The notes beneath the pieces were generated by a model. The model made no database searches. It saw only the letters and a list, made by a program, of their open reading frames with translations, and had not been told where the DNA came from. 64,000 nucleotides of DNA from Natrinema salaciae (GTDB lineage Archaea > Halobacteriota > Halobacteria > Halobacteriales > Natrialbaceae), in contig NZ_FOFD01000003.1 in assembly GCF_900110865.1 (NCBI RefSeq), positions 434,001 through 498,000 on the forward strand, given 5' to 3'. The position numbers and the translations under genes are program-made. Below, piece by piece: positions 1 to 64,000 of this stretch. Every line of letters begins with the position of its first letter. The stretch's first letter is position 1.

Positions 1-2
1 AC

Positions 3-356
3 GCCGCAGCGGTAGACGTCCCGCTCTGTCTCGAGAACCAGCGAACGAAGCCCGACGTCCGCCGGTTCACTGCGACTCCCGATCGGCTAGCGTCCATTCT
101 CGAGGCCGTCGACGTCGGTCCGGACGCGCTTCGGGTCACCCTCGACGTCGGCCACGCGAAGGCCAGCGGTATCGAGTACGGACGGTTCGTCGATCGGTTC
201 GGTGATCGGATTCACCTCGTCCACCTCCACGACAACGACGGGGAGACGGACGCCCACGACCCGCTTCCCTCGTTTCGGTCGGTCGGTGACGACGTCGGCG
301 CTCCGTACAACGTCCTCGAGATGAAGTCCCGCGCCGACATCGACCGATCGCTCTGA
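3..356 (+). CDS. Sugar phosphate isomerase/epimerase, TIM barrel (C-terminal part)
   Basis: The reading frame is open from the window edge to a TGA; only the last 117 residues are visible and the start lies outside. The segments LCLENQ, VTLDVGHA and HLVHLHDNDGETDAHD match the metal-binding strands of the xylose-isomerase-like/AP-endonuclease-2 TIM barrel, in which Glu, Asp and His ligands hold the divalent metal. In haloarchaea such proteins are usually annotated sugar phosphate isomerase/epimerase; the substrate cannot be read from the sequence. It ends about 140 bp before the convergent sufU gene. Confidence 0.8.
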   Translation, partial: AAAVDVPLCLENQRTKPDVRRFTATPDRLASILEAVDVGPDALRVTLDVGHAKASGIEYGRFVDRFGDRIHLVHLHDNDGETDAHDPLPSFRSVGDDVGAPYNVLEMKSRADIDRSL

Positions 357-496
357 CGGCCGTCACCGGTCGCTGTCGACCCGGTTCTCCGTCCCCCGTC
401 GAAGCGGCGGGACTGGACTGCGTCGAACCGTCTCGTCCCGTCGCGTCGTCCGATCCCAGACCGACGGCAAAAGGCGTCTCCCGACTACAAATCGCG

Positions 497-916
497 TTAG
501 TCTTCGGTCGTCGTCTTCTCGACGTCGAGGTCGCCCTCGTAGATCTCCGCGCCGTCCTGTGCGACCTTCTCGGCGAGCACCGCGCACTTGACTCGCATCG
601 GCGAGATCTCGACCCCGAGCATGTCGATCACGTCGTCGCGGTCCATCTCGTGGAGTTCCGCGAGGGTCTTGCCGGCCAGTTTCCCCGAGAGCATGCTGGC
701 CGAGGCCTGGCTGATCGCGCAGCCGTCGCCCTGGAAGGCGACCCGCTCGATCGTCTCCTCGTCGTCGGCGAGTTCGACGTCCATGCGAATCTCGTCGCCG
801 CACATCGGGTTCTCGCCGACGTGGGTGAACGTGGGATCCTCGAGTTCCCCGTAGTTGCGCGGGTTCTTGTAGTGGTCGAGGATCTGCTGTCGGTACATAT
901 CGGAGCCCAGTCCCAT
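497..916 (-). CDS. sufU: Iron-sulfur cluster assembly scaffold / sulfur acceptor SufU
   Basis: 139 residues with the IscU/SufU signature: NPMCGD (Cys39, Asp41), QGDGCAISQAS (Cys66) and MRVKCAVLAE (Cys111), the three cysteines and Asp that bind zinc or a nascent cluster. The spacing between Cys66 and Cys111 is that of the SufU subtype, which accepts persulfide from SufS. A cysteine desulfurase of the SufS type lies 3.6 kb away on the same strand. The start MGLGSD is supported by a TATA-like CTTTTACAA about 25 bp upstream, giving a leaderless mRNA; MYRQQ six codons in is the alternative. Confidence 0.93.
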   Translation of the reverse strand: MGLGSDMYRQQILDHYKNPRNYGELEDPTFTHVGENPMCGDEIRMDVELADDEETIERVAFQGDGCAISQASASMLSGKLAGKTLAELHEMDRDDVIDMLGVEISPMRVKCAVLAEKVAQDGAEIYEGDLDVEKTTTED

Positions 917-1062
917 CGTTGGATACGGATAGGCCAGTGAGTTGTAAAAGGGTTCCGGGGCTGATACGGGCAGTCAAACCCGGATTCGACGTGTTCGAGG
1001 CTGTCGCTCGATTCTCGTCGACCGGACGATCCGGCCACTGTACACCCGGGGCCGATGGGTCG

Positions 1063-1695
1063 TCACGTCTCGCCCGCGACCTCCACCTCGAACCGCTCGA
1101 GGTACTCGCGAACGAACCCGACGCGATCCGCAGCGAGGTCCCGGCCAACGTCGGTGTACATCCGCGCCGGCAGGTCGAGGATCTTCTTGTGGAAGTGGTT
1201 GTACTGTGTCGCGCCGGCGTCGGTGTCGTCTTCCGCGATCGGCTGGGCGGGATCGTGGATCGGCTCGCCGATCTCGCCGCCGTAGGCGAACACGCGAGCG
1301 ATGCCGACCGCGCCGAGCGCGTCGAGGTTGTCCGCGTCGGCGACGAGTTTCGCCTCGAGCGACGCGGGTTCGGTACCGGTCGAGTAGCGGTGAGCACGGA
1401 TACAGTGCTGGACGCGTTCGACCGTGTCCGTCGCCGCACCGAGATCGCGCAGGATTCGTCCGCCCTCCCGGGCACCCCAGCTCGCGTGATCGTCGATCTC
1501 CCCGCGATCTTCGCGTGTTCGGCCGATATCGTGGAGGGCAACGGCGAGGTGGACCACGGGTTCCTCGACCGACTCGGGGTGCTGTTCGACGAGCGTCTCG
1601 GCGAGCGCGTCGACTCGCTGGACGTGGTGCCAGTCGTGAGCCGGTGAGGCGTCGGTAAAATACGGACGGGCACGGTCGCGAACTGCCTCGAGCAT
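1063..1695 (-). CDS. HD-domain metal-dependent phosphohydrolase
   Basis: 210 residues. The HD superfamily ligands are visible in order: HDWHHVQRV (His20-His24), VALHDIG (His55-Asp56), a His-rich segment near His70, and VADADNLDALG (Asp120/122). HD proteins of this length, related to YedJ/YpgQ, hydrolyse phosphate esters, often nucleotides; the substrate is not predictable here. Upstream GTTTATGTT (complement of bases about 1720-1730) sits at the right distance for a TATA box and leaderless transcript. It is a single gene, convergent to nothing close. Confidence 0.85.
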   Translation of the reverse strand: MLEAVRDRARPYFTDASPAHDWHHVQRVDALAETLVEQHPESVEEPVVHLAVALHDIGRTREDRGEIDDHASWGAREGGRILRDLGAATDTVERVQHCIRAHRYSTGTEPASLEAKLVADADNLDALGAVGIARVFAYGGEIGEPIHDPAQPIAEDDTDAGATQYNHFHKKILDLPARMYTDVGRDLAADRVGFVREYLERFEVEVAGET

Positions 1696-1835
1696 GGTCG
1701 AGCGTGTTTCGGCGGCCGGAACATAAACGCGCCGTCACGCGTGTCTGCCGATCACGACTGCAGGGTCGAACGCGCGGTGCGAGACGCTTCGTCCCTGCGT
1801 TCAATGGTTGGAACGGAACTCACTCGAACTGTCGG

Positions 1836-3989
1836 TCAGGCCTGGTCTTCAGTGATCACCTCACCGTTTCGCGTAACGACCACGTCACCGTACGTAGTGA
1901 GATCCTCGAGCGTGCCGGAGTAGACGTATGTGTCCGTGCCGCGGTTGACCAAACCAGAGGCAGTCGTGTCGGACACGCTATCCTCGCTAGTGAGGCCGAA
2001 GCTGTTCGTGATCGTCCCGTCTACGGAGAACTGATACCAGGCGCGACTTCCCTGGCCCGTGACCTTCAGTACGGTACTACCCTGTTCATCTCCCTGATCG
2101 AAGGAAACTTCAGCGATACGGGTGTGGTAGGGGTCTCGCCGCTCGGCTTCGGGCGGGATATTGATGTCGGGCGAATACTGGCTCACTGCCCAGAAACGAC
2201 CGGTCTCGGGATCGACCGAAACGCCGTTGTAGTCCCCCCAGCGCATCGACTCCGCCTTCTCGTCATAGTTGTAGTGTGACTTCCCGTCTTGAACGACCAC
2301 GGCGTCTTCGAGGACGTTCTGGCTGAAGTTTGCGGTCCGCCCGCTGACGTCCATTCGTGGGAACGTGTCGGGACCACTCACGTTGTGGGCGATGACCGTA
2401 GAATCACCATCAGAGTTAATCGTTGGGATGAAATACGACGATCCGGGCTCACCGTAGATACCGCTCTGGACGAGTGAACGTGACTCGGCATCGATCTCGT
2501 ACCAGGTGATGGCCGACCGGATGTCACTCCCGTTCCAGCTGATGGCGGTGGCATGCGCGGTCCAGAGTGACCCGGTCGTGGCGTTGTAGTCGACGTTCAT
2601 GAGCCGACGGCCGAGGGTATCGATGGGCTTCTCCGAGTCCGGCTGCGCGGCGGTCGGCGGGCTGGTGTACGAATCGACTTCAACGATGAAACAGCGAAGC
2701 GTCGGATCGTCGAGCGGGTTGGTGAGTTCCCATTGCGTGAGTGTGCTCGCGAGCGGCGTGTCTTCAGTTCGGGGATACACGCTATTGAGGAAGTAATACG
2801 TGCCGTCACTGCCGCCCGAAAACGGCTGGAGTGCCGGTTGAACCGTAAAATCCAGGTAACCGTCAGCCGGGTTATCTAGAGCATCGAAGTGGTGGGCGGT
2901 GACCGCGTCGCCATCGTACATCGATGCTTTATCGAGTGTCACGATCGACACCGAGACGTCGCCGTCGTCGTCGTTCGGGAAAAAGTTCTGCGAAAGATAG
3001 ATTGCATCGCGATCGAGCCCCAACTGGGGATAGTCGACCAGTCCAAGATTGTTGGGACCGCTGGCGTCCTCCGGTGGCAGTCGGTAGACGTACCATTTGC
3101 CGGTCGGGTCGCTCGTCGCGGAGACTGCGACCACGAAATATCCCTTTGGCGGGCGAGGATCGGGGTCGCTCGCTGCGCTGGAGCCACTTTTGTCCTCCGT
3201 TCCATATTCTTCAGGCGCATCCACTCGTTCTTCGATTTCTTCGCGCCCAATCGTGCTCCCGTCTTCTGCAATGCCCTGCTGGAGTTGTACCGCACAGAGG
3301 ACGAACCGATCTTCCTTCCGGTCGTACCGTGCCCGTGGGTCAAATACGAACGGCGAGTCGGAAACGAACCCGCCCTCCGGGGTGGGGATAACTGGGTCCC
3401 AGATATCCTCGAGCCGGACCTTGAGCTCTTGTTCGCCAGTGTTCTTGTCGAAGATGGCTACCTGTCGGTTGACTGCATGGAGGTTCTTGTCGTGACTGGT
3501 GGCGATTTGGGAGTCGGATGGCACCCCGCCACGGGTTCCGTCGGAAGTGATACCGTCGTACTCGGTGCCGATCTGTAACCCGTCGTCGCCTGCGTCGGGT
3601 CGATTCGTCGTTACGACGCTGGATTCGGCCCGTTGTGCACGCTTTGGTGGTCCCTGCGCTTTGATCGTCGCGTGTTCGGCTGCTAACTGATCGTCGTTTT
3701 CTGGGTCGACGGGGGCTATGTCTGTGTCGACTGCGTTTTCGTTCGGGGCGGGACTGGGGCCTTCTGGCGATGGAATTTCGCTAAACGTGACTGAACCGGC
3801 GGGGTATGCCCGTTGGAACGGGCCATCGGCGCAATTAGTTGTAGCGCTTGCAGTGTCTGTGGCGTGTCCAAGCAAGCCGAGGCTGGCTATTCCTGCGCCA
3901 CTTCGTTGGAGAATCGTTCGGCGGCTAACTGTCGATGGGGCTTCTGTTACGTCGGAGTCATTCTCTGTCCGAGAATTTTCACGCGACAT
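1836..3989 (-). CDS. Large Tat-exported protein of unknown function, probable beta-propeller-like
   Basis: 717 residues. A twin-arginine signal is visible at about residues 22-50 (SRRTILQRSG, then a hydrophobic alanine/glycine stretch ending near SATT), so the protein is exported folded. The mature part has a Pro/Asp-rich linker followed by many short strands. The segment SHDKNLHAVNRQVAIFDKNT resembles secreted proteins in which such a motif marks a propeller-like adhesin/exoprotein region; no catalytic motif is recognised. TATA-like TTATTAATT lies about 25 bp upstream of the ATG. Function unknown. Confidence 0.8.
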   Translation of the reverse strand: MSRENSRTENDSDVTEAPSTVSRRTILQRSGAGIASLGLLGHATDTASATTNCADGPFQRAYPAGSVTFSEIPSPEGPSPAPNENAVDTDIAPVDPENDDQLAAEHATIKAQGPPKRAQRAESSVVTTNRPDAGDDGLQIGTEYDGITSDGTRGGVPSDSQIATSHDKNLHAVNRQVAIFDKNTGEQELKVRLEDIWDPVIPTPEGGFVSDSPFVFDPRARYDRKEDRFVLCAVQLQQGIAEDGSTIGREEIEERVDAPEEYGTEDKSGSSAASDPDPRPPKGYFVVAVSATSDPTGKWYVYRLPPEDASGPNNLGLVDYPQLGLDRDAIYLSQNFFPNDDDGDVSVSIVTLDKASMYDGDAVTAHHFDALDNPADGYLDFTVQPALQPFSGGSDGTYYFLNSVYPRTEDTPLASTLTQWELTNPLDDPTLRCFIVEVDSYTSPPTAAQPDSEKPIDTLGRRLMNVDYNATTGSLWTAHATAISWNGSDIRSAITWYEIDAESRSLVQSGIYGEPGSSYFIPTINSDGDSTVIAHNVSGPDTFPRMDVSGRTANFSQNVLEDAVVVQDGKSHYNYDEKAESMRWGDYNGVSVDPETGRFWAVSQYSPDINIPPEAERRDPYHTRIAEVSFDQGDEQGSTVLKVTGQGSRAWYQFSVDGTITNSFGLTSEDSVSDTTASGLVNRGTDTYVYSGTLEDLTTYGDVVVTRNGEVITEDQA

Positions 3990-4360
3990 TGAATGTCATA
4001 TACTGTTGGTAATTAATAAAGTTAATCACCAACACGAAATTGCAGATAGAAACCGACGTGGGGCCTACAAACGCTCAAATCGTCAAAAAATAATGATGGG
4101 ATTGATTCTCCCTTTCCGTACGGAGAGAATCCCGCCCTCGAGAACGGGTCCAGATCTAACACTTCTAATACATTACGTTACGTACACGTCTCATTGGCGG
4201 CAGTCGGTCCGTGATGCCCAGCGCTCGTCTTCCTACGCACTCGAGCCAGTCAGCACCACGTGCTCTCGAGCACGGCATACAGTTCGGGCTTTTGCAGTCC
4301 ATCCCATCCGTGTTTCATGCTCTCGCAGGACGGCAGCAGTTCCGTCGAGTCAGCACGGCT

Positions 4361-4416
4361 TCGACGAGACGTCCCTCGCGGTCAGCGTTCGCTCACGCGA
4401 ACAGCTGACGCGCGTC
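4361..4416. repeat. Direct repeat copy A (duplicate of sufS 3' end)
   Basis: 56 bp identical except for one base to 4458-4513, which spans the last seven sense codons and the stop of sufS plus downstream sequence. It looks like a local duplication of the gene end. Confidence 0.85.
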
Positions 4417-4418
4417 TA

Positions 4419-4439
4419 CGAAGCGGCTTTGCCGCTTCG
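4419..4439. terminator. Perfect hairpin between the two repeat copies, possible terminator
   Basis: CGAAGCGGC, a TTT loop, then GCCGCTTCG form a 9-bp perfect stem. It lies 50 bp beyond the sufS stop codon on the transcribed side and may end or protect the sufS mRNA. No oligo-T tract follows, so a terminator role is uncertain. A second weaker inverted repeat (CTTGTC/GACAAG) spans 4443-4466. Confidence 0.4.
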
Positions 4440-4457
4440 AGCCTTGTCTCGCTCTGC

Positions 4458-4513
4458 TCGACAAGACGTCCCTCGCGGTCAGCGTTCGCTCACGCGAACA
4501 GCTGACGCGCGTC
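4458..4513. repeat. Direct repeat copy B (overlaps the sufS 3' end)
   Basis: Second member of the 56-bp direct repeat, offset 97 bp from copy A; includes the last codons of sufS (ARQLFA) and its TGA. Confidence 0.85.
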
Positions 4514-5737
4514 GTCGATGGCCGCAACGAGTTTGTCGACTTCGTCTTTGGTGTTGTAGACGTAGAACGAGGCTCGAGCCGACGCCGCGACCCCCAGTTC
4601 GTCGTGGAGCGGCTGGGTGCAGTGGTCGCCGGCGCGGATCGCGACCGCGTGGTCGTTCATGATCGAGGCGAGGTCGTGGGCGTGGACGGAGTCGAGGTTG
4701 AAGCCGACGAGGCCGCCGCGTTCCGGGCCGGGCTCGGGGCCGTAGATCTCCACGCCCGGCTCCGCGTCGAGTCGTTCGTAGGCGTAGCGGGCGATCTCCG
4801 CTTCGTGGGCCTCGATGCGCTCCATGCCGATCTCCTCGAGCCAGTCGATCGCGGCGACGAGGCCGACGGCCTCGGCGATCTGGGGCGTGCCGGGTTCGAA
4901 CTTCCACGGGAGATCGTCCCAGGTCGACTCCTCGAACGTGACCTTGCGGATCATGCCACCGCCGTAGAGGTACGGCTGCATGTCCTCGAGCAGTTCTTTC
5001 TTGCCGTAGAGCGCGCCGATACCGGTGGGGCCGGCCATCTTGTGGCCGGAGAACGCGTAGAAGTCGGCGTTGATCGCCTCGACGTCGACGGGGCGGTTCG
5101 GGACGGCCTGTGCGCCATCGATGAAGGCCAGCGCGTCGTGGTCGTGGGCGATGTCGACGAGTTCGGAAACGGGGTTGACGGTGCCCAGCGTGTTCGAGAC
5201 GTGGACCGCCGAGAGCATCGCGGTGTCGTCGGTGATGAGCTCGCGGGCGTGGTCCATGTCGAGACGGCCGTCGTCCGTCAGCTGGATGTACTCGACGTCG
5301 GCACCAGTGCGCTTGCCGATCTGCTGCCACGTGACGAGCGAGGCGTGGTGTTCCATCTGGGTGAGAACGATCTCGTCACCGGGGCCGAGTTCGTTCAGCC
5401 CCCACGAGTAGGCGACGAGGTTCTCGGCTTCGGTCGTGTTCTTCGTGAAGACGACCTCCTCGCGACCGCCGCTCGCGCCGATGAACTCGGCGACCCGGTC
5501 GTGGGCTTCCTCGTAGGCGATCGAGGCTTCCTGGCTCAGGTGGTGGATGCCGCGGTGGACGTTGGCGTTGTACTCCCGGTAGTAGTCGCTCATCGCGTCG
5601 ACGACCGGATCGGGCGTCTGGGTCGTCGCCGCGTTGTCGAGATAGACGAGCTGCTCGCCGTTGAACTCCCGCTGGAGGATCGGGAACGCCTCTCGGATCG
5701 CCCCGACGTCGAGCGACTCGAGGTTCTGTTGACTCAT
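4490..5737 (-). CDS. sufS: Cysteine desulfurase SufS
   Basis: 415 residues, a full-length class V aminotransferase-fold enzyme that converts cysteine to alanine and passes persulfide sulfur to SufU. Visible residues: His130 (EHHAS) stacking on PLP, Asp207 (FIDGAQ), Lys233 in the PLP loop FSGHKMAGPTG, and the catalytic Cys373 in RAGDHCTQPLH (the usual SufS sequence is RAG-H-HC). The length and the short Cys loop place it in group II (SufS) rather than IscS. It is monocistronic here, with sufU elsewhere on the same strand, and its last codons are duplicated downstream. Confidence 0.95.
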   Translation of the reverse strand: MSQQNLESLDVGAIREAFPILQREFNGEQLVYLDNAATTQTPDPVVDAMSDYYREYNANVHRGIHHLSQEASIAYEEAHDRVAEFIGASGGREEVVFTKNTTEAENLVAYSWGLNELGPGDEIVLTQMEHHASLVTWQQIGKRTGADVEYIQLTDDGRLDMDHARELITDDTAMLSAVHVSNTLGTVNPVSELVDIAHDHDALAFIDGAQAVPNRPVDVEAINADFYAFSGHKMAGPTGIGALYGKKELLEDMQPYLYGGGMIRKVTFEESTWDDLPWKFEPGTPQIAEAVGLVAAIDWLEEIGMERIEAHEAEIARYAYERLDAEPGVEIYGPEPGPERGGLVGFNLDSVHAHDLASIMNDHAVAIRAGDHCTQPLHDELGVAASARASFYVYNTKDEVDKLVAAIDDARQLFA

Positions 5738-6145
5738 TGGTGACTAGCAGGGACCGCACACAAAACACTCCTTCGGTCCGAAACTGGCCGATATCTCCGG
5801 GATCGAGGTGAACCGGTTCGAATTGCCCCGTCGGCGGGCGATGGAAACGCGGTCGCTCCGGGGACGAACTGTCCGACCGGAGCGGACGGGAAGTGGTGAA
5901 CGGAGGATGGGGGTGGGAGCGGGGTTCGGGAGGTGAACGGCAGGGAATGGGGGAGGTGGGTGGGGTGGATGGGAGTATCCTGGTGGGTGCCCTGCCGCAA
6001 TATCCCCTTGAAGGGGATCGGACATACGGGTGTTCCCAAACGACTTTGGTATCGATGGACGGCGACGGCGCGACCGAGTGAACCGGCCGCGGGCACCGTG
6101 ATCGGCGGACTCCCGACGGGCGACGCCGGTCAGCGCCCCGTTTCG
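5738..6145. other. Intergenic stretch of 408 bp with a G-rich tract and a palindrome
   Basis: It lies between the sufS start and the stop of a membrane protein gene. A TGTTTTGTG element about 25 bp upstream of sufS is a plausible TATA box. Between 5895 and 5985 the plus strand is almost all purine with about nine runs of three or more G. The 17-nt palindrome ATCCCCTTGAAGGGGAT occupies 6002-6018. I see no convincing gene. Confidence 0.6.
6002..6018. repeat. Perfect inverted repeat (8-bp arms, 1-nt centre)
   Basis: ATCCCCTT G AAGGGGAT. It may be a regulator-binding site or a stem; it is about 265 bp upstream of sufS and 130 bp beyond the end of the sensor-domain gene. No protein partner can be assigned. 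Confidence 0.5.
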
Positions 6146-7012
6146 CTATCGCTCGGGCGGTTCGCTGAAGACCGACGGCTGCGTGCCCCGCAGTACCAGT
6201 TCCGTGTACCGCGCAGCGAGCCAGGAGAGGCCGTTGAACAGGTGGAGGACGACGAGCCCGACCAGGACGCCGAGCGCCGAGACGGCCAGCGCCGCCTCGA
6301 GCGAATCGACGTACAGCGAGATCAGTTCGCCGTCGGCGATCGAGAGGGTGACCGGGGCGACGTCGGTCGTCCAGCCGTCGTGCTGGTACGTGAGCCGGGG
6401 GACGAACTCGATCGGATCGCCGATGTGGATGCCGACCAGCTGATTCCGGTAGTGCAGCGGTGCGGCGACCAGCGCGTACGTGAACGTGGCCCCGACGGTG
6501 AGGGCGACGAACGAGCCGATTCCGAACACGAACTTGCTGAACAGGTAGCCGACGCCCTTCCACGTCCCGCGATCGAGGACGAGCCGCCGCGCCCGCTCGC
6601 GGACGGTCGTCGCCGCCTCGGACGTCGGCACGTCGGCGCCGAGCAACCGATCGGCGAGGAGCCGCTCGAGGGCGGTGAGTTCGATCGCGGCGAACAGGAC
6701 GACCAGCGCGGTCGGGACGCCGATACATAGCAGGACCAGCGCGAGCGGAACGCCGGCGATCAACAGCGCGAGGGGTTCCGTGAGTGCGATCTCGACCACC
6801 GCGAAGCCGAGCCCCGCCGGAATCGCGAAGCCGGTCACGAGAAGGACGAAGTAGCCGATTCCCAGCGGGAACGCGAGCAGGAGGTAGCAGAGGTTGTAGT
6901 AGGTCCGCTTGCGGGCGGCGACGCCGAAAAACCAGCGGCTCCAGGCTCGAACGCGATCCAGTGCGGTTCCGACTGCGGTGAGCGGTGATGACATGCGTGT
7001 TGTGGATTTCAT
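6146..7012 (-). CDS. Multi-pass membrane protein with a putative sensor domain
   Basis: 288 residues from the ATG that overlaps the upstream gene stop (ATGA); MSSPL seven codons later is the alternative. Four to six hydrophobic segments are visible (about residues 40-60, 65-85, 90-115, 165-190, 235-260) with a soluble loop (RERARRLVLDRGTW) in the middle and an extracytoplasmic part (residues 190-235). This layout fits the putative sensor domain family found in haloarchaeal and actinobacterial membrane proteins. It is the last gene of a four-gene operon headed by an HTH regulator and divergent from an ABC exporter, so it may sense envelope stress for that exporter (inference). Confidence 0.65.
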   Translation of the reverse strand: MKSTTRMSSPLTAVGTALDRVRAWSRWFFGVAARKRTYYNLCYLLLAFPLGIGYFVLLVTGFAIPAGLGFAVVEIALTEPLALLIAGVPLALVLLCIGVPTALVVLFAAIELTALERLLADRLLGADVPTSEAATTVRERARRLVLDRGTWKGVGYLFSKFVFGIGSFVALTVGATFTYALVAAPLHYRNQLVGIHIGDPIEFVPRLTYQHDGWTTDVAPVTLSIADGELISLYVDSLEAALAVSALGVLVGLVVLHLFNGLSWLAARYTELVLRGTQPSVFSEPPER

Positions 7013-7374
7013 CCGGCGTCGGGCCTCCTGAACGAGCGAACGATCGCGAGCAGTCCGAGCAGGTGACAGGCGGTGACGACGAGCAGAACCGTCGCGTCGG
7101 CCGCGTCGGTCATCCAGTCGATCGCGTGCGAGAGCGCGAACGGGACGACCGTGAGGAAGGCGACCCCGACGGCCAGAAACAGCATCGGTCGGCTGTCGTT
7201 GCGCGTGTAGCCCCGGTAGGCCGTCCACGAGACGACCGTCCCGAGCGCAGCACTGGCCAGCCCGGCGAAGAAGATCGTCGTCGCCTCGTCGAGGCCGCCG
7301 ACCGTTGTCTCGAGGACGGCGAGGGAGTCGGCACCGACGGCGCTGACGGTCGCGGTCATCGCGACCACCGCCAC
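7009..7374 (-). CDS. DUF7521-like small membrane protein
   Basis: 121 residues with three predicted membrane helices (about residues 28-50, 62-82, 92-113) and a short cytoplasmic RGYTRN...RPM segment after the first. The pattern of helix, Y-x-GY-x(4-6)-R-P, helix, helix is shared with its upstream neighbour, so the two are tandem paralogs. Such proteins usually sit next to winged-helix regulators in haloarchaea; function unknown. It overlaps the sensor gene by 4 bp and lies 28 bp after its paralog. Confidence 0.7.
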   Translation of the reverse strand: MAVVAMTATVSAVGADSLAVLETTVGGLDEATTIFFAGLASAALGTVVSWTAYRGYTRNDSRPMLFLAVGVAFLTVVPFALSHAIDWMTDAADATVLLVVTACHLLGLLAIVRSFRRPDAG

Positions 7375-7402
7375 CGATCGGTCCGTGCGGGCGCGAGACG
7401 AC

Positions 7403-7735
7403 TCACGGGCGGCCGTAGACGGTGTAGAGGATCGCCGTGAGGCCGGCGATTTCGCTGGCGCTCGCGAGGACGGTCGTCGTCACCGACGACGCGCCGAGGA
7501 GTGTCGGGAGCAGGAAGCGAAGGACCGTCGGCACCGCGGCGAGCAGCGCGATTCCGAGGGCGAGCCAGAGCAGCGGGGGCCGGCGGGCGTCCCGGTACCC
7601 GTCGTAGGACCGCTTCGCGATCCAGCACGCGATCAGGAACGCGAGCGCCTGACCGAGGAAGACGGCGACCGCGACCGTCGCCGTCCCGCCCTCGCTTTCG
7701 ACCGTCTGCAGTACGGGCCCAAGCATGGCGATCAC
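7403..7735 (-). CDS. DUF7521-like small membrane protein (paralog)
   Basis: 110 residues, three membrane helices (about residues 20-40, 52-74, 86-106). The motif RSYDGYRDARRPPLLWLALG corresponds to RGYTRNDSRPMLFLAVG in the downstream paralog. Its start overlaps the regulator stop by 4 bp (ATGA), so it is translationally coupled to the regulator. It may be a membrane partner of that regulator (inference from operon order); no catalytic residues are visible. Confidence 0.7.
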   Translation of the reverse strand: MIAMLGPVLQTVESEGGTATVAVAVFLGQALAFLIACWIAKRSYDGYRDARRPPLLWLALGIALLAAVPTVLRFLLPTLLGASSVTTTVLASASEIAGLTAILYTVYGRP

Positions 7736-8073
7736 AGGTCCTCGAACAGCCGGGTGAACCGGTCGGCGGGGTCCTCGTCGCGGCGGTACACGTCCATCTC
7801 CATCGAGCCCTCGGCGATCTCGATCGCCACGCGCTCGAGTCGCGTGCTGTAGGTCTTGTAGTGGTGTCCATCGGGATCGAACTCCTGATACTCGTTGAGG
7901 AACCCCTGGTCCGAGAGCCGCTCGATCCGCCGGTAGATCGTCGGCGGCGAGGCGTCACAGCACTCGGTGAGTCGGTCGACGGACATCGGTTCCTCGCTGG
8001 CCGCGATGAGGATGCGGCGCGCGTACTGGTCGTCGAGGAGTGCGAGTACCTCTCTGTCCTCATCGTCGGGCAT
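7732..8073 (-). CDS. Winged-helix (ArsR-like) transcriptional regulator
   Basis: 113 residues from MPDDEDREV. Residues about 5-60 form the winged HTH: LALLDDQYARRILIAASEEP, MSVDRLTECCDASPPTIYRR as the recognition helix, and LSDQGFL leading to the wing (HHYKTYSTRLERV). The start is fixed by a TATA box (TTTTATATT on this strand, bases 8096-8104) whose centre is 27 bp upstream, giving a leaderless mRNA. It heads a four-gene operon and is divergent from the ABC exporter, which it probably controls. Confidence 0.85.
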   Translation of the reverse strand: MPDDEDREVLALLDDQYARRILIAASEEPMSVDRLTECCDASPPTIYRRIERLSDQGFLNEYQEFDPDGHHYKTYSTRLERVAIEIAEGSMEMDVYRRDEDPADRFTRLFEDL

Positions 8074-8095
8074 TCGGTCGTTCGTATGACAGGAC

Positions 8096-8104
8096 AATAT
8101 AAAA
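8096..8104 (-). promoter_or_regulatory. TATA box of the regulator operon
   Basis: AATATAAAA on the plus strand reads TTTTATATT on the minus strand, 23-31 bp upstream of the regulator ATG; it decides that start over an upstream in-frame ATG at 8112. Confidence 0.7.
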
Positions 8105-8143
8105 GACCCCACAGTTTCCGGCCGTGAAACCGTGCTCGCCGGA

Positions 8144-8150
8144 CTATATC
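8144..8150 (+). promoter_or_regulatory. TATA box of the ABC exporter operon
   Basis: CTATATC centred about 29 bp upstream of the ATP-binding protein ATG. Only about 40 bp separate it from the divergent regulator TATA box, so one bound regulator could control both. Confidence 0.55.
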
Positions 8151-8175
8151 TCGGGCGAGCGAAGCGACGAGCGAG

Positions 8176-9159
8176 ATGACCGCGATAGAGACGTCCGGTT
8201 TGACGAAGGAGTACGGCGAACTGACCGCCGTCGACGACCTCGACCTCACCGTCGAGGGCGGCGAAGTGTTCGGCTTCCTGGGCCCGAACGGGGCGGGGAA
8301 GTCGACGACGATCAACATGCTACTCGACTTCACGCGACCGACGGCCGGCTCGGCGACGGTGCTCGGCTACGACGCGCAGACCGAGGCCGACGAGATCAGC
8401 CCGCGAGTCGGCGTCCTCCCCGAGGGGTTCGACGTCTACCCGCGGCTGTCGGGTCGGCGGCATATCGCGTTCGCCAGCAAGACGAAAGACGCCGACGCGG
8501 ACCCCGACGAGATCCTCGAGCGCGTCGGGCTCTCGGCCGAAGACGCCGACCGACCGGCCGGCGACTACTCCAAGGGGATGCGCCAGCGGCTCGCGACCGG
8601 GATGGCGCTGGTCGGCGATCCCGACCTGCTCGTCATGGACGAACCCTCGACCGGGCTCGACCCCCACGGCATCCGCGAGATGCAGGACCTCGTCCGCAGC
8701 GAGGCCGAGCGCGGGACGACCGTCTTCTTCTCGAGTCACATCCTCGAGCACGTCGAGGCGGTCTGTGACCGCGTCGGCGTGTTGACCGAGGGCGAGCTCG
8801 TCGCCGTCGACACGATCGAGGGGCTCCGCGAGGAGATCGGCGGCGGCGCGACGGTGACGATCACCCTCGCCGACGCGGGGACCGACGCCCGCGGGGTGAT
8901 CGGCGACGTTCCGGGCGTCACCGACGTCACCGCGTCCGGGCGCACCCTCGAGTGCTCGGTCACCGATCCCGCGGCGAAAGCGCACGTCGTGACCGAACTC
9001 GCCGACGCGGGCGCGACGATTCGGGATCTGCGGATCGAGGAGGTCTCGCTCGAGTCGCTGTTCACGGCGCTGACGAACGGCGACGGTGGCGAGCGACCGA
9101 GCGAGGCGGGGACGGTCGACGGAACCGCGGTGGAGCCGGACCCGGAGGTGGCCCGATGA
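8176..9159 (+). CDS. ABC transporter ATP-binding protein
   Basis: 327 residues. Walker A GPNGAGKST (36-44), signature YSKGMRQRL (131-139), Walker B LLVMDEP (151-157) and the H-loop His188 are all intact. The C-terminal 110 residues form an accessory domain (VTITLADAG...VTDVTASGRTLECSV) typical of ABC-2 exporters with a CcmA/DrrA-like ATPase. It powers the permease encoded next, whose ATG overlaps its stop (ATGA). Export of a lipid, drug or peptide is likely; the substrate is unknown. Confidence 0.95.
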   Translation: MTAIETSGLTKEYGELTAVDDLDLTVEGGEVFGFLGPNGAGKSTTINMLLDFTRPTAGSATVLGYDAQTEADEISPRVGVLPEGFDVYPRLSGRRHIAFASKTKDADADPDEILERVGLSAEDADRPAGDYSKGMRQRLATGMALVGDPDLLVMDEPSTGLDPHGIREMQDLVRSEAERGTTVFFSSHILEHVEAVCDRVGVLTEGELVAVDTIEGLREEIGGGATVTITLADAGTDARGVIGDVPGVTDVTASGRTLECSVTDPAAKAHVVTELADAGATIRDLRIEEVSLESLFTALTNGDGGERPSEAGTVDGTAVEPDPEVAR

Positions 9160-10031
9160 GCTCGCACGTGGCTACCGTCGCCCGGAAGGAGTTCGACGAC
9201 GCCGGCCGGTCGAAACTGCTCTGGTCGCTGATCGGGCTGCTCGTCGGCCTCGTCGTGATCGGCTACGTCGCGATCTGGTACACGGTCGACGACGTGACCG
9301 CGGCCGAGGTGCTGAACTTCCTCGGGCTCCCGCTGCAGGTGATCCTCCCGGTCGCCGCGCTGATCGCCGGCTACATGGCCGTCGTCGGCGAGCGGCGCTC
9401 CGGGAGCGTCAAACTCCTGCTGGGGCTGCCGCCGAACCGGACCGACGTCGTCTTCGGCAAACTGCTCGGCCGCACGGCCGTCGTCGCGCTGGCCGTCGGC
9501 CTCGCGTTCCTCGCCTCGCTCGTCCTCGGGGCCGCACTCTTCGGCTCGGTCCCGTTCGCCGACTGGCTCGGGTTCGCCGCCGTCTCGCTGCTCTTCGGGA
9601 CGACGTTCGTCGGGCTGGCCGTCGGCGTCTCCGCCGGCGTCTCCACGCGGGGGAAGTCGATGGCCGTCGTCGTCGGGCTCTACATGGTGTTCGTCGCGCT
9701 GTGGGAATTGCTCACCGCCGGCCCCTACTACCTCCTCTACGACGAGGGGCCGCCGATCGAGGCCGAGACGTGGTATCTCGTCCTCGAGCAGTTCAATCCG
9801 ATCTTCGCGTACACCAACCTGGCCAGCAACGTCGTCGAGGGCACGATCTACCCCTTCCAGTTCCAGTACGGACTCCAGTCGGCCGAGGCCTACCAGATGA
9901 CCCCCGCGGAGCGCTACCCGGGCGACGCGCCGTTCTACCTCGAGGACTGGTTCGGCATCGTCGTCATGCTGGCCTGGCTGGTCGCCCCCGTCGCGATCGG
10001 CTACTACCGGTTCAAGCGAACCGATCTGTAA
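9156..10031 (+). CDS. ABC-2 type transporter permease
   Basis: 291 residues starting at the ATG that overlaps the ATPase stop. Six membrane helices are recognisable (about residues 23-45, 62-80, 105-130, 138-160, 170-195, 262-282), with the N-terminal VATVARKEFDDAGRSK segment and GERRSGSVKLLLGLPPNR coupling loop typical of ABC-2 permeases. Together with the preceding ATPase it forms a two-gene exporter, divergent from the HTH/DUF7521/sensor operon. Confidence 0.92.
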   Translation: MSSHVATVARKEFDDAGRSKLLWSLIGLLVGLVVIGYVAIWYTVDDVTAAEVLNFLGLPLQVILPVAALIAGYMAVVGERRSGSVKLLLGLPPNRTDVVFGKLLGRTAVVALAVGLAFLASLVLGAALFGSVPFADWLGFAAVSLLFGTTFVGLAVGVSAGVSTRGKSMAVVVGLYMVFVALWELLTAGPYYLLYDEGPPIEAETWYLVLEQFNPIFAYTNLASNVVEGTIYPFQFQYGLQSAEAYQMTPAERYPGDAPFYLEDWFGIVVMLAWLVAPVAIGYYRFKRTDL

Positions 10032-10107
10032 GCGGCGACGGCGACGGCAGCCGCAGACCGCGATCGTCCGGTATTCCGTCGTGACGCCGCCGTACACGCC
10101 CGTTCCC

Positions 10108-10365
10108 TCACTCGGTACTGGTCTCTCGCCCCTCGAGGAGGCTCCCGGGGACGAGGCAGCCACAGGGGCTCGCTTCGTGGACCGCGGGGCCGTCGCTCAC
10201 CACCAGCGCGACGGGCGCGTCACGGCGCGGGCACGGAACGGGCTGGCGTCTCGTCGCCGAGGCGTTCCCGTCGATCGAATCGGCGTCGAGGGTCAGTTCG
10301 TCGCCGGTCGACGATTCGTCGGCAGGGGAAAACTCGCCGTCAGTGACTGGCTCGTCGTCGCTCAT
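10108..10365 (-). CDS. Small acidic protein with a Cys motif, unknown
   Basis: 85 residues. The N-terminal half is acidic and disordered-looking (MSDDEPVTDGEFSP). The C-terminal half has PVPCPRRDAPVALVV and HEASPCGCLV; the Cys residues plus His could bind zinc (inference). The haloarchaeal amino-acid bias supports a real gene, but I do not recognise the family. It is convergent with the ABC permease. Confidence 0.5.
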   Translation of the reverse strand: MSDDEPVTDGEFSPADESSTGDELTLDADSIDGNASATRRQPVPCPRRDAPVALVVSDGPAVHEASPCGCLVPGSLLEGRETSTE

Positions 10366-10801
10366 CGTTTCCTCCGGTAACGGCCGTTCGAGTCGTGTGT
10401 TCGCCGCCGGGGCAGCCGTCGGCGCGGCCGCTCGAGTCCAGCCAGTGTCCGTGTTCGGTACGGTGGTCGTGTGCGATACTGTCGTCGTGCGAGACGTTTA
10501 TGTCTCGGTCGGAGTAAGCGAAACCTGGCTTTCGAATCCCTCTGGGGGACTGGAAGCCAGTCTCGGGTGCTAGTGACACTCGGGGCGTTTCCGCACGCCC
10601 ACGCTGGAACTGACTTCCAGCTAAAAATTAGCCATAATGTAACTTACACCTAATGGAAATCGTGCCCTAGATGGGCACGCGTCACCCGAGAGCGGCACGA
10701 CTGACTCGATCCGCGCGCTTCCCGTCGGCACTCGAGTCGGTGCACCGACTGTGAAAACGGACCGCAGAAATCGGTGGCGGTCGCCGATCGCTGAGCACTG
10801 A
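10366..10801. other. Intergenic stretch of 436 bp with a cluster of hairpins
   Basis: No gene is convincing here. It contains the inverted repeats GAGAC/GTCTC flanking a TATA-like GTTTAT (10491-10506), CTGGCTTTC/GGAAGCCAG (10525-10533 with 10552-10560), CTGGAA/TTCCAG (10604-10620) and CGTGCCC/GGGCACG (10661-10679). The set could be a structured RNA or a regulatory region; see the findings. Confidence 0.5.
10661..10679. terminator. Hairpin with a 7-bp perfect stem, possible terminator
   Basis: CGTGCCC, loop TAGAT, GGGCACG. It is about 120 bp beyond the end of the DUF424 gene, which is transcribed toward it. No T-tract follows, so a terminator role is only possible. Confidence 0.35.
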
Positions 10802-11095
10802 TCACTGCATCCGCAGCAACTGCGCGTGCAGCGTCGGCCCCACTTCGAGGACGTTCGCCTCGTCGACGAACCCCTCCTCGACGGCGAGTTCGACGGCGCG
10901 GGTGCCGACGATGTTGGCGACGGCCGCCCGCGCGAGGCTCTCGAGGACGGCGCTCTCGTCGACCGCGTCGCCGCCGTAGAACTCCTCGGTGACGGTCAGG
11001 GAGAGCTCGCCCTCCTCGAAGGTCTCGCCGAGCACGTCCTCGTCGCAGACGGCGACCAGCAGCCCTTCCTGGGTCTCGCGTTCGTTGACGATCAT
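10802..11095 (-). CDS. DUF424 family protein
   Basis: 97 residues starting MIVNERETQEG. This short archaeal family is recognisable from the opening LLVAVCDEDVLGETFEEG, FYGGDAVDE, and the closing NIVGTRAVELAVEEGFVDEANVLEVG. Members are widespread in archaea and uncharacterised. It follows the TPR gene by 4 bp and is probably co-transcribed with it. Confidence 0.85.
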   Translation of the reverse strand: MIVNERETQEGLLVAVCDEDVLGETFEEGELSLTVTEEFYGGDAVDESAVLESLARAAVANIVGTRAVELAVEEGFVDEANVLEVGPTLHAQLLRMQ

Positions 11096-11099
11096 TCGA

Positions 11100-12008
11100 T
11101 CACTCGAGTTCCCACTCGCGGTCGTCCGCCTCGTCGTCGGTCGCGCCGGCACCGAGGTCGCCGAGTCCGAGGTCCTCGAGTCCGATATCGCCGCGCTGGG
11201 GCGGTGACTGGCGTCCCGCGCCGCGGCCGCCGCGGCCGGCACCGCCCTGGCCCTGTCCGACCATCTCCTCGCGGTCGTCCATCATCTCCCGTTCGGCCCG
11301 CTCGCGCATCTCGTTGGCCTCGTCGGCGATCTCCTCGGCCTGATCGAACTCGCCGAGTTCCTCGAGGATCTCGGCCTTCTCCTCGAGCACTTTCGCGTTG
11401 CGCAGGCCGAGACGGATCGCGTTGTCGATGCAGTGGAGCGCCTCCTCGGCCAGGCCGCGCTCCGAGAGGAAGAACGCGCGGTTGAACCAGCCCGCGGCGA
11501 ACCGCTCGTCGATCTCGATGGCGCGCTCGGCGTGCTCGAGCGCCTCGGAGGTCTCGCCGAACTCCCAGAGCGCGTAGGCGAGGTTCGTCTCGGCGGTCGC
11601 GGCGTGTTCGCTCTCGTCGTCGATCCGCAGCGCCTCGCGGTGGGCCCCGATCGCCTCGTCCCACTCCTCGAGTTCGCCGTGGGCGACGCCTTTGTTCACC
11701 CACGCCTCCTGCTCGAGGCGGTCGTCCTCTGCGAAGCGGGCGGTCCGCTCGAACGCCTCGGTGGCCTGTTCGTACCGGTTGATCTGCATGTAGTTCAGCC
11801 CGACGTCGAGCAGTTCGCTCGCGTCGACGTCGTCCCGATCGATGTTGTGCTGGTCGAGCGTGTCGGTGACGACGCGGGAGTCGACGGGGTCGACCTTCGA
11901 CGGGTCGACGCCGAGTTCCGGCGGATCCAGGTCGAACTCCTCGTAGGGATCGCCGAACCCGTCTCCCTCGGAGAAGCGGTGGTCGCGATCGTCGTCTCGG
12001 TCAGTCAT
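11100..12008 (-). CDS. Tetratricopeptide repeat protein
   Basis: 302 residues. Residues about 65-235 contain at least five TPR-like units (for example LLDVGLNYMQINRYEQATEA, EEWDEAIGAHREALRIDDES, SEALEHAERAIEIDERFAAG, LAEEALHCIDNAIRLG). Acidic regions flank them, and the C-terminus is Gly/Arg-rich (GQGQGGAGRGGRGAGRQ) then acidic. It is a protein-interaction scaffold; the partner is unknown. A CCTTAACAG element about 25 bp upstream is a possible TATA box. Probably an operon with the DUF424 gene. Confidence 0.88.
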   Translation of the reverse strand: MTDRDDDRDHRFSEGDGFGDPYEEFDLDPPELGVDPSKVDPVDSRVVTDTLDQHNIDRDDVDASELLDVGLNYMQINRYEQATEAFERTARFAEDDRLEQEAWVNKGVAHGELEEWDEAIGAHREALRIDDESEHAATAETNLAYALWEFGETSEALEHAERAIEIDERFAAGWFNRAFFLSERGLAEEALHCIDNAIRLGLRNAKVLEEKAEILEELGEFDQAEEIADEANEMRERAEREMMDDREEMVGQGQGGAGRGGRGAGRQSPPQRGDIGLEDLGLGDLGAGATDDEADDREWELE

Positions 12009-12083
12009 TACTCGGATTTGGCGGCGACGACTGTTAAGGGCTGCGACCCGCGTACCGGCGTTTCGACGGCTCGGGACCGGCTC

Positions 12084-13712
12084 TCAGGCGCTCCCGCGGA
12101 GGCGTCTCGTGACGCCCCGGAGCGACTGCGTCACCGCCGCCGGGTGGGGCAGTCCGAGCCGGTACCGGACCCGGTCCTGGCGCTTGAACGGCTCGAACAC
12201 CGCGGGCTCCCGAAGATCCCAGACTCGCGCACGCGAGCCCCTGTCTCCGCGTCGATCGAGGATCGCGTTCGCCGCCCGCCGGCCGGCCTCGTTGGCCGAC
12301 TCCATCGACGCCAGATCGGAGTTCGTTCGCACGTAGTCGCTCGCCAGGGTGAGGTTTCGGACGCCGACGTCGGCCGGCGGCCGGTTCCGAAGCGAGCCGA
12401 CGGTGTTGATCAACAGCGGCGAGCGGTTCTCGACGCCCGCTTCCGTCTCGACGATCGACGGATCGAGGAACCAGTCGACGAGCACGTCGTCCGTCAGCCG
12501 CTCGTCGACCACGTTGAGGTGGGCCGTCAACTGCGCCCAGATCTCCTCCGCGATCTCCTCGCGCGTACACGCCCTGGCCGGCTTCTCGTGTCGGATTCCG
12601 GGCGTGTCCCAGTCGGACGCGATCACCGAGAGGACGCCCTCGACCTCGTCGGGGCCGCGCTCCTCGAGGTCGCAGCCGGTCCAGAACTGTCGCTGCGAGA
12701 TCGAGGTCAGCGCCCACGGGGCGTCGGCGTAGACCTGGTGGCCCCGCGTCAGTTCGACGTCCTCGGTGAGGTAGAACTGGATGCCGTTCATCCAGGCCGT
12801 ATCGAGGCGCTCGATCCGCCCCAGCTCCGGCGCGGCCCGCCGCAGCGCCGGCGTGACGAACTCGGGGGCGACCTCGACCGGGACGGCGAGGACGAAGTCG
12901 TCGGCCGTGACCCGCTCCCCGTCGGCCAGTTCCGCGCCGGTGACTCGTTTCCCGTCGAACTCGAGCCGTCGTGCGGGTGCGTTCGGGCGAAACTCGACCC
13001 CCTGGGTTTCGAGGTGGCGGAGCCAGGGATCGATCCAGGCCTCGTTCGTCGGCGCGTTCAGCACCCGCTCGGTCGGCGCGGTCGGATCGAGCTGGCCGAA
13101 CAGCAACTGCAGGTAGATCGTGCCGACCGTTCGGGCGCTGCCGACCTGCGGCCGGAGCGCGACGAGCGCCTGGGTCGCGTACGCGAGTCGGTCGCGAAAC
13201 TCCGCGGACCGGTTCTCGGCGTCGATGAACTCCCACCAGGACACGTCGTCGAGCTCACCTTCGCGTCGGTCCTCGCAGGCGGTCAGCAGGTACAGCAGCC
13301 GCTCGAGCAGGAACCGAACGTCGTCGCGTGGCAGGTCCTCGGCGAACGCCGGGCGCAGCGCCTCGAGCCATCCCCGAATCGTGTCGGGCGTCCGTGTTTC
13401 GGCGATCTGGCCTGGCCCGTCGGTGCTCGCGATCAGCGTCGCGTCGGTCTCGACGAGGTTGTCCGCGACCGTTCCGGCACCGTCGGGGATCCGCTCCATC
13501 GTCTCGACGACGTGGCGGTAGAACGCCGGAAAGAAGCGAAATCCGTGCTCGCCGTGCAGCGACGCCGGGTCGTCCGCGATCGGCATCGACCGGGCCTTCC
13601 CGCCGAAGCGGTCGTTCGCCTCGAAGACGGTCACGTCGTACCCGCGCTCGGCGAGTTCGTGTGCCGCAGTAAGGCCGCCGATTCCGCCACCGAGTACGGC
13701 AACGTCGGTCAT
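12084..13712 (-). CDS. FAD-dependent amine oxidase / carotenoid-desaturase-like enzyme
   Basis: 542 residues. The N-terminal dinucleotide-binding motif VLGGGIGGLTAAHELAERG is followed by FEANDRFGGKARS, as in phytoene desaturases and hydroxysqualene dehydroxylases. The segments HGEHGFRFFPAFYRH and SARTVGTIYLQLLFGQ resemble the plant/cyanobacterial desaturase-like branch, and VRNLTLASDYVRTNSDLASM near the C-terminus is the second FAD-binding region. The substrate is probably an isoprenoid but cannot be fixed. TATA-like GTTATTTAC lies about 27 bp upstream. The C-terminal 50 residues are basic. Confidence 0.85.
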   Translation of the reverse strand: MTDVAVLGGGIGGLTAAHELAERGYDVTVFEANDRFGGKARSMPIADDPASLHGEHGFRFFPAFYRHVVETMERIPDGAGTVADNLVETDATLIASTDGPGQIAETRTPDTIRGWLEALRPAFAEDLPRDDVRFLLERLLYLLTACEDRREGELDDVSWWEFIDAENRSAEFRDRLAYATQALVALRPQVGSARTVGTIYLQLLFGQLDPTAPTERVLNAPTNEAWIDPWLRHLETQGVEFRPNAPARRLEFDGKRVTGAELADGERVTADDFVLAVPVEVAPEFVTPALRRAAPELGRIERLDTAWMNGIQFYLTEDVELTRGHQVYADAPWALTSISQRQFWTGCDLEERGPDEVEGVLSVIASDWDTPGIRHEKPARACTREEIAEEIWAQLTAHLNVVDERLTDDVLVDWFLDPSIVETEAGVENRSPLLINTVGSLRNRPPADVGVRNLTLASDYVRTNSDLASMESANEAGRRAANAILDRRGDRGSRARVWDLREPAVFEPFKRQDRVRYRLGLPHPAAVTQSLRGVTRRLRGSA

Positions 13713-13844
13713 TAGCGTGATTGGGGCTCCGATGTAAATAACCGGCGTCCCTAACGTTCTAATCGAGGCCGCTGTCGACCCAGATCGTAGCAGCCAGTCT
13801 CAAACGACGACGTTCGATTGCCGACCTGCACAATAGTTGGATAA

Positions 13845-13854
13845 TTTTATTATA
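13845..13854 (+). promoter_or_regulatory. TATA box
   Basis: TTTTATTATA centred 27 bp upstream of the ATG of the small membrane protein gene; predicts a leaderless transcript and fixes the start. Confidence 0.65.
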
Positions 13855-13876
13855 GCATATTGAAAACACGCCCACT

Positions 13877-14233
13877 ATGGCAGAAAATACAGCGACTTCG
13901 GTAGCGAAATACGGACCGGGCACGTGGATACTGTTGACGATCCTTCTCCTGTTCGCGGTCGTTGGCCTCGCCCAAACCGAGCTGCTATCTCGGTCGGCGC
14001 CGCTCGTCCTTTTGCCAATTGGCATGATCCCGCTCGGACTGTTACTGCTGTATCAGGGGACGTACATCCTTCTGCACCCCCAGCTCGCCATCGAAGAAGA
14101 GATCAAACCGCCATCGAAATACGATCTGAGTTACGAGACGGAACGCGGAGCGAAGAAAACTGCCGTCTTTTCGGTGTTGGGTGGGTTTTTCGCGCTCGCT
14201 ATCGGGACTGTCATGGGTGCTGCACTCATCTGA
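13877..14233 (+). CDS. Small membrane protein, unknown
   Basis: 118 residues, three hydrophobic helices (about residues 17-32, 43-65, 98-117) and one conserved-looking soluble loop (EEEIKPPSKYDLSYETERGAKK) between the second and third. No family is recognised. A well-placed TATA box supports the gene and the start. It is divergent from the FAD enzyme gene; the 160 bp between them hold both promoters. Confidence 0.7.
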   Translation: MAENTATSVAKYGPGTWILLTILLLFAVVGLAQTELLSRSAPLVLLPIGMIPLGLLLLYQGTYILLHPQLAIEEEIKPPSKYDLSYETERGAKKTAVFSVLGGFFALAIGTVMGAALI

Positions 14234-14354
14234 GGCTCCGGAAATCGTCTCCAGACGAGCGACGACACGGTTCCGTCACGAGCAGCACACGGCTCGAGCG
14301 GACACGTGAAACGCCGACGAGTAAATCTTAAGCGACGCCGGCATACGTCGCAGT

Positions 14355-14918
14355 ATGAGCAAGCGACTGTTCGTCAGCGTCGACCTCCCCGACGCGCTCG
14401 CCGACCCGGTCGCCGACCTGCAAGACGAGTTCGCCGACGCCAGCGGGCTCACGTTCACCGATCCCGAGCAGGCCCACGTCACGATGACGTTCCTCGGCGG
14501 TCTCGACGAGGACCGGCTGCCCGCCCTCGAGCGGGAACTCGCCGCCGCCGTCGAGGACGCCGGTATCGATCCGTTCACCGTCCGCTACGGTGGGTTGGGC
14601 GTCTTCCCGTCCCTCGACTACATCAGCGTCGTTTGGCTGGGCGTCGAGGACGGCGGCGAGGAACTCACTCGACTCCACGAAGCCATCGAAGAGCGGACGA
14701 CGGCGATGGGGTTCGACGCCGAGGAGCACGACTTCACGCCCCACGTCACGCTCGCGCGGATGGAACACGCCGGCGGGAAGGAACTGGTCCAGGAACTCGT
14801 ACAGGAGCGCGAGCCGACGATCGGCGAGGCTCGCGTCGACGAGATTCGACTGACAGAGAGCAGCCTCACGGACGAGGGGCCAGTCTACTCGACGGTCGAG
14901 TCGTTCCCGCTCGAGTGA
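14355..14918 (+). CDS. thpR: RNA 2',3'-cyclic phosphodiesterase (2'-5' RNA ligase family)
   Basis: 187 residues. The two catalytic HxTx motifs of the 2H phosphoesterase fold are present: HVTMTFLG (residues 43-50) and HVTLARM (about 131-137). The enzyme opens 2',3'-cyclic phosphate RNA ends to 2'-phosphate and can catalyse the reverse 2'-5' ligation in vitro. The length is normal for archaeal ThpR. A TATA-like AATCTTAAGC lies about 27 bp upstream of the ATG. It is monocistronic. Confidence 0.95.
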   Translation: MSKRLFVSVDLPDALADPVADLQDEFADASGLTFTDPEQAHVTMTFLGGLDEDRLPALERELAAAVEDAGIDPFTVRYGGLGVFPSLDYISVVWLGVEDGGEELTRLHEAIEERTTAMGFDAEEHDFTPHVTLARMEHAGGKELVQELVQEREPTIGEARVDEIRLTESSLTDEGPVYSTVESFPLE

Positions 14919-15120
14919 GCCTGCCGTCGTCGAGCGGACGCGCCGTCGGACAGGGCGTGGCCGGCGAGGCCGTTGTCGCCGATCGGTAGTGTTCGATTCG
15001 GCCGCGTTCTCGAGAGACGACTGTCGATTGAACTGACGTGTTATGCCGCTCGAACTCGGTATAGTCAGAAAATACAGAACTGGGTATCAAGATCGGGTCC
15101 GCCGTAGCGAATCCGAGACG

Positions 15121-16095
15121 ATGGGCCCCGGGTTCGACGACCGTCCGTCGGAGCGTGCGAGCGGCCAGTGGCGCGTTACGCGGCGCGAGGCCCTCGCTGC
15201 GATCGGGGGCGCGACCCTCGCGTCCTCGATCGGTGCATCGCGGACGGCGACCGATCCAGGCCGCGACGCCCCCGTTCGGATTCGGGTCTATCCTGGCACC
15301 GTTCCGCCCCAGGCTCGACTCCGATACGGACTCGACGCCCTCCATCGCGACTGGCCCGCTCCCTTCCGGGACGCGCTGGCGGCCATCGATTCGGCGTTCG
15401 AGCAGGTGCTCGCATATGCCCGCGACCGCGCCCGACTCGAGTCCCTCGAGATCAGCGTCGAGCGCGGTGCGCCAATCCGATTCCCGCCGTCGACGACGCC
15501 GCTCTCGGTCGACGCCGTGCTCCCGTCGCTCGAGACCCTCCTCGAGCGCTTTCGCGAGCGGCTGCGGAACCGCGACGCGCTCACCGGTCGGGCCTGTCAC
15601 GTCTTCCTGCGCTGGTCGCCGCTGAACTTCCGCGTCGGCTACGGCGGGACGCTGGCACCGAACTCGATCACCGGCGAACGGGACGCCGGCGACGGCGACG
15701 GTGGCGACGCACAGACCGTCGCGAACGTCGGCGCGACCGAGGTCTGGGACTCGCGAGCGGTGACCCGAAACATGGCGATCCACGAGACGATTCACACGTT
15801 CCTCCCGGACGACATCGTCGCGGCTATCGGCGACGCGTACTGCGATCACGAACTCGGGACGGCCGTCCGGACGGACGAGGTGACGCTGGAAATCTCTCCG
15901 ATCGCGACGGCCTACGCCGGCCCGGACCGGATCGGTGGCGGCACCCGCTTCCACGGCACCGGCTGCTGTGACAGGAATCGATTCTATCGCCACGACGGCA
16001 CCGACGGAATCGAGAACTGGAGCTACACGACCGACCTCAGCGAGGCGACGTGCGAGGGCGTGACGCGGTACCTCGAGCGCCGGTTCGATTCCTGA
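15121..16095 (+). CDS. Tat-exported putative zinc metalloprotease (HExxH protein)
   Basis: 324 residues from MGPGFDD; a longer frame begins 26 codons earlier but is less likely. A twin-arginine signal spans about residues 20-45 (TRREALAAIGGATLASSIGA). The mature protein has a helical N-terminal half and, at residues 221-225, HETIH, a zinc-protease HExxH motif in the context MAIHETIHTFLPDD. Downstream Asp/His (CDHELG) and GCCDRNRFYRH could supply the third ligand. The family is not recognised, so peptidase activity is inferred from the motif alone. Confidence 0.7.
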   Translation: MGPGFDDRPSERASGQWRVTRREALAAIGGATLASSIGASRTATDPGRDAPVRIRVYPGTVPPQARLRYGLDALHRDWPAPFRDALAAIDSAFEQVLAYARDRARLESLEISVERGAPIRFPPSTTPLSVDAVLPSLETLLERFRERLRNRDALTGRACHVFLRWSPLNFRVGYGGTLAPNSITGERDAGDGDGGDAQTVANVGATEVWDSRAVTRNMAIHETIHTFLPDDIVAAIGDAYCDHELGTAVRTDEVTLEISPIATAYAGPDRIGGGTRFHGTGCCDRNRFYRHDGTDGIENWSYTTDLSEATCEGVTRYLERRFDS

Positions 16096-16254
16096 TCCCC
16101 CCCTCGAAGAACTCGCTCGTCGGCGCGATCGGTCCGCGGATCGAGTGCGGACGAAGTCGTCCGACGGGGCTTCGATCGGCGTCTCTCCGGCCCACCGGGT
16201 GCCGCCGCTTAGATGGACAAGATTTTAAGCCAGCGTGGGCTACGTCCGGCTACT

Positions 16255-16407
16255 ATGGGTAAAAAATCGAAGGGCAAGAAGAAGCGACTTGCCAAACTCG
16301 AGAACCAGAACAGCCGCGTCCCGGCCTGGGTTATGATGAAGACGGACATGGACGTCCAGCGCAACCCGAAACGACGCAACTGGCGGCGCAACGACACTGA
16401 CGAGTAA
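16255..16407 (+). CDS. rpl39e: 50S ribosomal protein L39e (eL39)
   Basis: 50 residues, very basic, starting [19 protein letters not shown] and ending in an acidic tail; this is the full length of archaeal eL39, which lines the peptide exit tunnel. The sequence [20 protein letters not shown] is the family core. TATA-like ATTTTAAGC lies about 30 bp upstream. It leads the conserved archaeal operon rpl39e-rpl31e-tif6; the next gene starts 2 bp after its stop. Confidence 0.97.
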
Positions 16408-16409
16408 CG

Positions 16410-16688
16410 ATGAGTGCAAGTGATTTCGAGGAACGCGTTGTAACCGTTCCGCTGCGCGACGTCAAGAAGGGGGCCAACCACGAGGCCGCCGACTACGCGA
16501 TGCGACTCGTCCGTGAACACCTCGCGAAACACTTCGCGGTCGACGAGGACGCCATCCGTCTGGACCCCTCTATCAACGAGACCGTCTGGAAGAACGGCCG
16601 CTCCAACCCGCCGCGAAAGCTGCGCGTCCGCGCAGCCCGCTTCGACGAAGAGGGTGAAGCCGTCGTCGAGGCCGAGGTCGCGGACTAA
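16410..16688 (+). CDS. rpl31e: 50S ribosomal protein L31e (eL31)
   Basis: 92 residues with the eL31 core [33 protein letters not shown] and [16 protein letters not shown]. This large-subunit protein sits at the exit of the peptide tunnel. The gene is 2 bp after rpl39e and 2 bp before tif6, so the three are co-transcribed and probably translationally coupled. Confidence 0.97.
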
Positions 16689-16690
16689 AC

Positions 16691-17356
16691 TTGCAGCGCC
16701 TCGCCTTCGCCGGGTCGGCCTACGTCGGCGTCTTCGCCCGTGCGACCGACTCGTGCGTGCTCGTTCGCCACGACGTCGACGACGACGTCGCTGCCGACCT
16801 GACGGACGAACTCGAGGTCCCCGCCATCCGGACGACCGTTGGCGGCTCCTCGACGGTCGGTGCGTTAGCGACGGGCAACGAGAACGGACTGCTCGTCAGT
16901 TCCCGCGTCCTCGAGTACGAGCGCGAGGGACTCGAGGAGACCGTCGACGTCCCCGTCGCCGAACTGCCGGGCAGTATCAACGCCGCCGGGAACGTCGTGC
17001 TCGCAAACGACTACGGGGCCTACGTCCATCCGGACCTGCCCCGTGAGGCGGTTCAGATCGTCGCGGACACGCTTGAGGTCCCCGTCGAACGCGGCGACCT
17101 CGCGGGCGTCCGGACCGTCGGTACCGCCGCGGTGGCGACGAACACCGGCGTGCTCTGCCATCCGAAGGCGACCGACGAGGAGCTCGACGCGCTCGAGGAC
17201 GCCCTGGACGTGCGGGCCGACGTCGGCACGGTCAACTACGGCGCACCGCTGGTCGGCTCCGGCCTGATCGCCAACGAGGCCGGCTACGTCGTCGGCGAGG
17301 ACACGACCGGACCCGAACTGGGCCGGATCGAGGACGCGCTGGGCTATCTCGACTGA
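16691..17356 (+). CDS. tif6: Translation initiation factor aIF-6
   Basis: 221 residues, the full length of the fivefold pentein-like aIF6 that binds the large subunit and prevents premature joining with the small subunit. Repeats with [50 protein letters not shown] and [20 protein letters not shown] mark four of the five pseudo-repeats. The start codon is TTG, two bases after the rpl31e stop; no ATG exists near the conserved N-terminus. Confidence 0.96.
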
Positions 17357-17452
17357 TCGCTGCGAGCGGCCGCGAGGCCCGATTTCTCCACGTCTCTCCA
17401 ACCGGCCTCGAGCGGTCGCAATCGACGCCTATCGGACCCGATCCGGCGGCGC

Positions 17453-17764
17453 TTATCGCCGTTCGAATCGGTGCAACACGACCTCGCTGTCGTCGTCCCA
17501 CTCGAAGTTCTCGTGGGCGCGCTCGAGCATGCGTCGATACCCGTCGAGGTCGTCCATCCCTTCGGCCTGCGCATCCTCGTCGGTCAGCTCCCCGAGCGTG
17601 CGCTCGCGGACGTCGGTCACTTCGAAGGTCGTTCCGTCGATCGCGAACGTGTCTCCCGCCTCGGCGTACCGGTGGCCGCGGTGGATCTGGGTGACGTCTC
17701 CCTCGAGGGCCTGCGTTTGCATCCGGTCGCTCGGTAGCAGTTCCCCGGCATCGAGTTCGCTCAT
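17453..17764 (-). CDS. ASCH-domain protein
   Basis: 103 residues. The fold elements LPSDRMQTQALEGDVTQIHRG, YAEAGDTFAIDGTTFEVTDV and RERTLGELTDEDA match the ASCH (PUA-like) RNA-binding domain, including the Gly-Asp beta turn and the TLGELTDEDA motif. ASCH proteins bind RNA or act as modified-nucleoside hydrolases; the role here is unknown. It is antisense to, and interrupts, the rpl39e-to-ftsY gene block. Confidence 0.8.
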   Translation of the reverse strand: MSELDAGELLPSDRMQTQALEGDVTQIHRGHRYAEAGDTFAIDGTTFEVTDVRERTLGELTDEDAQAEGMDDLDGYRRMLERAHENFEWDDDSEVVLHRFERR

Positions 17765-17914
17765 GGTCGCGGCTTCGACCCGCCGCGGTAAAATCGTTGA
17801 CCCGCCGCTCGTCGGGAGACCGGCGAGCGGCGTCCGTCTTCTGACGTGCAGCCGGAAGGCGGAGCCGCGAATGGGAAGGGAAGATTCTTCCGACTGCCTG
17901 CCGGAAGGGCAGAC

Positions 17915-18091
17915 ATGAGTCAATTTACGGTCAGTGGTCGGTTCAAGAACCGCGACGGTTTCGCGGAGTTCGAGACGACCATCGACGCCGAGAACGAGAA
18001 CGTCGCTCGTGAACACGCATACTCCCAGCTCGGGAGCCAGCACGGGCTCAAACGGACGGAGATCGAACTCGAGGAGGTAGCCCAGCAATGA
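17915..18091 (+). CDS. rplX: 50S ribosomal protein LX (eL20/L18a)
   Basis: 58 residues starting MSQFTVSGRFKNRDG, the usual size of archaeal LX. The core FETTIDAENENVAREHAYS and the tail LKRTEIELEEV are characteristic. It lies directly before pfdA with a 4-bp ATGA overlap, the typical archaeal order LX-pfdA-ftsY. Confidence 0.93.
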   Translation: MSQFTVSGRFKNRDGFAEFETTIDAENENVAREHAYSQLGSQHGLKRTEIELEEVAQQ

Positions 18092-18534
18092 GTCAGCAGC
18101 AACTCCAGCAGCTGTCCCAGGAGCTTCAGGAGATCGAAGAACAGATCGAGGCTCTGCGGACGAACGTCGAGGCCATCCAGCAGGAGAAGACCGAGGTCGA
18201 CGAGGCCATCGAAGCCGTCGAGACGCTCGAGACGGGTTCGACCGTCCAGATGCCCCTGGGCGGCGGCGCGTACCTCCGAACGACGATCGAGAACATCGAC
18301 GAAGTGATCGTCGAACTCGGCGCCGACTACGCTGCGGAGTTCGAGGAAGACGACGCCGTCGACGCCCTCGAGAACAAGAAAGACCACCTCGACGAGCAGA
18401 TCGACGAGCTCAACGAGGATATCGCCGAACTCGAGACCGAGAGCAGCGAGCTCGAACAGCAGGCCCAGCAGCTCCAGCAGCAGGCGATGCAACAGCAGAT
18501 GCAGGGGATGGGCCAGGGGCAGCCCGACGAATAA
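18088..18534 (+). CDS. pfdA: Prefoldin alpha subunit
   Basis: 148 residues. Two long coiled-coil arms (about residues 3-50 and 90-140) flank a short beta-hairpin region (TGSTVQMPLGGGAYLRTTI), the plan of prefoldin alpha. The heterohexameric chaperone passes unfolded proteins to thermosomes. The C-terminus is Gln-rich (LQQQAMQQQMQGMGQGQ). It is translationally coupled to LX and 28 bp upstream of ftsY. Confidence 0.93.
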   Translation: MSQQQLQQLSQELQEIEEQIEALRTNVEAIQQEKTEVDEAIEAVETLETGSTVQMPLGGGAYLRTTIENIDEVIVELGADYAAEFEEDDAVDALENKKDHLDEQIDELNEDIAELETESSELEQQAQQLQQQAMQQQMQGMGQGQPDE

Positions 18535-18562
18535 CGCGGCGTAGGGACTCCCATCGATACCC

Positions 18563-20167
18563 ATGTTCGACAATCTGAAGGACAAGCTCGGTAGCTTCCG
18601 CGAAGACGCCGAAGCGGCCGCCGAAGAGAACGTCGAGGAAGTCGACGACGACGAACTCGACGACGCGGCGCTCGAGGCGGACGAGCCGGAGACGGAGGCC
18701 GCGGAGTCGACGGACGCGGAAGTCACCGATACTACCCCCGAACCGGCGGACACCGAGACGAGCCGATCGGAAGCGACGGCGTCGGCTACGGTCGAGCCGG
18801 ACGCGGAGGTAGAGTCGGCGTCGGAACCGGGAGCGGAACCGGACGCCGACTCGCGGTCGACGACCGAGTCCGCCACTGCGGACGCAGTCGAGTCCACAGC
18901 ACAGGAGCCGGCGACCGATTCGGAACCCGCTTTCCTCGAGTCCGACGCCGACGAACCGGGACCGGACGAGACGGCCCCTGCCGACGAGGACGATGCGGAC
19001 GATGTGGACGCTGCGGACGAGACGGACGCGGACGACGACGGCGGCGGCAGAACCGGCTTCGGTGCCAGAGCCAGATCCCTCATCACGGGGCGGTCCGACG
19101 ACGGCGAAGCGGAGTCGGACGACGCGGCTCCCGACGAGGAGTCGGGCGGTGCAGCGGCGGGCGACGACGAACCCGCCGACGACGCGTCGGCCATCGACGA
19201 GGGCCCGCTCGACGACGAGGACGACGATACGGACGCGGCGAGCGACGCCCCGTCGGACGACGACGACGGCGGCGGAACCGGGTTCGGTGCCAAGGCTAGA
19301 TCCCTCGTCAAGGGGAAGTTCGTCATCGAGGAGGAGGATCTCGAGGACCCGCTCTACGAACTCGAGATGGCGCTGCTCTCGAGCGACGTCGAGATGGGCG
19401 TCGCCGAGGAAATCCTCGACAACATCCGCGACGAGTTGGTCGGCGAGACCCGTACGTTCACGACCTCGACCGGCGAGGTCGTCGAGGAGGCGCTGCGCAA
19501 CGCGATCTACGACGTGATCAGCGTCGGGCAGTTCGACTTCGACGAGCGCATCGCCGTCGAGGACAAACCCGTCACCATCATCTTCACCGGCGTCAACGGC
19601 GTCGGAAAGACCACGTCGATCGCCAAGATGAGCCGGTACTTCGAGGAACGCGGCTACTCGACCGTGATGGCGAACGGCGACACCTACCGCGCGGGAGCGA
19701 ACGAGCAGATCCAGGAACACGCCGACGCGCTGGACACGAAGTGCATCAGTCACGAACAGGGTGGTGACCCCGCGGCGGTGCTGTACGACGCCGTCGAGTA
19801 CGCCGAGGCCAACGACATCGACGTCGTGCTGGGCGATACGGCGGGTCGGCTCCACACCGACGAGGGGTTGATGGACCAACTCGAGAAGATCGGTCGCGTC
19901 GTCGATCCCGACATGACGCTGTTCGTCGACGAGGCCGTCGCCGGGCAGGACGCGGTCAACCGCGCCCGCGAGTTCAACGAGGCCGCGGCGATCGACGGGG
20001 CGATCCTGACGAAAGCCGACGCCGACTCCAACGGCGGTGCGGCGATCTCGGTTGCCCACGTCACCGGGAAACCGATCCTGTTCCTCGGCGTCGGGCAAGG
20101 GTACGACGACCTAGAGCGGTTCGACCCCGACGAGATGGTCGATCGGCTCCTCGCCGACGAGGACTAG
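18563..20167 (+). CDS. ftsY: Signal recognition particle receptor FtsY
   Basis: 534 residues. A long, extremely acidic, Ala/Thr/Glu/Asp-rich A domain covers about residues 20-240, followed by the N domain (EEDLEDPLYELEMALLSSDV) and the G domain with G1 GVNGVGKTTS (about 343-352), DTAGR (about 425-429) and TKAD (about 483-486). It is the GTPase receptor for SRP at the membrane. A motif of the form TGFGA-x-ARSL-xx-G occurs twice, near residues 163 and 239, the second just before the N domain where a membrane-targeting helix is expected. Confidence 0.95.
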   Translation: MFDNLKDKLGSFREDAEAAAEENVEEVDDDELDDAALEADEPETEAAESTDAEVTDTTPEPADTETSRSEATASATVEPDAEVESASEPGAEPDADSRSTTESATADAVESTAQEPATDSEPAFLESDADEPGPDETAPADEDDADDVDAADETDADDDGGGRTGFGARARSLITGRSDDGEAESDDAAPDEESGGAAAGDDEPADDASAIDEGPLDDEDDDTDAASDAPSDDDDGGGTGFGAKARSLVKGKFVIEEEDLEDPLYELEMALLSSDVEMGVAEEILDNIRDELVGETRTFTTSTGEVVEEALRNAIYDVISVGQFDFDERIAVEDKPVTIIFTGVNGVGKTTSIAKMSRYFEERGYSTVMANGDTYRAGANEQIQEHADALDTKCISHEQGGDPAAVLYDAVEYAEANDIDVVLGDTAGRLHTDEGLMDQLEKIGRVVDPDMTLFVDEAVAGQDAVNRAREFNEAAAIDGAILTKADADSNGGAAISVAHVTGKPILFLGVGQGYDDLERFDPDEMVDRLLADED

Positions 20168-20246
20168 CCGCGCCTCGGTCGCCCGTCGTCGGGGCAATTC
20201 GACGTACTTTCAGAAGACACTTATTATCCGTTTGAGAAGTCGGAGT

Positions 20247-20873
20247 ATGAACCGCCCTCGCTCCCGACGGACGCTTCTCGCGTCGGTTGCCACGACCGCG
20301 GCGGTCGCGACGGGTGGATTCGAGTACTCCTCGAACGGTAGCGGTGATTCGGCGCTCGAGTCGGGAACCGTCCCCGCGGACCGATACGAGTGTCGCGACG
20401 TCGACCGTCCCGAACCCGACGTGCCCACGGACGAGGACGCGCTCGAACCGCGCGAGTATCCGTCGCGACCGGCGGAAACCGGGTCCGGCGAGGAGTCCAC
20501 GGACCGCCCGTCGTCGCTGGTCCGCGGCGCGAATCAGTTCGTCACCGAGTTCGAGCGGGCGTACCGACAGAACGCGTTCCTCGAGCGATACGGGTCCGTG
20601 GCGCAAACGTTCGAACTCCGTCGCACCGACGCCCGGCGGGCCGCGATCGGCTCGGCCGGGAACCCGGATGCCGTTCTGGTAGCGATCATCTACAACGTGA
20701 CGACCGAGACGCAATACGCGACGACTGGGGCTCGCGACGAGTGGGACGTCCGCGTCACCTACTACGTCGACGAGAACGTCGTGCTTCGGGCGCGGTACGG
20801 CGGTATCGCCGACGAGCCCGTGTTCGACCCCGATCCGCGAACGCAGGGAGTGCTCGTCGCCTGTTTCGAGTAG
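20247..20873 (+). CDS. Secreted protein of unknown function with a Tat-like signal
   Basis: 208 residues from MNRPRSRRTLLASV. The N-terminus has twin arginines and a short Ala/Thr/Val hydrophobic stretch ending VATGGFEYSSN; where many haloarchaeal lipoproteins have Gly-Cys there is Gly-Phe, so no lipobox. The mature part has NAFLERYGSVAQTFELRR and a beta-rich C-terminus (VRVTYYVDENVVLRARYG). No family is recognised. TATA-like ACTTATTATC lies about 25 bp upstream. Confidence 0.65.
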   Translation: MNRPRSRRTLLASVATTAAVATGGFEYSSNGSGDSALESGTVPADRYECRDVDRPEPDVPTDEDALEPREYPSRPAETGSGEESTDRPSSLVRGANQFVTEFERAYRQNAFLERYGSVAQTFELRRTDARRAAIGSAGNPDAVLVAIIYNVTTETQYATTGARDEWDVRVTYYVDENVVLRARYGGIADEPVFDPDPRTQGVLVACFE

Positions 20874-21309
20874 CGGCTCCCGCCCCGAACGGGGGTCGGC
20901 GCGCGGTCGCTTCCCGGGGCTGGACCTGCCCGGGGAACTCGGGTGCCGCCGGATACCGTTCGCGTCGGGGGACTCGACTTGCTTCCCGGGTATGGGATAC
21001 AATTGCCGCCATTACCGACGCCGCTGGCGGGGGAGTCGGGCTCGATGTGCTCGCGGAGACCGACTGCAACCGGTTTCCGGTCGGTTCCCTCGTCGGTTCC
21101 CGAGAGATATGGCAATATTGTCCGGGGAAAACGACCCACGTCATGATTCGCCGAGTTGCGGGGGTGTATACGGGTGGGGTGGTATTACCCGCTAAACAAT
21201 GGTCCTTCAAACTAATCCGATCGGTTACCAGGCTGCCGCATCGCACAGCGGCGGTGGTTCGAATGCGTAGCGAACGCGTCGATTCGTCCGGTTCCGTACG
21301 AACCACGGG
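20874..21309. other. Intergenic stretch of 436 bp upstream of the siroheme reductase
   Basis: No convincing gene. It is locally richer in A/T between 21110 and 21225, with GAGATATGGCAATATTG and a TTCAAACTAATCC stretch. No clear TATA box lies 27 bp before the reductase start, so a leader of tens of bases and regulation in this region are likely (inference). Confidence 0.5.
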
Positions 21310-23019
21310 GTGGTTCGCGTGAACACCGTCGAAGAACACAAGCAGGAGAAACATCCCCTCGACGTCATCGACGACGTCTACGACTACGCCGACGAGGAGC
21401 TCTCCTTCGAGGAAATCGAGGAGCGCGCCGGCGGCGGCGAGTGGGAGCGGCTGAAGTGGGCCGGCATGTACGCCCAGAAGCAGGAGGGCTACTTCATGAT
21501 CCGAACCAAGGTGCCCGGTGGGAAGCTCACGCCGGAGCAGGCCGAAGTGATCGGTGAGGTTACGGACGACCTCGCGGTCGCTCCCGAGGAGTACGGCGGC
21601 GAGGAACAGAACGAACTCTGGGGTGACGCGTATCTCGACATCACGACCCGACAGGACATTCAGAAACACTGGATCCGCGTCGAGGACGTCCCGGAGATGT
21701 GGGACCGATACGACGAGGTCGGCCTGACGACCGTTCAGGGCTGTGGCGACTCGGCCCGGAACGTGCTCGGCTGCCCCGCAGCCGGACTCGACGATCACGA
21801 GTGTTTCAACGCGCAGCCGGTCATTGAGGCCGTCTCGGACTTCTTCACCGAGAATCGCGAGTACGCCAACCTCCCGCGGAAGTTCAAGATCACGATCACC
21901 GGCTGCGCCCACGACTGCGCGCAGTCTCAGATCAACGACGTCGGCCTCGTTCCGGCGAAAAAGGAGATCGATGGCGAGCACTACTACGGCTTCCACGCCC
22001 GCGTCGGCGGCGGTCTCTCGGACGGTCCGCGGATGGGCTCGGAGCTCGACGTCTTCATCCCGCCCGAAGACGCCGTCGAGTTCTGCCGCGCCGTCGCCCA
22101 GACGTTCAAGGAACTCGGCGACCGCAACAACCGCGGCGTCTGCCGCATGCGCTACCTCGTCGAGCAGATGGGGGCCGAAAAGTTCGAGGAAGCGGTCCGC
22201 GACCGCTCTACCGTCGACCTGCCGACCGGCGGCGAGAACCTGACCGTCGGGTACCAGGGCGACCACGTCGGCGTCCACGAACAGAAACAGGACGGGCTCA
22301 CGTACGTCGGCTTCAACGTGATCGCCGGCCGCATGGGCGGCGACGAGTTCGCCGACGCGGCCCGCGCCGCCGAGAAGTACGGCACCGAGGACGCGTCCGT
22401 GCGTCTGGCGACCGACCAGAACTTCCTCATCACCCACATCCCCGAGGAGAACGTCGACGACCTCCTCGCCGAACCGTTCGCGCAGGAGTACAGCCCCGAT
22501 CCGGGCGCGTTCTCCCGCGGTGCGGTCGGCTGTACGGGCAACGAGTTCTGTAACTACGCCATCATCGAGACGAAGAAACGCACCAAGCGCTGGGCCCGCG
22601 AACTCGACGAGCGCATCGACGTGCCCGACGACATCGAAGCCATCCGGATGCACATGTCCGGCTGTTCCGCGTCGTGTGCCCAGCCCCAGATCGCCGACAT
22701 CGGCTTCCGCGGCGAGACCGTCAAACTCGAGGACGAGGACTCGCCCAACGAAGAGGGCGACAATCTCGTCGAAGGGATGGACTTCGGCCTCGGCGGGTCG
22801 CTGGGTGCCGACAACGAGTTCCTCGACTGGGTCGAGAGTGCCGTGCCCGCCGACTCCGTGATCCCGGCCCTAGAGCAGTTGTTCGAGGCCTACTCCGCCG
22901 ATCGCGACGACGGCGAGGCGTTCTACGAGTGGTGTCGCGGCGTCGACAACGAGCGGCTCCGTGGGATCATGCACGGTGCCGACGCGCCGGTTGCACGGGG
23001 TGTTGCCCATGGGGACTGA
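21310..23019 (+). CDS. Siroheme [4Fe-4S] sulfite/nitrite reductase
   Basis: 569 residues from a GTG; a second GTG three codons later (giving NTVEEHKQ) is equally likely. Two ferredoxin-like plus two siroheme-binding halves are recognisable. The C-x5-C (CTGNEFC, Cys408/Cys414) and C-x3-C (CSASC, Cys452/Cys456) motifs bind the cluster bridged to siroheme; GCAHDCAQSQ in the first half is the pseudo-symmetric copy. It performs six-electron reduction of sulfite to sulfide or nitrite to ammonia. No nitrate reductase gene is nearby, and the next gene encodes an Fe-S F420H2-dehydrogenase-like protein, so sulfite is favoured. Confidence 0.88.
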   Translation: MVRVNTVEEHKQEKHPLDVIDDVYDYADEELSFEEIEERAGGGEWERLKWAGMYAQKQEGYFMIRTKVPGGKLTPEQAEVIGEVTDDLAVAPEEYGGEEQNELWGDAYLDITTRQDIQKHWIRVEDVPEMWDRYDEVGLTTVQGCGDSARNVLGCPAAGLDDHECFNAQPVIEAVSDFFTENREYANLPRKFKITITGCAHDCAQSQINDVGLVPAKKEIDGEHYYGFHARVGGGLSDGPRMGSELDVFIPPEDAVEFCRAVAQTFKELGDRNNRGVCRMRYLVEQMGAEKFEEAVRDRSTVDLPTGGENLTVGYQGDHVGVHEQKQDGLTYVGFNVIAGRMGGDEFADAARAAEKYGTEDASVRLATDQNFLITHIPEENVDDLLAEPFAQEYSPDPGAFSRGAVGCTGNEFCNYAIIETKKRTKRWARELDERIDVPDDIEAIRMHMSGCSASCAQPQIADIGFRGETVKLEDEDSPNEEGDNLVEGMDFGLGGSLGADNEFLDWVESAVPADSVIPALEQLFEAYSADRDDGEAFYEWCRGVDNERLRGIMHGADAPVARGVAHGD

Positions 23020-24778
23020 GAGCGAGGACGAACGCAGTGAGTCCTCGAAGAAGCGAGCGGGAGACGCGGGATCCGAGCGAAGCGAGGATCCCGGTGAAGC
23101 GAGCGGTGAAACCGCGAGCGAGAAGCGACACGCGAGCAGCGAGGCCGACCGACGGGAGGCCGCGGACGAACCGAGCGGGGAGCGAAGCGACCCGCGAGGG
23201 AGCGACGACGAGCGTCGCTTCCCCCACGTCCCGGAATCGGACGACGCCGACGCCGTCAGCGTCCCGGACGCCGGCAGCGGCGCGTCCCGCTCCCGGGAGA
23301 ACACCGACCACGCTCGAGAGGGTGCCATCGCCACGGACGGCGGCGACGGTTGCTCCCCGGACACGTGTACCTGCGGCGAGAAGACCGCTGCCGACGTCGA
23401 GTCCGAGACCCAGCCCGTCGCGACCGACGGTGCCGGTGTGGCGAACGTCGACGAGATGGGCGAACTCGGCGACCTCGAGTTCACCGAGCCCGCCGAGGGC
23501 GTCAGTCAGGACGTCTACGACGATGCGCCGGACACTCGCGTCGGGATTCCGGACGGCGTCGATCTGGATACGCCGACGTACTCGATCCGGTCGGAGATGA
23601 ACGATATCGAGACGCCGGACGAGAAGACCTGGTTCATGGAACTGGACGAGGCCGTCATCGACGAGGGCCGCTGTATCCAGTGTGGGACCTGCGTCGCCGC
23701 CTGTCCGTCGGATTCGATCGGCGTCGGCGACGATGGCCTGCCGGAACTGGTCAAGATGTGTACCGGCTGTTCGCTCTGTTGGGACTTCTGTCCCCGCGGC
23801 GGTATGCGCTACGAGCGCCAGTGGAAGATCACCGGCGGCGACGACAACGTCAAAGGGGCCGGCGACCCGATCACGGAGTTCTCCGCGAAGGTCGAGGACG
23901 ACTGGACCGACGAGGCACAGGACGGCGGCGTCGTCACCGGCGTCCTCGCGACCCTGCTCGAGGAGGGCGAGATCGACGGCGCGCTCGTCGCCACCGAGAG
24001 CGACGAGGAGGCCTGGAAGGCCGAGAGCTACCTCGCGACGACGACCGAGGAACTCATCGCGAACGCCGGCACCGTCTACAATCAGACGCTCGCGCTGGGC
24101 AACCTCGACCTCGAGCAGTGGGAGCACAAGCTCCCCGACAAGTCCTGGGACGAGCTCAGCCTCGCGATCGTCGGCACGCCGTGCGAGATCGAGGGCATCC
24201 GCGCCCTGCAGGACTTCGAGTGGGACTATCAGGCCCAGAACGAGGGCATCCGCGCGGTCGACTACACGATCGCGCTGATGTGTACCAAGAACTTCAACTA
24301 CCACAGCCTCATGGGCGAGCAGCTGGAGGAAAAGCGGGGCATCTCGCCGTCCGAGATCGGCAAGATGGACGTCCTCAACGGCAAGATGATGGTCTACGAC
24401 CACGACGGCGAGATGATCGTCGAGGAGGACATCGAGAACTTCCACGACGCCGCGCTCAAGGGCTGTGACGAGTGTGCCGACTTCACCGGCTTCTGTTCCG
24501 ACATCACCGTCGGCTCCGTCGGCTCGTCCGACGAGTACTCGAGCGTCATCATCCGAACCGAGCAGGGGATGAAGGCGTGGGAACTGACCGAGCCCAAACT
24601 CGACTACCACGACCTGGAGGACAAGTCCGCGGTCGGCAAGCTTCAGGGCTGGGACAAGAAGAAGGCCTTCGAGAGCCTCGAGCGCCCGTTCGATCCCGAT
24701 GCACCCCGGTTCATCGACTACACGGACCACGCCGAGAACTACGGCACCGAGCTGAACCCGCACGACTTCGGTCACTGA
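23009..24778 (+). CDS. Coenzyme F420 hydrogenase/dehydrogenase beta-subunit family (FrhB/FpoF-like) Fe-S protein
   Basis: 589 residues, overlapping the reductase gene by 11 bp. Residues about 1-190 are a low-complexity acidic/Arg-Ser region whose DNA repeats GAGCGAAGCGAG-like units; the true start could be later. Two [4Fe-4S] ferredoxin motifs follow: CIQCGTCVAACP (222-233) and CTGCSLCWDFCP (251-262). The remainder is the FrhB N and C domains (GTPCEIEGIRALQ, ALMCTKNFNYHSL, GCDECADFTGFCSDITVG). Family members use F420H2 and FAD; here it is predicted to deliver electrons to the siroheme reductase. Confidence 0.85.
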   Translation: MGTESEDERSESSKKRAGDAGSERSEDPGEASGETASEKRHASSEADRREAADEPSGERSDPRGSDDERRFPHVPESDDADAVSVPDAGSGASRSRENTDHAREGAIATDGGDGCSPDTCTCGEKTAADVESETQPVATDGAGVANVDEMGELGDLEFTEPAEGVSQDVYDDAPDTRVGIPDGVDLDTPTYSIRSEMNDIETPDEKTWFMELDEAVIDEGRCIQCGTCVAACPSDSIGVGDDGLPELVKMCTGCSLCWDFCPRGGMRYERQWKITGGDDNVKGAGDPITEFSAKVEDDWTDEAQDGGVVTGVLATLLEEGEIDGALVATESDEEAWKAESYLATTTEELIANAGTVYNQTLALGNLDLEQWEHKLPDKSWDELSLAIVGTPCEIEGIRALQDFEWDYQAQNEGIRAVDYTIALMCTKNFNYHSLMGEQLEEKRGISPSEIGKMDVLNGKMMVYDHDGEMIVEEDIENFHDAALKGCDECADFTGFCSDITVGSVGSSDEYSSVIIRTEQGMKAWELTEPKLDYHDLEDKSAVGKLQGWDKKKAFESLERPFDPDAPRFIDYTDHAENYGTELNPHDFGH

Positions 24779-24928
24779 GCGGGTTCGGACGCGAGCTGAT
24801 CTTTTCGTCGTTGTTGCGATTCCTCGAAGAGAATCATCAGCCACCCACGGTCTTAGCCCGACGTTCCCGCTTTGAGTTTCTGCGATTTGCTCTGTGACGG
24901 GATTTCGGGGAAAACTGGCGATAATCGT

Positions 24929-24950
24929 GGGAACATTTTTGCTTGTTCCC
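24929..24950. promoter_or_regulatory. Inverted repeat upstream of the toxin-antitoxin pair, probable operator
   Basis: GGGAACA, 8-nt spacer TTTTTGCT, TGTTCCC: a perfect 7-bp dyad ending 17 bp before the antitoxin ATG, where VapB-type antitoxins usually bind to repress their own operon. Confidence 0.5.
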
Positions 24951-24967
24951 CAAGTAGCGGTACCACG

Positions 24968-25222
24968 ATGAGCAAAAGGGCCGAAGCCGACGATCGAGGT
25001 CGAATCGTCATTCCGCACGAGATCAGGGAGAAACATGGCGACCGATACCGCGTTGTCGAACTAAACGATCGGGTCGAACTGATCCCGCTTGGGGACGACC
25101 CTATCGAGGGACTTCGTGACGCCGTCGGTGACGCCTTCGACGACAAATCGATTGCGGAAATCAAGCGAGAGGCGCGTGCGGCCGCTCGAGAAGAGGCTAT
25201 CGACGACGCAACCGAGGGATAG
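24968..25222 (+). CDS. vapB: AbrB/SpoVT-type antitoxin
   Basis: 84 residues. The N-terminal swapped-hairpin DNA-binding domain reads AEADDRGRIVIPHEIREKHG then YRVVELNDRVELIPL. The C-terminal helix (SIAEIKREARAAAREEAIDD) should wrap and inhibit the toxin encoded 3 bp downstream. A dyad upstream is a likely autoregulatory operator. Size and order (antitoxin first, tight spacing) are typical of type II systems. Confidence 0.88.
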   Translation: MSKRAEADDRGRIVIPHEIREKHGDRYRVVELNDRVELIPLGDDPIEGLRDAVGDAFDDKSIAEIKREARAAAREEAIDDATEG

Positions 25223-25225
25223 TCA

Positions 25226-27357
<2,132 letters not shown>

Positions 27358-27432
27358 CTATGCATACTATCATAGTCTGATGTGTTAAAGATTGTGTTGG
27401 AACCCCGTCTATGCCATCGTTGCCGGTTGAAT

Positions 27433-27467
<35 letters not shown>

Positions 27468-27493
27468 AGGCTTTCGCTTCGAATTTCCCGTAA

Positions 27494-27862
27494 TCACGAG
27501 GACTTGCCCGTCGACGTACCGACCGGCACCGATACCGATGGTGGGAACCTCGAGCGCTTCGGTCGCGGCCTTTTCGGTCGCTTCCGTGACCGCCTCGAGC
27601 ACGACGGAGAACGCGCCAGCGGCTTCCAGTTTCGTGGCGGTTTCGACGAGTGCATCGACGGCAGCCGACGTCTCGTGATCCCGTCCTTGGACGTATCCGC
27701 CACCGATCTGGCGCATCCACTGTGGGGTCAGTCCGACGTGACCCTGGACTGGAATCCCCAGTTCCGTGAGTCGGTCGACGATTTCGATGGTGGTCTCTCC
27801 GTGAGGTGCCGTCTCTATCTTCACCGCGTCCGCTCCGGCTTCCTTCACGAAGCGACGACTCA
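27494..27862 (-). pseudogene. panB: panB remnant (3-methyl-2-oxobutanoate hydroxymethyltransferase), truncated at both ends
   Basis: The frame reads RRFVKEAGADAVKIETAP, LTELGIPVQGHVGLTPQ, AGAFSVVLEAV and VPTIGIGAGRYVDGQVLVIT, the central third of PanB, the first enzyme of pantothenate synthesis. The N-terminal half is missing: homology begins at the stop codon of the AEC transporter gene. The C-terminal part is cut by the IS left end. No PanB sequence occurs on the far side of the IS, so the insertion was accompanied or followed by deletion. It cannot be functional. Confidence 0.85.
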
Positions 27863-28819
27863 GATCACCACACCGGACTGCAACACTGCGATCAGGACGG
27901 TCAACACCGGAATCGCCAGCAGCGTCGTGAGGAACACGCAGGTCGAGACGTACTCGGAGACCAGGATGCCGTCCGACCGGGTGCTGCCGGCGAACTCGAT
28001 GACGAGGATCAGCGGCGTCACGGCGGCGGGCATCGCGGTCTCGAGGACGAACACGCGCGCGACGGTCGGGTTCTCGAAGCCGATCAGGAGCGCGATCCCG
28101 AGACCGACGACGGGGGCGATACCCATTTTGAGCGCGGTCGCGGGCCAGGCCCGCGAGACCGCCGAGGCGGTGTCGGTCCGCGCGAGCTGAATCCCCAAAA
28201 TGAGCAGCATGAGCGGGATCGAGGCGTCGCCGACGAGCTGAAGCGTCTCCATCGCGGCCGCGTCCGCGGGCGGGACGAGATCCAGGGCACGCGCGATCAG
28301 CGCCGCGACGACGGCGTAGGCCAGCGGGATGTAGAACACCCGGCGGACCCCCTCGAGGCCGGCTGAACCGCTGCTTCGGGAGGCGACGTAGACGCCGACG
28401 GTGTACATCAGCACGGACTGAACCGAGAGGAACAGGACCGCGGTCTGGCGGCCGACCTCGCCGAACGCGAAGTCGGAGACGGGGATGCCGAGGTTCCCCG
28501 AGTTAGTGAATATGGCGACCAGCACCAGCGCGCTCAACGCCGGCTCCCGCTCGCCGGTAGCGCGACCGACCGCTTCGGCGATTCCCCACATGACTGCGGT
28601 GAAGGCCGCGATGCCGATCGTCACCCGCGCGAGCGTCGCCGCCTCGAGTTCCGTGACGGCGAGGCTGTGAAAGACCAGCGCGGGTGCCAGCACGTAGACG
28701 ACGGCCGTGTTCAGCGGCTCGGGATCAACCTCCTTGACCGTGGCCAGCACGTAGCCGACCGCCGCGATGGCGACGATCGGACCGACCGCGGAGCCGAAGA
28801 TACCGACGAGGTCCGCCAT
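27860..28819 (-). CDS. AEC (auxin efflux carrier) family transporter
   Basis: 319 residues with about ten hydrophobic segments arranged as two five-helix repeats. Features of the family are SLAVTELEAATLARVTIG in the first half, NSGNLGIPVSDFAFGE (conserved Asn-Gly-Pro stretch at the crossover) and ILGIQLA. Members export or take up organic anions; the substrate is unknown. The gene is complete, ending at QSGVVI, and abuts the panB remnant. Confidence 0.9.
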   Translation of the reverse strand: MADLVGIFGSAVGPIVAIAAVGYVLATVKEVDPEPLNTAVVYVLAPALVFHSLAVTELEAATLARVTIGIAAFTAVMWGIAEAVGRATGEREPALSALVLVAIFTNSGNLGIPVSDFAFGEVGRQTAVLFLSVQSVLMYTVGVYVASRSSGSAGLEGVRRVFYIPLAYAVVAALIARALDLVPPADAAAMETLQLVGDASIPLMLLILGIQLARTDTASAVSRAWPATALKMGIAPVVGLGIALLIGFENPTVARVFVLETAMPAAVTPLILVIEFAGSTRSDGILVSEYVSTCVFLTTLLAIPVLTVLIAVLQSGVVI

Positions 28820-29047
28820 CGATCAGCGCCGCTCCTCGCGTTTGCGATGTGATCGTCTCGATGTGTGCGCCGGTTCGGCGACGGTCGCGTGCTGCATTCG
28901 CGGGCAGCTACTCTCCCGGCTCGATATGGGGCTTGCGATTACGCGGGAGCGCCGCCACTCGCCGTCGACCGGTGTGGCTCCCGCGTCGATCGGTCCGAAT
29001 CCGTCTCGGTAGCCGGGACGGTCCACGGCAGTCGTCGAAGCGGCCGG

Positions 29048-29257
29048 TCAGACGCCGGGTCGCGACCAGTCCTCGTCCGGATCGCGTCGCTCGAACCGGG
29101 CCCCCTGACCGCATTCGGGACACCCGAACTGCCGGAACTCGACCTCGCTGCCGATGATCGGGACGGTCGTTTCGATGCCCGTGCCTCTGCGCTCCATCTC
29201 GACGTCGCAGCGGGAACACGTCGGTCGTTCTGGGACTGGTTCGCTCTCGAGGGACAT
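29048..29257 (-). CDS. Small zinc-ribbon protein
   Basis: 69 residues with two CxxC knuckles, CSRCDVEM (14-21) and CPECGQGARF (about 46-55), 32 residues apart, forming a zinc ribbon. The spacer is beta-rich (ETTVPIIGSEVEFRQF). It resembles another small zinc-ribbon protein encoded at 62258-62443 in the CxxCxVEM start. Function unknown; haloarchaea carry many such mini-proteins. Confidence 0.75.
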   Translation of the reverse strand: MSLESEPVPERPTCSRCDVEMERRGTGIETTVPIIGSEVEFRQFGCPECGQGARFERRDPDEDWSRPGV

Positions 29258-29555
29258 GGCCCCCCGTGTTGTATGCTACCACACCTCTCGACTAAACCGT
29301 TTCCGTCCGCTGCCTCCACGGCCGTTCCCGAGTTCGACGACTCGCTCGACCACAACGGTCCGCCGCGAACCCCGTTTAAGTGGTTCTGGTCACAAGGTGA
29401 AGATACGACGGGAGAACGGTCCTTTCTCGAGTCCACCGCAACCGATCAGCGCCGCCTGTCGGTCCGAATGCGACCGCGCTCGGCGCGTCCGGTTCGACGG
29501 CGGTGTCGCTCGAGCGCTTCAGCGGACTTATTTCGGCCGCGCGGGAACCGCGACC
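29258..29555. other. Intergenic stretch of about 300 bp
   Basis: It holds the two divergent promoters. TATA-like CTTATTTCG (29526-29534) lies about 27 bp before the GNAT gene. I see nothing else convincing. Confidence 0.5.
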
Positions 29556-30161
29556 ATGGCATTCGACGCCCGGATTCGCGTCGCGACCCCGGCGGACGCG
29601 GCCGCGGTCCGCGACATCTACGCCCCGTTCTGCGAGTCGACGGCGGTCACTTTCGAGGAGACTGCGCCGAGCGAGGCCGAGATCGTCGACCGAATCGAGT
29701 CCACTCTCGAACGGCATCCGTGGCTGGTCTGTGAACTCGACGGCGACGTCGCCGGCTACGCCTACGCGGGGCCGCTCCGCAAGCGCCGCGCTTACGAGTG
29801 GGTCGTCGAGTGCTCTATTTACGTGGCGGACTCGGCTCGCCGGACGGGCGTGGGTCGGGGGCTGTACGAGTCGCTGTTCGCCATCCTCGAGCGACAGGAG
29901 ATCCGTGACGTCTACGCCGTGACGACGGTCCCGAACCCCGAGACCGAACGCTTCCACGAGGGGATGGGGTTCGAACGGCTGGTCGACTTCCCCCGGATCG
30001 GCTACACGCAGGCCGACTGGCAGGACGTGGCCTGGTGGCGGCGACCGCTCGCGGCGAAGTCCGAGACGCCCGATCGGCCGCGCGCGTTTCCGGCGGTTCG
30101 CGAGGACGAGGACTGGGAGTCACTGGTCCGAACGGGCGAGGACTCACTCGACCTGTCCTGA
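29556..30161 (+). CDS. GNAT-family N-acetyltransferase (phosphinothricin acetyltransferase-like)
   Basis: 201 residues from MAFDARIRVATPADAA. The order ATPADAAAVRDIYAPFCEST, FEETAPSEAEIVDRI, PWLVCELDGDVAGYAYAGPL, SIYVADSARRTGVGRGLYE (acetyl-CoA P-loop R-x-x-G-x-G) and NPETERFHEGMGFERLVDFPRIGY is that of the Pat/Bar-like subgroup. It acetylates an amino group of a small molecule; the natural substrate is unknown. The acidic C-terminal 30 residues are extra. A TATA box at the right distance supports the start. Confidence 0.92.
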   Translation: MAFDARIRVATPADAAAVRDIYAPFCESTAVTFEETAPSEAEIVDRIESTLERHPWLVCELDGDVAGYAYAGPLRKRRAYEWVVECSIYVADSARRTGVGRGLYESLFAILERQEIRDVYAVTTVPNPETERFHEGMGFERLVDFPRIGYTQADWQDVAWWRRPLAAKSETPDRPRAFPAVREDEDWESLVRTGEDSLDLS

Positions 30162-30248
30162 CCGCCACACGCCGGATTCGCCAGCGCCGCTCGCCGGTGC
30201 GGTCGGTCGATCGAAGCCGCTTAGTGGCACCACGGACTGGTAACACCC

Positions 30249-30914
30249 GTGAATCCTTCGAACTGGCGAACCTACCTCGTCACGCAGGCGTCGCTGTCGG
30301 GTGACCGATCGACGCCGGAGATCGTTCGCGCGGCTATCGACGGCGGGATCGACGCCGTTCAGCTCCGCGAGAAGGGCACGAGCGCCCGATCGCGCCACGA
30401 ACTCGGCCTCGAGGTGCGCGAACTCACGGCCGAGGCGGGCGTCGACCTGCTCGTCAACGACCGGGTCGACATCGCCGAGTCGATCGACGCGGACGGCGTC
30501 CACGTCGGCCAGTCGGACCTGTCGGTCGCGGTCGCCCGCGACCTGCTCGGGCCGGACGCGATCGTCGGCTGCTCGGCGTCGACGGTCGCGGACGCCCGGA
30601 AGGCGGCGGCCGAAGGGGCGGACTACCTCGGCGTCGGGGCCGTCTACGGGACCTCCTCGAAGGACGTCGACGACGCGAAAGACGGGATCGGCCCCGAACG
30701 GATCGCCGACATCGCCGACGCGGTCTCGATTCCGATCGTCGGGATCGGCGGAATCACGGCCGACAACGCCGGGCCGGTCGTCGAAGCGGGCGCGGCCGGC
30801 GTGGCCGTCATCAGCGAACTCACGGCGGCTCGAGAGCCGCGGGCGGCGACCGAAGCGCTTGCGGCCGCTGTCGAAACGTCGAAGGCGGTCGGTACCGCAG
30901 GAGGAAGGGAATGA
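30249..30914 (+). CDS. thiE: Thiamine-phosphate synthase
   Basis: 221 residues, TIM barrel. VQLREKGTS binds the pyrimidine pyrophosphate, DLLVNDRVDIAES and VHVGQSDLSV follow, and GADYLGVGAVYGTSSKD and IPIVGIGGITADN hold thiazole phosphate. It joins HMP-PP and HET-P to thiamine phosphate. The stop overlaps the thiM start (ATGA), making a two-gene salvage/synthesis operon. Confidence 0.95.
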   Translation: MNPSNWRTYLVTQASLSGDRSTPEIVRAAIDGGIDAVQLREKGTSARSRHELGLEVRELTAEAGVDLLVNDRVDIAESIDADGVHVGQSDLSVAVARDLLGPDAIVGCSASTVADARKAAAEGADYLGVGAVYGTSSKDVDDAKDGIGPERIADIADAVSIPIVGIGGITADNAGPVVEAGAAGVAVISELTAAREPRAATEALAAAVETSKAVGTAGGRE

Positions 30915-31750
30915 GTGTCACTGACATCGCCGCGGCCGACCTCGCCGATTCGGTCCGGTCGGTCCGGGAGACGGAGCCGCTCGTCCAGCATCTGACCAAC
31001 ACGGTGACGATCAACGACGTGGCGAACCTGACGCTGCACTGGGGCGGGTTGCCGGTGATGGCCGACTCCGTCGGAGACGCCGGCGAGATGGCCGAGCTCG
31101 CGCGCGCGGTCCTGATCAACATCGGACAGGTACCCGACGGTCGCGTCGAGGCCATGCACGAGGCCGGCCGAACGGCGAACGACCGCGGCATCCCGGTCGT
31201 CCTCGATCCCGTCGGCGTGGGTTCGACGCCGTCGCGCGAGGCCGTCGCCGAGAGCCTCCTCTCGGGGGTCGATTTCACCGTCATCAAGGGCAACTACGGC
31301 GAGATCAGCGCCCTCGCGGGCGTCGAGGCCGACGTGAAGGGCGTCGAGTCGATCGGCGACTACGAGGAGATCGAGGCCACGGCCCGCTCCGTCGCCGAGT
31401 CGACCGGCGCGACCGTCGTGGCCTCGGGCGGTACTGACGTCGTCGCGGACGCCGACGGCGCGGTCCGGCTCGCCGCCGGCCACGAGATGCTCGGCGAGGT
31501 CGTCGGGACCGGCTGTATGCTCGGCGCGACCGTCGCGACCTTCTGCGGCGCGCTCGAGGACGCCCGGGAAGCCGCCGTCCACGGGACCCTCGCGTTCGGA
31601 CTCGCCGGCGAGCGAGCGGCGGATCTCGAGTACGCGGGCCCGGGGAGCTATCGCACGAACTTCCGCGACGCCGTCTACGGGATCACCGGCGACGCCGTCG
31701 CCGACCCCGTCGACGACGCGCTCGAGGATCGGATCGACGAGGTCCGCTGA
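30911..31750 (+). CDS. thiM: Hydroxyethylthiazole kinase
   Basis: 279 residues, ribokinase-like fold. LVQHLTNTVTINDVANLTLH and GGLPVMADS form the thiazole site; VVLDPVGVGSTPSREA and FTVIKGNYGEISAL are the ATP-site segments; VVGTGCMLGATVA (about 197-209) has the catalytic Cys. It phosphorylates 4-methyl-5-hydroxyethylthiazole, supplying ThiE from salvage. Translationally coupled to thiE. Confidence 0.95.
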   Translation: MSVTDIAAADLADSVRSVRETEPLVQHLTNTVTINDVANLTLHWGGLPVMADSVGDAGEMAELARAVLINIGQVPDGRVEAMHEAGRTANDRGIPVVLDPVGVGSTPSREAVAESLLSGVDFTVIKGNYGEISALAGVEADVKGVESIGDYEEIEATARSVAESTGATVVASGGTDVVADADGAVRLAAGHEMLGEVVGTGCMLGATVATFCGALEDAREAAVHGTLAFGLAGERAADLEYAGPGSYRTNFRDAVYGITGDAVADPVDDALEDRIDEVR

Positions 31751-31844
31751 CCCGGTCCGAACGAGGTTCGATCAACCGATCGGTACGTCCGGTTTTCGGG
31801 ACTGTACTGAAACGATTTTAATAACGCCGGGCGAACTGCAACCT

Positions 31845-32114
31845 ATGACTCGAGACGAACTCGAGAACACGGCCGAATCGCTCGCACAGGCAGCGGACGC
31901 CGCGTCCGACGAGGCACAGGACCGACTCCAGAACCAGGCGGCGAAGTTCGAGGACTACGCCACGGCCGACCGCGGCCCGGATCACGGCCAGCTCGCGCGT
32001 CACGAACACATCCTGCACGACATCGCGGACGACGAAGGCGGCGCCGTCGCCGACCACGTCGACGACGCGCTCGAGTCGATCACCGAGTTCCGATCGACGC
32101 TCGAGGGCGTCTAG
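31845..32114 (+). CDS. Small acidic helical protein (DUF7553-like)
   Basis: 89 residues, all helical, starting MTRDELENTAESLAQAADAA, with heptad-like spacing and the closing DHVDDALESITEFRSTLEGV. Such proteins are common in haloarchaea; function unknown. TATA-like TTTTAATAA about 27 bp upstream supports leaderless expression and the start. Confidence 0.75.
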   Translation: MTRDELENTAESLAQAADAASDEAQDRLQNQAAKFEDYATADRGPDHGQLARHEHILHDIADDEGGAVADHVDDALESITEFRSTLEGV

Positions 32115-32285
32115 ACGACGCCGGGAATCACTTTTCTGTCGCGGCTCGAGAGGATGGCGAGGGGCGAACCCGAAGCTCCTCGCGTGCCTCCACGCAACGG
32201 GTCGCCGGTGGCGATCCATCGCTCGGTGCGCCCCACTGCCCCGATGTTCCGCGAGAACTCTCGAGTACCGAACTGGGACACTCGT

Positions 32286-32921
32286 TTAACAGACTGGCTT
32301 GGGGTTCGCGCCCATCCCCTCGAGCGTCTCGACGTACTCGTCGTAGGCAGCCTGGATCGCGCCCGTCGCGGCCTCCTCGGCGCGGTCCCAGTCGTCGTCG
32401 GACTCGCAGACGGTCTCGAGGAGGGCGGTCGCGCGCTCGAGTTGCTCGTCCAAGTCCTCGCCGAACCCGCGGAACAGGCTGGCGGTCTGCGGGTCGGCGT
32501 CGCCGACGAAGTAGCCGACGACCTGGTCTTTCGAGCGCTGGCTCGCGAGGATGCGGCCGACGAGCGCGCCGGTGCGGGAGACGGTGTCCTCGCGGTCGCG
32601 CAGGTACTCGTGAAGCTGTGGAACCTCGTCGGGCTCGTACTCGTCGTCGGCGAGTTTGTCGGCGACGGTCTCGTAGTGGTCGTTCTCGTCGGCGGCCGTG
32701 GCTTCGAAGGCCGCGCGGGCCTCGTCGTCGGCCTCGTCGTCCGCCCACTCGCGGAACGTCTGCCAGGCGGCGTACTCGGCGTCGGCGGTCGCCTCGAGAA
32801 CGGGCTCGGTATCGATCTCACCGCCGGTGTCGGCGTACAACGACTTCGAGGAGCCGAGTCGCGAGAGTGCGGTCTGGTTGGCTTCGTTGACGGTCTCGAC
32901 GAACGCGTCCGGATCGGTCAT
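32286..32921 (-). CDS. Rubrerythrin-like (ferritin-like) protein
   Basis: 211 residues from MTDPDAFVE. An all-helical protein with LGSSKSLYADTGGEIDTEPV, EYAAWQTFREWADDE and AADENDHYETVADKL, where Glu-x-x-His-like pairs could bind a di-iron centre as in rubrerythrins. The C-terminal rubredoxin domain of classical rubrerythrin is absent. It may act in peroxide defence (inference). TATA-like GATAAAAC lies about 28 bp upstream and fixes the start. Confidence 0.7.
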   Translation of the reverse strand: MTDPDAFVETVNEANQTALSRLGSSKSLYADTGGEIDTEPVLEATADAEYAAWQTFREWADDEADDEARAAFEATAADENDHYETVADKLADDEYEPDEVPQLHEYLRDREDTVSRTGALVGRILASQRSKDQVVGYFVGDADPQTASLFRGFGEDLDEQLERATALLETVCESDDDWDRAEEAATGAIQAAYDEYVETLEGMGANPKPVC

Positions 32922-33082
32922 GGAGTGGGCTTCGGTCGGGCGCGAGTTAGTTTTATCGTGATGCCGCGTTCGGCGATCCCGCCCGTCCCCGCGATATCGG
33001 TCGATATGCACCGGTTACTGTTCGCGAGTTGAACTCCAACGGGGTCATAACAATTACCGCGGTCGAACGTTCTTCGAGCGGA

Positions 33083-34297
33083 ATGAAACGACGAGCGTAT
33101 CTCGTGACGGCCGCCGCTGCGACGCTCGGTGGCTGTTCTGCCCTGACCGATTCGGACGCGTCGGACGAGTCGAACGAAACCGACGATTCCCCCGACTCGT
33201 CGGACACGATCGACGAGGAACCGGGTTCCTTCGATCAGTTCGACGATCTCTCGATGTGGGAAGTGATGGAGGGCTCGCTCGAACTCGACGCCGAGCGAGC
33301 GTACGTCGGCGACCAGGCCGGTCGCATGACGGCCGACGAGTCCCAGCGCCGAGTCATGATCAAACGCCGATTCGACTCGCCGCGGGATCTCTCGGACGAG
33401 TTCCCCGCGCTGGCGTTCGCGACCGAACAGGACGTCGATCCGGTCGTGCAGCTCTCCGACACGGACGGCAATCGGCTGCTCCTCAAGTGCAACGTCGAGC
33501 CGGGACTCCCGCTCGCCCACCACGACCTCGCGGTCTACGACACCGACGGCGACCCCGATCTGAGCGAGGTCGCCCACGTCAAGATCTCCGCGTGGGCGGG
33601 CGACAGTCGATCGGTGACGGTGTGGGCCGACGACCTTCGGTTCGTCTCCCGGCCGGAGACGGGCAAAGTCCTCCTCCAGTTCGACGGCGGCGACGAGGCG
33701 ACCGCCACTCGAGCCCACTCGACGCTCTCCGAACACGACTTTCCCGCGACGGCGTTCGTCCCCACCGATCGCGTGGGCGGCCGCGGCTACCTCAGCCAGG
33801 GCCAACTCGAGACCCTCCAGCGCGACGGCTGGACGATCGGCAGTCAGGGAACGCGAGGCAGCGACCTCTCCGGCGGGAGCGAGTCCGCCCAGCGAGCGCG
33901 GATCGAGGGTGCCGTCGAGTGGCTCGAGGGGAACGGGTTCGAGGACGGTGCGAACTACTTCTCCTACCCGCTCAACCGCTACGACGACACGACGATGGGT
34001 ATCGTCGAGGAGACACACGATCTCGGCTTCGTCGGTGGCTTCGCCGGCCACGGAAACCTGTTGAACCCCGCCCTCGCGCCGCGGACGGTCGGCCCGTCCG
34101 CCGAGGAGGCGAAGCAGGTGCTCGACTGGACCGCACGGTTCCGGACGATCGCGACGCTCTCGTACACCGATCTCGGTGGCAACTCGGGAGCGGCGTTCGA
34201 AGAGACGGTCTCGTCCCTCGCCGATCTCGAGTCGGCCGGCGAGATCGAGGTCGTCGGCCCGGCCGACATCGCGTCGAACCACGTTCACGAGGCGTAG
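33083..34297 (+). CDS. Lipoprotein with a degenerate polysaccharide-deacetylase (NodB-like) domain
   Basis: 404 residues from MKRRAYLV. A lipoprotein signal ends at LGGC (Cys18), followed by a Ser/Asp/Glu linker. Residues about 50-190 are a beta-sandwich-like region and about 195-400 a NodB-like barrel. The usual TFDDG metal motif reads LQFDGGDE (Asp201), and the usual HxxxH after Ile-Gly-Ser is replaced by IGSQGTRG (Gln255), so the metal-binding histidines are missing. It probably binds rather than deacetylates glycans (inference). Confidence 0.75.
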   Translation: MKRRAYLVTAAAATLGGCSALTDSDASDESNETDDSPDSSDTIDEEPGSFDQFDDLSMWEVMEGSLELDAERAYVGDQAGRMTADESQRRVMIKRRFDSPRDLSDEFPALAFATEQDVDPVVQLSDTDGNRLLLKCNVEPGLPLAHHDLAVYDTDGDPDLSEVAHVKISAWAGDSRSVTVWADDLRFVSRPETGKVLLQFDGGDEATATRAHSTLSEHDFPATAFVPTDRVGGRGYLSQGQLETLQRDGWTIGSQGTRGSDLSGGSESAQRARIEGAVEWLEGNGFEDGANYFSYPLNRYDDTTMGIVEETHDLGFVGGFAGHGNLLNPALAPRTVGPSAEEAKQVLDWTARFRTIATLSYTDLGGNSGAAFEETVSSLADLESAGEIEVVGPADIASNHVHEA

Positions 34298-34452
34298 TCC
34301 GGTCGAGAGACACCGCTGTCTGTCGTCTTTCGGATACTGTGGCGTTTTTGTCGGCCAGAAAAACCGAACGCGGTCACCGCTGCGTCGGTGTGTCGGTGTC
34401 TCGTGTGGTCACTTCGGTCACGAGAGAGCGTGGCTCCCTCGAGCGACTACGC

Positions 34453-35316
34453 TTATTCGCCGCTGCCGGTTTCGATCGGTGCGTTGACGAGGTTGCCCCA
34501 CTCGGTCCAGGAGCCGTCGTAGTTGACGGCGTCCTCGTAGCCGAGCAGTTCGTGCAGGGCGAACCAGGCGACCGACGAGCGCTCGCCGATGCGGCAGTAG
34601 GCGACGGTCGTCTCGTCGCCGTCGATGCCCTCCTCGGCGTAGAGCTCCTCGAGCTCCTCGCGGTCCTTGAAGGTGCCGTCGTCGTTGGTCACGGCGGCCC
34701 ACGAGATGTTCTTCGCGCCGGGGACGTGGCCGCCGCGCTGTGCGGTCTCCTGCAGGCCGGAGGGGGCGAGGATCTCGCCGGAGAACTCCTCGGGCGAGCG
34801 AACGTCGACCAGCGGGACGCCGCGCTCGATCGCATTCTCGACGTCCTCTCGGTAGGCGCGGATGCTCTCGCGCGGACCGGCGGCGTCGTACTCGGTTTCC
34901 GAGAAGTCGGGTGTCTCGTCCGTGGTCGGATAGTCGTTGTCGAGCCAGTATTCGCGGCCGCCGTCGAGCAGATAGACCTCGTCGTGACCGTAGTACTTGA
35001 ACTGCCAGTAGGTGTAGGCAGCGAACCAGTTGGAGTTGTCACCGTAGAGGACGACCGTGTCGTCCTCGCTGATGCCGTGGCTCCCGAGGAGGTCCTCGAA
35101 GTCCTCCTTGTCGAGGATGTCTCGCTGGGTCTGGTCCTGGAGCTGCGTCTCCCAGTTGAAGCCGATCGCGCCGGGTGCGTGTTCCTCCTCGTAGGCTTCC
35201 GTGTCGACGTCGACTTCGACCAGTCGGTGGTCGGAATCGTCGTCCTGGAAGTCGTCGAGTCGGTCAGCGACCCAGTCGGCCGTGACGAGTACGTCGTTGG
35301 CGTAGTCGGTTGCCAT
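34453..35316 (-). CDS. Thiosulfate sulfurtransferase (tandem rhodanese)
   Basis: 287 residues, two rhodanese domains. The N-terminal inactive domain has LVEVDVDTEAYEEEHAPGA and VVLYGDNSNWFAAYTYW; the C-terminal domain has LVDVRSPEEFSGE, the active-site Cys241 in AYCRIGERSS and the conserved YDGSWTEWGN ending. It transfers sulfane sulfur from thiosulfate to a thiophilic acceptor. It is divergent from a second rhodanese gene 280 bp away, suggesting shared regulation. Confidence 0.92.
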   Translation of the reverse strand: MATDYANDVLVTADWVADRLDDFQDDDSDHRLVEVDVDTEAYEEEHAPGAIGFNWETQLQDQTQRDILDKEDFEDLLGSHGISEDDTVVLYGDNSNWFAAYTYWQFKYYGHDEVYLLDGGREYWLDNDYPTTDETPDFSETEYDAAGPRESIRAYREDVENAIERGVPLVDVRSPEEFSGEILAPSGLQETAQRGGHVPGAKNISWAAVTNDDGTFKDREELEELYAEEGIDGDETTVAYCRIGERSSVAWFALHELLGYEDAVNYDGSWTEWGNLVNAPIETGSGE

Positions 35317-35597
35317 ACACGATCCTACGATGGCGACACACAAAGGGACTTCTTAACCGGTCAATTCGGACACCGGTCGACCCTGTCGGGGATATTTGCC
35401 GCTATTCCTACCGCCCGGTTCGTTTCGGTACCGTCTAGCGGTGCCGAACGGAGCCGATTCCAGGCGTTTCGGGCGGACGTCCCGGTTCGAACGGAAGTCT
35501 TCGGTGCTGACACCAGCAATAGTTGCCACTGTCCCGGTACTCGAGTGGCGGCTCGAAACCGGTGCGTACTCGGGCCTCCGGCCGTATGGTCTCGCTA

Positions 35598-36410
35598 ATG
35601 GACGATTCCGTCGTCGTTTCCCCCGACTGGCTCGCATCGCGGTTGGACGATCCGCAGGTCCGTCTCGTCGACGTCAGGGACGCCTGGGAGTTCGACGGGA
35701 TCGGGCACCTGCCCGGCGCGGTGAACATCCCGTTCGACAGCTACCGCGACGAGAGCGACGTCGACCGCGGCACCTTGCCCGGCGCGGCGGCCTTCGCGGA
35801 CCTGCTCGGCGAGGCGGGTATCGAAGCCGACGACACGATCGTCGCCTACGACGACACCCACGGCGTCTTCGCCGCCCGCTTCGTGCTCACCGCCCTCGAG
35901 TACGGCCACGACGACGTGCGCCTGCTCGACGGCGACTACAGCGCCTGGAATCAATCGTACGAGACCACCGGCGAGACCCCCGACGTCGAGTCGACGACCT
36001 ACGAGGCCGACCCGCTCTCCCCCGAGGAGAGTCCGCTCGTGGGCTACGACGCCGTCGCGGCGGCTCTCGAGCGCGACGCCGTCCTCGTCGACACGCGCGA
36101 ACGGGACGAGTTCGAGGAGGCCCGTCTCCCGGGCGCGGTCCGATTCGACTGGCGTGAAGTCGTCGACGACGAGACGCGGCGGCTGAAACCGGAGGCCGAA
36201 CTCGAGGCGCTGCTCGCCGAGCACGGAATCACGCCGGACCGAGAGATCGTCCTCTACTGCAACACCGCTCGCCGGATTAGCCACACCTACGTCGTCCTCA
36301 CGGCGCTGGGATACGAGGACGTCCACTTCTACGAGGGGAGCCTGACGGAGTGGCTCGCCAACGACGGCGAGGTCGAGAGCGGGCCGGTTTCGACGGCCGA
36401 AGACGACTGA
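35598..36410 (+). CDS. Second tandem-rhodanese sulfurtransferase
   Basis: 270 residues from MDDSVVVSPDWLASRL, which parallels the start of the neighbouring rhodanese; an ATG four codons earlier is possible. Two domains: LVDVRDAWEFDGIGHLPGAV and VLVDTRERDEFEEARLPGAV, with active-site Cys221 in LYCNTARRISH. The active loop differs from the neighbour (CNTARR versus CRIGER), so the preferred donor probably differs (3-mercaptopyruvate is possible). Confidence 0.9.
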   Translation: MDDSVVVSPDWLASRLDDPQVRLVDVRDAWEFDGIGHLPGAVNIPFDSYRDESDVDRGTLPGAAAFADLLGEAGIEADDTIVAYDDTHGVFAARFVLTALEYGHDDVRLLDGDYSAWNQSYETTGETPDVESTTYEADPLSPEESPLVGYDAVAAALERDAVLVDTRERDEFEEARLPGAVRFDWREVVDDETRRLKPEAELEALLAEHGITPDREIVLYCNTARRISHTYVVLTALGYEDVHFYEGSLTEWLANDGEVESGPVSTAEDD

Positions 36411-36456
36411 CCGCTCGGCGTTCCCCCCCAACCCGTCCCACGGCGCTCACGTCGGC

Positions 36457-36681
36457 TCAGTGCGGCTGGGACGGCTCGATTCTGATCTCGTCACTGTCGA
36501 CCGTGACGTCGTATCCGAGATACGAAAAATCGATGCGGACGCCGTCCGACTCGGTGAGACTGTCGAGCGCGTCGGGGTCGAGCGTTCGGTACAGCGGCGG
36601 GAGGTCGACGATATCGCACCGCTCCCTATCCGAGATGTCACACAAGAGATCGTACGCAGTGGAACTATTTCGATCGGTCAT
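36457..36681 (-). CDS. HalOD1 output-domain protein
   Basis: 74 residues from MTDRNSS; upstream in-frame ATGs would add 4 to 22 residues. The core LPPLYRTLDPDALDSLTE followed by VRIDFSYLGYDVTVDSDEIRI is the haloarchaeal output domain 1, usually a stand-alone or C-terminal module of signalling proteins. The ligand is unknown. Confidence 0.75.
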   Translation of the reverse strand: MTDRNSSTAYDLLCDISDRERCDIVDLPPLYRTLDPDALDSLTESDGVRIDFSYLGYDVTVDSDEIRIEPSQPH

Positions 36682-36815
36682 TGAACCCCCTCCCATAGCA
36701 ACCTCTCTATCGGGTGTGCCGTAAATCCCCATGCGATTTGCTGGCAATACTACTGGTTTGCGGTAGTCGACTCGCCGACGCTCGACCGTTTCTGGCCGCG
36801 CTCCGCCCGGTTGGG

Positions 36816-38282
36816 TCAGTCTCGTCCGCCCACGTCTCGCCAGTCCGGGGCCGTCGAGTAGTCGGTATCGGCCAGTTCGTCGAACGCCGCGTAGACGACC
36901 TCGTTCAGCGCGGGATGGACGTGGACCGAACCGGCGACGTCGTCGACGGTACCGCCGCCGCTGTCCATCGCTACCACGACCTCGTGAATCAGCGACGAGG
37001 CCTGCGGGCCGACGACGTGACAGCCCAGGATCTCGCCGTCCGGCCCGGCGATGGCCTTCACGAATCCGTCGTCGGCCTCGAGAATCATCCCCATCGGCGC
37101 GGCGTCGTAGGGGACGGTTTCGGTCTCGTAGTCACGTCCGTCGTCCGCGAGCTCGCCCTCGGTCCGCCCGACGCTGGCGACCTGTGGCTCGGTGAAGATC
37201 GCGTGGGGCATCGCCTCGTAGTCGACGGCCCGCTGGCTCTCCTCGAGGACGTTCTCCGCGACGACGCGGGCCTCGTAGTCCGCCGCGTGCTTGTACGGCT
37301 GGTCCTCGACGACGTCACCCAGCGCCCAGACGCCGTCGGCGCTCGTCTTCAGGAACTGGTCGGTCTCGACGTACCCCCGGTCGTCGGTCTCGACGCCAGT
37401 GGCCTCGACCCCGAGCGTATCGGTGTTCGGCCGTCGGCCGGCCGCGAGCAGGAGTTCGTCGGCGGCGAGCTCGACGGCGTCGCCGCTCTCGTTACCAGCA
37501 TCGCCATCGTCGCCGCTCGGCTCCGCGGTGACCACCACCGCGTCGCCGTCCGTCCCGACTTCGGCCGCCTCGTACCCGGTGTAGACGTCGCAGTAGTTCG
37601 CCAGCGACTCGGTCACGACCGCGCTCACGTCGTCGTCCTCCCGCGGGACGAGCCGGTCGCTACGGCCGACGATCGAGACCTCGGTCCCGACCGCGGCGAA
37701 GAAGTAGCCCAGTTCGGCCCCGATGTAGCCGCCCCCGACGATGACGAGTTCGTCGGGCCGCTCCGCGAGGAACAGCGCGTCGTCGCTGGTGAGATACGCG
37801 ACGTCGTCGAGACCGTCGATCGGCGGCACCGTGGGGCGGCCCCCGACCGCGACGACGACGGTCTCACCGCGGATCTTCGCGGCCCTCTCGTCCTCGCTCT
37901 CGTCGACCGGCTCGATCTCGAGGGTTCGATCGTCGACGAACCGCCCATCGCCGCGATAGAGGCTGACGCCCTCACTGTCCCGCAGATTCGATGCCTGGTT
38001 ATCCGCCTTCTCGTAGACCGTATCGTGGATCGCGGCCGTGATCTCGCCGTACTCGACGCCTTCGAGCCGGGCGTCGACGTCGAAGGCCTCGGCGTTTCGC
38101 ACGTCCGTCACCACGTCGGCCCGATGAATGAGCGCCTTCGAGGGAACGCAGCCGCGAGTGATACACGCGCCGCCCAGCGGCCCGGGCTCGACGACGGCGG
38201 CCTCGAGACCCGTCTCGGCGGCCGCAGTGGCGACCAGACTGCCCGATCCGCCGCCGAGCACGACGATATCGTACTCGTCCAT
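36816..38282 (-). CDS. Pyridine nucleotide-disulfide oxidoreductase (dihydrolipoyl dehydrogenase / bis-gamma-glutamylcystine reductase type)
   Basis: 488 residues. FAD motif VVLGGGSGSLVATAAA; redox pair Cys40/Cys45 in GGACITRGCVPSK; NAD(P) motif IVGGGYIGAELGYFF; second FAD motif VWALGDV; C-terminal His456-Pro with Glu (HPALNE), completing the disulfide reductase active site. It lies in the mercuric reductase/lipoamide dehydrogenase branch, which includes the haloarchaeal bis-gamma-glutamylcystine reductase. No lipoyl-complex genes adjoin it, so the thiol-reductase role is attractive. A Gly/Asp/Glu insertion (about 225-240) is a salt-adapted loop. Confidence 0.88.
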   Translation of the reverse strand: MDEYDIVVLGGGSGSLVATAAAETGLEAAVVEPGPLGGACITRGCVPSKALIHRADVVTDVRNAEAFDVDARLEGVEYGEITAAIHDTVYEKADNQASNLRDSEGVSLYRGDGRFVDDRTLEIEPVDESEDERAAKIRGETVVVAVGGRPTVPPIDGLDDVAYLTSDDALFLAERPDELVIVGGGYIGAELGYFFAAVGTEVSIVGRSDRLVPREDDDVSAVVTESLANYCDVYTGYEAAEVGTDGDAVVVTAEPSGDDGDAGNESGDAVELAADELLLAAGRRPNTDTLGVEATGVETDDRGYVETDQFLKTSADGVWALGDVVEDQPYKHAADYEARVVAENVLEESQRAVDYEAMPHAIFTEPQVASVGRTEGELADDGRDYETETVPYDAAPMGMILEADDGFVKAIAGPDGEILGCHVVGPQASSLIHEVVVAMDSGGGTVDDVAGSVHVHPALNEVVYAAFDELADTDYSTAPDWRDVGGRD

Positions 38283-38510
38283 GGGCCGTCGACCACGAAC
38301 GAGCGCGTAAAACCGGTGCCTGCGATCCGCGACTCGAGCGCTTCGTCCGCGCCGTTTCCGTCGGCGGCGGTGCCCGATCGCGGCGTCGGCTCGCCGATCC
38401 GGTCCGGGACCACTCGTCGTTCTCGCACGCCGATCGGGTGGCGAAAACGCGACGGCCGAAATCGGGGAGCGGTCTCCGGTTCGGCTTCGATTGTGACGGG
38501 TCCGCAGGCG

Positions 38511-39038
38511 TTACCGCCCGCAACGGCCGACGATTCTGATCGGTGCCGTCCCGGCGAGCCCGTGTTCTCCGTCCTCGCTCCGTTCCCACTCGAGTCGTGC
38601 GCTCGAGTCGTCGCCGTCGAAGCCGGTCTCGGCGGTCGGGAAGAACAGGAGGAGATCGTCCCGACCGTCGCCAGTGACGTCGACGACGAAGCCGTCATGG
38701 TCCGGCCGTGCACCGCCGCCGTCGGCGACGGCGTCGGGTGCGCCGAACCGGTAGCGGACGTCCTTGGTCGTCGGGTCGAACTCCGCCGTCTGCAGGACGG
38801 CGACCGGAATTACGCCCTCGCTGCCCGGATTGATGGGCGCCTCTTCGTCTTCACATCCCGGCTTGACCTCGATCTCGAGGTCCGTCGGGAAGTGCGCGGC
38901 AGCTTGTCCGCTGACGGCGGCGATGCCGAGTGCTGCAGCCGCCGTCCCTGCACTCGCTCGAAGCACGCGTCGCCGGCCGATTCCGGCGTCGGTCGTCGAT
39001 TCGGTCCGTTTCGACGGATCGTGTCGTGTCTCGTCCAT
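38511..39038 (-). CDS. Tat-exported protein of unknown function
   Basis: 175 residues. The Tat signal is at about residues 20-48 (GIGRRRVLRASAGTAAAALG). The mature part, IEVKPGCEDEEAPINPGSEG, VIPVAVLQTAEFDPTT and DGFVVDVTGDGRDDLLLFF, belongs to a widespread uncharacterised secreted family with a calcium-binding-like DVTGDGRDD motif; such modules occur singly or repeated in exoproteins. It is monocistronic. Confidence 0.75.
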   Translation of the reverse strand: MDETRHDPSKRTESTTDAGIGRRRVLRASAGTAAAALGIAAVSGQAAAHFPTDLEIEVKPGCEDEEAPINPGSEGVIPVAVLQTAEFDPTTKDVRYRFGAPDAVADGGGARPDHDGFVVDVTGDGRDDLLLFFPTAETGFDGDDSSARLEWERSEDGEHGLAGTAPIRIVGRCGR

Positions 39039-39135
39039 GCGACGGATCGAACGTCACCGCTCGCGAAAATAATTACTCTGGTACATGCATCGAAACTATC
39101 GTGGTCGATCGAGATCGGACCGGCCGTTCGACCTC

Positions 39136-39357
39136 TCAGAGCCAGTCGTCGCCCGGGTCGTTCGACGTCGCCTCCCTGTACGACTCGACCGCCGCCGCGA
39201 GGTTCTCGAGCGCTTCTTCGGGCGTCTGTCCCTGACTCGAGACGCCGGTTTCCTCGTCGTCGGCGATGTGGAGGCCGTGGTCGTTGACTCGCATGGTCAC
39301 GTCCGCGTCCGCGAGGGCGTCGTAGTCCGCGGGGTCAGCGTCGTCGTCGGAGCTCAT
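39136..39357 (-). CDS. HicB-like small protein
   Basis: 73 residues: an acidic N-terminus, then VTMRVNDHGLHIADDEETGV, SSQGQTPEEALENLAAAVESYREA, the RNase H-like partial fold of HicB antitoxins. No HicA-type toxin (small double-stranded RNA-binding fold) is seen on either side, so it is an orphan regulator or its partner is elsewhere. Confidence 0.75.
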   Translation of the reverse strand: MSSDDDADPADYDALADADVTMRVNDHGLHIADDEETGVSSQGQTPEEALENLAAAVESYREATSNDPGDDWL

Positions 39358-39411
39358 AGACGAGGATTATCGCGGTCGAGTGAAATACGCATCGGCGGCG
39401 GCTCCCCGCAG

Positions 39412-41643
39412 TCACAGTTCGGAGCGCTTGACAAGCGCGTAGACGAGCAAGGCGGCGAGGATCGTACTGAGGTAGGCCTCGGAGCCGGCGAGCAAGCGGG
39501 CGAGCGGCCCCTCGGGCGCGATGTTCCCGTACCCGATCGTCGTGTAGCTGACGTAGCTGAAGTAGACGTTCTCGTAGAAGACGCCGAGTCCGTCGGCGGT
39601 GGCGAGGTCGCCGATCGAGAGCTGGCCGGCTCCCGTCTCGAACGGCGAGCCGCCGAACGCGTACGGGATCGCGAAAAACAGCGGCGCGATGGCGAACATG
39701 ATGCCGATCCGCATCGGCCGCATCCCGTGTCCGCAGGTGATCCCGAGGAACCAGTTCTCCACGGCTCGCCCGAGGTTCTTCGTCCTGGTCATCAGTCCTG
39801 CGTTCCGGTCGCGGACGGCCTCGAGGTTCTTGTGACGGCTGTACCGCTGGCGCTTGACGCGGAACTCGCCGGCGGTTTTCATGTCGCCGATCTCGCCCGC
39901 GCTCTGTTTGGCCTTCAGATACGTCGATTCGACGACTTCCGGCGTCATCTCGAGGGCGTAGTCGCGATCGACCCCGTCGGCCGGTGGCTGGTCGAAGCCG
40001 TGGATGGTCCAGTCGTTTCGATCGAGGTACCCCCGGTGGCCGCTGAAGTCGAACGTGTGGCCGTCGAACTCGTCGAACTCCGTCCGGCAGAACCGAAAGT
40101 AATCGAGGAGCTGCCGGTGATCGCGCGTCCGCTCGGCCGCGAGGTCGACGTCGCCGATGCTTGCGAGCGTCAGATCGTACCGAACCCACCCCTCCGCGGG
40201 CTGGACGATCCGACCGCTCCGGATCTTCGCGCGGGTGAAATCGACGAACACGTCGTCGTCGATTCCGTGCGCTTCGATGTCGATCCGTTCGGAGACGACG
40301 CACCGGCTGCAGTCGACCGTGCCGCCGAAGGCAGTCTCCTGGAAGTTCGCGGACGCGATCTCGGCGTCGTGAAAGTCGACGTCGTCGGCGAACCGCGCGC
40401 CCTCGAAGGAAACGTCGTCTTTGAGGTGGTTCGCACCGCCGAGGAACTCGCAGCCGCGAAAGGTAGACGGGCCGTCGAACCGAACACCCGAGAAGTCGGC
40501 GTCTTCGCGGAATCGACCCTCGTCGAAGTCGACCCCGCGATCGAACGAGACGTCGGGAAAGTCCGCATCGCCGGCAAACGCCGTCGACTCGAAGCGGGCG
40601 ACCGCTCGGAACGCGGCGGCTTCGAACGTCACGTATCGAAAGGACGCCCGCCGAAACGTCACGTCGCCGTGGAAGGTCGCGCCGACGAAGCTGGCGTCGT
40701 CGATCAGCGTTCGAGCCCCGCCGGCGAACGTCCCACCGCGGAAAGTCGTCCGGCCCCGAAACGCGGCGTCGTCGAACGCGGTGTCGTCCTCGAACCGAAC
40801 CTCGTCGAAGTCCGCATCTGCGCCGAACTCGACACCGCGAAAGTCCGCGTCCCCGGTGAAGGTTGCTTCCCGAAAAACGGCGTTCTCGTGGCACGTGACG
40901 TCGTCGAACCGGGTGAAACCGAACTCGGTCTCGCGGAAGGTCACGTCCGCACGAAAGGTCGCTTCCGAAAACGTCGTGTTGTCCTCGAGGTGATTCGAGT
41001 CGCCGTGACACTCGGCCGCTCGAAACGTTACGTCGTCGTCGAACGTCGCGTCGTCGAAGCGAACGTCGTCGCGGAAGGTCGCCTCGTCGCAGTCGACCGG
41101 CCCCTCGAAGGTCGTCCCGTCGAACGAGACGTCGTCGTCGAACCGCGCTTCGAAGAGGGTCGTCTCTCCGGTGACGGTCGCGTTCGAGCACGAAACCGGC
41201 GCTTCGACGTGTGTCTGTCGCAGTCGGAGCGATCCGATAGTGGCCTCGTCGAGCACGAGCGGCACCGTCACCCGTGCGTGCCCCAGCGAGAGTCCCTCGA
41301 TGGTCGCCCCGCTGAGATCGACCGGGTGCCGATCGACGCTTTCCAACGTCGTCCGGTCCAGCGAGAGCTCGGGAAGCGTCACGCCTTCGAGTTCTTTCTG
41401 CTCCTCGCTCCCGTAGACGAGGACCGAGCGAAACGTCTCGCGGACTTCGTCGTCGGTGATCCCCCGTGCCTCGCGTTCGGCGGGCGAGAGTCGCAGAATG
41501 GCGGGGTCGACGTCCCTGGACGCGCTCGTCGCGAAGCGATCGTCCGTCCCCTCGAGCGTCCCCCGTTCGGCCTCGGTGCCGGTCCGCTCGTCGGCGTCGG
41601 CCCGATCGTCCCGCTCGGCCGCGCCCCCTGCTTCATCTGCCAT
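39412..41643 (-). CDS. Pentapeptide-repeat protein fused to a two-helix K+ channel
   Basis: 743 residues. About residues 90-480 are pentapeptide-type repeats centred on Phe (for example DDVRFDDATF, GDADFRGVEFGADADF), predicted to form a right-handed quadrilateral beta-helix. A helical linker follows. The C-terminal 120 residues contain a transmembrane helix (IGIMFAIAPLFFAIPYAF), a pore helix with the filter TIGYG (702-706) and an inner helix (STILAALLVYALV). This is a ligand-gated-like K+ channel plan with a very large cytoplasmic sensor. The TATA box CATATATGA overlaps the end of the upstream gene. Confidence 0.88.
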   Translation of the reverse strand: MADEAGGAAERDDRADADERTGTEAERGTLEGTDDRFATSASRDVDPAILRLSPAEREARGITDDEVRETFRSVLVYGSEEQKELEGVTLPELSLDRTTLESVDRHPVDLSGATIEGLSLGHARVTVPLVLDEATIGSLRLRQTHVEAPVSCSNATVTGETTLFEARFDDDVSFDGTTFEGPVDCDEATFRDDVRFDDATFDDDVTFRAAECHGDSNHLEDNTTFSEATFRADVTFRETEFGFTRFDDVTCHENAVFREATFTGDADFRGVEFGADADFDEVRFEDDTAFDDAAFRGRTTFRGGTFAGGARTLIDDASFVGATFHGDVTFRRASFRYVTFEAAAFRAVARFESTAFAGDADFPDVSFDRGVDFDEGRFREDADFSGVRFDGPSTFRGCEFLGGANHLKDDVSFEGARFADDVDFHDAEIASANFQETAFGGTVDCSRCVVSERIDIEAHGIDDDVFVDFTRAKIRSGRIVQPAEGWVRYDLTLASIGDVDLAAERTRDHRQLLDYFRFCRTEFDEFDGHTFDFSGHRGYLDRNDWTIHGFDQPPADGVDRDYALEMTPEVVESTYLKAKQSAGEIGDMKTAGEFRVKRQRYSRHKNLEAVRDRNAGLMTRTKNLGRAVENWFLGITCGHGMRPMRIGIMFAIAPLFFAIPYAFGGSPFETGAGQLSIGDLATADGLGVFYENVYFSYVSYTTIGYGNIAPEGPLARLLAGSEAYLSTILAALLVYALVKRSEL

Positions 41644-41677
41644 GGAAACACGTTACGTAAAGCGGCATCATATATGT

Positions 41678-42250
41678 TTAGAAGACGTCGTTCCCTTCGG
41701 AGGGGTGTGACTCTCGCGGCACGTCCGAGACGGGGTCGGGCGACCGCCGGTGCGGTGACGAATCGCGGCGTCTCGTGAAGGCACTCCGCGTGTAGAGCGC
41801 GAGGTCGAACTCCGGGTAGGTGTGGTAGGTTTCGTAGCCGTCCTCGGCGATTTCGATCGTCGTTACGGCGTCGGGATTCCCGTCGAACGCGTACGCGAGG
41901 TCGAACCCGGGTGAGCCGGACCGGAACCGGTCGTGCGGGAACGCCGACAGCGGCCGGTGTTCGACGGTAGTCACACACCGCAGCGCGTCAGTCTCGAAGA
42001 CGAGTCGGCGAGGCGGCCGGTCCGACTCGAGCGGAATCCCCGTTCCGTCACGAACGACCGTCGGGGCGGGGTCACAGGTGGACAGTTCGTAGAAGTCGTA
42101 CTCGGGCGCGCTGACGTAGTGGGAACTGCCGATGATCCGAAACGTGAACGCCGTTCCCAGAAACCGACGCGTGAACGAGTCGAAGACACGAACGTCGCCG
42201 GTTTCCGGTGGGCGATCTGCGTGAACGAACTGGAGGGTTTCTCGTGCCAT
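41678..42250 (-). CDS. DUF2617-like protein
   Basis: 190 residues from MARETLQFVHADRPP. The N-terminal beta-rich core SFTRRFLGTAFTFRIIGSSH and YDFYELSTCDP recalls DUF2617, a family often encoded beside spermidine-synthase-like genes in bacteria. The C-terminus (YTRSAFTRRRDSSPH onwards) is disordered. It begins 1 bp after the stop of the aminopropyltransferase gene, so the two are coupled. The family call is from memory of the pattern and is tentative. Confidence 0.6.
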   Translation of the reverse strand: MARETLQFVHADRPPETGDVRVFDSFTRRFLGTAFTFRIIGSSHYVSAPEYDFYELSTCDPAPTVVRDGTGIPLESDRPPRRLVFETDALRCVTTVEHRPLSAFPHDRFRSGSPGFDLAYAFDGNPDAVTTIEIAEDGYETYHTYPEFDLALYTRSAFTRRRDSSPHRRSPDPVSDVPRESHPSEGNDVF

Positions 42251-42251
42251 C

Positions 42252-44063
42252 TCAGTAGTCGACGACGATGTCGTAGTTCGGGTGCAGGACGCTGTTCGGT
42301 TCGACCCCACGGTAGGCGGGCAGGGTCCGCCACTGCCACTCGTCGAACGCGTCGGCGTGCTCGTGAACGTACTCGCTTTCGGCACGCTCGAGCGCGGGTT
42401 CGGGCGTCGGGCCGTCCGAGAGCACGTAGAAGCGCTCGCCGGGCTCGAGTCGCTCGTCACCGTCGAGGTCGTCGTAGACGTAGTACGGCAGGTATCGGTC
42501 GAACCCCGCCTCGCGGACCGTGTTGGCGTAGACCTTGTGGTGGGCTGGGTCGTCGCTCCGCGCGTAGGTCCAGGTGACGGCGAGGCCGTCGTCGGAGAGG
42601 CGCTCGCGGACCAGCGTGTAGAACTCCGTCGAGTACAGCGACATCGTCTCGTCGCTGCGGATGCCCGGGATGTCAAGCAGGACGAGATCGTAGGTTTCGT
42701 CGGTCTCCTGCAGGTAGGTAAAGGCGTCCTCGACCGTCGTGTTCAGCCGGTCGTACTCGTACGCATCGTCGTTGTACTGCCGGAAGAACTCCCGTTCCCG
42801 CGCCATCTCGAGGAACTCGCCGTCGATATCGACCTGATCGACCGACGCGTTGTACTGGCGAAGGTGGTCGACGGCGATATAATCGCCGCCGCCGACGAGC
42901 AGGACGTCCACCGAGGACGGATCGTCGAAGGTCGTCATCGGAACGTCGACGAGGCCGCTGTGGTAGGAGTCGACCCACCGATCACAGAACTGGAGCGCCC
43001 GATCCAGGCGGAGACACGTCTCCGTTCCGGCGTGGCTCTCGAGGTCGCGCTCGTACGTGAGCACCGTCTGGTACGGCGTGGTGTCGTAGCTGCGCGCCCT
43101 GACGTCCGCCGTTCCGTCGGGGTACTCGCTCTCGATGGTTCGCTCGAGGTAGGTCGTCGTCACGGCCCGGTCGACGGCGTCGGGGTGGGCGACGACGGCG
43201 GCGTAGGAGCCGGTCAGGAGGAGGCCGACGACGAGGACCACCCGCCACCGACCGGTCGTCGGCCGCGAGAGTGATCTGGTCGAGCCCGAGAACGTCCACG
43301 CGGCGAAGCCCAGCGCGGCGACGGCGTTCAACAACCCCAGCGCGAACACGGAGACAACGATTCCGAACCGGGGGTACAACACGAGCGCGTAGACGACCGT
43401 GCCGGCGAGGCTTCCGAGGTAGTCGACGCCGAGCACCTCGGAGAACGACCGCTCGTCCGGCTCGCCGACCGCGAAGAAGACGCCGAGGACGCCGCGGACG
43501 ATCCGTCGCGGGTAGAGGCGACCGAGCGACGCGAAGATCGTGTCTTCCCGGTCCTCGACGAGGTCGGTCAGCAGCGGCACCTCGAAGCCCGACAGTACGC
43601 CGACCACGAGGATCGGGACGTGCGAGAGCGCGAGGACCAGCTGCTCCGGAACGGACCCGGAGAGCGACGGCAGGGAGTTGAGCCCGACGATGGCGACCGC
43701 TCCCGCTGGTCCCGCGACCGCGAGGTACACTTCGGTCCGGAGGAAGTTCGACTCCGGCTCGCCGAGCTGCGCCGAGAGGACCGATCCGACCCCGAGCGAG
43801 AACATGTAGAGTCCGATCGTGATCGAATACCGGAGGACCGTCCCGCCGAAGAAGACGGTGAGCAGCTCCGAGTAGACGAGTTCGTACGCGATCGAACAAA
43901 ACGCGACGACGAACGTCGCCGAAAGCGCCACGCGCCGATCGGTGAGGAGCCGACGTGTTCGCCGGTCCCGCCGCTCTCGCTCCGGCGGTCCCGAACCGGG
44001 TTCGCTCGAACCGGCTCCGTCGCTCCCCCTCCCGTCGGCGCTATCGGTCGGTGTCTCGTTCAT
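42252..44063 (-). CDS. Membrane-anchored polyamine aminopropyltransferase (SpeE-like)
   Basis: 603 residues. A disordered N-terminus precedes about seven transmembrane helices (residues about 45-293). The C-terminal spermidine synthase domain shows YHSGLVDVP (about 367-375), the SAM-binding VLLVGGGDYIAVDHLRQY (391-395 core), VDIDGEF and the catalytic-loop LLDIPGIRSDE, followed by LYSTEFYTLVRERL. In classical SpeE the loop is D-x-x-D-P; here it is D-I-P-G, so the substrate may differ. It is coupled to the DUF2617-like gene. Confidence 0.88.
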   Translation of the reverse strand: MNETPTDSADGRGSDGAGSSEPGSGPPERERRDRRTRRLLTDRRVALSATFVVAFCSIAYELVYSELLTVFFGGTVLRYSITIGLYMFSLGVGSVLSAQLGEPESNFLRTEVYLAVAGPAGAVAIVGLNSLPSLSGSVPEQLVLALSHVPILVVGVLSGFEVPLLTDLVEDREDTIFASLGRLYPRRIVRGVLGVFFAVGEPDERSFSEVLGVDYLGSLAGTVVYALVLYPRFGIVVSVFALGLLNAVAALGFAAWTFSGSTRSLSRPTTGRWRVVLVVGLLLTGSYAAVVAHPDAVDRAVTTTYLERTIESEYPDGTADVRARSYDTTPYQTVLTYERDLESHAGTETCLRLDRALQFCDRWVDSYHSGLVDVPMTTFDDPSSVDVLLVGGGDYIAVDHLRQYNASVDQVDIDGEFLEMAREREFFRQYNDDAYEYDRLNTTVEDAFTYLQETDETYDLVLLDIPGIRSDETMSLYSTEFYTLVRERLSDDGLAVTWTYARSDDPAHHKVYANTVREAGFDRYLPYYVYDDLDGDERLEPGERFYVLSDGPTPEPALERAESEYVHEHADAFDEWQWRTLPAYRGVEPNSVLHPNYDIVVDY

Positions 44064-44165
44064 GTGATCTGAATGCGTCTCAGTCGAACGCTCCGGCAAC
44101 GCTTCCCGCTACTCGAGCCGGGTCGCTTCGAACACCGCCCGCTCGAGTCCCCGGCGGCTCCACCG

Positions 44166-45065
44166 TTACAGCCGCGGCCGAACGTGCCAGGCTTCGTCGA
44201 TCGTCAGCCCGTCGGTCGACCCCCGGTCGAGCTTAAAATCGACCGCTTGCCACTCGAAGTCGGTATCACCGCCGGGCGACTCGAGGTGGGTTCCGACGCG
44301 GTACCAGCCCTCGTCGGCGGTCGTCTCGGTCCCGGGTTCGGTGCCGGCGTCGGCGTCGGTTTCGTTTCCGGACGAGAAATCGGAGTCGACCGCGGTCTCG
44401 TTCCCGGACGGCGAGTCGGACTCGGGAACGGTCTCGTTCCCTGACGGCGAGTCGGCGTCGCCCTCGGTGTCCGACGGGAGCGTCGCGAGATCCACCTCGA
44501 GGGTCGTTCCCGGCTCGGGATCGGTCCACTCCTCGTCCCACGAGACCGGACCCGGACCCGGCGACTCGCCTCGATACTCCGAATTCGAACCCATGTAGGC
44601 GACGCCGAGCGTGGCGACGACCGCGCGATACGTCTCGGTCTCGTGGTCGTCGCGCCAGTTGTTGTGCGTGTGTCCGCCGTAGATAGCCCATCCGTGTCGG
44701 CCGGTGGGTGCCGTCGAGTGGCCGCCAGTGCCGCGCCCGGTCGCACCGCTGGGTCCGGAACTCGTCCCGGACGATCGCGACCCGGCGCGGGCGGTGCCGA
44801 CCGGGAGGAGCGACCCGACGATCGCGGACTCGTCGACGTTGTCGACCGTCGACTCGACTTCCGGTTTCGAGCGCAGATCGATCTCCATCGTTCCGTCGGC
44901 GATCTCGACGTCCTCGAACACCTTCGCCTCACGCGGCGGCGGACCGTCGCTGTCGTCCCCGAGATAGCCGGCTAACCCCCCGCTGTCATCCCCGAGACAG
45001 CCGGCTAACCCCCCCATGATCGCGAGCGCGCCCCCACTGACACGAAGCAACCGCCGTCGATTCAT
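44166..45065 (-). CDS. Tat lipoprotein with a duplicated lipobox and sequon repeats
   Basis: 299 residues from MNRRRLLRVSGGALA. The lipobox is LAGC. An 11-residue unit is tandemly duplicated (GLAGCLGDDSG then GLAGYLGDDSD), with Cys changed to Tyr in the second. The middle HGWAIYGGHTHNNWRDD may be the functional core. The C-terminal third has three SGNET units (N-glycosylation sequons). The family is unknown. It lies about 100 bp before the aminopropyltransferase gene and is probably in the same transcription unit. Confidence 0.7.
   Translation of the reverse strand: MNRRRLLRVSGGALAIMGGLAGCLGDDSGGLAGYLGDDSDGPPPREAKVFEDVEIADGTMEIDLRSKPEVESTVDNVDESAIVGSLLPVGTARAGSRSSGTSSGPSGATGRGTGGHSTAPTGRHGWAIYGGHTHNNWRDDHETETYRAVVATLGVAYMGSNSEYRGESPGPGPVSWDEEWTDPEPGTTLEVDLATLPSDTEGDADSPSGNETVPESDSPSGNETAVDSDFSSGNETDADAGTEPGTETTADEGWYRVGTHLESPGGDTDFEWQAVDFKLDRGSTDGLTIDEAWHVRPRL
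44949..45014. repeat. Tandem 33-bp repeat, two copies
   Basis: Units 44949-44981 and 44982-45014 differ by two bases and encode the duplicated lipobox unit of the overlapping lipoprotein gene. Confidence 0.85.
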
Positions 45066-45171
45066 ACGATCCTGTGAACGTTCCATCACAAAGTGCTTTA
45101 GGTTTTCGAGTCGTTCACTTCATCACCCATCCGAACGGTTGAAGTGAAGTGGTTGAGTAGCTGCGCGTAGC

Positions 45172-46137
45172 ATGAGCGGCAACGAGAACGCGGTTCGTCG
45201 GGAGTTCACGGGCGACGTTCGGGTCGGCGGGGAAGAGACCGAACCCGTCGAACTCCGCGGTGCGGAGGACGTCTACGTGAGCGCCGAGGCCGTGTCGGGG
45301 CGGCTAACCCTCTCCGATCCCGAACACGTCTTCACTGACGTCCCCACCGGCGACGAACCGCTCGATTCGGACGCCGTTCGGACGGTCCTGACCGGCGATC
45401 TCGACGACGGCTACGTCGATCGGGTCGACGGCGACGTCCTCGTTACCGGGGCCGAAGACGTCTTCGTCGAATACGGGGCGGCCGAGACGCTCTCGACCGT
45501 CGGGGCCGAACAGGTCTTCCACGACGACGCGGCCGCGCCCACTCGGTCGCCGGAGGACTACGAGGTTTCGGTGTCGGGCTGGCAGCGGACCCGAGACGTG
45601 CGGGATCCCCGCGACGGCGTCTCGATCAGGGGCGGACGGAACGAGCTGACCGTCACCGACGCGCGACACGACCTCACCGTCTACGTCGCGGGCTGGGGCA
45701 ACGAGATCCGTATCGAGGGCCAGGCTGTCGAGGTGACGGTCTACTTCGTCGGGCGCGACAACCGCGTCAGCGTCGGTCCGTACGTCACGGCGACCACGGG
45801 CGCCGAGAGCGGGTTCGACAACGACCTCGAGTCGGACCCCCTCCCGCCGGAAGCGCTCGTCGAGCAGACGGAAGCGGAGGCCTACGAGGGCAACCTGTTC
45901 GGCCGTCACAAGGTGACCTACCAGGAACCGGCGTCCGACAGGGAGTGGTGTCCCAACTGTGGCGAGAGCGCGGACGCCGTCATCACGCGCAAACAGCGCG
46001 ACGCCTTCTTCCTGTTCGGGAAGCCGATCCGCACGTACGACAGCGGCGACGGGGCGTTCGAATGCGAACACTGTACGCCCGTCGCCGTCGGTCCGGTCGA
46101 ACTCTCGCCCGAGGAACGAAAACGGATTCTCGGATAG
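45172..46137 (+). CDS. Beta-repeat protein with a C-terminal zinc ribbon
   Basis: 321 residues. The first 120 residues repeat a short unit: GAEDVYV, PEHVFT, GAEDVFV, GAEQVFH. Residues about 155-205 have strands of the NELTV/NEIRI/NRVSV type (DUF3060-like beta-solenoid). The C-terminus has Cys260/Cys263 and Cys298/Cys301, a zinc ribbon. It is divergent from the lipoprotein gene. No family name is certain; the role is probably cytoplasmic, as no signal peptide is present. Confidence 0.7.
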   Translation: MSGNENAVRREFTGDVRVGGEETEPVELRGAEDVYVSAEAVSGRLTLSDPEHVFTDVPTGDEPLDSDAVRTVLTGDLDDGYVDRVDGDVLVTGAEDVFVEYGAAETLSTVGAEQVFHDDAAAPTRSPEDYEVSVSGWQRTRDVRDPRDGVSIRGGRNELTVTDARHDLTVYVAGWGNEIRIEGQAVEVTVYFVGRDNRVSVGPYVTATTGAESGFDNDLESDPLPPEALVEQTEAEAYEGNLFGRHKVTYQEPASDREWCPNCGESADAVITRKQRDAFFLFGKPIRTYDSGDGAFECEHCTPVAVGPVELSPEERKRILG

Positions 46138-46304
46138 CGCGGGCCGCGTCTCTCGGATCGACGCCCCGATCGGGCCCCCGTTTCCGGCGCGACTCGAGTC
46201 CGGGCCGCCTCCCGGCCGGGACCGGTTGGAACGCCGGCGGATCGGTTCGACGCCGCTGCTGTCTAGATAAAACCTTTAACGCCGTCGTCCCGTAGACCGA
46301 GCAA

Positions 46305-47699
46305 ATGGTACTCGACGATCTCGGGAGTTCCCTGCGGGGCACCCTGGACAAGCTCCGCGGGAAGTCGCGACTCAGCGAAGAAGACATCGAGGAGATCGTC
46401 AAGGAGATCCAGCGTTCGCTGCTCTCCGCCGACGTCGACGTCTCGCTCGTGATGGAGCTGTCGGACAACATCAAGGACCGGGCCCTGGAGGAGGAACCGC
46501 CCGCCGGCACGCCGGCGCGGGACTTCGTCCTCCGCATCGTCTACGAGGAACTGGTCGATCTCATCGGCGAGTCGACCGAGCTGCCGCTCGAGGAACAGAC
46601 CATCCTGCTGGCGGGGCTGCAGGGGTCCGGGAAGACGACCTCCGCCGCGAAGATGGCCTGGTGGTTCTCGACCAAGGGCCTTCGCCCAGCGGTCATCCAG
46701 ACCGACACCTTCCGACCCGGCGCGTACGACCAGGCCGCGGAGATGGCCGAGCGCGCGGAGGTCGACTTCTACGGGAACCCGGACAACGACGACCCCGTCG
46801 ACATCGCTCGGAAGGGCCTCGAGGAGACCAGCGACGCCGACGTCCACATCGTGGACACGGCGGGTCGCCACGCGCTCGAGGACGATCTGATCGACGAGAT
46901 CGAGCAGATCGAGGACGTCGTCGAGCCGGACACGTCGCTGCTCGTCCTCGACGCCGCCATCGGGCAAGGTGCGAAAGACCAGGCCCAGCAGTTCGACGAG
47001 TCGATCGGCATCGACGGCGTCGTCATCACGAAGTTAGACGGGACCGCGAAGGGTGGCGGCGCGCTGACCGCGGTCGACCAGACCGACTCCTCGATCGCCT
47101 TCCTCGGGACCGGCGAGGAGGTCCAGGACGTCGAGCGCTTCGAGCCCGACGGCTTCATCTCGCGGCTGCTCGGCATGGGCGATCTCAGTCAGCTCGCCGA
47201 GCGCGTCGAGCGCGCGATGGAGCAGACCGAGATGGAGGAGGAGGACTGGGATCCCGAGGACATGCTTCAGGGCCAGTTCACCTTGAACGACATGCAAAAG
47301 CAGATGGAGGCGATGAACAACATGGGGCCGCTCGATCAGGTCATGGACATGATCCCCGGCCTCGGCGGCGGGATCAAGGACCAGCTGCCCGACGACGCGA
47401 TGGACGTCACGCAGGAGCGGATGCGGACGTTCACGGTGATCATGGACTCGATGACCGAGGCGGAAAAGGAGTATCCGAAGGCCATCGGCGCGAGCCAGAT
47501 CCGACGCATCGCCCGCGGCTCGGGGACCGAGGAGGAACAGGTCCGGGAGCTGCTCCAGCAGTACAAGATGATGGAACGCACGATGAAGCAGTTCCAGGGG
47601 ATGGGCTCCGAACAGGAGATGCAGCGCATGATGCAGCAGATGCAACAAGGCGGCGGTGGCGGTGGCGGCGGCATGGGCGGAATGGGGCCGTTCGGCTAA
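46305..47699 (+). CDS. srp54: Signal recognition particle protein SRP54
   Basis: 464 residues. N domain 1-95, G domain with G1 [11 protein letters not shown] (104-114), DTAGRH (184-189), TKLDG, and a Met-rich M domain (about 300-440) that binds 7S RNA and signal peptides. The C-terminus is Gly-rich ([15 protein letters not shown]). It partners FtsY in co-translational targeting. TATA-like GATAAAACC is about 37 bp upstream of the ATG. Confidence 0.97.
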
Positions 47700-47861
47700 C
47701 TCCGCACTGGTCGCGTCCCGACCGCCCTCTCGCGGCGAACTGACGCAGTGTCGCAGCGACTCGCGGCATCCTGTCGGTAAACTGCAGTTCGTTCTTTCAC
47801 TCCGAGTGACAGTCCAGATGCCACTACGTTAATGCTGCTCTAGACGTACCCTCGAGTAGGA

Positions 47862-48872
47862 ATGAACCGTCGACAGTATCTCGCACGGGCCGGCGCGGCG
47901 GGCTCGAGCGTCGGAGCGCTCGCGGGCCTGGCGGGCTGTCTCGACGATCTCAGCGGATCGTCGGGAGGAGACGAGGGCGATGCCGGGACCGACGACGGTG
48001 CCGGGAGTCGGGCCGGCGTCCGGGCGATCGACCGTGCCGCCGGCAGACTGAACGACGCCGCGAAGGCGTTAGACGAACTGGAGGGGCTCGAGAATCCCGA
48101 CGCAGTCGAGTTCGACCCCGAACCGCCCCGGACCGCGATCGCCGAGGCCAGAGACCACCTCGAGACCGCCGAGTCCGAACTGGGCGAGGACCGACGGGCC
48201 GATATCGCGACGCTGCGGTCGTACGCGGACGCGCTCGAGGGGCTGGTCGCGGTCACCGCGACGGTCACCGACGACGCGATCGCCGACGACATCGATACCG
48301 TCACGACGGCGATCGAATCCGAGGGCGACATCGAGACGGCGAGCGAGACCGTCGACGACCGCTCCGCCGAGATCGCCGCGGCTCACGAGCGGTGGGACGA
48401 GGCGAATACGACGATTCGAGATCTCGACGGGGATCGACTCGGCGACCTGACCGGCGTCGACCCCGCCGATCTCGAGGCGGGCGCGGCCGCCCTCGGCGAC
48501 ACGGTGTCCTCGCTCGAGACGCTCGCCGCGGCGTACGACGCGACGCTGGATCTCGAGGCAGGGTACGGGGCGCTCGAACGGGGCCGCGAGCACTCGGACG
48601 ATCGCGAGTTCGAAGCCGCTCGAACGGCGTTCGAGACCGCCGAATCGACGTTTTCGGCGTCGCAGCGCCGCCTCGAGAATGGACTGGCGGACGCGCCCGA
48701 GGGGCTCGCGAGTCACTTCGAGACGGCCGAGTGCCAGAACCGACGGCTGGCGGCGGCGGCGGCGGCGTTCGCTGCGGCGGCGACGGCCGCGTCGAACGGG
48801 AACCCGCTCGCCGCCAAGGAGCACCGGAGCGAGGGCGAAGCGGAACTCGAGAGCGTCGGGAACTGCTCGTAA
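47862..48872 (+). CDS. Tat lipoprotein, helical, unknown function
   Basis: 336 residues. The signal MNRRQYLARAGAAGSSVGAL ends at the lipobox LAGC (about residue 27), followed by a Gly/Asp linker. The rest is nearly all helix, with heptad-like Ala/Leu/Glu patterns (RLNDAAKALDELEGL, EARTAFETAESTFSASQRRL), resembling a long antiparallel coiled coil. No catalytic motif or named family is seen. Confidence 0.75.
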   Translation: MNRRQYLARAGAAGSSVGALAGLAGCLDDLSGSSGGDEGDAGTDDGAGSRAGVRAIDRAAGRLNDAAKALDELEGLENPDAVEFDPEPPRTAIAEARDHLETAESELGEDRRADIATLRSYADALEGLVAVTATVTDDAIADDIDTVTTAIESEGDIETASETVDDRSAEIAAAHERWDEANTTIRDLDGDRLGDLTGVDPADLEAGAAALGDTVSSLETLAAAYDATLDLEAGYGALERGREHSDDREFEAARTAFETAESTFSASQRRLENGLADAPEGLASHFETAECQNRRLAAAAAAFAAAATAASNGNPLAAKEHRSEGEAELESVGNCS

Positions 48873-48882
48873 CCTGCTTCGG

Positions 48883-49863
48883 TTACCGAGTCGTCGCCGC
48901 ATCGGTCTCGCCGGCCGCCATCGGCGGGAGGTCGTCGACGAGGACGACCGCGTTACCCTCGAGCACCATCGTCCCGTCGCCGTCCGACACGTTCGTTTCG
49001 ATCCGGTACTTCGACTGGCCGAGATCCTCGACGATCTCGCAGACCGCGGTCGCGGAGTCGCCGACTGCAAGCGGTGCGCGGAAGCTACTCTCCTGTGAGA
49101 GGTAGATCGTCAGCCCCGGTAGGCGGGCGAGGGCTGCGCTGATCAGTCCGTTCGCGAGGACGCCGTGGACGATTCGTTCGCCGAACCGGGTCTCGGCGGC
49201 GTAGGCCGCGTCGAGATGCACCCGGTTGGTGTCGCCCGTCGCCGCTGCGAAGGCCTCGACGTCCTCGTCGGAGATCGTTTTCGAGAACCGTGCGACGTCA
49301 CCGACCGAGACGGTCGACTCGTCGTCGCCGCGATACTCGAACGTCCAGTCGTCGCGTTCGTACTGCGTGTCCGACCGGACGTGTCTGCGAGGCGGTCGCT
49401 GGCGCGACTCCCCGCCGCGGTGGGCGAGTTGCGGCACGTAGTACGTGAGTTCGGTCGTCGTGACGATTCCGACCAGTTCGTCGGTCTCGGCCCGCTCGAC
49501 CCCGGTCGCGTCGCCGTCTCCCTCGGCCCCGGAATCGCCGCTCGAGACGACTGGCAGGTGTTCGATGTCGGTCGTTCGAAGCAGTTCGACGGCGTCCACG
49601 ATCGACGCGGTCGGTTCGATCGTCGTCACCGGTGCCGACATGACGTCGCGCACCCGGAGGTGGCCGAGATCCGACCGCTCACAGAGGTGCGTGACGAAGT
49701 CCCCCTCGGTGAGGATACCGATCGGCTCGCCGTCCCGAACGATGACCACCGAACTGACGTTCTCGCCGCGCAGCAGCGTCGCCGCCTCGGTTGCGGTTAC
49801 ATCGGGCGTGGCGGTGACGACGTCCTCGACCATGATCTCTGCGACGGGTATCGTGTCGTGCAT
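48883..49863 (-). CDS. CBS-domain pair fused to a MaoC-like hydratase
   Basis: 326 residues from MHDTIPVAE. Residues about 8-130 contain two CBS motifs (MVEDVVTATPDVTATEAATL, MSAPVTTIEPTASIVDAVEL) forming a nucleotide-binding Bateman module. Residues about 190-315 are a hot-dog MaoC/(R)-hydratase domain with GDTNRVHLD (catalytic Asp and His) and FGERIVHGVLANGLIS. CBS modules sense adenosyl ligands, so hydration of an enoyl thioester may be energy-controlled (inference). A Gly/Asp linker lies inside CBS 2. Confidence 0.88.
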   Translation of the reverse strand: MHDTIPVAEIMVEDVVTATPDVTATEAATLLRGENVSSVVIVRDGEPIGILTEGDFVTHLCERSDLGHLRVRDVMSAPVTTIEPTASIVDAVELLRTTDIEHLPVVSSGDSGAEGDGDATGVERAETDELVGIVTTTELTYYVPQLAHRGGESRQRPPRRHVRSDTQYERDDWTFEYRGDDESTVSVGDVARFSKTISDEDVEAFAAATGDTNRVHLDAAYAAETRFGERIVHGVLANGLISAALARLPGLTIYLSQESSFRAPLAVGDSATAVCEIVEDLGQSKYRIETNVSDGDGTMVLEGNAVVLVDDLPPMAAGETDAATTR

Positions 49864-50028
49864 TTGACGGTCGTACATCGCCGATCCCTATCGTTCCTTG
49901 CCCGTTCGTCGTAACGGGGGAAGCCGACTATCGATGTCGATACCGATGCGGATGTCGATACTCCCCGGTGAAGAACCGCTCGAGAATCCGTCCGACGATG
50001 GGAAACGGCGATCGAACCGAGCGCCGAC

Positions 50029-50442
50029 TCAGGCGTCGACCGGTCGGCCGTCTTCGGTCGGCGGCGCGATGTGATCGACGTACTCCTCGAGGCCGGGTTC
50101 GTCGACGCGGACCCGAACGGCGATCTCGCCGAGTTCGTCCGGTTTCCCGACCGAGAAGTTCACGTACTCCTCGAACGCCGCCTGTTTCTTCAGCGCGAAG
50201 GAGAAGGTGTCGCCCTCGCGGTTCGCGAAGAACTCGCCGCGGGCGGTGTCGAGGATTTCCTGCCGGTGGAGCAGCTCCGAGAAGTGATCGAGTGAGTGCG
50301 CCTCGCCCCTGACCTCGCCGAACTCCTCCTCGAGGTCGGCGTTGGGGAAGATGTTGGCGACGGCGTCGATCACGCGACTCGTGACCTCGGTGTCGTAGAC
50401 CGGTGCCGTGATCTCGACGTCGACGCGGTAGATCTCGCTCAT
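50029..50442 (-). CDS. UPF0201 family RNA-binding-domain protein
   Basis: 137 residues starting MSEIYRVDVEITAPVYDTEV. This archaeal family (PF01877) is recognised from the opening, ANIFPNADLEEEFGEVRGEA and SLDHFSELLHRQEILDTARG. The protein is compact and presumably RNA-binding. Its ATG overlaps the stop of the upstream kinase-like gene (ATGA), a gene order widely conserved in archaea. Confidence 0.88.
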   Translation of the reverse strand: MSEIYRVDVEITAPVYDTEVTSRVIDAVANIFPNADLEEEFGEVRGEAHSLDHFSELLHRQEILDTARGEFFANREGDTFSFALKKQAAFEEYVNFSVGKPDELGEIAVRVRVDEPGLEEYVDHIAPPTEDGRPVDA

Positions 50443-51023
50443 GGGTCGGCTTCGGCCTCGGCGTGTTTCCCGTCGTCGGTTTCCCCGCGGACGATCGACC
50501 GAATCTCCTCGTGGAACGCCTCGAGCGAGCCGGTGTTCTCGATGACGACGGTCGCCCGAGCCATCGCGTCGTCCATCCCGAAGCCACGTTCGCGCTCGTC
50601 GCGCGCGGCGAGACTCTCGCCGCCGTCGGCCTCGCCGACGTCCCGGCCGCGCTCGTCGATCCGCTCGGCCCGGACCTCGAAGGGTGCCTCGATGCTGACC
50701 AGCGTGAACGCGTCGTTGAACGCCTCCTCGAACACGTCGACCTCGGTACCCGAGCGGATGCCGTCGACCAGCACCGTCTCGTGGGTCTCGAGGCGGTCCT
50801 CGATCATCGGTAGCGACCGTTCGGCGATCGCCGCCGGACCGTTCTCGTCGCGCAACGCTTGCGCGACCTTCCCGTGATCCTTCGCGGGGTCGAGCCCGCG
50901 GTCGGCCGTCTCCTGGCGGACGACGTCGCCCATCGTCACCACCGGGATCCCGTCCTCGCGTGCGACGGTGGCGGCCTCGCCCTTGCCGCTCCCAGGGAGT
51001 CCCACCGTTCCGATGACGTGCAT
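50439..51023 (-). CDS. UPF0200 / dephospho-CoA-kinase-like P-loop protein
   Basis: 194 residues from MHVIGTVGLPGSGKGEAA. The P-loop is GLPGSGKG; VVTMGDVVRQE, VLVDGIRSGTEVDVFEEAF and RGRDVGEADGGESLAARDE-like segments are typical of UPF0200. It is related to nucleoside monophosphate and dephospho-CoA kinases. TATA-like CGTTTATGC about 27 bp upstream fixes the start over a longer in-frame version. It is coupled to the UPF0201 gene. Confidence 0.88.
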   Translation of the reverse strand: MHVIGTVGLPGSGKGEAATVAREDGIPVVTMGDVVRQETADRGLDPAKDHGKVAQALRDENGPAAIAERSLPMIEDRLETHETVLVDGIRSGTEVDVFEEAFNDAFTLVSIEAPFEVRAERIDERGRDVGEADGGESLAARDERERGFGMDDAMARATVVIENTGSLEAFHEEIRSIVRGETDDGKHAEAEADP

Positions 51024-51356
51024 CGAGCACACGTACCGGCGAGACGTGCATAAACGCTGTGTTCGTCGTTCGGCCGTCCCGTTGTTTCCCTGCAACGGTT
51101 TCCGAATCGGTAATTGCCGTGCTGGGAACCGCCTCCATGCGCCGCTCGAAGCGGAACCGGCGTGATCAGATCCCGCTCGAGTTCGGGCGCTTATGCGGGC
51201 GCTATCGGTCGGTTTTCCTGCGTCGAAATGATTATTTCGCCGGTAGCGACCCGCCTATTCGTCCGAACTCGAGATAATTCGATCGAACTCTGACTGATCG
51301 ATGAAACGGAGATACGTCGTTATGTGGATGTCCATTGCGGAGACAGGTGCCGCACC
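51024..51356. other. Intergenic stretch of 333 bp
   Basis: Promoters only: the UPF0200 TATA box near 51050 and a possible TACGTCGTTATGTG element about 40 bp before the small lipoprotein gene. I see no gene. Confidence 0.5.
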
Positions 51357-51701
51357 ATGACAGACACGACACTCAATAGGCGGCGATTCACGGCTGGACT
51401 CGGTGCCGGACTGGTCGCCGCGGTCGCAGGATGTATGGGCAACGGCGAATCCGACGAGGAGTCGCCGAACAACGACTCGGACGAACCGAGCGACGGGTCC
51501 GACGACACCGACGACCTCGGGTCCGGCGACTCCGAGGACAACGAGTCCGACGGCGGAATCGGGAACGAATCCGACGGAATCGGGAACGAATCCGACGACG
51601 GCGACCTGGGCAACGAGTCCGACGACACGGACGCGGGCAACGAGTCGACCGACGACACCACCGAAAACGAGAGCGACGACGATTCGGAGGTCGACTACTG
51701 A
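51357..51701 (+). CDS. Small lipoprotein with an acidic NES-sequon tail
   Basis: 114 residues from MTDTTLNRRRFTAGLG. A twin-arginine-like signal ends at the lipobox VAGC (about residue 26). Everything after it is low complexity: Asp/Glu/Ser/Asn with units such as GNESDG and GNESDD, giving about seven N-x-S sequons. It may be a glycosylated surface spacer. No folded domain is visible. Confidence 0.65.
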   Translation: MTDTTLNRRRFTAGLGAGLVAAVAGCMGNGESDEESPNNDSDEPSDGSDDTDDLGSGDSEDNESDGGIGNESDGIGNESDDGDLGNESDDTDAGNESTDDTTENESDDDSEVDY

Positions 51702-51844
51702 CGTCGGTCCGTGGTGTCGATCTCGGTATTCAGGGGCGCTTCTCTTTTTCGGGCGATTCGCCGGATAGCGCCGGCTACTCGCGGTCGAGCTTCGTTCCCG
51801 TCCGGGGTCGGAGCGGAGTCGACTGCGACCGGAAACCCCAACTG

Positions 51845-51852
51845 CTTATACC
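51845..51852 (+). promoter_or_regulatory. TATA box of tRNA-Arg
   Basis: CTTATACC centred about 28 bp upstream of the first base of the tRNA. Confidence 0.6.
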
Positions 51853-51876
51853 GTTCCGCCGTCGATTCGGACTCGA

Positions 51877-51951
51877 GGGCGCGTAGCTCAGTCCGGAAAG
51901 AGCGTCGGACTTCTAATCCGACGGTCGTGGGTTCAAATCCCATCGCGCCCG
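51877..51951 (+). tRNA. tRNA-Arg (anticodon TCT)
   Basis: A 75-nt cloverleaf. The acceptor stem pairs GGGCGCG with CGCGCCC, the D arm is GCTC/GAGC, the anticodon stem TCGGA/TCCGA encloses the loop CTTCTAA with anticodon TCT, and the T arm contains GGTTCAAATCC. It reads AGA codons, which are rare in GC-rich haloarchaea. The CCA is not encoded and no intron is present. Confidence 0.95.
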
Positions 51952-52921
51952 TGCAGCGAACGAAGCCGGATCGCGCGGTTGCTGGGGGACTCTTTCAGGG
52001 AGGTCTGCGTGAGCGGGACCGTCGGTATCGCCCTCGAGACCCCCCGAAAGCGGGTCTCCACCGCGCCAATCTCCACGACTGACCGCGAGTTCCGCTGTTC
52101 CGAGTGCGGCGCACGTTGTACGCGGCTTCTCGACGGTCACTCGGAGGCCGGGAACCGGCGTGACCGCTCCCGGCGACTGCGACGGACGGGGGCGGACCGA
52201 AAGCCACCGCTGCTGATCGACGGGGTGAGCAGCGATGACGGATGCGTTCGTGCCCGCGTCGTTCCTGTACGACGTCGCGACGGGTTCGACGCGTCGACGT
52301 CCCTCACAGCGGACGAGCGAGTCGTTCGCGAGGTTCGGACCGACGTTTGGTGCAGCCAAAGCGAGGTGGGCTGCCCCGACCAGGAAGCAGGTCCACTCAT
52401 CTGCTCAATCTGTGGTGTACCTCTCGACGAAGCGAAGCGCGTCCGCGGAGCGAACGCTCTCAGAAGCAGACTGGTGATCCAAATGCTCGCTTAGCTCTCT
52501 CTCGAGGTCGGTCACCTACACATTTTGCATCGCTACGAGGGTATTCACTCCTCTCTCGAGCAGTTCAGGGGGCACACCCCTCTCGGCAAGCTGGCTGCCC
52601 CACTGGCACATTGTGAGGTTTGTTCGGCGCTGCTGTTGTCGTCGGGACCTCGCTTCCGCTCCCGGAGTCGCTACCGGGCTCACCCCCTCCTCAGACAGAT
52701 GGCATGGGGTGAAACAGCGTGTGAATGGGTGCTGGAAGGTCCGTGTGTGAGAGAGAATGCGGTAGTACGAGGATGCCGAGACCGAATACGGATGCAAAAG
52801 AGTGGGCGAGAGGGCCGACAGTGCCAGGATATGTTGAAAATCACTGAGCGTTGATCTGCCGGTGAACATCACACAGCGAATTCGAAGAAAGAAAGTCGGG
52901 AAGACGCCTCTATAACAAACA
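51952..52921. other. Low-coding stretch of 970 bp after the tRNA, probably degenerate
   Basis: No intact gene is convincing. A plus-strand frame (about 51979-52494) includes two unrelated Cys motifs, EFRCSECGARCTRLLDGH and LICSICGVPL, in poor haloarchaeal composition; it could be fused gene debris. On the minus strand, fragments ending VPPELLERGVNTLVAMQNV and a following GTG-started 36-codon frame (52405-52515, TDLERELSEHLDHQS) have coding-like composition. The last 200 bp are AT-richer. Confidence 0.45.
52405..52515 (-). CDS. Possible 36-residue protein or gene fragment
   Basis: GTG start, TGA stop, reading TDLERELSEHLDHQSASESV with an acidic helical character like haloarchaeal proteins. 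A longer frame immediately upstream on the same strand ends just before it. It is either a small gene or the remnant of a disrupted one; no family is recognised. Confidence 0.25.
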   Translation of the reverse strand: MTDLERELSEHLDHQSASESVRSADALRFVERYTTD

Positions 52922-53911
52922 ATGGTCGCGAACGGGGAGCGAATCAATTTGCATGATGTAATGCTGGTACTGCTCTTTGGACTCGGCGTCACTGCCCTTC
53001 TGACGACGGTCGTCGCAGGTAGTATTCTCACTCTATTTTTGCTTCTCATCTACGAGCTTTTGTTTCAACCAGCAACACTTCCTGCAGCGGAAATCCTCGT
53101 CCCGGTCATCTGTAGCGCAGGAGTCTGCCTGCTGATTCTCCTGGTGCGCCATGAACGAGATGCACCTGACCATACGATCCGTTCGGTCGGTGCTTCTCGG
53201 GCTCGAAGAGAGGAGCATTCCGAATTGATAGATACCGTCCAATTGGTTGCTCACCAAGCTGTAGTGCCTGTCCCGGACGTTTACGTCGCGCCAATGGACG
53301 CGCCGGTTTCGTTCACGACAGGATTTAAGCCACAAACCGCACGACTCGTGGTAAGTGAGGGACTGGTAACGCTACTCGAGCAATCCGAACTCGAAGCGGT
53401 CATTGCACACGAAATTGCTCACGTGAAAAATCGGGACGCAGCGGTAATGACTGCCGTCTCGTTACCGGTCGGATCCTCACAGCGCGTTTTTCGTCTGCTC
53501 TCGAACTCCACTATCGGTGTCGAACACGGACAGACGAGTCGTGCCGATCTCGAGGACGCACTCGTCACTGCTGGACTGATTCTCGTTTTTCCCGTCTGGA
53601 TCGTCGCTGTCCTCTGTTGGGCGGCACTCTCTCGGACGCGAGAATTCACCGCTGACAGCGCTGCAATTGCTATCACCGGGAACCCGGTTGCGCTGGCAAC
53701 CGCCCTCGAAAAAATCGATTCGACACTTGCCGAGCGACCCTCGACTGATCTCAGAAGCGCAGAGATTTCACCGCTTGCGATCGTCGAACCCCCACGGAAA
53801 CAGCCTGATTTTGGCGGCGTACCGTTACCGACGAGTCGGTTGAACCGGGTCGCGAAGACGCATCCACGCACAGAACGACGACTCGAGCGACTTCGAGAAA
53901 GCGATCCGTGA
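52922..53911 (+). CDS. M48-family (HtpX-like) membrane metalloprotease
   Basis: 329 residues. Two N-terminal helices (about 18-42 and 57-75), then the zinc motif HEIAHVKNRD (about 161-170) after SELEAVIA, a further helix pair (about 218-240) and the third ligand Glu in SRTREFTADSAAIAI. This is the HtpX/Ste24 plan: membrane-bound quality-control protease. The gene is noticeably less GC-rich than its neighbours and sits downstream of a tRNA and degenerate sequence, which suggests acquisition by transfer. Confidence 0.9.
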   Translation: MVANGERINLHDVMLVLLFGLGVTALLTTVVAGSILTLFLLLIYELLFQPATLPAAEILVPVICSAGVCLLILLVRHERDAPDHTIRSVGASRARREEHSELIDTVQLVAHQAVVPVPDVYVAPMDAPVSFTTGFKPQTARLVVSEGLVTLLEQSELEAVIAHEIAHVKNRDAAVMTAVSLPVGSSQRVFRLLSNSTIGVEHGQTSRADLEDALVTAGLILVFPVWIVAVLCWAALSRTREFTADSAAIAITGNPVALATALEKIDSTLAERPSTDLRSAEISPLAIVEPPRKQPDFGGVPLPTSRLNRVAKTHPRTERRLERLRESDP

Positions 53912-54017
53912 ACAACCAATCTTCTCCACATCAAGTATCGGATCAGGAGTCTCGTGGGAGTATAGAATACAGAATGAGTGCCGAAACAGCGACAGAATAG
54001 TCGCGACTCAATATACT

Positions 54018-54464
54018 GTGAGTCGCGTGTTCTTATCTGTGATTAGCCTGGCTGCAATAAGGCTAGGAATCGTTTCGTTCCGTCGAATAGTGGGTACACA
54101 ACGGTTATCCCGGCCTGGCGTGTTTCTTTCTACTGTGATAGATACGAATTCCGCTACGTCTCCCGCCTCGTTCAGCGTCGTGGCCGCGCTAGCGATGCTC
54201 TTCGGTGCGCTCGTGTTCGGCTACGGCCTCTTGCTCGTCCCGTCGTCGGTGCTGGGGGGTGTCTGGATCGCTGCGATCGGTCTCTCGCTCGCGCTTTCGG
54301 GTGTGTTCGCGACCGAGCGGGTCGGGAAGCGGTTCGCCCGCTCCGCCGCGGCCCGACGCAAGTTCTCGCTGGCGTTCGCCGTACTCGCCGTGGTCCTGCT
54401 GGTCGCGTTCGCCGCCATCAACGGAGCGAGTTTCGAGTCCGCCGCGATCGAACGCAGCGGCTGA
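54018..54464 (+). CDS. Small membrane protein, start uncertain
   Basis: 148 residues from a GTG. The GC-rich, confidently coding part begins near a GTG at 54180 or an ATG at 54195 (MLFGALVFGYGLLLV) and gives 89-94 residues with three helices (FGALVFGYGLLLVPSSV, WIAAIGLSLALSG, FAVLAVVLLVAFAAI) and a basic loop (RVGKRFARSAAARRK). The upstream 160 bp is AT-richer and may not be coding. Family unknown. Confidence 0.55.
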   Translation: MSRVFLSVISLAAIRLGIVSFRRIVGTQRLSRPGVFLSTVIDTNSATSPASFSVVAALAMLFGALVFGYGLLLVPSSVLGGVWIAAIGLSLALSGVFATERVGKRFARSAAARRKFSLAFAVLAVVLLVAFAAINGASFESAAIERSG

Positions 54465-54823
54465 ACGGCCCGTCCTGTCCGGTTCCACCGCCAGTAACTC
54501 CGGGAATGCGTCGACCGACGGCGCAGTCTGGTCAAAATATCATAATGTATTGGATATGTGAAGGTTTCCGATACACTAATGTCGGCCACTAACGTTAAAT
54601 ACAATGTCGGCAGATTCGGCCGATCGCATCACAGGGGATACGGGGGACGCACTGATCATCGCCGCACGACGATCATCATCCCTGCTGCCGACATGTACAC
54701 CCTTTCGACACCGACTTTCCAGCCGCTGCGATAGCCCGCGAGCGATCGCGCCGCCGGTTCTTCCAGACACGGGGTTCCACATTCAGGCCGACGATACAAC
54801 CCGCGTCGGCTCCTGCCGATCGT
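54465..54823. other. Intergenic stretch of 359 bp
   Basis: An AT-rich patch lies at 54530-54602. CGATACAAC (54793-54801) is a plausible TATA box for the next gene. A frame starting at 54604 has non-haloarchaeal composition and is dismissed. Confidence 0.45.
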
Positions 54824-55993
54824 ATGGACGAGCCGGACCTCGAGCGGACCGCTTTCACCGGACCGAACGCGACGTCCGAACCGGACAGCTACGCGGAGCA
54901 AGCGCGCCGGCGCGCGGAAACCGAACGCGAGGCCGTCGAGTGGGCCGTCGACGAACTCGCGTCGATGATCGCCGACGCGAGCGTCGACCTCGAACCGTTG
55001 CTCGAGTACGCACGCCGCAGTCGAGAGAGCATGCCCGATCGGCACGTGCGGGCGTACGAGGCGATGGCCGGAACCTTGGACGTCGATACGGCCGTTTACG
55101 ACGTCTACGCCTTCGCGTACAGCGACCTCTGTGACGAACTGGCCGACGAGCCGGCCGCCGATCCCTCGAGAGGGTGTACGAACGTGCTCGTGTCGCCGCC
55201 GCGGGCCGCCGGGGACGCCCCGCTCGTACTCAAGAACCGTGACATCGCGGGACGGGGTGTCCGTCCCAAATCCGTCGTCGAACAGCCGGCGATCGGCGAC
55301 TTCCACGGCTTTCTCACGGTCGATACCTGCGGCACGGTCATGCTCTACAAGGGCGTCAACGATCGGGGGCTCGTCGCGGCGAACACGTACATCGACGCGA
55401 ACCGGGACGATCTCGAGCCCGAGGACCAGCTCCGGAACGGCACCGTCGTCAGGCGGCTCCTCGAGGAATGTGCCACCGTCGCGGCGGCTCGTTCCCTGCT
55501 CGAGTCGCTCCCGGCGCGACGGCTGATGGCGCAGACGCTCTTTCTGGCCGACGGGACCGACGCCGCGTTGCTCGAGGTGAATCCGCTCGCGGAGCGGCTC
55601 GTCGTCGACGACGCGGACGCCGTCACCCGAACGAACCACTTCGTGCTGTCGCGTTCGGACGAGACGGAGAGTTCGCGACGCCGACGGGAGCGAGCGACGA
55701 CGCTGCTCGAGGCGGAGACCGAGCTCGATCGGGGCACGCTCTGGCGGATCGCGAGGGATCACGAACACGGGCCGGGCGACGAGTCGATCTGCCGGCATCC
55801 GGAGCCGGACACGGACGACTACGCCGTCGGGCAGCTGACGACCGCGAGCGCGGCGGTGTTCGACGGGGGATCGCCGACCGTGGAGGTCGTCGTGGGCAAC
55901 CCCTGCGAGACCGAGCCGACGCAGTGTGCCTTCGGCGACGAGCTCCCGATGGCTCTCCGGACGGGAGCGCGGTGGCTCGAGCGGCTTCGGTGA
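54824..55993 (+). CDS. C45-family Ntn hydrolase (acyl-CoA:6-APA acyltransferase-like)
   Basis: 389 residues. A helical propiece of about 117 residues precedes the nucleophile Cys118 in SRGCTNVLVSPPRA, followed by LVLKNRDIAGRG, FLTVDTCGTVMLYKGVNDRG and TRTNHFVLS. Autocleavage before the Cys would release the active Ntn hydrolase. Members hydrolyse or transfer acyl groups on amides; the haloarchaeal substrate is unknown. TATA-like CGATACAAC is 27 bp upstream. Confidence 0.88.
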   Translation: MDEPDLERTAFTGPNATSEPDSYAEQARRRAETEREAVEWAVDELASMIADASVDLEPLLEYARRSRESMPDRHVRAYEAMAGTLDVDTAVYDVYAFAYSDLCDELADEPAADPSRGCTNVLVSPPRAAGDAPLVLKNRDIAGRGVRPKSVVEQPAIGDFHGFLTVDTCGTVMLYKGVNDRGLVAANTYIDANRDDLEPEDQLRNGTVVRRLLEECATVAAARSLLESLPARRLMAQTLFLADGTDAALLEVNPLAERLVVDDADAVTRTNHFVLSRSDETESSRRRRERATTLLEAETELDRGTLWRIARDHEHGPGDESICRHPEPDTDDYAVGQLTTASAAVFDGGSPTVEVVVGNPCETEPTQCAFGDELPMALRTGARWLERLR

Positions 55994-56048
55994 CCGAACG
56001 CGTGCGCGAGCCGGAGACGCTGAATAATCGGCGCGACGACACGAGGGT

Positions 56049-56348
56049 ATGGACAGTCACCTGCGACGACTCGTCGTCGATCCCGCGGCGTTTTTCGAGC
56101 GCGCGTCGCCCTCGACGTCGGCGTCGGCCGGCGTACTCGTGGCGGTCGGTATCGTCTGTCTGGGGGCCTTTCAGCCGGTGCTCTCGCTGCTCCGGTCGCC
56201 GGTGATCCCCGACGAGGCGGTCTTCGACGCGTTTCCACCGATCCGATACGTTACCGCGGGCTGGGACGTGTCGCTTCCGGGGGCCGTCGGATTGCTGCTC
56301 GGCGGCCTGTTCGCTGTACCGACGATACTCGTTCTCGGCCCGATCTAG
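56049..56348 (+). CDS. Small membrane protein, possibly a shortened YIP1-like protein
   Basis: 99 residues. The opening LRRLVVDPAAFFERASPS resembles the N-terminus of haloarchaeal YIP1-domain proteins, which are usually about twice as long. Two hydrophobic segments (about 27-50 and 77-98) follow. It ends head-on in a 4-bp overlap with the stop of the convergent gshA-type gene. It may be a natural short form or a truncation. Confidence 0.6.
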   Translation: MDSHLRRLVVDPAAFFERASPSTSASAGVLVAVGIVCLGAFQPVLSLLRSPVIPDEAVFDAFPPIRYVTAGWDVSLPGAVGLLLGGLFAVPTILVLGPI

Positions 56349-57460
56349 GGCGTCCGAACGCGACGTCGCTCGAGGTCGGCCTCGAGCCGATCGGCGGCCC
56401 GAAGCCGCAGTTTCTTCGCCCGCCGTTCGGTGATTCTCGAGTCGGGGTGCCGATCCGCGAGCGGGTCGTACGCCGACGGTTCGAATCCGAGTCCGCGGAG
56501 GTATCGCCGGACGCTCGAGTCCCCGAGCCCGTCGTGGATGGCCGCGTCGGTGATCGACTCGACGGTGTCGAACTTGGGGAGTCGGAGCGGGCCGTCAGTG
56601 ACTGCGTTCGAGTCGATAATCGCGTCCGACGCCGTCGGGATCGCCGATCCGTCGACGACCGTGCCGCGGGCGTCCGCGCGGGAGACGATCGATCGCACCG
56701 CCTCCGCGAGCCGGAGTACCTGACTCGGCAGGGCCGCGTCGGGCGAGCGCCACTCCACGGTCGGCATCGCTTTTCGCAGACGGACCGGGTTCCAGACCGC
56801 GTCGTAGGGGGCGAACTCGTCGTCGAACGCGTCCGGATCGACGCCGCGCTCGAGTGCGCGCTCGCGGAACACGCCGTGGGCGGTCTCGAGCCGCTGCTCC
56901 CACTCGGCGACGCTGTCGACGTAGGGCCACAGATGGCCCTGTTCGGGACAGGTCTCGTAACACGAGCAACGGTAGAGGAACGGCCGGGCGCACTCGAGGA
57001 TGCGTTCGCCGCGGTGGTGGGCGGCGCTGGTGACCAGCGCGAAGGCGGGGTCGATCGCGGTCAGGGCGTTGAGCTGGTCGGCGACGTTCGACTGCTCGAA
57101 GTGAACGTGCGTCCCGGCACAGAACCGGGCGTCGTCGAACGTCGGCCCGACGATCCGTCGCTGCAGGTCGGTCCCCACCTTCTCGCGGTACGGAACGTCG
57201 GCGGGCGCTGCGTACAGCGGCGTCGCGAGCGGAACGAGCCGCTTGTTCCGCTCGCGCGCCGCATCGGCGACGCGACCGATCCGACGGGGCAGCTCCTCGC
57301 GGAGTTCGGCCATCGACTCGCACGGGGTTGTCTTGATCTCGAGCATCGGCTCGACGAACTCGGGATCGACCTGTTCCGAGACGTCGAGCAGTGTGTCGGG
57401 CGGGACTAGATCGCCGTCGTCGTCGACGACCCAGTACTCCACCTCGAGGCTGGTTTTCAT
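56345..57460 (-). CDS. gshA: Glutamate-cysteine ligase type 2 (GCS2 family)
   Basis: 371 residues from MKTSLEVEYWVVDDDG. The GCS2 signature is LEVEYWVV (metal-binding Glu residues), FVEPMLEIKTTPCESM, FCAGTHVHFEQSN and MPTVEWRSPDAALPSQVLRL. It joins glutamate and cysteine to gamma-glutamylcysteine, the main low-molecular-weight thiol of haloarchaea. Other GCS2-like carboxylate-amine ligases exist, so activity is likely but not certain. Its stop overlaps the convergent membrane-protein gene. Confidence 0.85.
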   Translation of the reverse strand: MKTSLEVEYWVVDDDGDLVPPDTLLDVSEQVDPEFVEPMLEIKTTPCESMAELREELPRRIGRVADAARERNKRLVPLATPLYAAPADVPYREKVGTDLQRRIVGPTFDDARFCAGTHVHFEQSNVADQLNALTAIDPAFALVTSAAHHRGERILECARPFLYRCSCYETCPEQGHLWPYVDSVAEWEQRLETAHGVFRERALERGVDPDAFDDEFAPYDAVWNPVRLRKAMPTVEWRSPDAALPSQVLRLAEAVRSIVSRADARGTVVDGSAIPTASDAIIDSNAVTDGPLRLPKFDTVESITDAAIHDGLGDSSVRRYLRGLGFEPSAYDPLADRHPDSRITERRAKKLRLRAADRLEADLERRRVRTP

Positions 57461-57776
57461 GGATGTCTCCGTTGGCGTGGTGACGATGGTGTGGCCCTCG
57501 AGCACGCCGTCACCGGGCCACGACTGGCGGTCGGCGGCGGTGATCGACGTCGACGTCCGCAGTTCGGACCCCGCCGCCGTCCGTTCAGTAGTCGGTCTCC
57601 TGTTGGATGCGAAGGTAGGAACGAGCTACGCCAATGAATTGAGCCTGCGTGCGCAGGTTGTGTCGTCCGTTAGCAGCGTGAATGCCGGGACGTCCAGACC
57701 CACTAACACTGATGTTACGTGGTGGCTCCGGGGTTGCTGCTGGTTTGATACCCCTGCGGTAACACTTTGTGACTGC
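57461..57776. other. Intergenic stretch of 316 bp
   Basis: Divergent promoter region of the gshA-type gene and the FAD enzyme gene. It contains a hairpin CCTGCG-TG-CGCAGG (57644-57657). No gene is seen. Confidence 0.5.
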
Positions 57777-58385
57777 ATGAGCGACGAGACGACTGCGGAC
57801 GACGCGACAGTGATCGTTGTCGGCGGCGGCCCCGCCGGACTGAGTGCTGCCCTCTTTACCGCGAAGAACGGCCTCGAGACGACTGTCTTCGATACCGACG
57901 AGACGTGGATGCACAAGGCACACCTGTTCAACTACCTCGGGATCGGCTCGGTCGGCGGCAGCGAGTTCATGGCGACGGCCCGCCAGCAGGTCGACGACTT
58001 CGGCGCCGACCGTCGACAGGGAGAGGCCGTGACCGCCGTGAGCGAAGCCGGCGATGGGTTCGTGGTCGAGACCGAGGCGGACGAGTACGAAGCCGACTTC
58101 GTCGTCCTCGCGACGGGCGCGAACCGCGAACTCGCCGAAGACCTCGGCTGTGACCGCACCGACGAGGGGACCGTCGACGTCGGCGTGGAGATGGAGACCA
58201 GCGTCGAGGGCGCGTACGCGACCGGTGCGATGGTCCGCGCCGAGGAATGGCAGGCCGCGATCGCCGTCGGCGACGGGGCCGCCGCAGCACTCAACATCCT
58301 CTCGACCGTACGTGGCGAACACTACCACGACTTCGACGTTCCCGCGGACGCCGAGCGCGTCTTCGGGGAACACGTCGCGGAGTAA
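57777..58385 (+). CDS. Thioredoxin-reductase-like FAD protein without a CxxC motif
   Basis: 202 residues from MSDETTADD. One dinucleotide-binding fold: VIVVGGGPAGLSAALFTAKNG, VFDTDETWMHKAH, VVLATGANRELAED and the second FAD motif GVEMETSVEGAYATGAMV. The length is two thirds of a thioredoxin reductase, and the NAD(P) domain with its CxxC pair is absent, so it cannot reduce thioredoxin in the usual way. It precedes a ring-cleaving-type dioxygenase and a hydrolase by about 50 bp. Confidence 0.85.
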   Translation: MSDETTADDATVIVVGGGPAGLSAALFTAKNGLETTVFDTDETWMHKAHLFNYLGIGSVGGSEFMATARQQVDDFGADRRQGEAVTAVSEAGDGFVVETEADEYEADFVVLATGANRELAEDLGCDRTDEGTVDVGVEMETSVEGAYATGAMVRAEEWQAAIAVGDGAAAALNILSTVRGEHYHDFDVPADAERVFGEHVAE

Positions 58386-58436
58386 TCGCCGCGACGACTC
58401 CACGACCGGTCGGAGCCACCATCGATCCAAGTCACC

Positions 58437-59060
58437 ATGTCTAACGAATCCACCAATCCGATCACGCCGGAACTGCCCGACAGCCCCGTCCACACGACGG
58501 GTACCGACCACATCACCATCTGGGGGAGCAACGAGGCGGACACGATCGCGTTCTATCAGGACGTGCTCGGCATGCCGCTGGTGCTTCGCCAGCCGAACCT
58601 CGACGACCCCTCGCAGACCCACCTCTTCTTCGATACGGGCGACGGTCGCATCCTCACTTTCTTCGTCAGCGACGACCGGCCGTCGAACCGTCGCGGGCAG
58701 CGCGGCGGCGTCGGCGCTGTCCACCACCTCTGTTTCAGCGTCGATCCCGACGAATACGAGGACACGATGGACGCCCTCGAGGACGCAGGTCACCAGTACA
58801 ACGTCTTCGACCGGGGCATCTTCCACTCGATCTACACGACGGACAACAACGGCCTCGTCATCGAATTATCGACGGACAAGTACGAGGTGCCCGACGACCG
58901 CCGCGGCGAAGTGCTCGCCAAGGCGCAGGAACTCCGCGAGGAAGACGGTGCCGAGTACGCCAAAGACGAGCACCTCCGCGGTGCCATCGAGGCGCTGGGC
59001 CTCGAACTCGTCGAACACGATCTCCCCGACGCCAGCGCCGGCGTCGGTGGTGTCGAATGA
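58437..59060 (+). CDS. VOC-family (glyoxalase/ring-cleaving dioxygenase-like) protein
   Basis: 207 residues. First beta-alpha-beta module with metal His in TGTDHITIWG and second module with VHHLCFSV and the ligand Glu in NGLVIELSTDKYEVP. Like MhqO/MhqA-type hydroquinone dioxygenases, it is followed by a carboxylesterase. The stop overlaps the next start (ATGA). It probably opens quinol rings or handles a related electrophile; the substrate is inferred from context only. Confidence 0.82.
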   Translation: MSNESTNPITPELPDSPVHTTGTDHITIWGSNEADTIAFYQDVLGMPLVLRQPNLDDPSQTHLFFDTGDGRILTFFVSDDRPSNRRGQRGGVGAVHHLCFSVDPDEYEDTMDALEDAGHQYNVFDRGIFHSIYTTDNNGLVIELSTDKYEVPDDRRGEVLAKAQELREEDGAEYAKDEHLRGAIEALGLELVEHDLPDASAGVGGVE

Positions 59061-59710
59061 GCGCCGATGCCGGTGCCAACGGACCGCACCAGAATCAGCC
59101 CCTCGTCACGGGCGGGACGGACCTCGCGGACGCCGAGGCGGCGCTCGTCCTCACTCACGGCCGCGGCGCGACCGCTCGCGGAATGGTCCAGATGGCCGAC
59201 GAGCTCCATCACCGGGGCGTCGCCGTCCTCGCCCCGCAGGCGGCCCGTCAGACCTGGTACCCAAACTCGTTTCTCGCACCCGTCGATCGCAACGAGCCGG
59301 GTCGGAGTTCGGGCCTGCAAGCGATCCGCGACGCGATCGGCGAGGCCAACGACGCCGGGATTCCGACCGAGCGCGTCGCGCTGATCGGCTTCTCGCAGGG
59401 TGCCTGTCTCGCGAGCGAGTTCCTCGCCCGTAATCCGCGACGATACGGCGGCCTCGCCGCCCTCAGCGGCGGACTCATCGGCGAGGAACTCGACGACGAG
59501 TACCCCGGCGACCTCGAGGGAACGACGGTCTTCCTCGGCTGTAGCGACGTCGATCCGCACATTCCCGAGCAGCGCGTCCACGACACGGCCGACGTCTTCG
59601 AGTCGATGAGCGCCGACGTGACGAAACGACTCTACCAGGGGATGGGGCACGGCATCAACGAGGACGAGATGGCGTTCGTCTCGGAGATGGTCGCTGATCT
59701 GGTCGACTGA
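59057..59710 (+). CDS. Phospholipase/carboxylesterase (MhqD/YpfH-like alpha/beta hydrolase)
   Basis: 217 residues. LTHGRGATARGMVQMAD forms the oxyanion region, nucleophile Ser in IGFSQGACLASEF (about residue 112), and Asp/His toward the end (GCSDVDPHIPEQ and QGMGHGINEDEM). The start overlaps the VOC gene stop. In bacteria this hydrolase type is paired with ring-cleaving dioxygenases in quinone-stress operons. Confidence 0.9.
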   Translation: MSADAGANGPHQNQPLVTGGTDLADAEAALVLTHGRGATARGMVQMADELHHRGVAVLAPQAARQTWYPNSFLAPVDRNEPGRSSGLQAIRDAIGEANDAGIPTERVALIGFSQGACLASEFLARNPRRYGGLAALSGGLIGEELDDEYPGDLEGTTVFLGCSDVDPHIPEQRVHDTADVFESMSADVTKRLYQGMGHGINEDEMAFVSEMVADLVD

Positions 59711-59721
59711 ACACACCGTAC

Positions 59722-59928
59722 TAGCAGAACCTCCGAATTGGGCTGCACAATTGCATGAGGGTCAGTGAGATAAACTAGGTCCGTGCGGAGTTCTGCGGTT
59801 TCGACTGATTCTACGCAAATCTGCATCAGATCGTGTAATAATCCTGTATTGCTGTCCAATTTGAACTGCGCCCCAATTGTGCCAAGGACATCGTCCGAGA
59901 TGACCGGCTGCCATTCGGTAGGCCTCAT
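59722..59928 (-). CDS. Possible truncated small protein
   Basis: A frame starting MRPTEWQPVISDDVLGTIG continues through LDSNTGLLHDLMQICVESVE and then runs into the antisense of the hydrolase gene (formal stop at 59632). The first 65 residues look coding and a weak TATA-like element is 25 bp upstream, but the tail is shadow sequence. Perhaps the remnant of a gene cut by rearrangement; the end given is only where the convincing part stops. Confidence 0.25.
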
Positions 59929-60020
59929 ATTCTCACCATCTCTCTCAAATTAGATTGAAGATACAGCAAATAGACCATCTCGTGACATACACCATTAATT
60001 ACCTCCAACAATAAATAAAC

Positions 60021-60031
60021 TATTTATTTTT
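60021..60031 (+). promoter_or_regulatory. TATA box
   Basis: TATTTATTTTT centred about 28 bp upstream of the hydrolase ATG; supports a leaderless transcript. Confidence 0.6.
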
Positions 60032-60054
60032 ATGGCACCGTTTTCAACTCAGGT

Positions 60055-61347
60055 ATGGGTGGTCTGGGCGGGGGTAAGATGGAAGCACGGAAGTTCGCAA
60101 GACGGTTCATCGATAGAAGGTTTACCGACGCGGCCAGCATGCTGACCGATGACGGCCATTCGGCCATCATGGATTCTTTCCCCGATTCACTCGCGGAAGA
60201 AGGAATGGACTCCGAGGAGGTTCTCGAACAGTGTTGGTGGGGACTCCACGGGCAGTACGGTGAGCCGGAGGCGGTGGACGAGCTAACTGTTCACGACGGC
60301 AACCAGGCCACTGTCACGTTCGCTTTCGAGAACGGAACTGAAACCGCGACCCTGAACCTTACTGGTAAGAGCATCTCCGATTTTACGTTTACGCCTACAT
60401 ACGAATCACCAGCCTATGCCGACGAAGACGCATTGACCGAGCACGAAGTGACCGTCGACACTGGGGATGTGGCCCTCAACGGACTGCTCACAGTTCCCGA
60501 AGGAAGGACTCCAGTCCCGGGCGTTGTGCTTGTCCACGGAGCCGGCGTACATGATCCGGATGGCACGGTGGGCAATTCGAAAATCCTGAAGGACATCTCG
60601 TTGGGACTCGCCAGCGAGGGAGTTGCCTCACTCCGCTACGAAAAACGCCTCGCCAACCACGAGATCCCCGACGATGCGCTCACCTTGGATACAGTAGTAA
60701 CCGACGACGCAGTCGCGGCAGTTGACCGACTCGCTGCTTTCGATGACGTTCACCAGGATTCGCTGTTCGTCGCCGGTCACAGTCAGGGCGGAATGTGCGC
60801 CCCACGCATCGCCGACCGTCACGGTGGTCTTGCGGGCGTTGTGAACCTCGACGGTTCTCCTGAGCCGAACCTTCCCCCAGAGCACGCCGACATTATCCGA
60901 TACGAGTTCGAGATTGACGGCGACCTCAACGAGGAGCAGGCGGCTCGAGTAGAGAGGGACCGCGAGACGCTCCGGCGAATCGCTGAGGGCGAGTTTGACG
61001 ACGAGAAGATTATGGGTCGTCCGGGTGCCTGGCATCGGAGCCTACGGGAGTACGACCCTGTGTCTACCGCCAGCGACCTCCACGTACCTACACTCGCCCT
61101 GACGACGTTTAGTGCCGACGAGGAGACGCAGCCCGAACTCGCCGCCTTCTTCCGGACCCGCTACGAGACCTGGCTGGATGCTGATCTCCCTGAGGGAAGC
61201 CACGTCGAATGTTATACGAACGTGGACCATTATTTCCAGTCGATCACGCCGCCAGCAACCCCGCACAGCCTATACTTCGGTGGCAACGTCGCTGAGACCG
61301 TTATCGATGATTTAAATAAGTGGATTCAGGGAGTCAGCACCCAGTGA
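60055..61347 (+). CDS. Alpha/beta hydrolase with an N-terminal DUF3887-like domain
   Basis: 430 residues. Residues about 8-115 (RKFARRFIDRRFTDAASMLT, LEQCWWGLHGQYGEPEAVDE) resemble the DUF3887/NTF2-like module. The hydrolase domain has VVLVHGAGVHDPDGT, nucleophile Ser in FVAGHSQGGM (about 243) and a C-terminal His in TNVDHYFQ. It is like the bacterial two-domain esterases of unclear substrate. Codon usage and GC are lower than in flanking genes, and both flanks are AT-rich, suggesting horizontal acquisition. Confidence 0.88.
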   Translation: MGGLGGGKMEARKFARRFIDRRFTDAASMLTDDGHSAIMDSFPDSLAEEGMDSEEVLEQCWWGLHGQYGEPEAVDELTVHDGNQATVTFAFENGTETATLNLTGKSISDFTFTPTYESPAYADEDALTEHEVTVDTGDVALNGLLTVPEGRTPVPGVVLVHGAGVHDPDGTVGNSKILKDISLGLASEGVASLRYEKRLANHEIPDDALTLDTVVTDDAVAAVDRLAAFDDVHQDSLFVAGHSQGGMCAPRIADRHGGLAGVVNLDGSPEPNLPPEHADIIRYEFEIDGDLNEEQAARVERDRETLRRIAEGEFDDEKIMGRPGAWHRSLREYDPVSTASDLHVPTLALTTFSADEETQPELAAFFRTRYETWLDADLPEGSHVECYTNVDHYFQSITPPATPHSLYFGGNVAETVIDDLNKWIQGVSTQ

Positions 61348-61628
61348 CCATCACATGACGGGTTAGTCCACGAGGGCACTGCGTGAACCGATTCGGAGGG
61401 TTTCGTCTCGAAGAACTCCCTGGCTGGTGTGGCCGATTATACTATACTGCCCTAGTAGTCCGTAGTGTACTTCATGAACAGCCGAGTAATACTCAAGCAG
61501 TAGTCTTATTATTGATATAATAAACTCAAAACGGTTAGCACGGGGCTACTGATGTGTGTTGAAACGATTGACAATAATTAGTATCGCAGGTGCAATTGTC
61601 GATTCACGGGTACTGCTAAAGAGGCGCG
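61348..61628. other. AT-rich intergenic stretch of 281 bp with an inverted repeat
   Basis: No gene. TTATTAT-TGAT-ATAATAA (61506-61523) is a perfect 7-bp dyad that could be a weak transcript end for the flanking convergent genes. GACAAT/ATTGTC occurs near 61574-61600. Confidence 0.5.
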
Positions 61629-62048
61629 TCAGCGGATGACGGTCACGGGGACCGGGGAGCGGCGGACGATCTTTTCGGCGACGCTCCCGAGCAGGATCCG
61701 GGAGAGCCCTTCCCGCCCGTGGCTCCCGATTACGACGTGATCGATCTCGTCGTTCTCGTCGGCGAACGAGACGATCTCGCGGGCGGGATCCCCGACGGCG
61801 GTCTCGGTTCGGAACTCCCTGTCCGAGTCGCCGATCAGGTCCGCGATCTCCCCCGGGAGTTTCTTGGAGACCTTCTTCTCGCGCTCCCGAAACATCTCCC
61901 GGACGATCTCGATACCGGCCTCCGTGGAGCCGTCCGCCGCGTCGATGACGCGCAACAGTACGATCTCCTCGTCGGAATACGTGGTGAACGCGTGTTCGAC
62001 CGCTTTCCGTGCGGGCTCGGAGCCGTCGTACGCGACGAGGATCGCCAT
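61629..62048 (-). CDS. Universal stress protein (UspA family)
   Basis: 139 residues, the standard size. The ATP-binding motif G-x2-G-x9-G-S is intact in GSHGREGLSRILLGSVAEK, followed by VRRSPVPVTVIR; the N-terminus ILVAYDGSEPARKAVEHA is typical. Nucleotide-binding Usp proteins respond to stress. The start is fixed by the TATA box about 26 bp upstream (leaderless). Confidence 0.95.
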   Translation of the reverse strand: MAILVAYDGSEPARKAVEHAFTTYSDEEIVLLRVIDAADGSTEAGIEIVREMFREREKKVSKKLPGEIADLIGDSDREFRTETAVGDPAREIVSFADENDEIDHVVIGSHGREGLSRILLGSVAEKIVRRSPVPVTVIR

Positions 62049-62069
62049 ACGTGTTGTACATCCTTCAGG

Positions 62070-62077
62070 AATATAAA
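62070..62077 (-). promoter_or_regulatory. TATA box of the UspA gene
   Basis: AATATAAA on the plus strand (TTTATATT on the minus strand), 22-29 bp upstream of the ATG. Confidence 0.65.
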
Positions 62078-62257
62078 CCCGAGCGACGAGCCGATCGAAA
62101 GAAGAGTGCTCGTTCTCGGACTGGCGCGACCGCCCGCGAGAGCGGATACCCGTCGATCGTCGCGGTTGCTACTTCTCGGGTCGACCGGCGGCGCTCCTCC
62201 TTCGTGTCCTCGTCGACCGAGAGGCGAGCTACCGCTCCTCGACGACAGCGAGCGGAG

Positions 62258-62443
62258 TCACGTATCAGCGTAGAACCTGGCGAGGCCGCAGTCGGGACAG
62301 ATGTAGCAGGTCAGGAACGATCCTTTCAGGTCGAGCGCTCCGAGGAGACCGCCGCCCGAACCGATTCGGATTCCGTCGCCGCGGTAGGTCGTTTTGTGTT
62401 TCGTTTCGCCCATCTCGACGCCACAATCCGGACAAGATGGCAT
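62258..62443 (-). CDS. Small zinc-ribbon protein
   Basis: 61 residues from MPSCPDCGVEMGETKHK. Two CxxC pairs (CPDCGVEM near the start, CPDCGLARF near the end) form a zinc ribbon around a Gly-rich middle (IRIGSGGGLLGALDLKG). It is a distant paralog of the 69-residue protein at 29048-29257. TATA-like CGTATTATG about 27 bp upstream supports the short start rather than a longer in-frame version. Confidence 0.75.
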   Translation of the reverse strand: MPSCPDCGVEMGETKHKTTYRGDGIRIGSGGGLLGALDLKGSFLTCYICPDCGLARFYADT

Positions 62444-62687
62444 ACGTGGACGACTCGCGCTGGTGTCACATAATACGATAGTACTGATTTTAATTGAGTC
62501 TGTACCAGTGGCTGCAGTAACGCGCCCACATCGGTAACGAATCGTGTCGAACGTCTTTCGCTCGGGTCGCTTCACGACGACTCGCGCAAAAACTTCGATG
62601 AAAAAGTCGCTCGCACCCCGACTCGCGACCGACGGCCGCTTGTCCTTTCGTAGCGCGAAGCGCCCCGAATTCGTTCTCTCGCGGCTG

Positions 62688-63782
62688 CTATTCTTCGAAA
62701 CCGTCCTCGAATCGGAACGTCCCGTTCCGCTGTACTACTTCACCGTCCACCTCGATGAACGAGTCCTCGCTCATGTCGACGATCATGTCGACGTGGACCG
62801 CGGAGTCGTTGGCTTCGTTGCCCTCGCCGACGGTGTCGTCGTAGGCCCGGCCGACGGCCATGTGGACCGTATCGCCCATTTTCTCGTCGAAGAGCATGTT
62901 GTAGGTGAACTGGTCGATATCGCGGTTCATCCCGATGCCGAGTTCGCCGAGTCGGCGCGCGCCCGCGTCCGTCTCGAGCACCTCGGTCAGCACGCCCTCG
63001 TTCTTCGCCGCCGAGTGGGAGACGACCTCGCCGCCCTCGAACACGAGGTGGACGTCCGTGATCTCCCGGCCCTGATGGTACAGCGGCATGTCGAACAGCA
63101 CCTCGCCCTCGACGCTGTCGGGCTGCGGTGCGGTGAAGACCTCGCCGCCGGGGAGGTTGTGCTCGCCGTGGTCGTTGATCGTCGGGTTGCCGGCGACGGA
63201 CATCGTCACGTCGGTCGTGTCGCCACTGACGATGCGGACCTCCTCGGCGGGGTCCATGATCTCGACCATGTGTTCCTGATGGTCGCGCTGTTCCGCCCAG
63301 TCCTTGTTGACCGCGTCCCAGACGAAGTTCTCGTACCCCTCCGTGCTCATCTCGGCGAGCTGGGCGTTGGCCGGCGCGGGGTACTGGGTGAGACACCAGC
63401 GCTTGGACAGTCGCTCCTCGAGAATCGGGCGCTGGGCCTGCTGGTAGGCGGCACTGGTTTCCGGATCGACGTCGCTGGTCTGGGTGACGTTGTCGCTGCT
63501 GCGAATGGCGATGTAGACGTCGGTATTCCGAATGAGTGCGAGTTCGTGTTCGGGGGTGTCGAACTCGTCGTCGGACGACCGTAGATACGCGCGCTGCTGG
63601 CGTTTCCCGGTTCGCTGGCTCGTCGTGATCGGGTTCGCACCCCGATCGCCGATCACTTCGTGGAGGGCGACGACCAGGTCCTCGGCGACCGGGTGGGCGT
63701 CGACGACGACGTTGTCTCCCTCCTCCAGGTCGACCGAGTGGGTGGCGATAATCTCAGCGTGTTCGCGGATTCGCGGGTCCAT
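62688..63782 (-). CDS. M29-family aminopeptidase (AmpS/AmpT-like)
   Basis: 364 residues from MDPRIREHAEIIATHSVDL. The family ligands are recognisable: Glu in DVHLVFEGGEVV, Glu in RRLGELGIGMNRDIDQ, His in GDTVHMAVGRAYD and His-x-Asp in SAVHVDMIVDM, which hold two metals. The C-terminus EVDGEVVQRNGTFRF is typical. M29 enzymes remove N-terminal residues from peptides. The gene is monocistronic and complete. Confidence 0.92.
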   Translation of the reverse strand: MDPRIREHAEIIATHSVDLEEGDNVVVDAHPVAEDLVVALHEVIGDRGANPITTSQRTGKRQQRAYLRSSDDEFDTPEHELALIRNTDVYIAIRSSDNVTQTSDVDPETSAAYQQAQRPILEERLSKRWCLTQYPAPANAQLAEMSTEGYENFVWDAVNKDWAEQRDHQEHMVEIMDPAEEVRIVSGDTTDVTMSVAGNPTINDHGEHNLPGGEVFTAPQPDSVEGEVLFDMPLYHQGREITDVHLVFEGGEVVSHSAAKNEGVLTEVLETDAGARRLGELGIGMNRDIDQFTYNMLFDEKMGDTVHMAVGRAYDDTVGEGNEANDSAVHVDMIVDMSEDSFIEVDGEVVQRNGTFRFEDGFEE

Positions 63783-63867
63783 ACCCCGGTCTTGGCGGGG
63801 GGAGGAAAAAACGGTTCGTGATTTGGAACGTGCGGGGCCGGGGGTCGACCGGTTTCTCGCCGGTCGC

Positions 63868-64000
63868 TCAGTCGGTCCCAAATCCGTACTCGTCCGTTCC
63901 GTCCGTCCCGTGGCCGTCGTTTCGGGAGCGGTTCGTCGTCTCGAGGTCGTCGCTCTCGAGGAACTCCTGGAAGAACGAGACGGTCGCGGCTGTCAGGACC
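63868..64000 (-). CDS. C-terminal end of an unidentified protein
   Basis: Only 43 residues are visible, from a hydrophobic VLTAATVSFFQEFLE to a hydrophilic acidic tail (NDGHGTDGTDEYGFGTD). The start lies beyond the window. The hydrophobic piece may be the end of a transmembrane helix. The family cannot be judged. Confidence 0.6.
   Translation of the reverse strand, partial: VLTAATVSFFQEFLESDDLETTNRSRNDGHGTDGTDEYGFGTD

Follow-up and report, generated by a model that had tools for sequence, protein, structure and literature searches.

Five neighbouring genes in the window, the 64,000-nucleotide stretch of Natrinema salaciae DNA that was analysed, make up a conserved unit, which seems to add a small charged group to something at the cell membrane (Table 1). 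The new element is the DUF2617 protein, which looks like a divergent AdoMet decarboxylase (AdoMetDC), the enzyme that haloarchaea were thought to lack. Judging from sequence comparisons, we consider it likely that the genes encode a self-sufficient membrane aminopropylation module in which DUF2617 would serve as this decarboxylase. We computed the gene set, its co-occurrence, the sequence relationship between DUF2617 and SpeD, the residue equivalences and the replacement of DUF2617 by speD elsewhere. An earlier, sequence-only reading of the window had reported five adjacent genes with four on one strand, a two-helix TIGYG channel fused to a pentapeptide domain, and a DUF2617 ATG located 1 bp past the speE TGA. 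All of these features are present, and the five-gene observation is stronger than was claimed. The point missed by that reading is that DUF2617 is probably the donor-making decarboxylase.

Table 1. Genes of the module and the speE–DUF2617 junction in the window.
Feature	Position	Strand	Evidence
Pentapeptide-repeat protein with C-terminal two-helix TIGYG K+ channel pore	39412–41643	−	Pentapeptide_3, Ion_trans_2
DUF2617 protein, proposed cryptic AdoMet decarboxylase	41678–42250	−	PF10936 above cut-off; SpeD profile matches; invariant residues in ~73 sequences
7-TM membrane aminopropyltransferase (SpeE-like)	42252–44063	−	PF01564; alignment invariants; comparison with actinobacterial and canonical SpeE
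Tat-type lipoprotein, obligate partner, without known family	44166–45065	−	Family alignment; same 35 genomes
DUF3060-like beta-repeat and C-terminal zinc ribbon protein	45172–46137	+	DUF3060 matches; same 35 genomes
speE stop/DUF2617 start junction, TGA-G-ATG, 1 bp gap	42249–42254	−	

The module recurs in 18 haloarchaeal genera

The 7-TM SpeE, DUF2617, the Tat lipoprotein and the beta/zinc-ribbon protein occur in an identical set of 35 out of 212 haloarchaeal genomes, which span 18 genera. The four families were clustered in the sampled loci (two of the loci read run up against a contig end), while the genes flanking the module are dissimilar between loci. Since the four non-channel families share exactly the same genomes and the flanks differ, their association is more than a matter of chance, and the suggested check of co-occurrence upholds the proposal of a functional unit conserved beyond close relatives. 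Among 18 loci measured, the majority have a speE–DUF2617 gap between −4 and +6 bp, reflecting adjacency or overlap. The beta/zinc-ribbon gene is divergently oriented in this genus and collinear with the module in many others.

The SpeE protein scored 65.6 bits against Spermine_synth (PF01564, cut-off 22.9) and 243 bits against NCBIfam PRK03612, under the equivalog cut-off of 472. Within the family alignment, residues G391–D394 of the GGGDY motif and the catalytic-type D464 are invariant and align with those of 1UIR and others. In a comparison with actinobacterial and canonical SpeE, the canonical putrescine pocket (DE..YHE, VHP, DxxDP or DxPDP) is lost from haloarchaeal SpeE, whereas it is kept in Actinobacteria; its loss from haloarchaeal SpeE is also noted in PMC5178350. 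A role in defence was discarded, as padloc gave no match except a weak one of SpeE to mad2, which we read as fold-level only.

The lipoprotein assigned by the sequence-only reading shows a twin-arginine signal as well as a lipobox of the GC type, both conserved in 12/12 aligned relatives, together with the conserved motifs PPPR and GATGRGTGG...SAP, and has no match in Pfam. In the divergent protein a CxxC...CxxC ribbon is joined to repeats that weakly resemble DUF3060, a family matched by 13 of 14 relatives (best E 4e-5). No significant relative of solved structure was found for either protein. The channel matches Pentapeptide_3 (E=3e-45) and Ion_trans_2 (35.8 bits, cut-off 22.5), and its filter, TIGYG here, reads T[IV]GYG in relatives.

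A bacterial SpeE/DUF2617/K+-channel operon has been described, in which the M. tuberculosis DUF2617 and DUF4247 proteins are CCP45394 and CCP45395 (PMC11237479). In Nocardioides (L043) we read this actinobacterial operon as DUF4178-DUF2617-DUF4247-DUF350-SpeE(-K+ channel). Like the archaeal module, it pairs a 7-TM SpeE and a DUF2617 protein with a two-helix K+ channel and with a protein that is either a lipoprotein or secreted. Profile comparison aligned the SpeE proteins over 431 columns (E 3e-43) and the DUF2617 proteins over 126 columns (E 8e-11), supporting the idea of an archaeal counterpart to the bacterial SpeE/DUF2617/lipoprotein/K+-channel operon. At the level of sequence, homology is confined to these two proteins. 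DUF4247 and DUF4178 are not detectably related to the archaeal lipoprotein and zinc-ribbon protein, and these equivalences were rejected given the lack of profile similarity and of Pfam matches; DUF350 is absent from the five archaeal genes in a Pfam search. Moreover, the bacterial channel carries a TrkA/RCK sensor whereas the archaeal one has a pentapeptide domain.

DUF2617 shows a sequence relationship to SpeD

The profile search suggested by the sequence-only reading established that the 190-residue protein belongs to DUF2617 (PF10936), with 24.1 bits against a gathering cut-off of 22.3. Over approximately 73 archaeal and actinobacterial sequences, Ser43, His44, Glu55, Phe122, Thr130, His143, Tyr145 and Pro146 are invariant and Cys59 is kept in all but one; S43, H44, E55, C59, F122, T130 and H143 are common to the haloarchaeal proteins and around 40 actinobacterial members. 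Thirteen of 34 haloarchaeal sequences have Glu-Ser-His exactly as in SpeD. Actinobacterial members have Ala instead of Glu before the Ser, and Gln for Glu147.

When the haloarchaeal DUF2617 profile was compared with the PDB, the four matches at E<=10 were all AdoMetDC proenzymes (best E 0.077). Direct alignment with SpeD in hhalign gave a probability of 90, E 1.4e-6 and a score of 45.3, compared with at most 17.1 for 60 column-shuffled profiles, and the C-half alone gave E 1.1e-7. Searched against 8,357 ORFs, the profile had SpeD as all 15 of its 15 best non-DUF2617 matches (E 0.0007–0.05). In the reverse direction, a SpeD profile matched other PF02675 members first and then DUF2617. A combined DUF2617 profile matched one SpeD via the N-half, over a short stretch, and had no match in the PDB; actinobacterial DUF2617 alone showed little similarity to SpeD in hhalign. 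In a Pfam scan of one member, AdoMet_dc was the second family (E 0.058); the best DUF2617 score against PF02675 was 14.2 bits, so that no member reached the gathering cut-off of 25.

The active-site residues of AdoMetDC align with Ser43, Cys59, Phe122, Thr130 and His143, divided between the two halves of DUF2617, and Thr130-His143-Glu147 has the same spacing as Ser55-His68-Glu72 of SpeD. Foldseek searches with two confident DUF2617 models (pLDDT 88 and 94) brought up no significant match to AdoMetDC, which was also missing from the PDB top 50; one phage AdoMetDC came only at rank 33 (E 0.18). These structural results count against the assignment. The strand order of the C-half, presumably, agrees with that of SpeD, although Foldseek shows no significant match. 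Eukaryotic AdoMetDC has a duplicated fold with two half-units and a split active site (PMC1282579). Like DUF2617, it has Ser/Cys in the N-half and an aromatic residue, Ser/Thr, His and Glu in the C-half. However, DUF2617 is about half its size, with no fold match found and no sequence-detectable repeat (N-half versus C-half in hhalign).

SpeD replaces DUF2617 in other genomes

Known AdoMetDC (PF02675) was found in none of the 35 haloarchaeal module genomes and in only one of 10 genomes with the actinobacterial operon. The 7-TM SpeE is present in 30 of 148 Actinomycetes, 27 of which have DUF2617 while the remaining three have SpeD (P ~0.0025); SpeD is also present in two of the 27. In four of five bacterial operons without DUF2617, speD stands in its place, annotated as such in Novosphingobium and found in Gemmatirosa, Burkholderia and Ensifer. 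The Novosphingobium operon (L150), SPFH-DUF4178-DUF350-SpeE-FAD oxidase-speD, likewise has a 7-TM SpeE core, but contains canonical speD where the archaeal module has DUF2617, and also an SPFH protein and an oxidase. The replacement of DUF2617 by speD in matching operons and in DUF2617-less actinobacterial genomes argues that both make the same product. Two AdoMetDC-positive haloarchaea were rejected as variants of the module: one (G139) has a separate soluble SpeD and SpeE pair, and in the other (G090) the neighbour of SpeD is a pentapeptide protein with a pore that has no GYG filter.

A proposed aminopropylation pathway and its alternatives

We propose that DUF2617 is a compact two-half protein in which the N-half would provide Ser43 as pyruvoyl precursor and Cys59 as proton donor, and the C-half Phe122 for adenine stacking together with Thr130, His143 and Glu147; self-cleavage and decarboxylase activity are predicted. 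Decarboxylated AdoMet would then be handed to the translationally coupled, membrane-anchored SpeE, which may move the aminopropyl group to an acceptor at the membrane, for which agmatine, cadaverine, a lipid headgroup and the lipoprotein itself are candidates. On the outer face the lipoprotein would act, with the pentapeptide K+ channel as a putative downstream responder.

The H. volcanii SpeE homologue HVO_B0357 (PMC5178350, PMC6267482) resembles the module SpeE in having seven TM helices and GGGD(W/Y). The available portions of these papers mention no DUF2617 partner and declare AdoMetDC absent; H. volcanii, our control, is positive for PF10936. No halophile was reported to encode AdoMetDC, and the role of halophile SpeE proteins was left unexplained (PMC5178350). 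In H. volcanii spermidine was not found and deletion of HVO_B0357 gave no phenotype (PMC5178350), both of which count against the proposed pathway. In M. tuberculosis no AdoMetDC can be identified (PMC1282579), but SpeE (PMC11841054) and DUF2617 (PMC11237479) are present. The PSP study (PMC11237479) calls DUF2617 only a predicted beta-sandwich enzyme, and we found no AdoMetDC proposal in the portions available of literature naming DUF2617 or DUF4178. If DUF2617 makes decarboxylated AdoMet, both AdoMetDC gaps would close, a family of unknown function would gain a catalytic role, and polyamine-type metabolism would be predicted in genomes where annotation rules it out. The module would also offer a clean, testable way into a membrane system that is widespread and tied to envelope stress and ion channels.

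A more far-reaching version, which we regard as doubtful, holds that the minimal fused two-half DUF2617 of haloarchaea and Actinobacteria is a third AdoMetDC architecture, that the haloarchaeal acceptor is a membrane component (lipid headgroup or Tat lipoprotein) rather than a free diamine, and that the resulting surface charge controls the pentapeptide-repeat K+ channel.

The sequence-only reading had instead supposed that a diffusible, charged polyamine could gate or block the channel. The channel is present in 33 of 35 module loci, and the actinobacterial operon has an RCK-type K+ channel. Against this, the channel is absent from one testable module genome (L187) and not adjacent to the module in Haloferax larsenii, the sensor domains differ between bacterial and archaeal channels, and no triamine is reported for H. 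volcanii (PMC5178350). With the putrescine pocket lost and no known AdoMetDC in haloarchaea, the proposal is not borne out as written, and we consider it unlikely.

Distinctly unlikely is a DUF2617 derived from AdoMetDC that no longer decarboxylates AdoMet, acting as an AdoMet/nucleoside sensor or on another substrate (arginine, ornithine) while SpeE uses AdoMet or another donor. SpeD homologues have switched substrate repeatedly (PMC10407285), and both the actinobacterial Ala and Gln substitutions and the lack of spermidine in H. volcanii would fit; yet members from two domains of life keep the Ser, Cys and His without exception or almost so, and genuine speD substitutes for DUF2617 in matching operons and in actinobacterial genomes. 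It is very unlikely that DUF2617 is an unrelated beta-sandwich enzyme with an HTYPE motif resembling SpeD by chance, and SpeE methyltransferase-like or inactive. The Foldseek result and the PSP study prediction favour this reading; the shuffle and decoy controls for the SpeD match, the equal residue spacing and the pattern of genomic replacement speak against it.

A conserved haloarchaeal unit

A sequence-only reading had proposed a membrane-linked polyamine system encoded by five genes of the window, in which a charged product gates or blocks a K+ channel. All five genes are present as described. The SpeE start is most likely the ATG at 44063; DUF2617 starts 1 bp past the SpeE stop, and the channel ATG follows the DUF2617 stop by 34 bp. 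In Pfam and NCBIfam scans, the channel protein comprises pentapeptide repeats and Ion_trans_2 with the filter TIGYG, the 190-residue protein is indeed DUF2617 (Pfam, 24.1 bits against a cut-off of 22.3), and SpeE matches Spermine_synth, scoring 243 bits with PRK03612 (NCBIfam), under the 472-bit cut-off. The scans assigned no family to the lipoprotein and gave just weak DUF3060 and zinc-ribbon matches for the divergent protein. The acidic-protein gene downstream of the channel adjoins it in both same-genus loci compared (L022, L025) and was not found in the other clustered loci.

Features of the window and of compared loci (L numbers)
Feature	Location	Strand
Adjacent TnpA-like and TnpB-like genes, resembling an IS200/IS605-type element on sequence alone	25652-27357	-
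73-aa acidic protein	39136-39357	
Channel	39412-41643	-
DUF2617	41678-42250	-
SpeE	42252-44063	-
Lipoprotein	44166-45065	-
Beta/zinc-ribbon protein	45172-46137	+
AdoMetDC gene, convergent with pentapeptide protein	L084:6912-9249	
Canonical speD and soluble speE	L085:8292-10154	
SpeD-SpeE fusion	L087:643-1866	
Lipoprotein-SpeE-DUF2617-zinc-ribbon genes, Haloferax larsenii plasmid	L156:5171-9908	

An initial search with the Pfam DUF2617 model was positive in 19 of 212 haloarchaeal genomes; in each, SpeE adjoins DUF2617 and the zinc-ribbon protein or channel lies within a few kb. Family-specific profiles placed DUF2617, SpeE and the lipoprotein in an identical 35 of the 212 genomes (18 genera), bearing out co-occurrence across Halobacteria, and the zinc-ribbon protein in the same 35 plus one weak partial match. 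We compared gene order in the window and 34 extended relative loci; for L180, and for L179 on its apparently circular contig, this meant reading across a contig end. All 35 loci share the order lipoprotein-SpeE-DUF2617, bordering genes vary by lineage and the module is frequently plasmid-borne; it is therefore discrete and patchily distributed. Zinc-ribbon and channel genes vary in position and strand. The channel is found in 33 of 35 loci, one exception abutting a contig end; it does not adjoin the H. larsenii genes, so its presence at the locus is not obligatory.

Scanning for the DUF2617 motif WHTYPQTGE yielded 11 actinobacterial loci. The gene order in Nocardioides (L043) is DUF4178-DUF2617-DUF4247-DUF350-SpeE(7 TM)-K+ channel with a TrkA domain, an operon type described previously, with DUF2617 left unassigned as to function (PMC11237479). 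SpeE aligns with its archaeal homologue over 431 columns, membrane part included (E 3e-43); for DUF2617 the alignment spans 126 columns (E 8e-11). The archaeal lipoprotein and zinc-ribbon protein found no bacterial counterpart in the same alignment test. Judged by these alignments, the archaeal unit thus has the same core with other accessory proteins. The earlier interpretation was right about the system; its gating idea is hypothetical. In two actinobacterial genomes (G278, G354), DUF2617 and 7-TM SpeE are each present twice, forming two matched pairs.

DUF2617 as a candidate AdoMet decarboxylase

Aminopropyltransferases require decarboxylated AdoMet, made by AdoMetDC (SpeD). Of the 212 haloarchaea, 2 were positive for PF02675, and neither is one of the 35 module genomes. 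DUF2617-bearing Actinobacteria also mostly lack AdoMetDC (present in 1 of 10 genomes in one count, 2 of 27 in another). Prunetti et al. report AdoMetDC in no halophile, and a haloarchaeal SpeE with seven TM helices and its putrescine residues lost (PMC5178350).

Against all PDB chains, the haloarchaeal DUF2617 profile gave four matches, AdoMetDC proenzymes only (best E 0.077). Profile-profile comparison with the SpeD sequences gathered here gave a probability of 90 and E 1.4e-6 (1.1e-7 for the C-half alone), and shuffled controls scored at most 17 against 45 for the real comparison. In a decoy search across 8,357 ORFs from 156 loci, the best 15 outside matches of the haloarchaeal profile were all SpeD; run the other way, the SpeD profile picked up other AdoMet_dc members first and DUF2617 next.

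The aligned region reads F..P.GV(S/T)G...ESHxSIHTWPE in SpeD and F..P.AVTT...GYETYHTYPE in DUF2617. Spacing is equal between Thr130-His143 and SpeD Ser55-His68, and between His143-Glu147 and SpeD His68-Glu72. The C-half has no serine matching SpeD Ser63 (Ser55, Glu62 and Ser63 numbered as in PMC3975893). The N-half carries an invariant Ser-His, then Cys59 16 residues on; Glu-Ser-His, as in SpeD, occurs in 13 of 34 haloarchaeal sequences. Eukaryotic AdoMetDC splits its residues in the same way, one half holding Ser and Cys and the second half His; its C-terminal half alone aligns directly with prokaryotic SpeD (PMC1282579). In three genomes (G037, G149, G161; loci L178, L182, L184), DUF2617 homologues match in two pieces breaking near residue 83, which suggests that the two proposed halves have an insertion between them.

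AlphaFold gave confident models of the window protein (pLDDT 88) and of an actinobacterial one (94); the C-half order, strand-helix-four-strand, is presumably that of SpeD. A Foldseek search had no significant matches at all; the best 50 from the PDB did not include AdoMetDC, and a single phage AdoMetDC ranked 33 in the viral library (E 0.18), which counts against simple fold identity.

Among 30 actinobacterial genomes with 7-TM SpeE, 27 have DUF2617; the other three (G252, G299, G328) all have SpeD, never adjoining SpeE. Five plasmid-borne 7-TM SpeE loci (Proteobacteria, Gemmatimonadota) lack DUF2617, and four have speD within ~5 kb, annotated so in Novosphingobium. No locus carrying both DUF2617 and speD was seen. 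G328 encodes a SpeD-SpeE fusion of ~400 aa. The chief novelty here is that DUF2617 can be given a specific function open to test: on these comparisons, it is likely to be an AdoMetDC.

SpeE chemistry and proposed mechanism

Haloarchaeal SpeE, which among proteins of known structure is closest to the Thermus polyamine aminopropyltransferase 1UIR, retains GGGD, a catalytic-type Asp464, and YQ and YH elements. Residues that the actinobacterial SpeE keeps and the haloarchaeal enzyme has lost are Glu of YHE (in most members), His of VHP and, within the DxPDP-type motif, the second Asp. This pattern makes donor use plausible and an unusual acceptor probable.

The existence of the unit, where it occurs, the relationship of DUF2617 to SpeD and the replacement pattern are all established computationally. 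We propose that Ser43 of DUF2617 would self-cleave, that DUF2617 would decarboxylate AdoMet, and that SpeE would aminopropylate a membrane-side acceptor. The lipoprotein and channel may work together with the product; of these steps, that of the channel is the least supported. H. volcanii contains mainly agmatine, then cadaverine, spermidine was not found, and deletion of the SpeE homologue HVO_B0357 was without phenotype (PMC5178350). Either an inducible system or a product that does not diffuse would be consistent with this.

A rare haloarchaeal pair of canonical speD and soluble speE on a 93.7-kb replicon (L085) was possibly acquired from bacteria. In G090, where no 7-TM SpeE of the module family was found, the end of a contig carries a genuine AdoMetDC gene; the pentapeptide protein convergent with it has a related two-helix C-terminus lacking the GYG filter.
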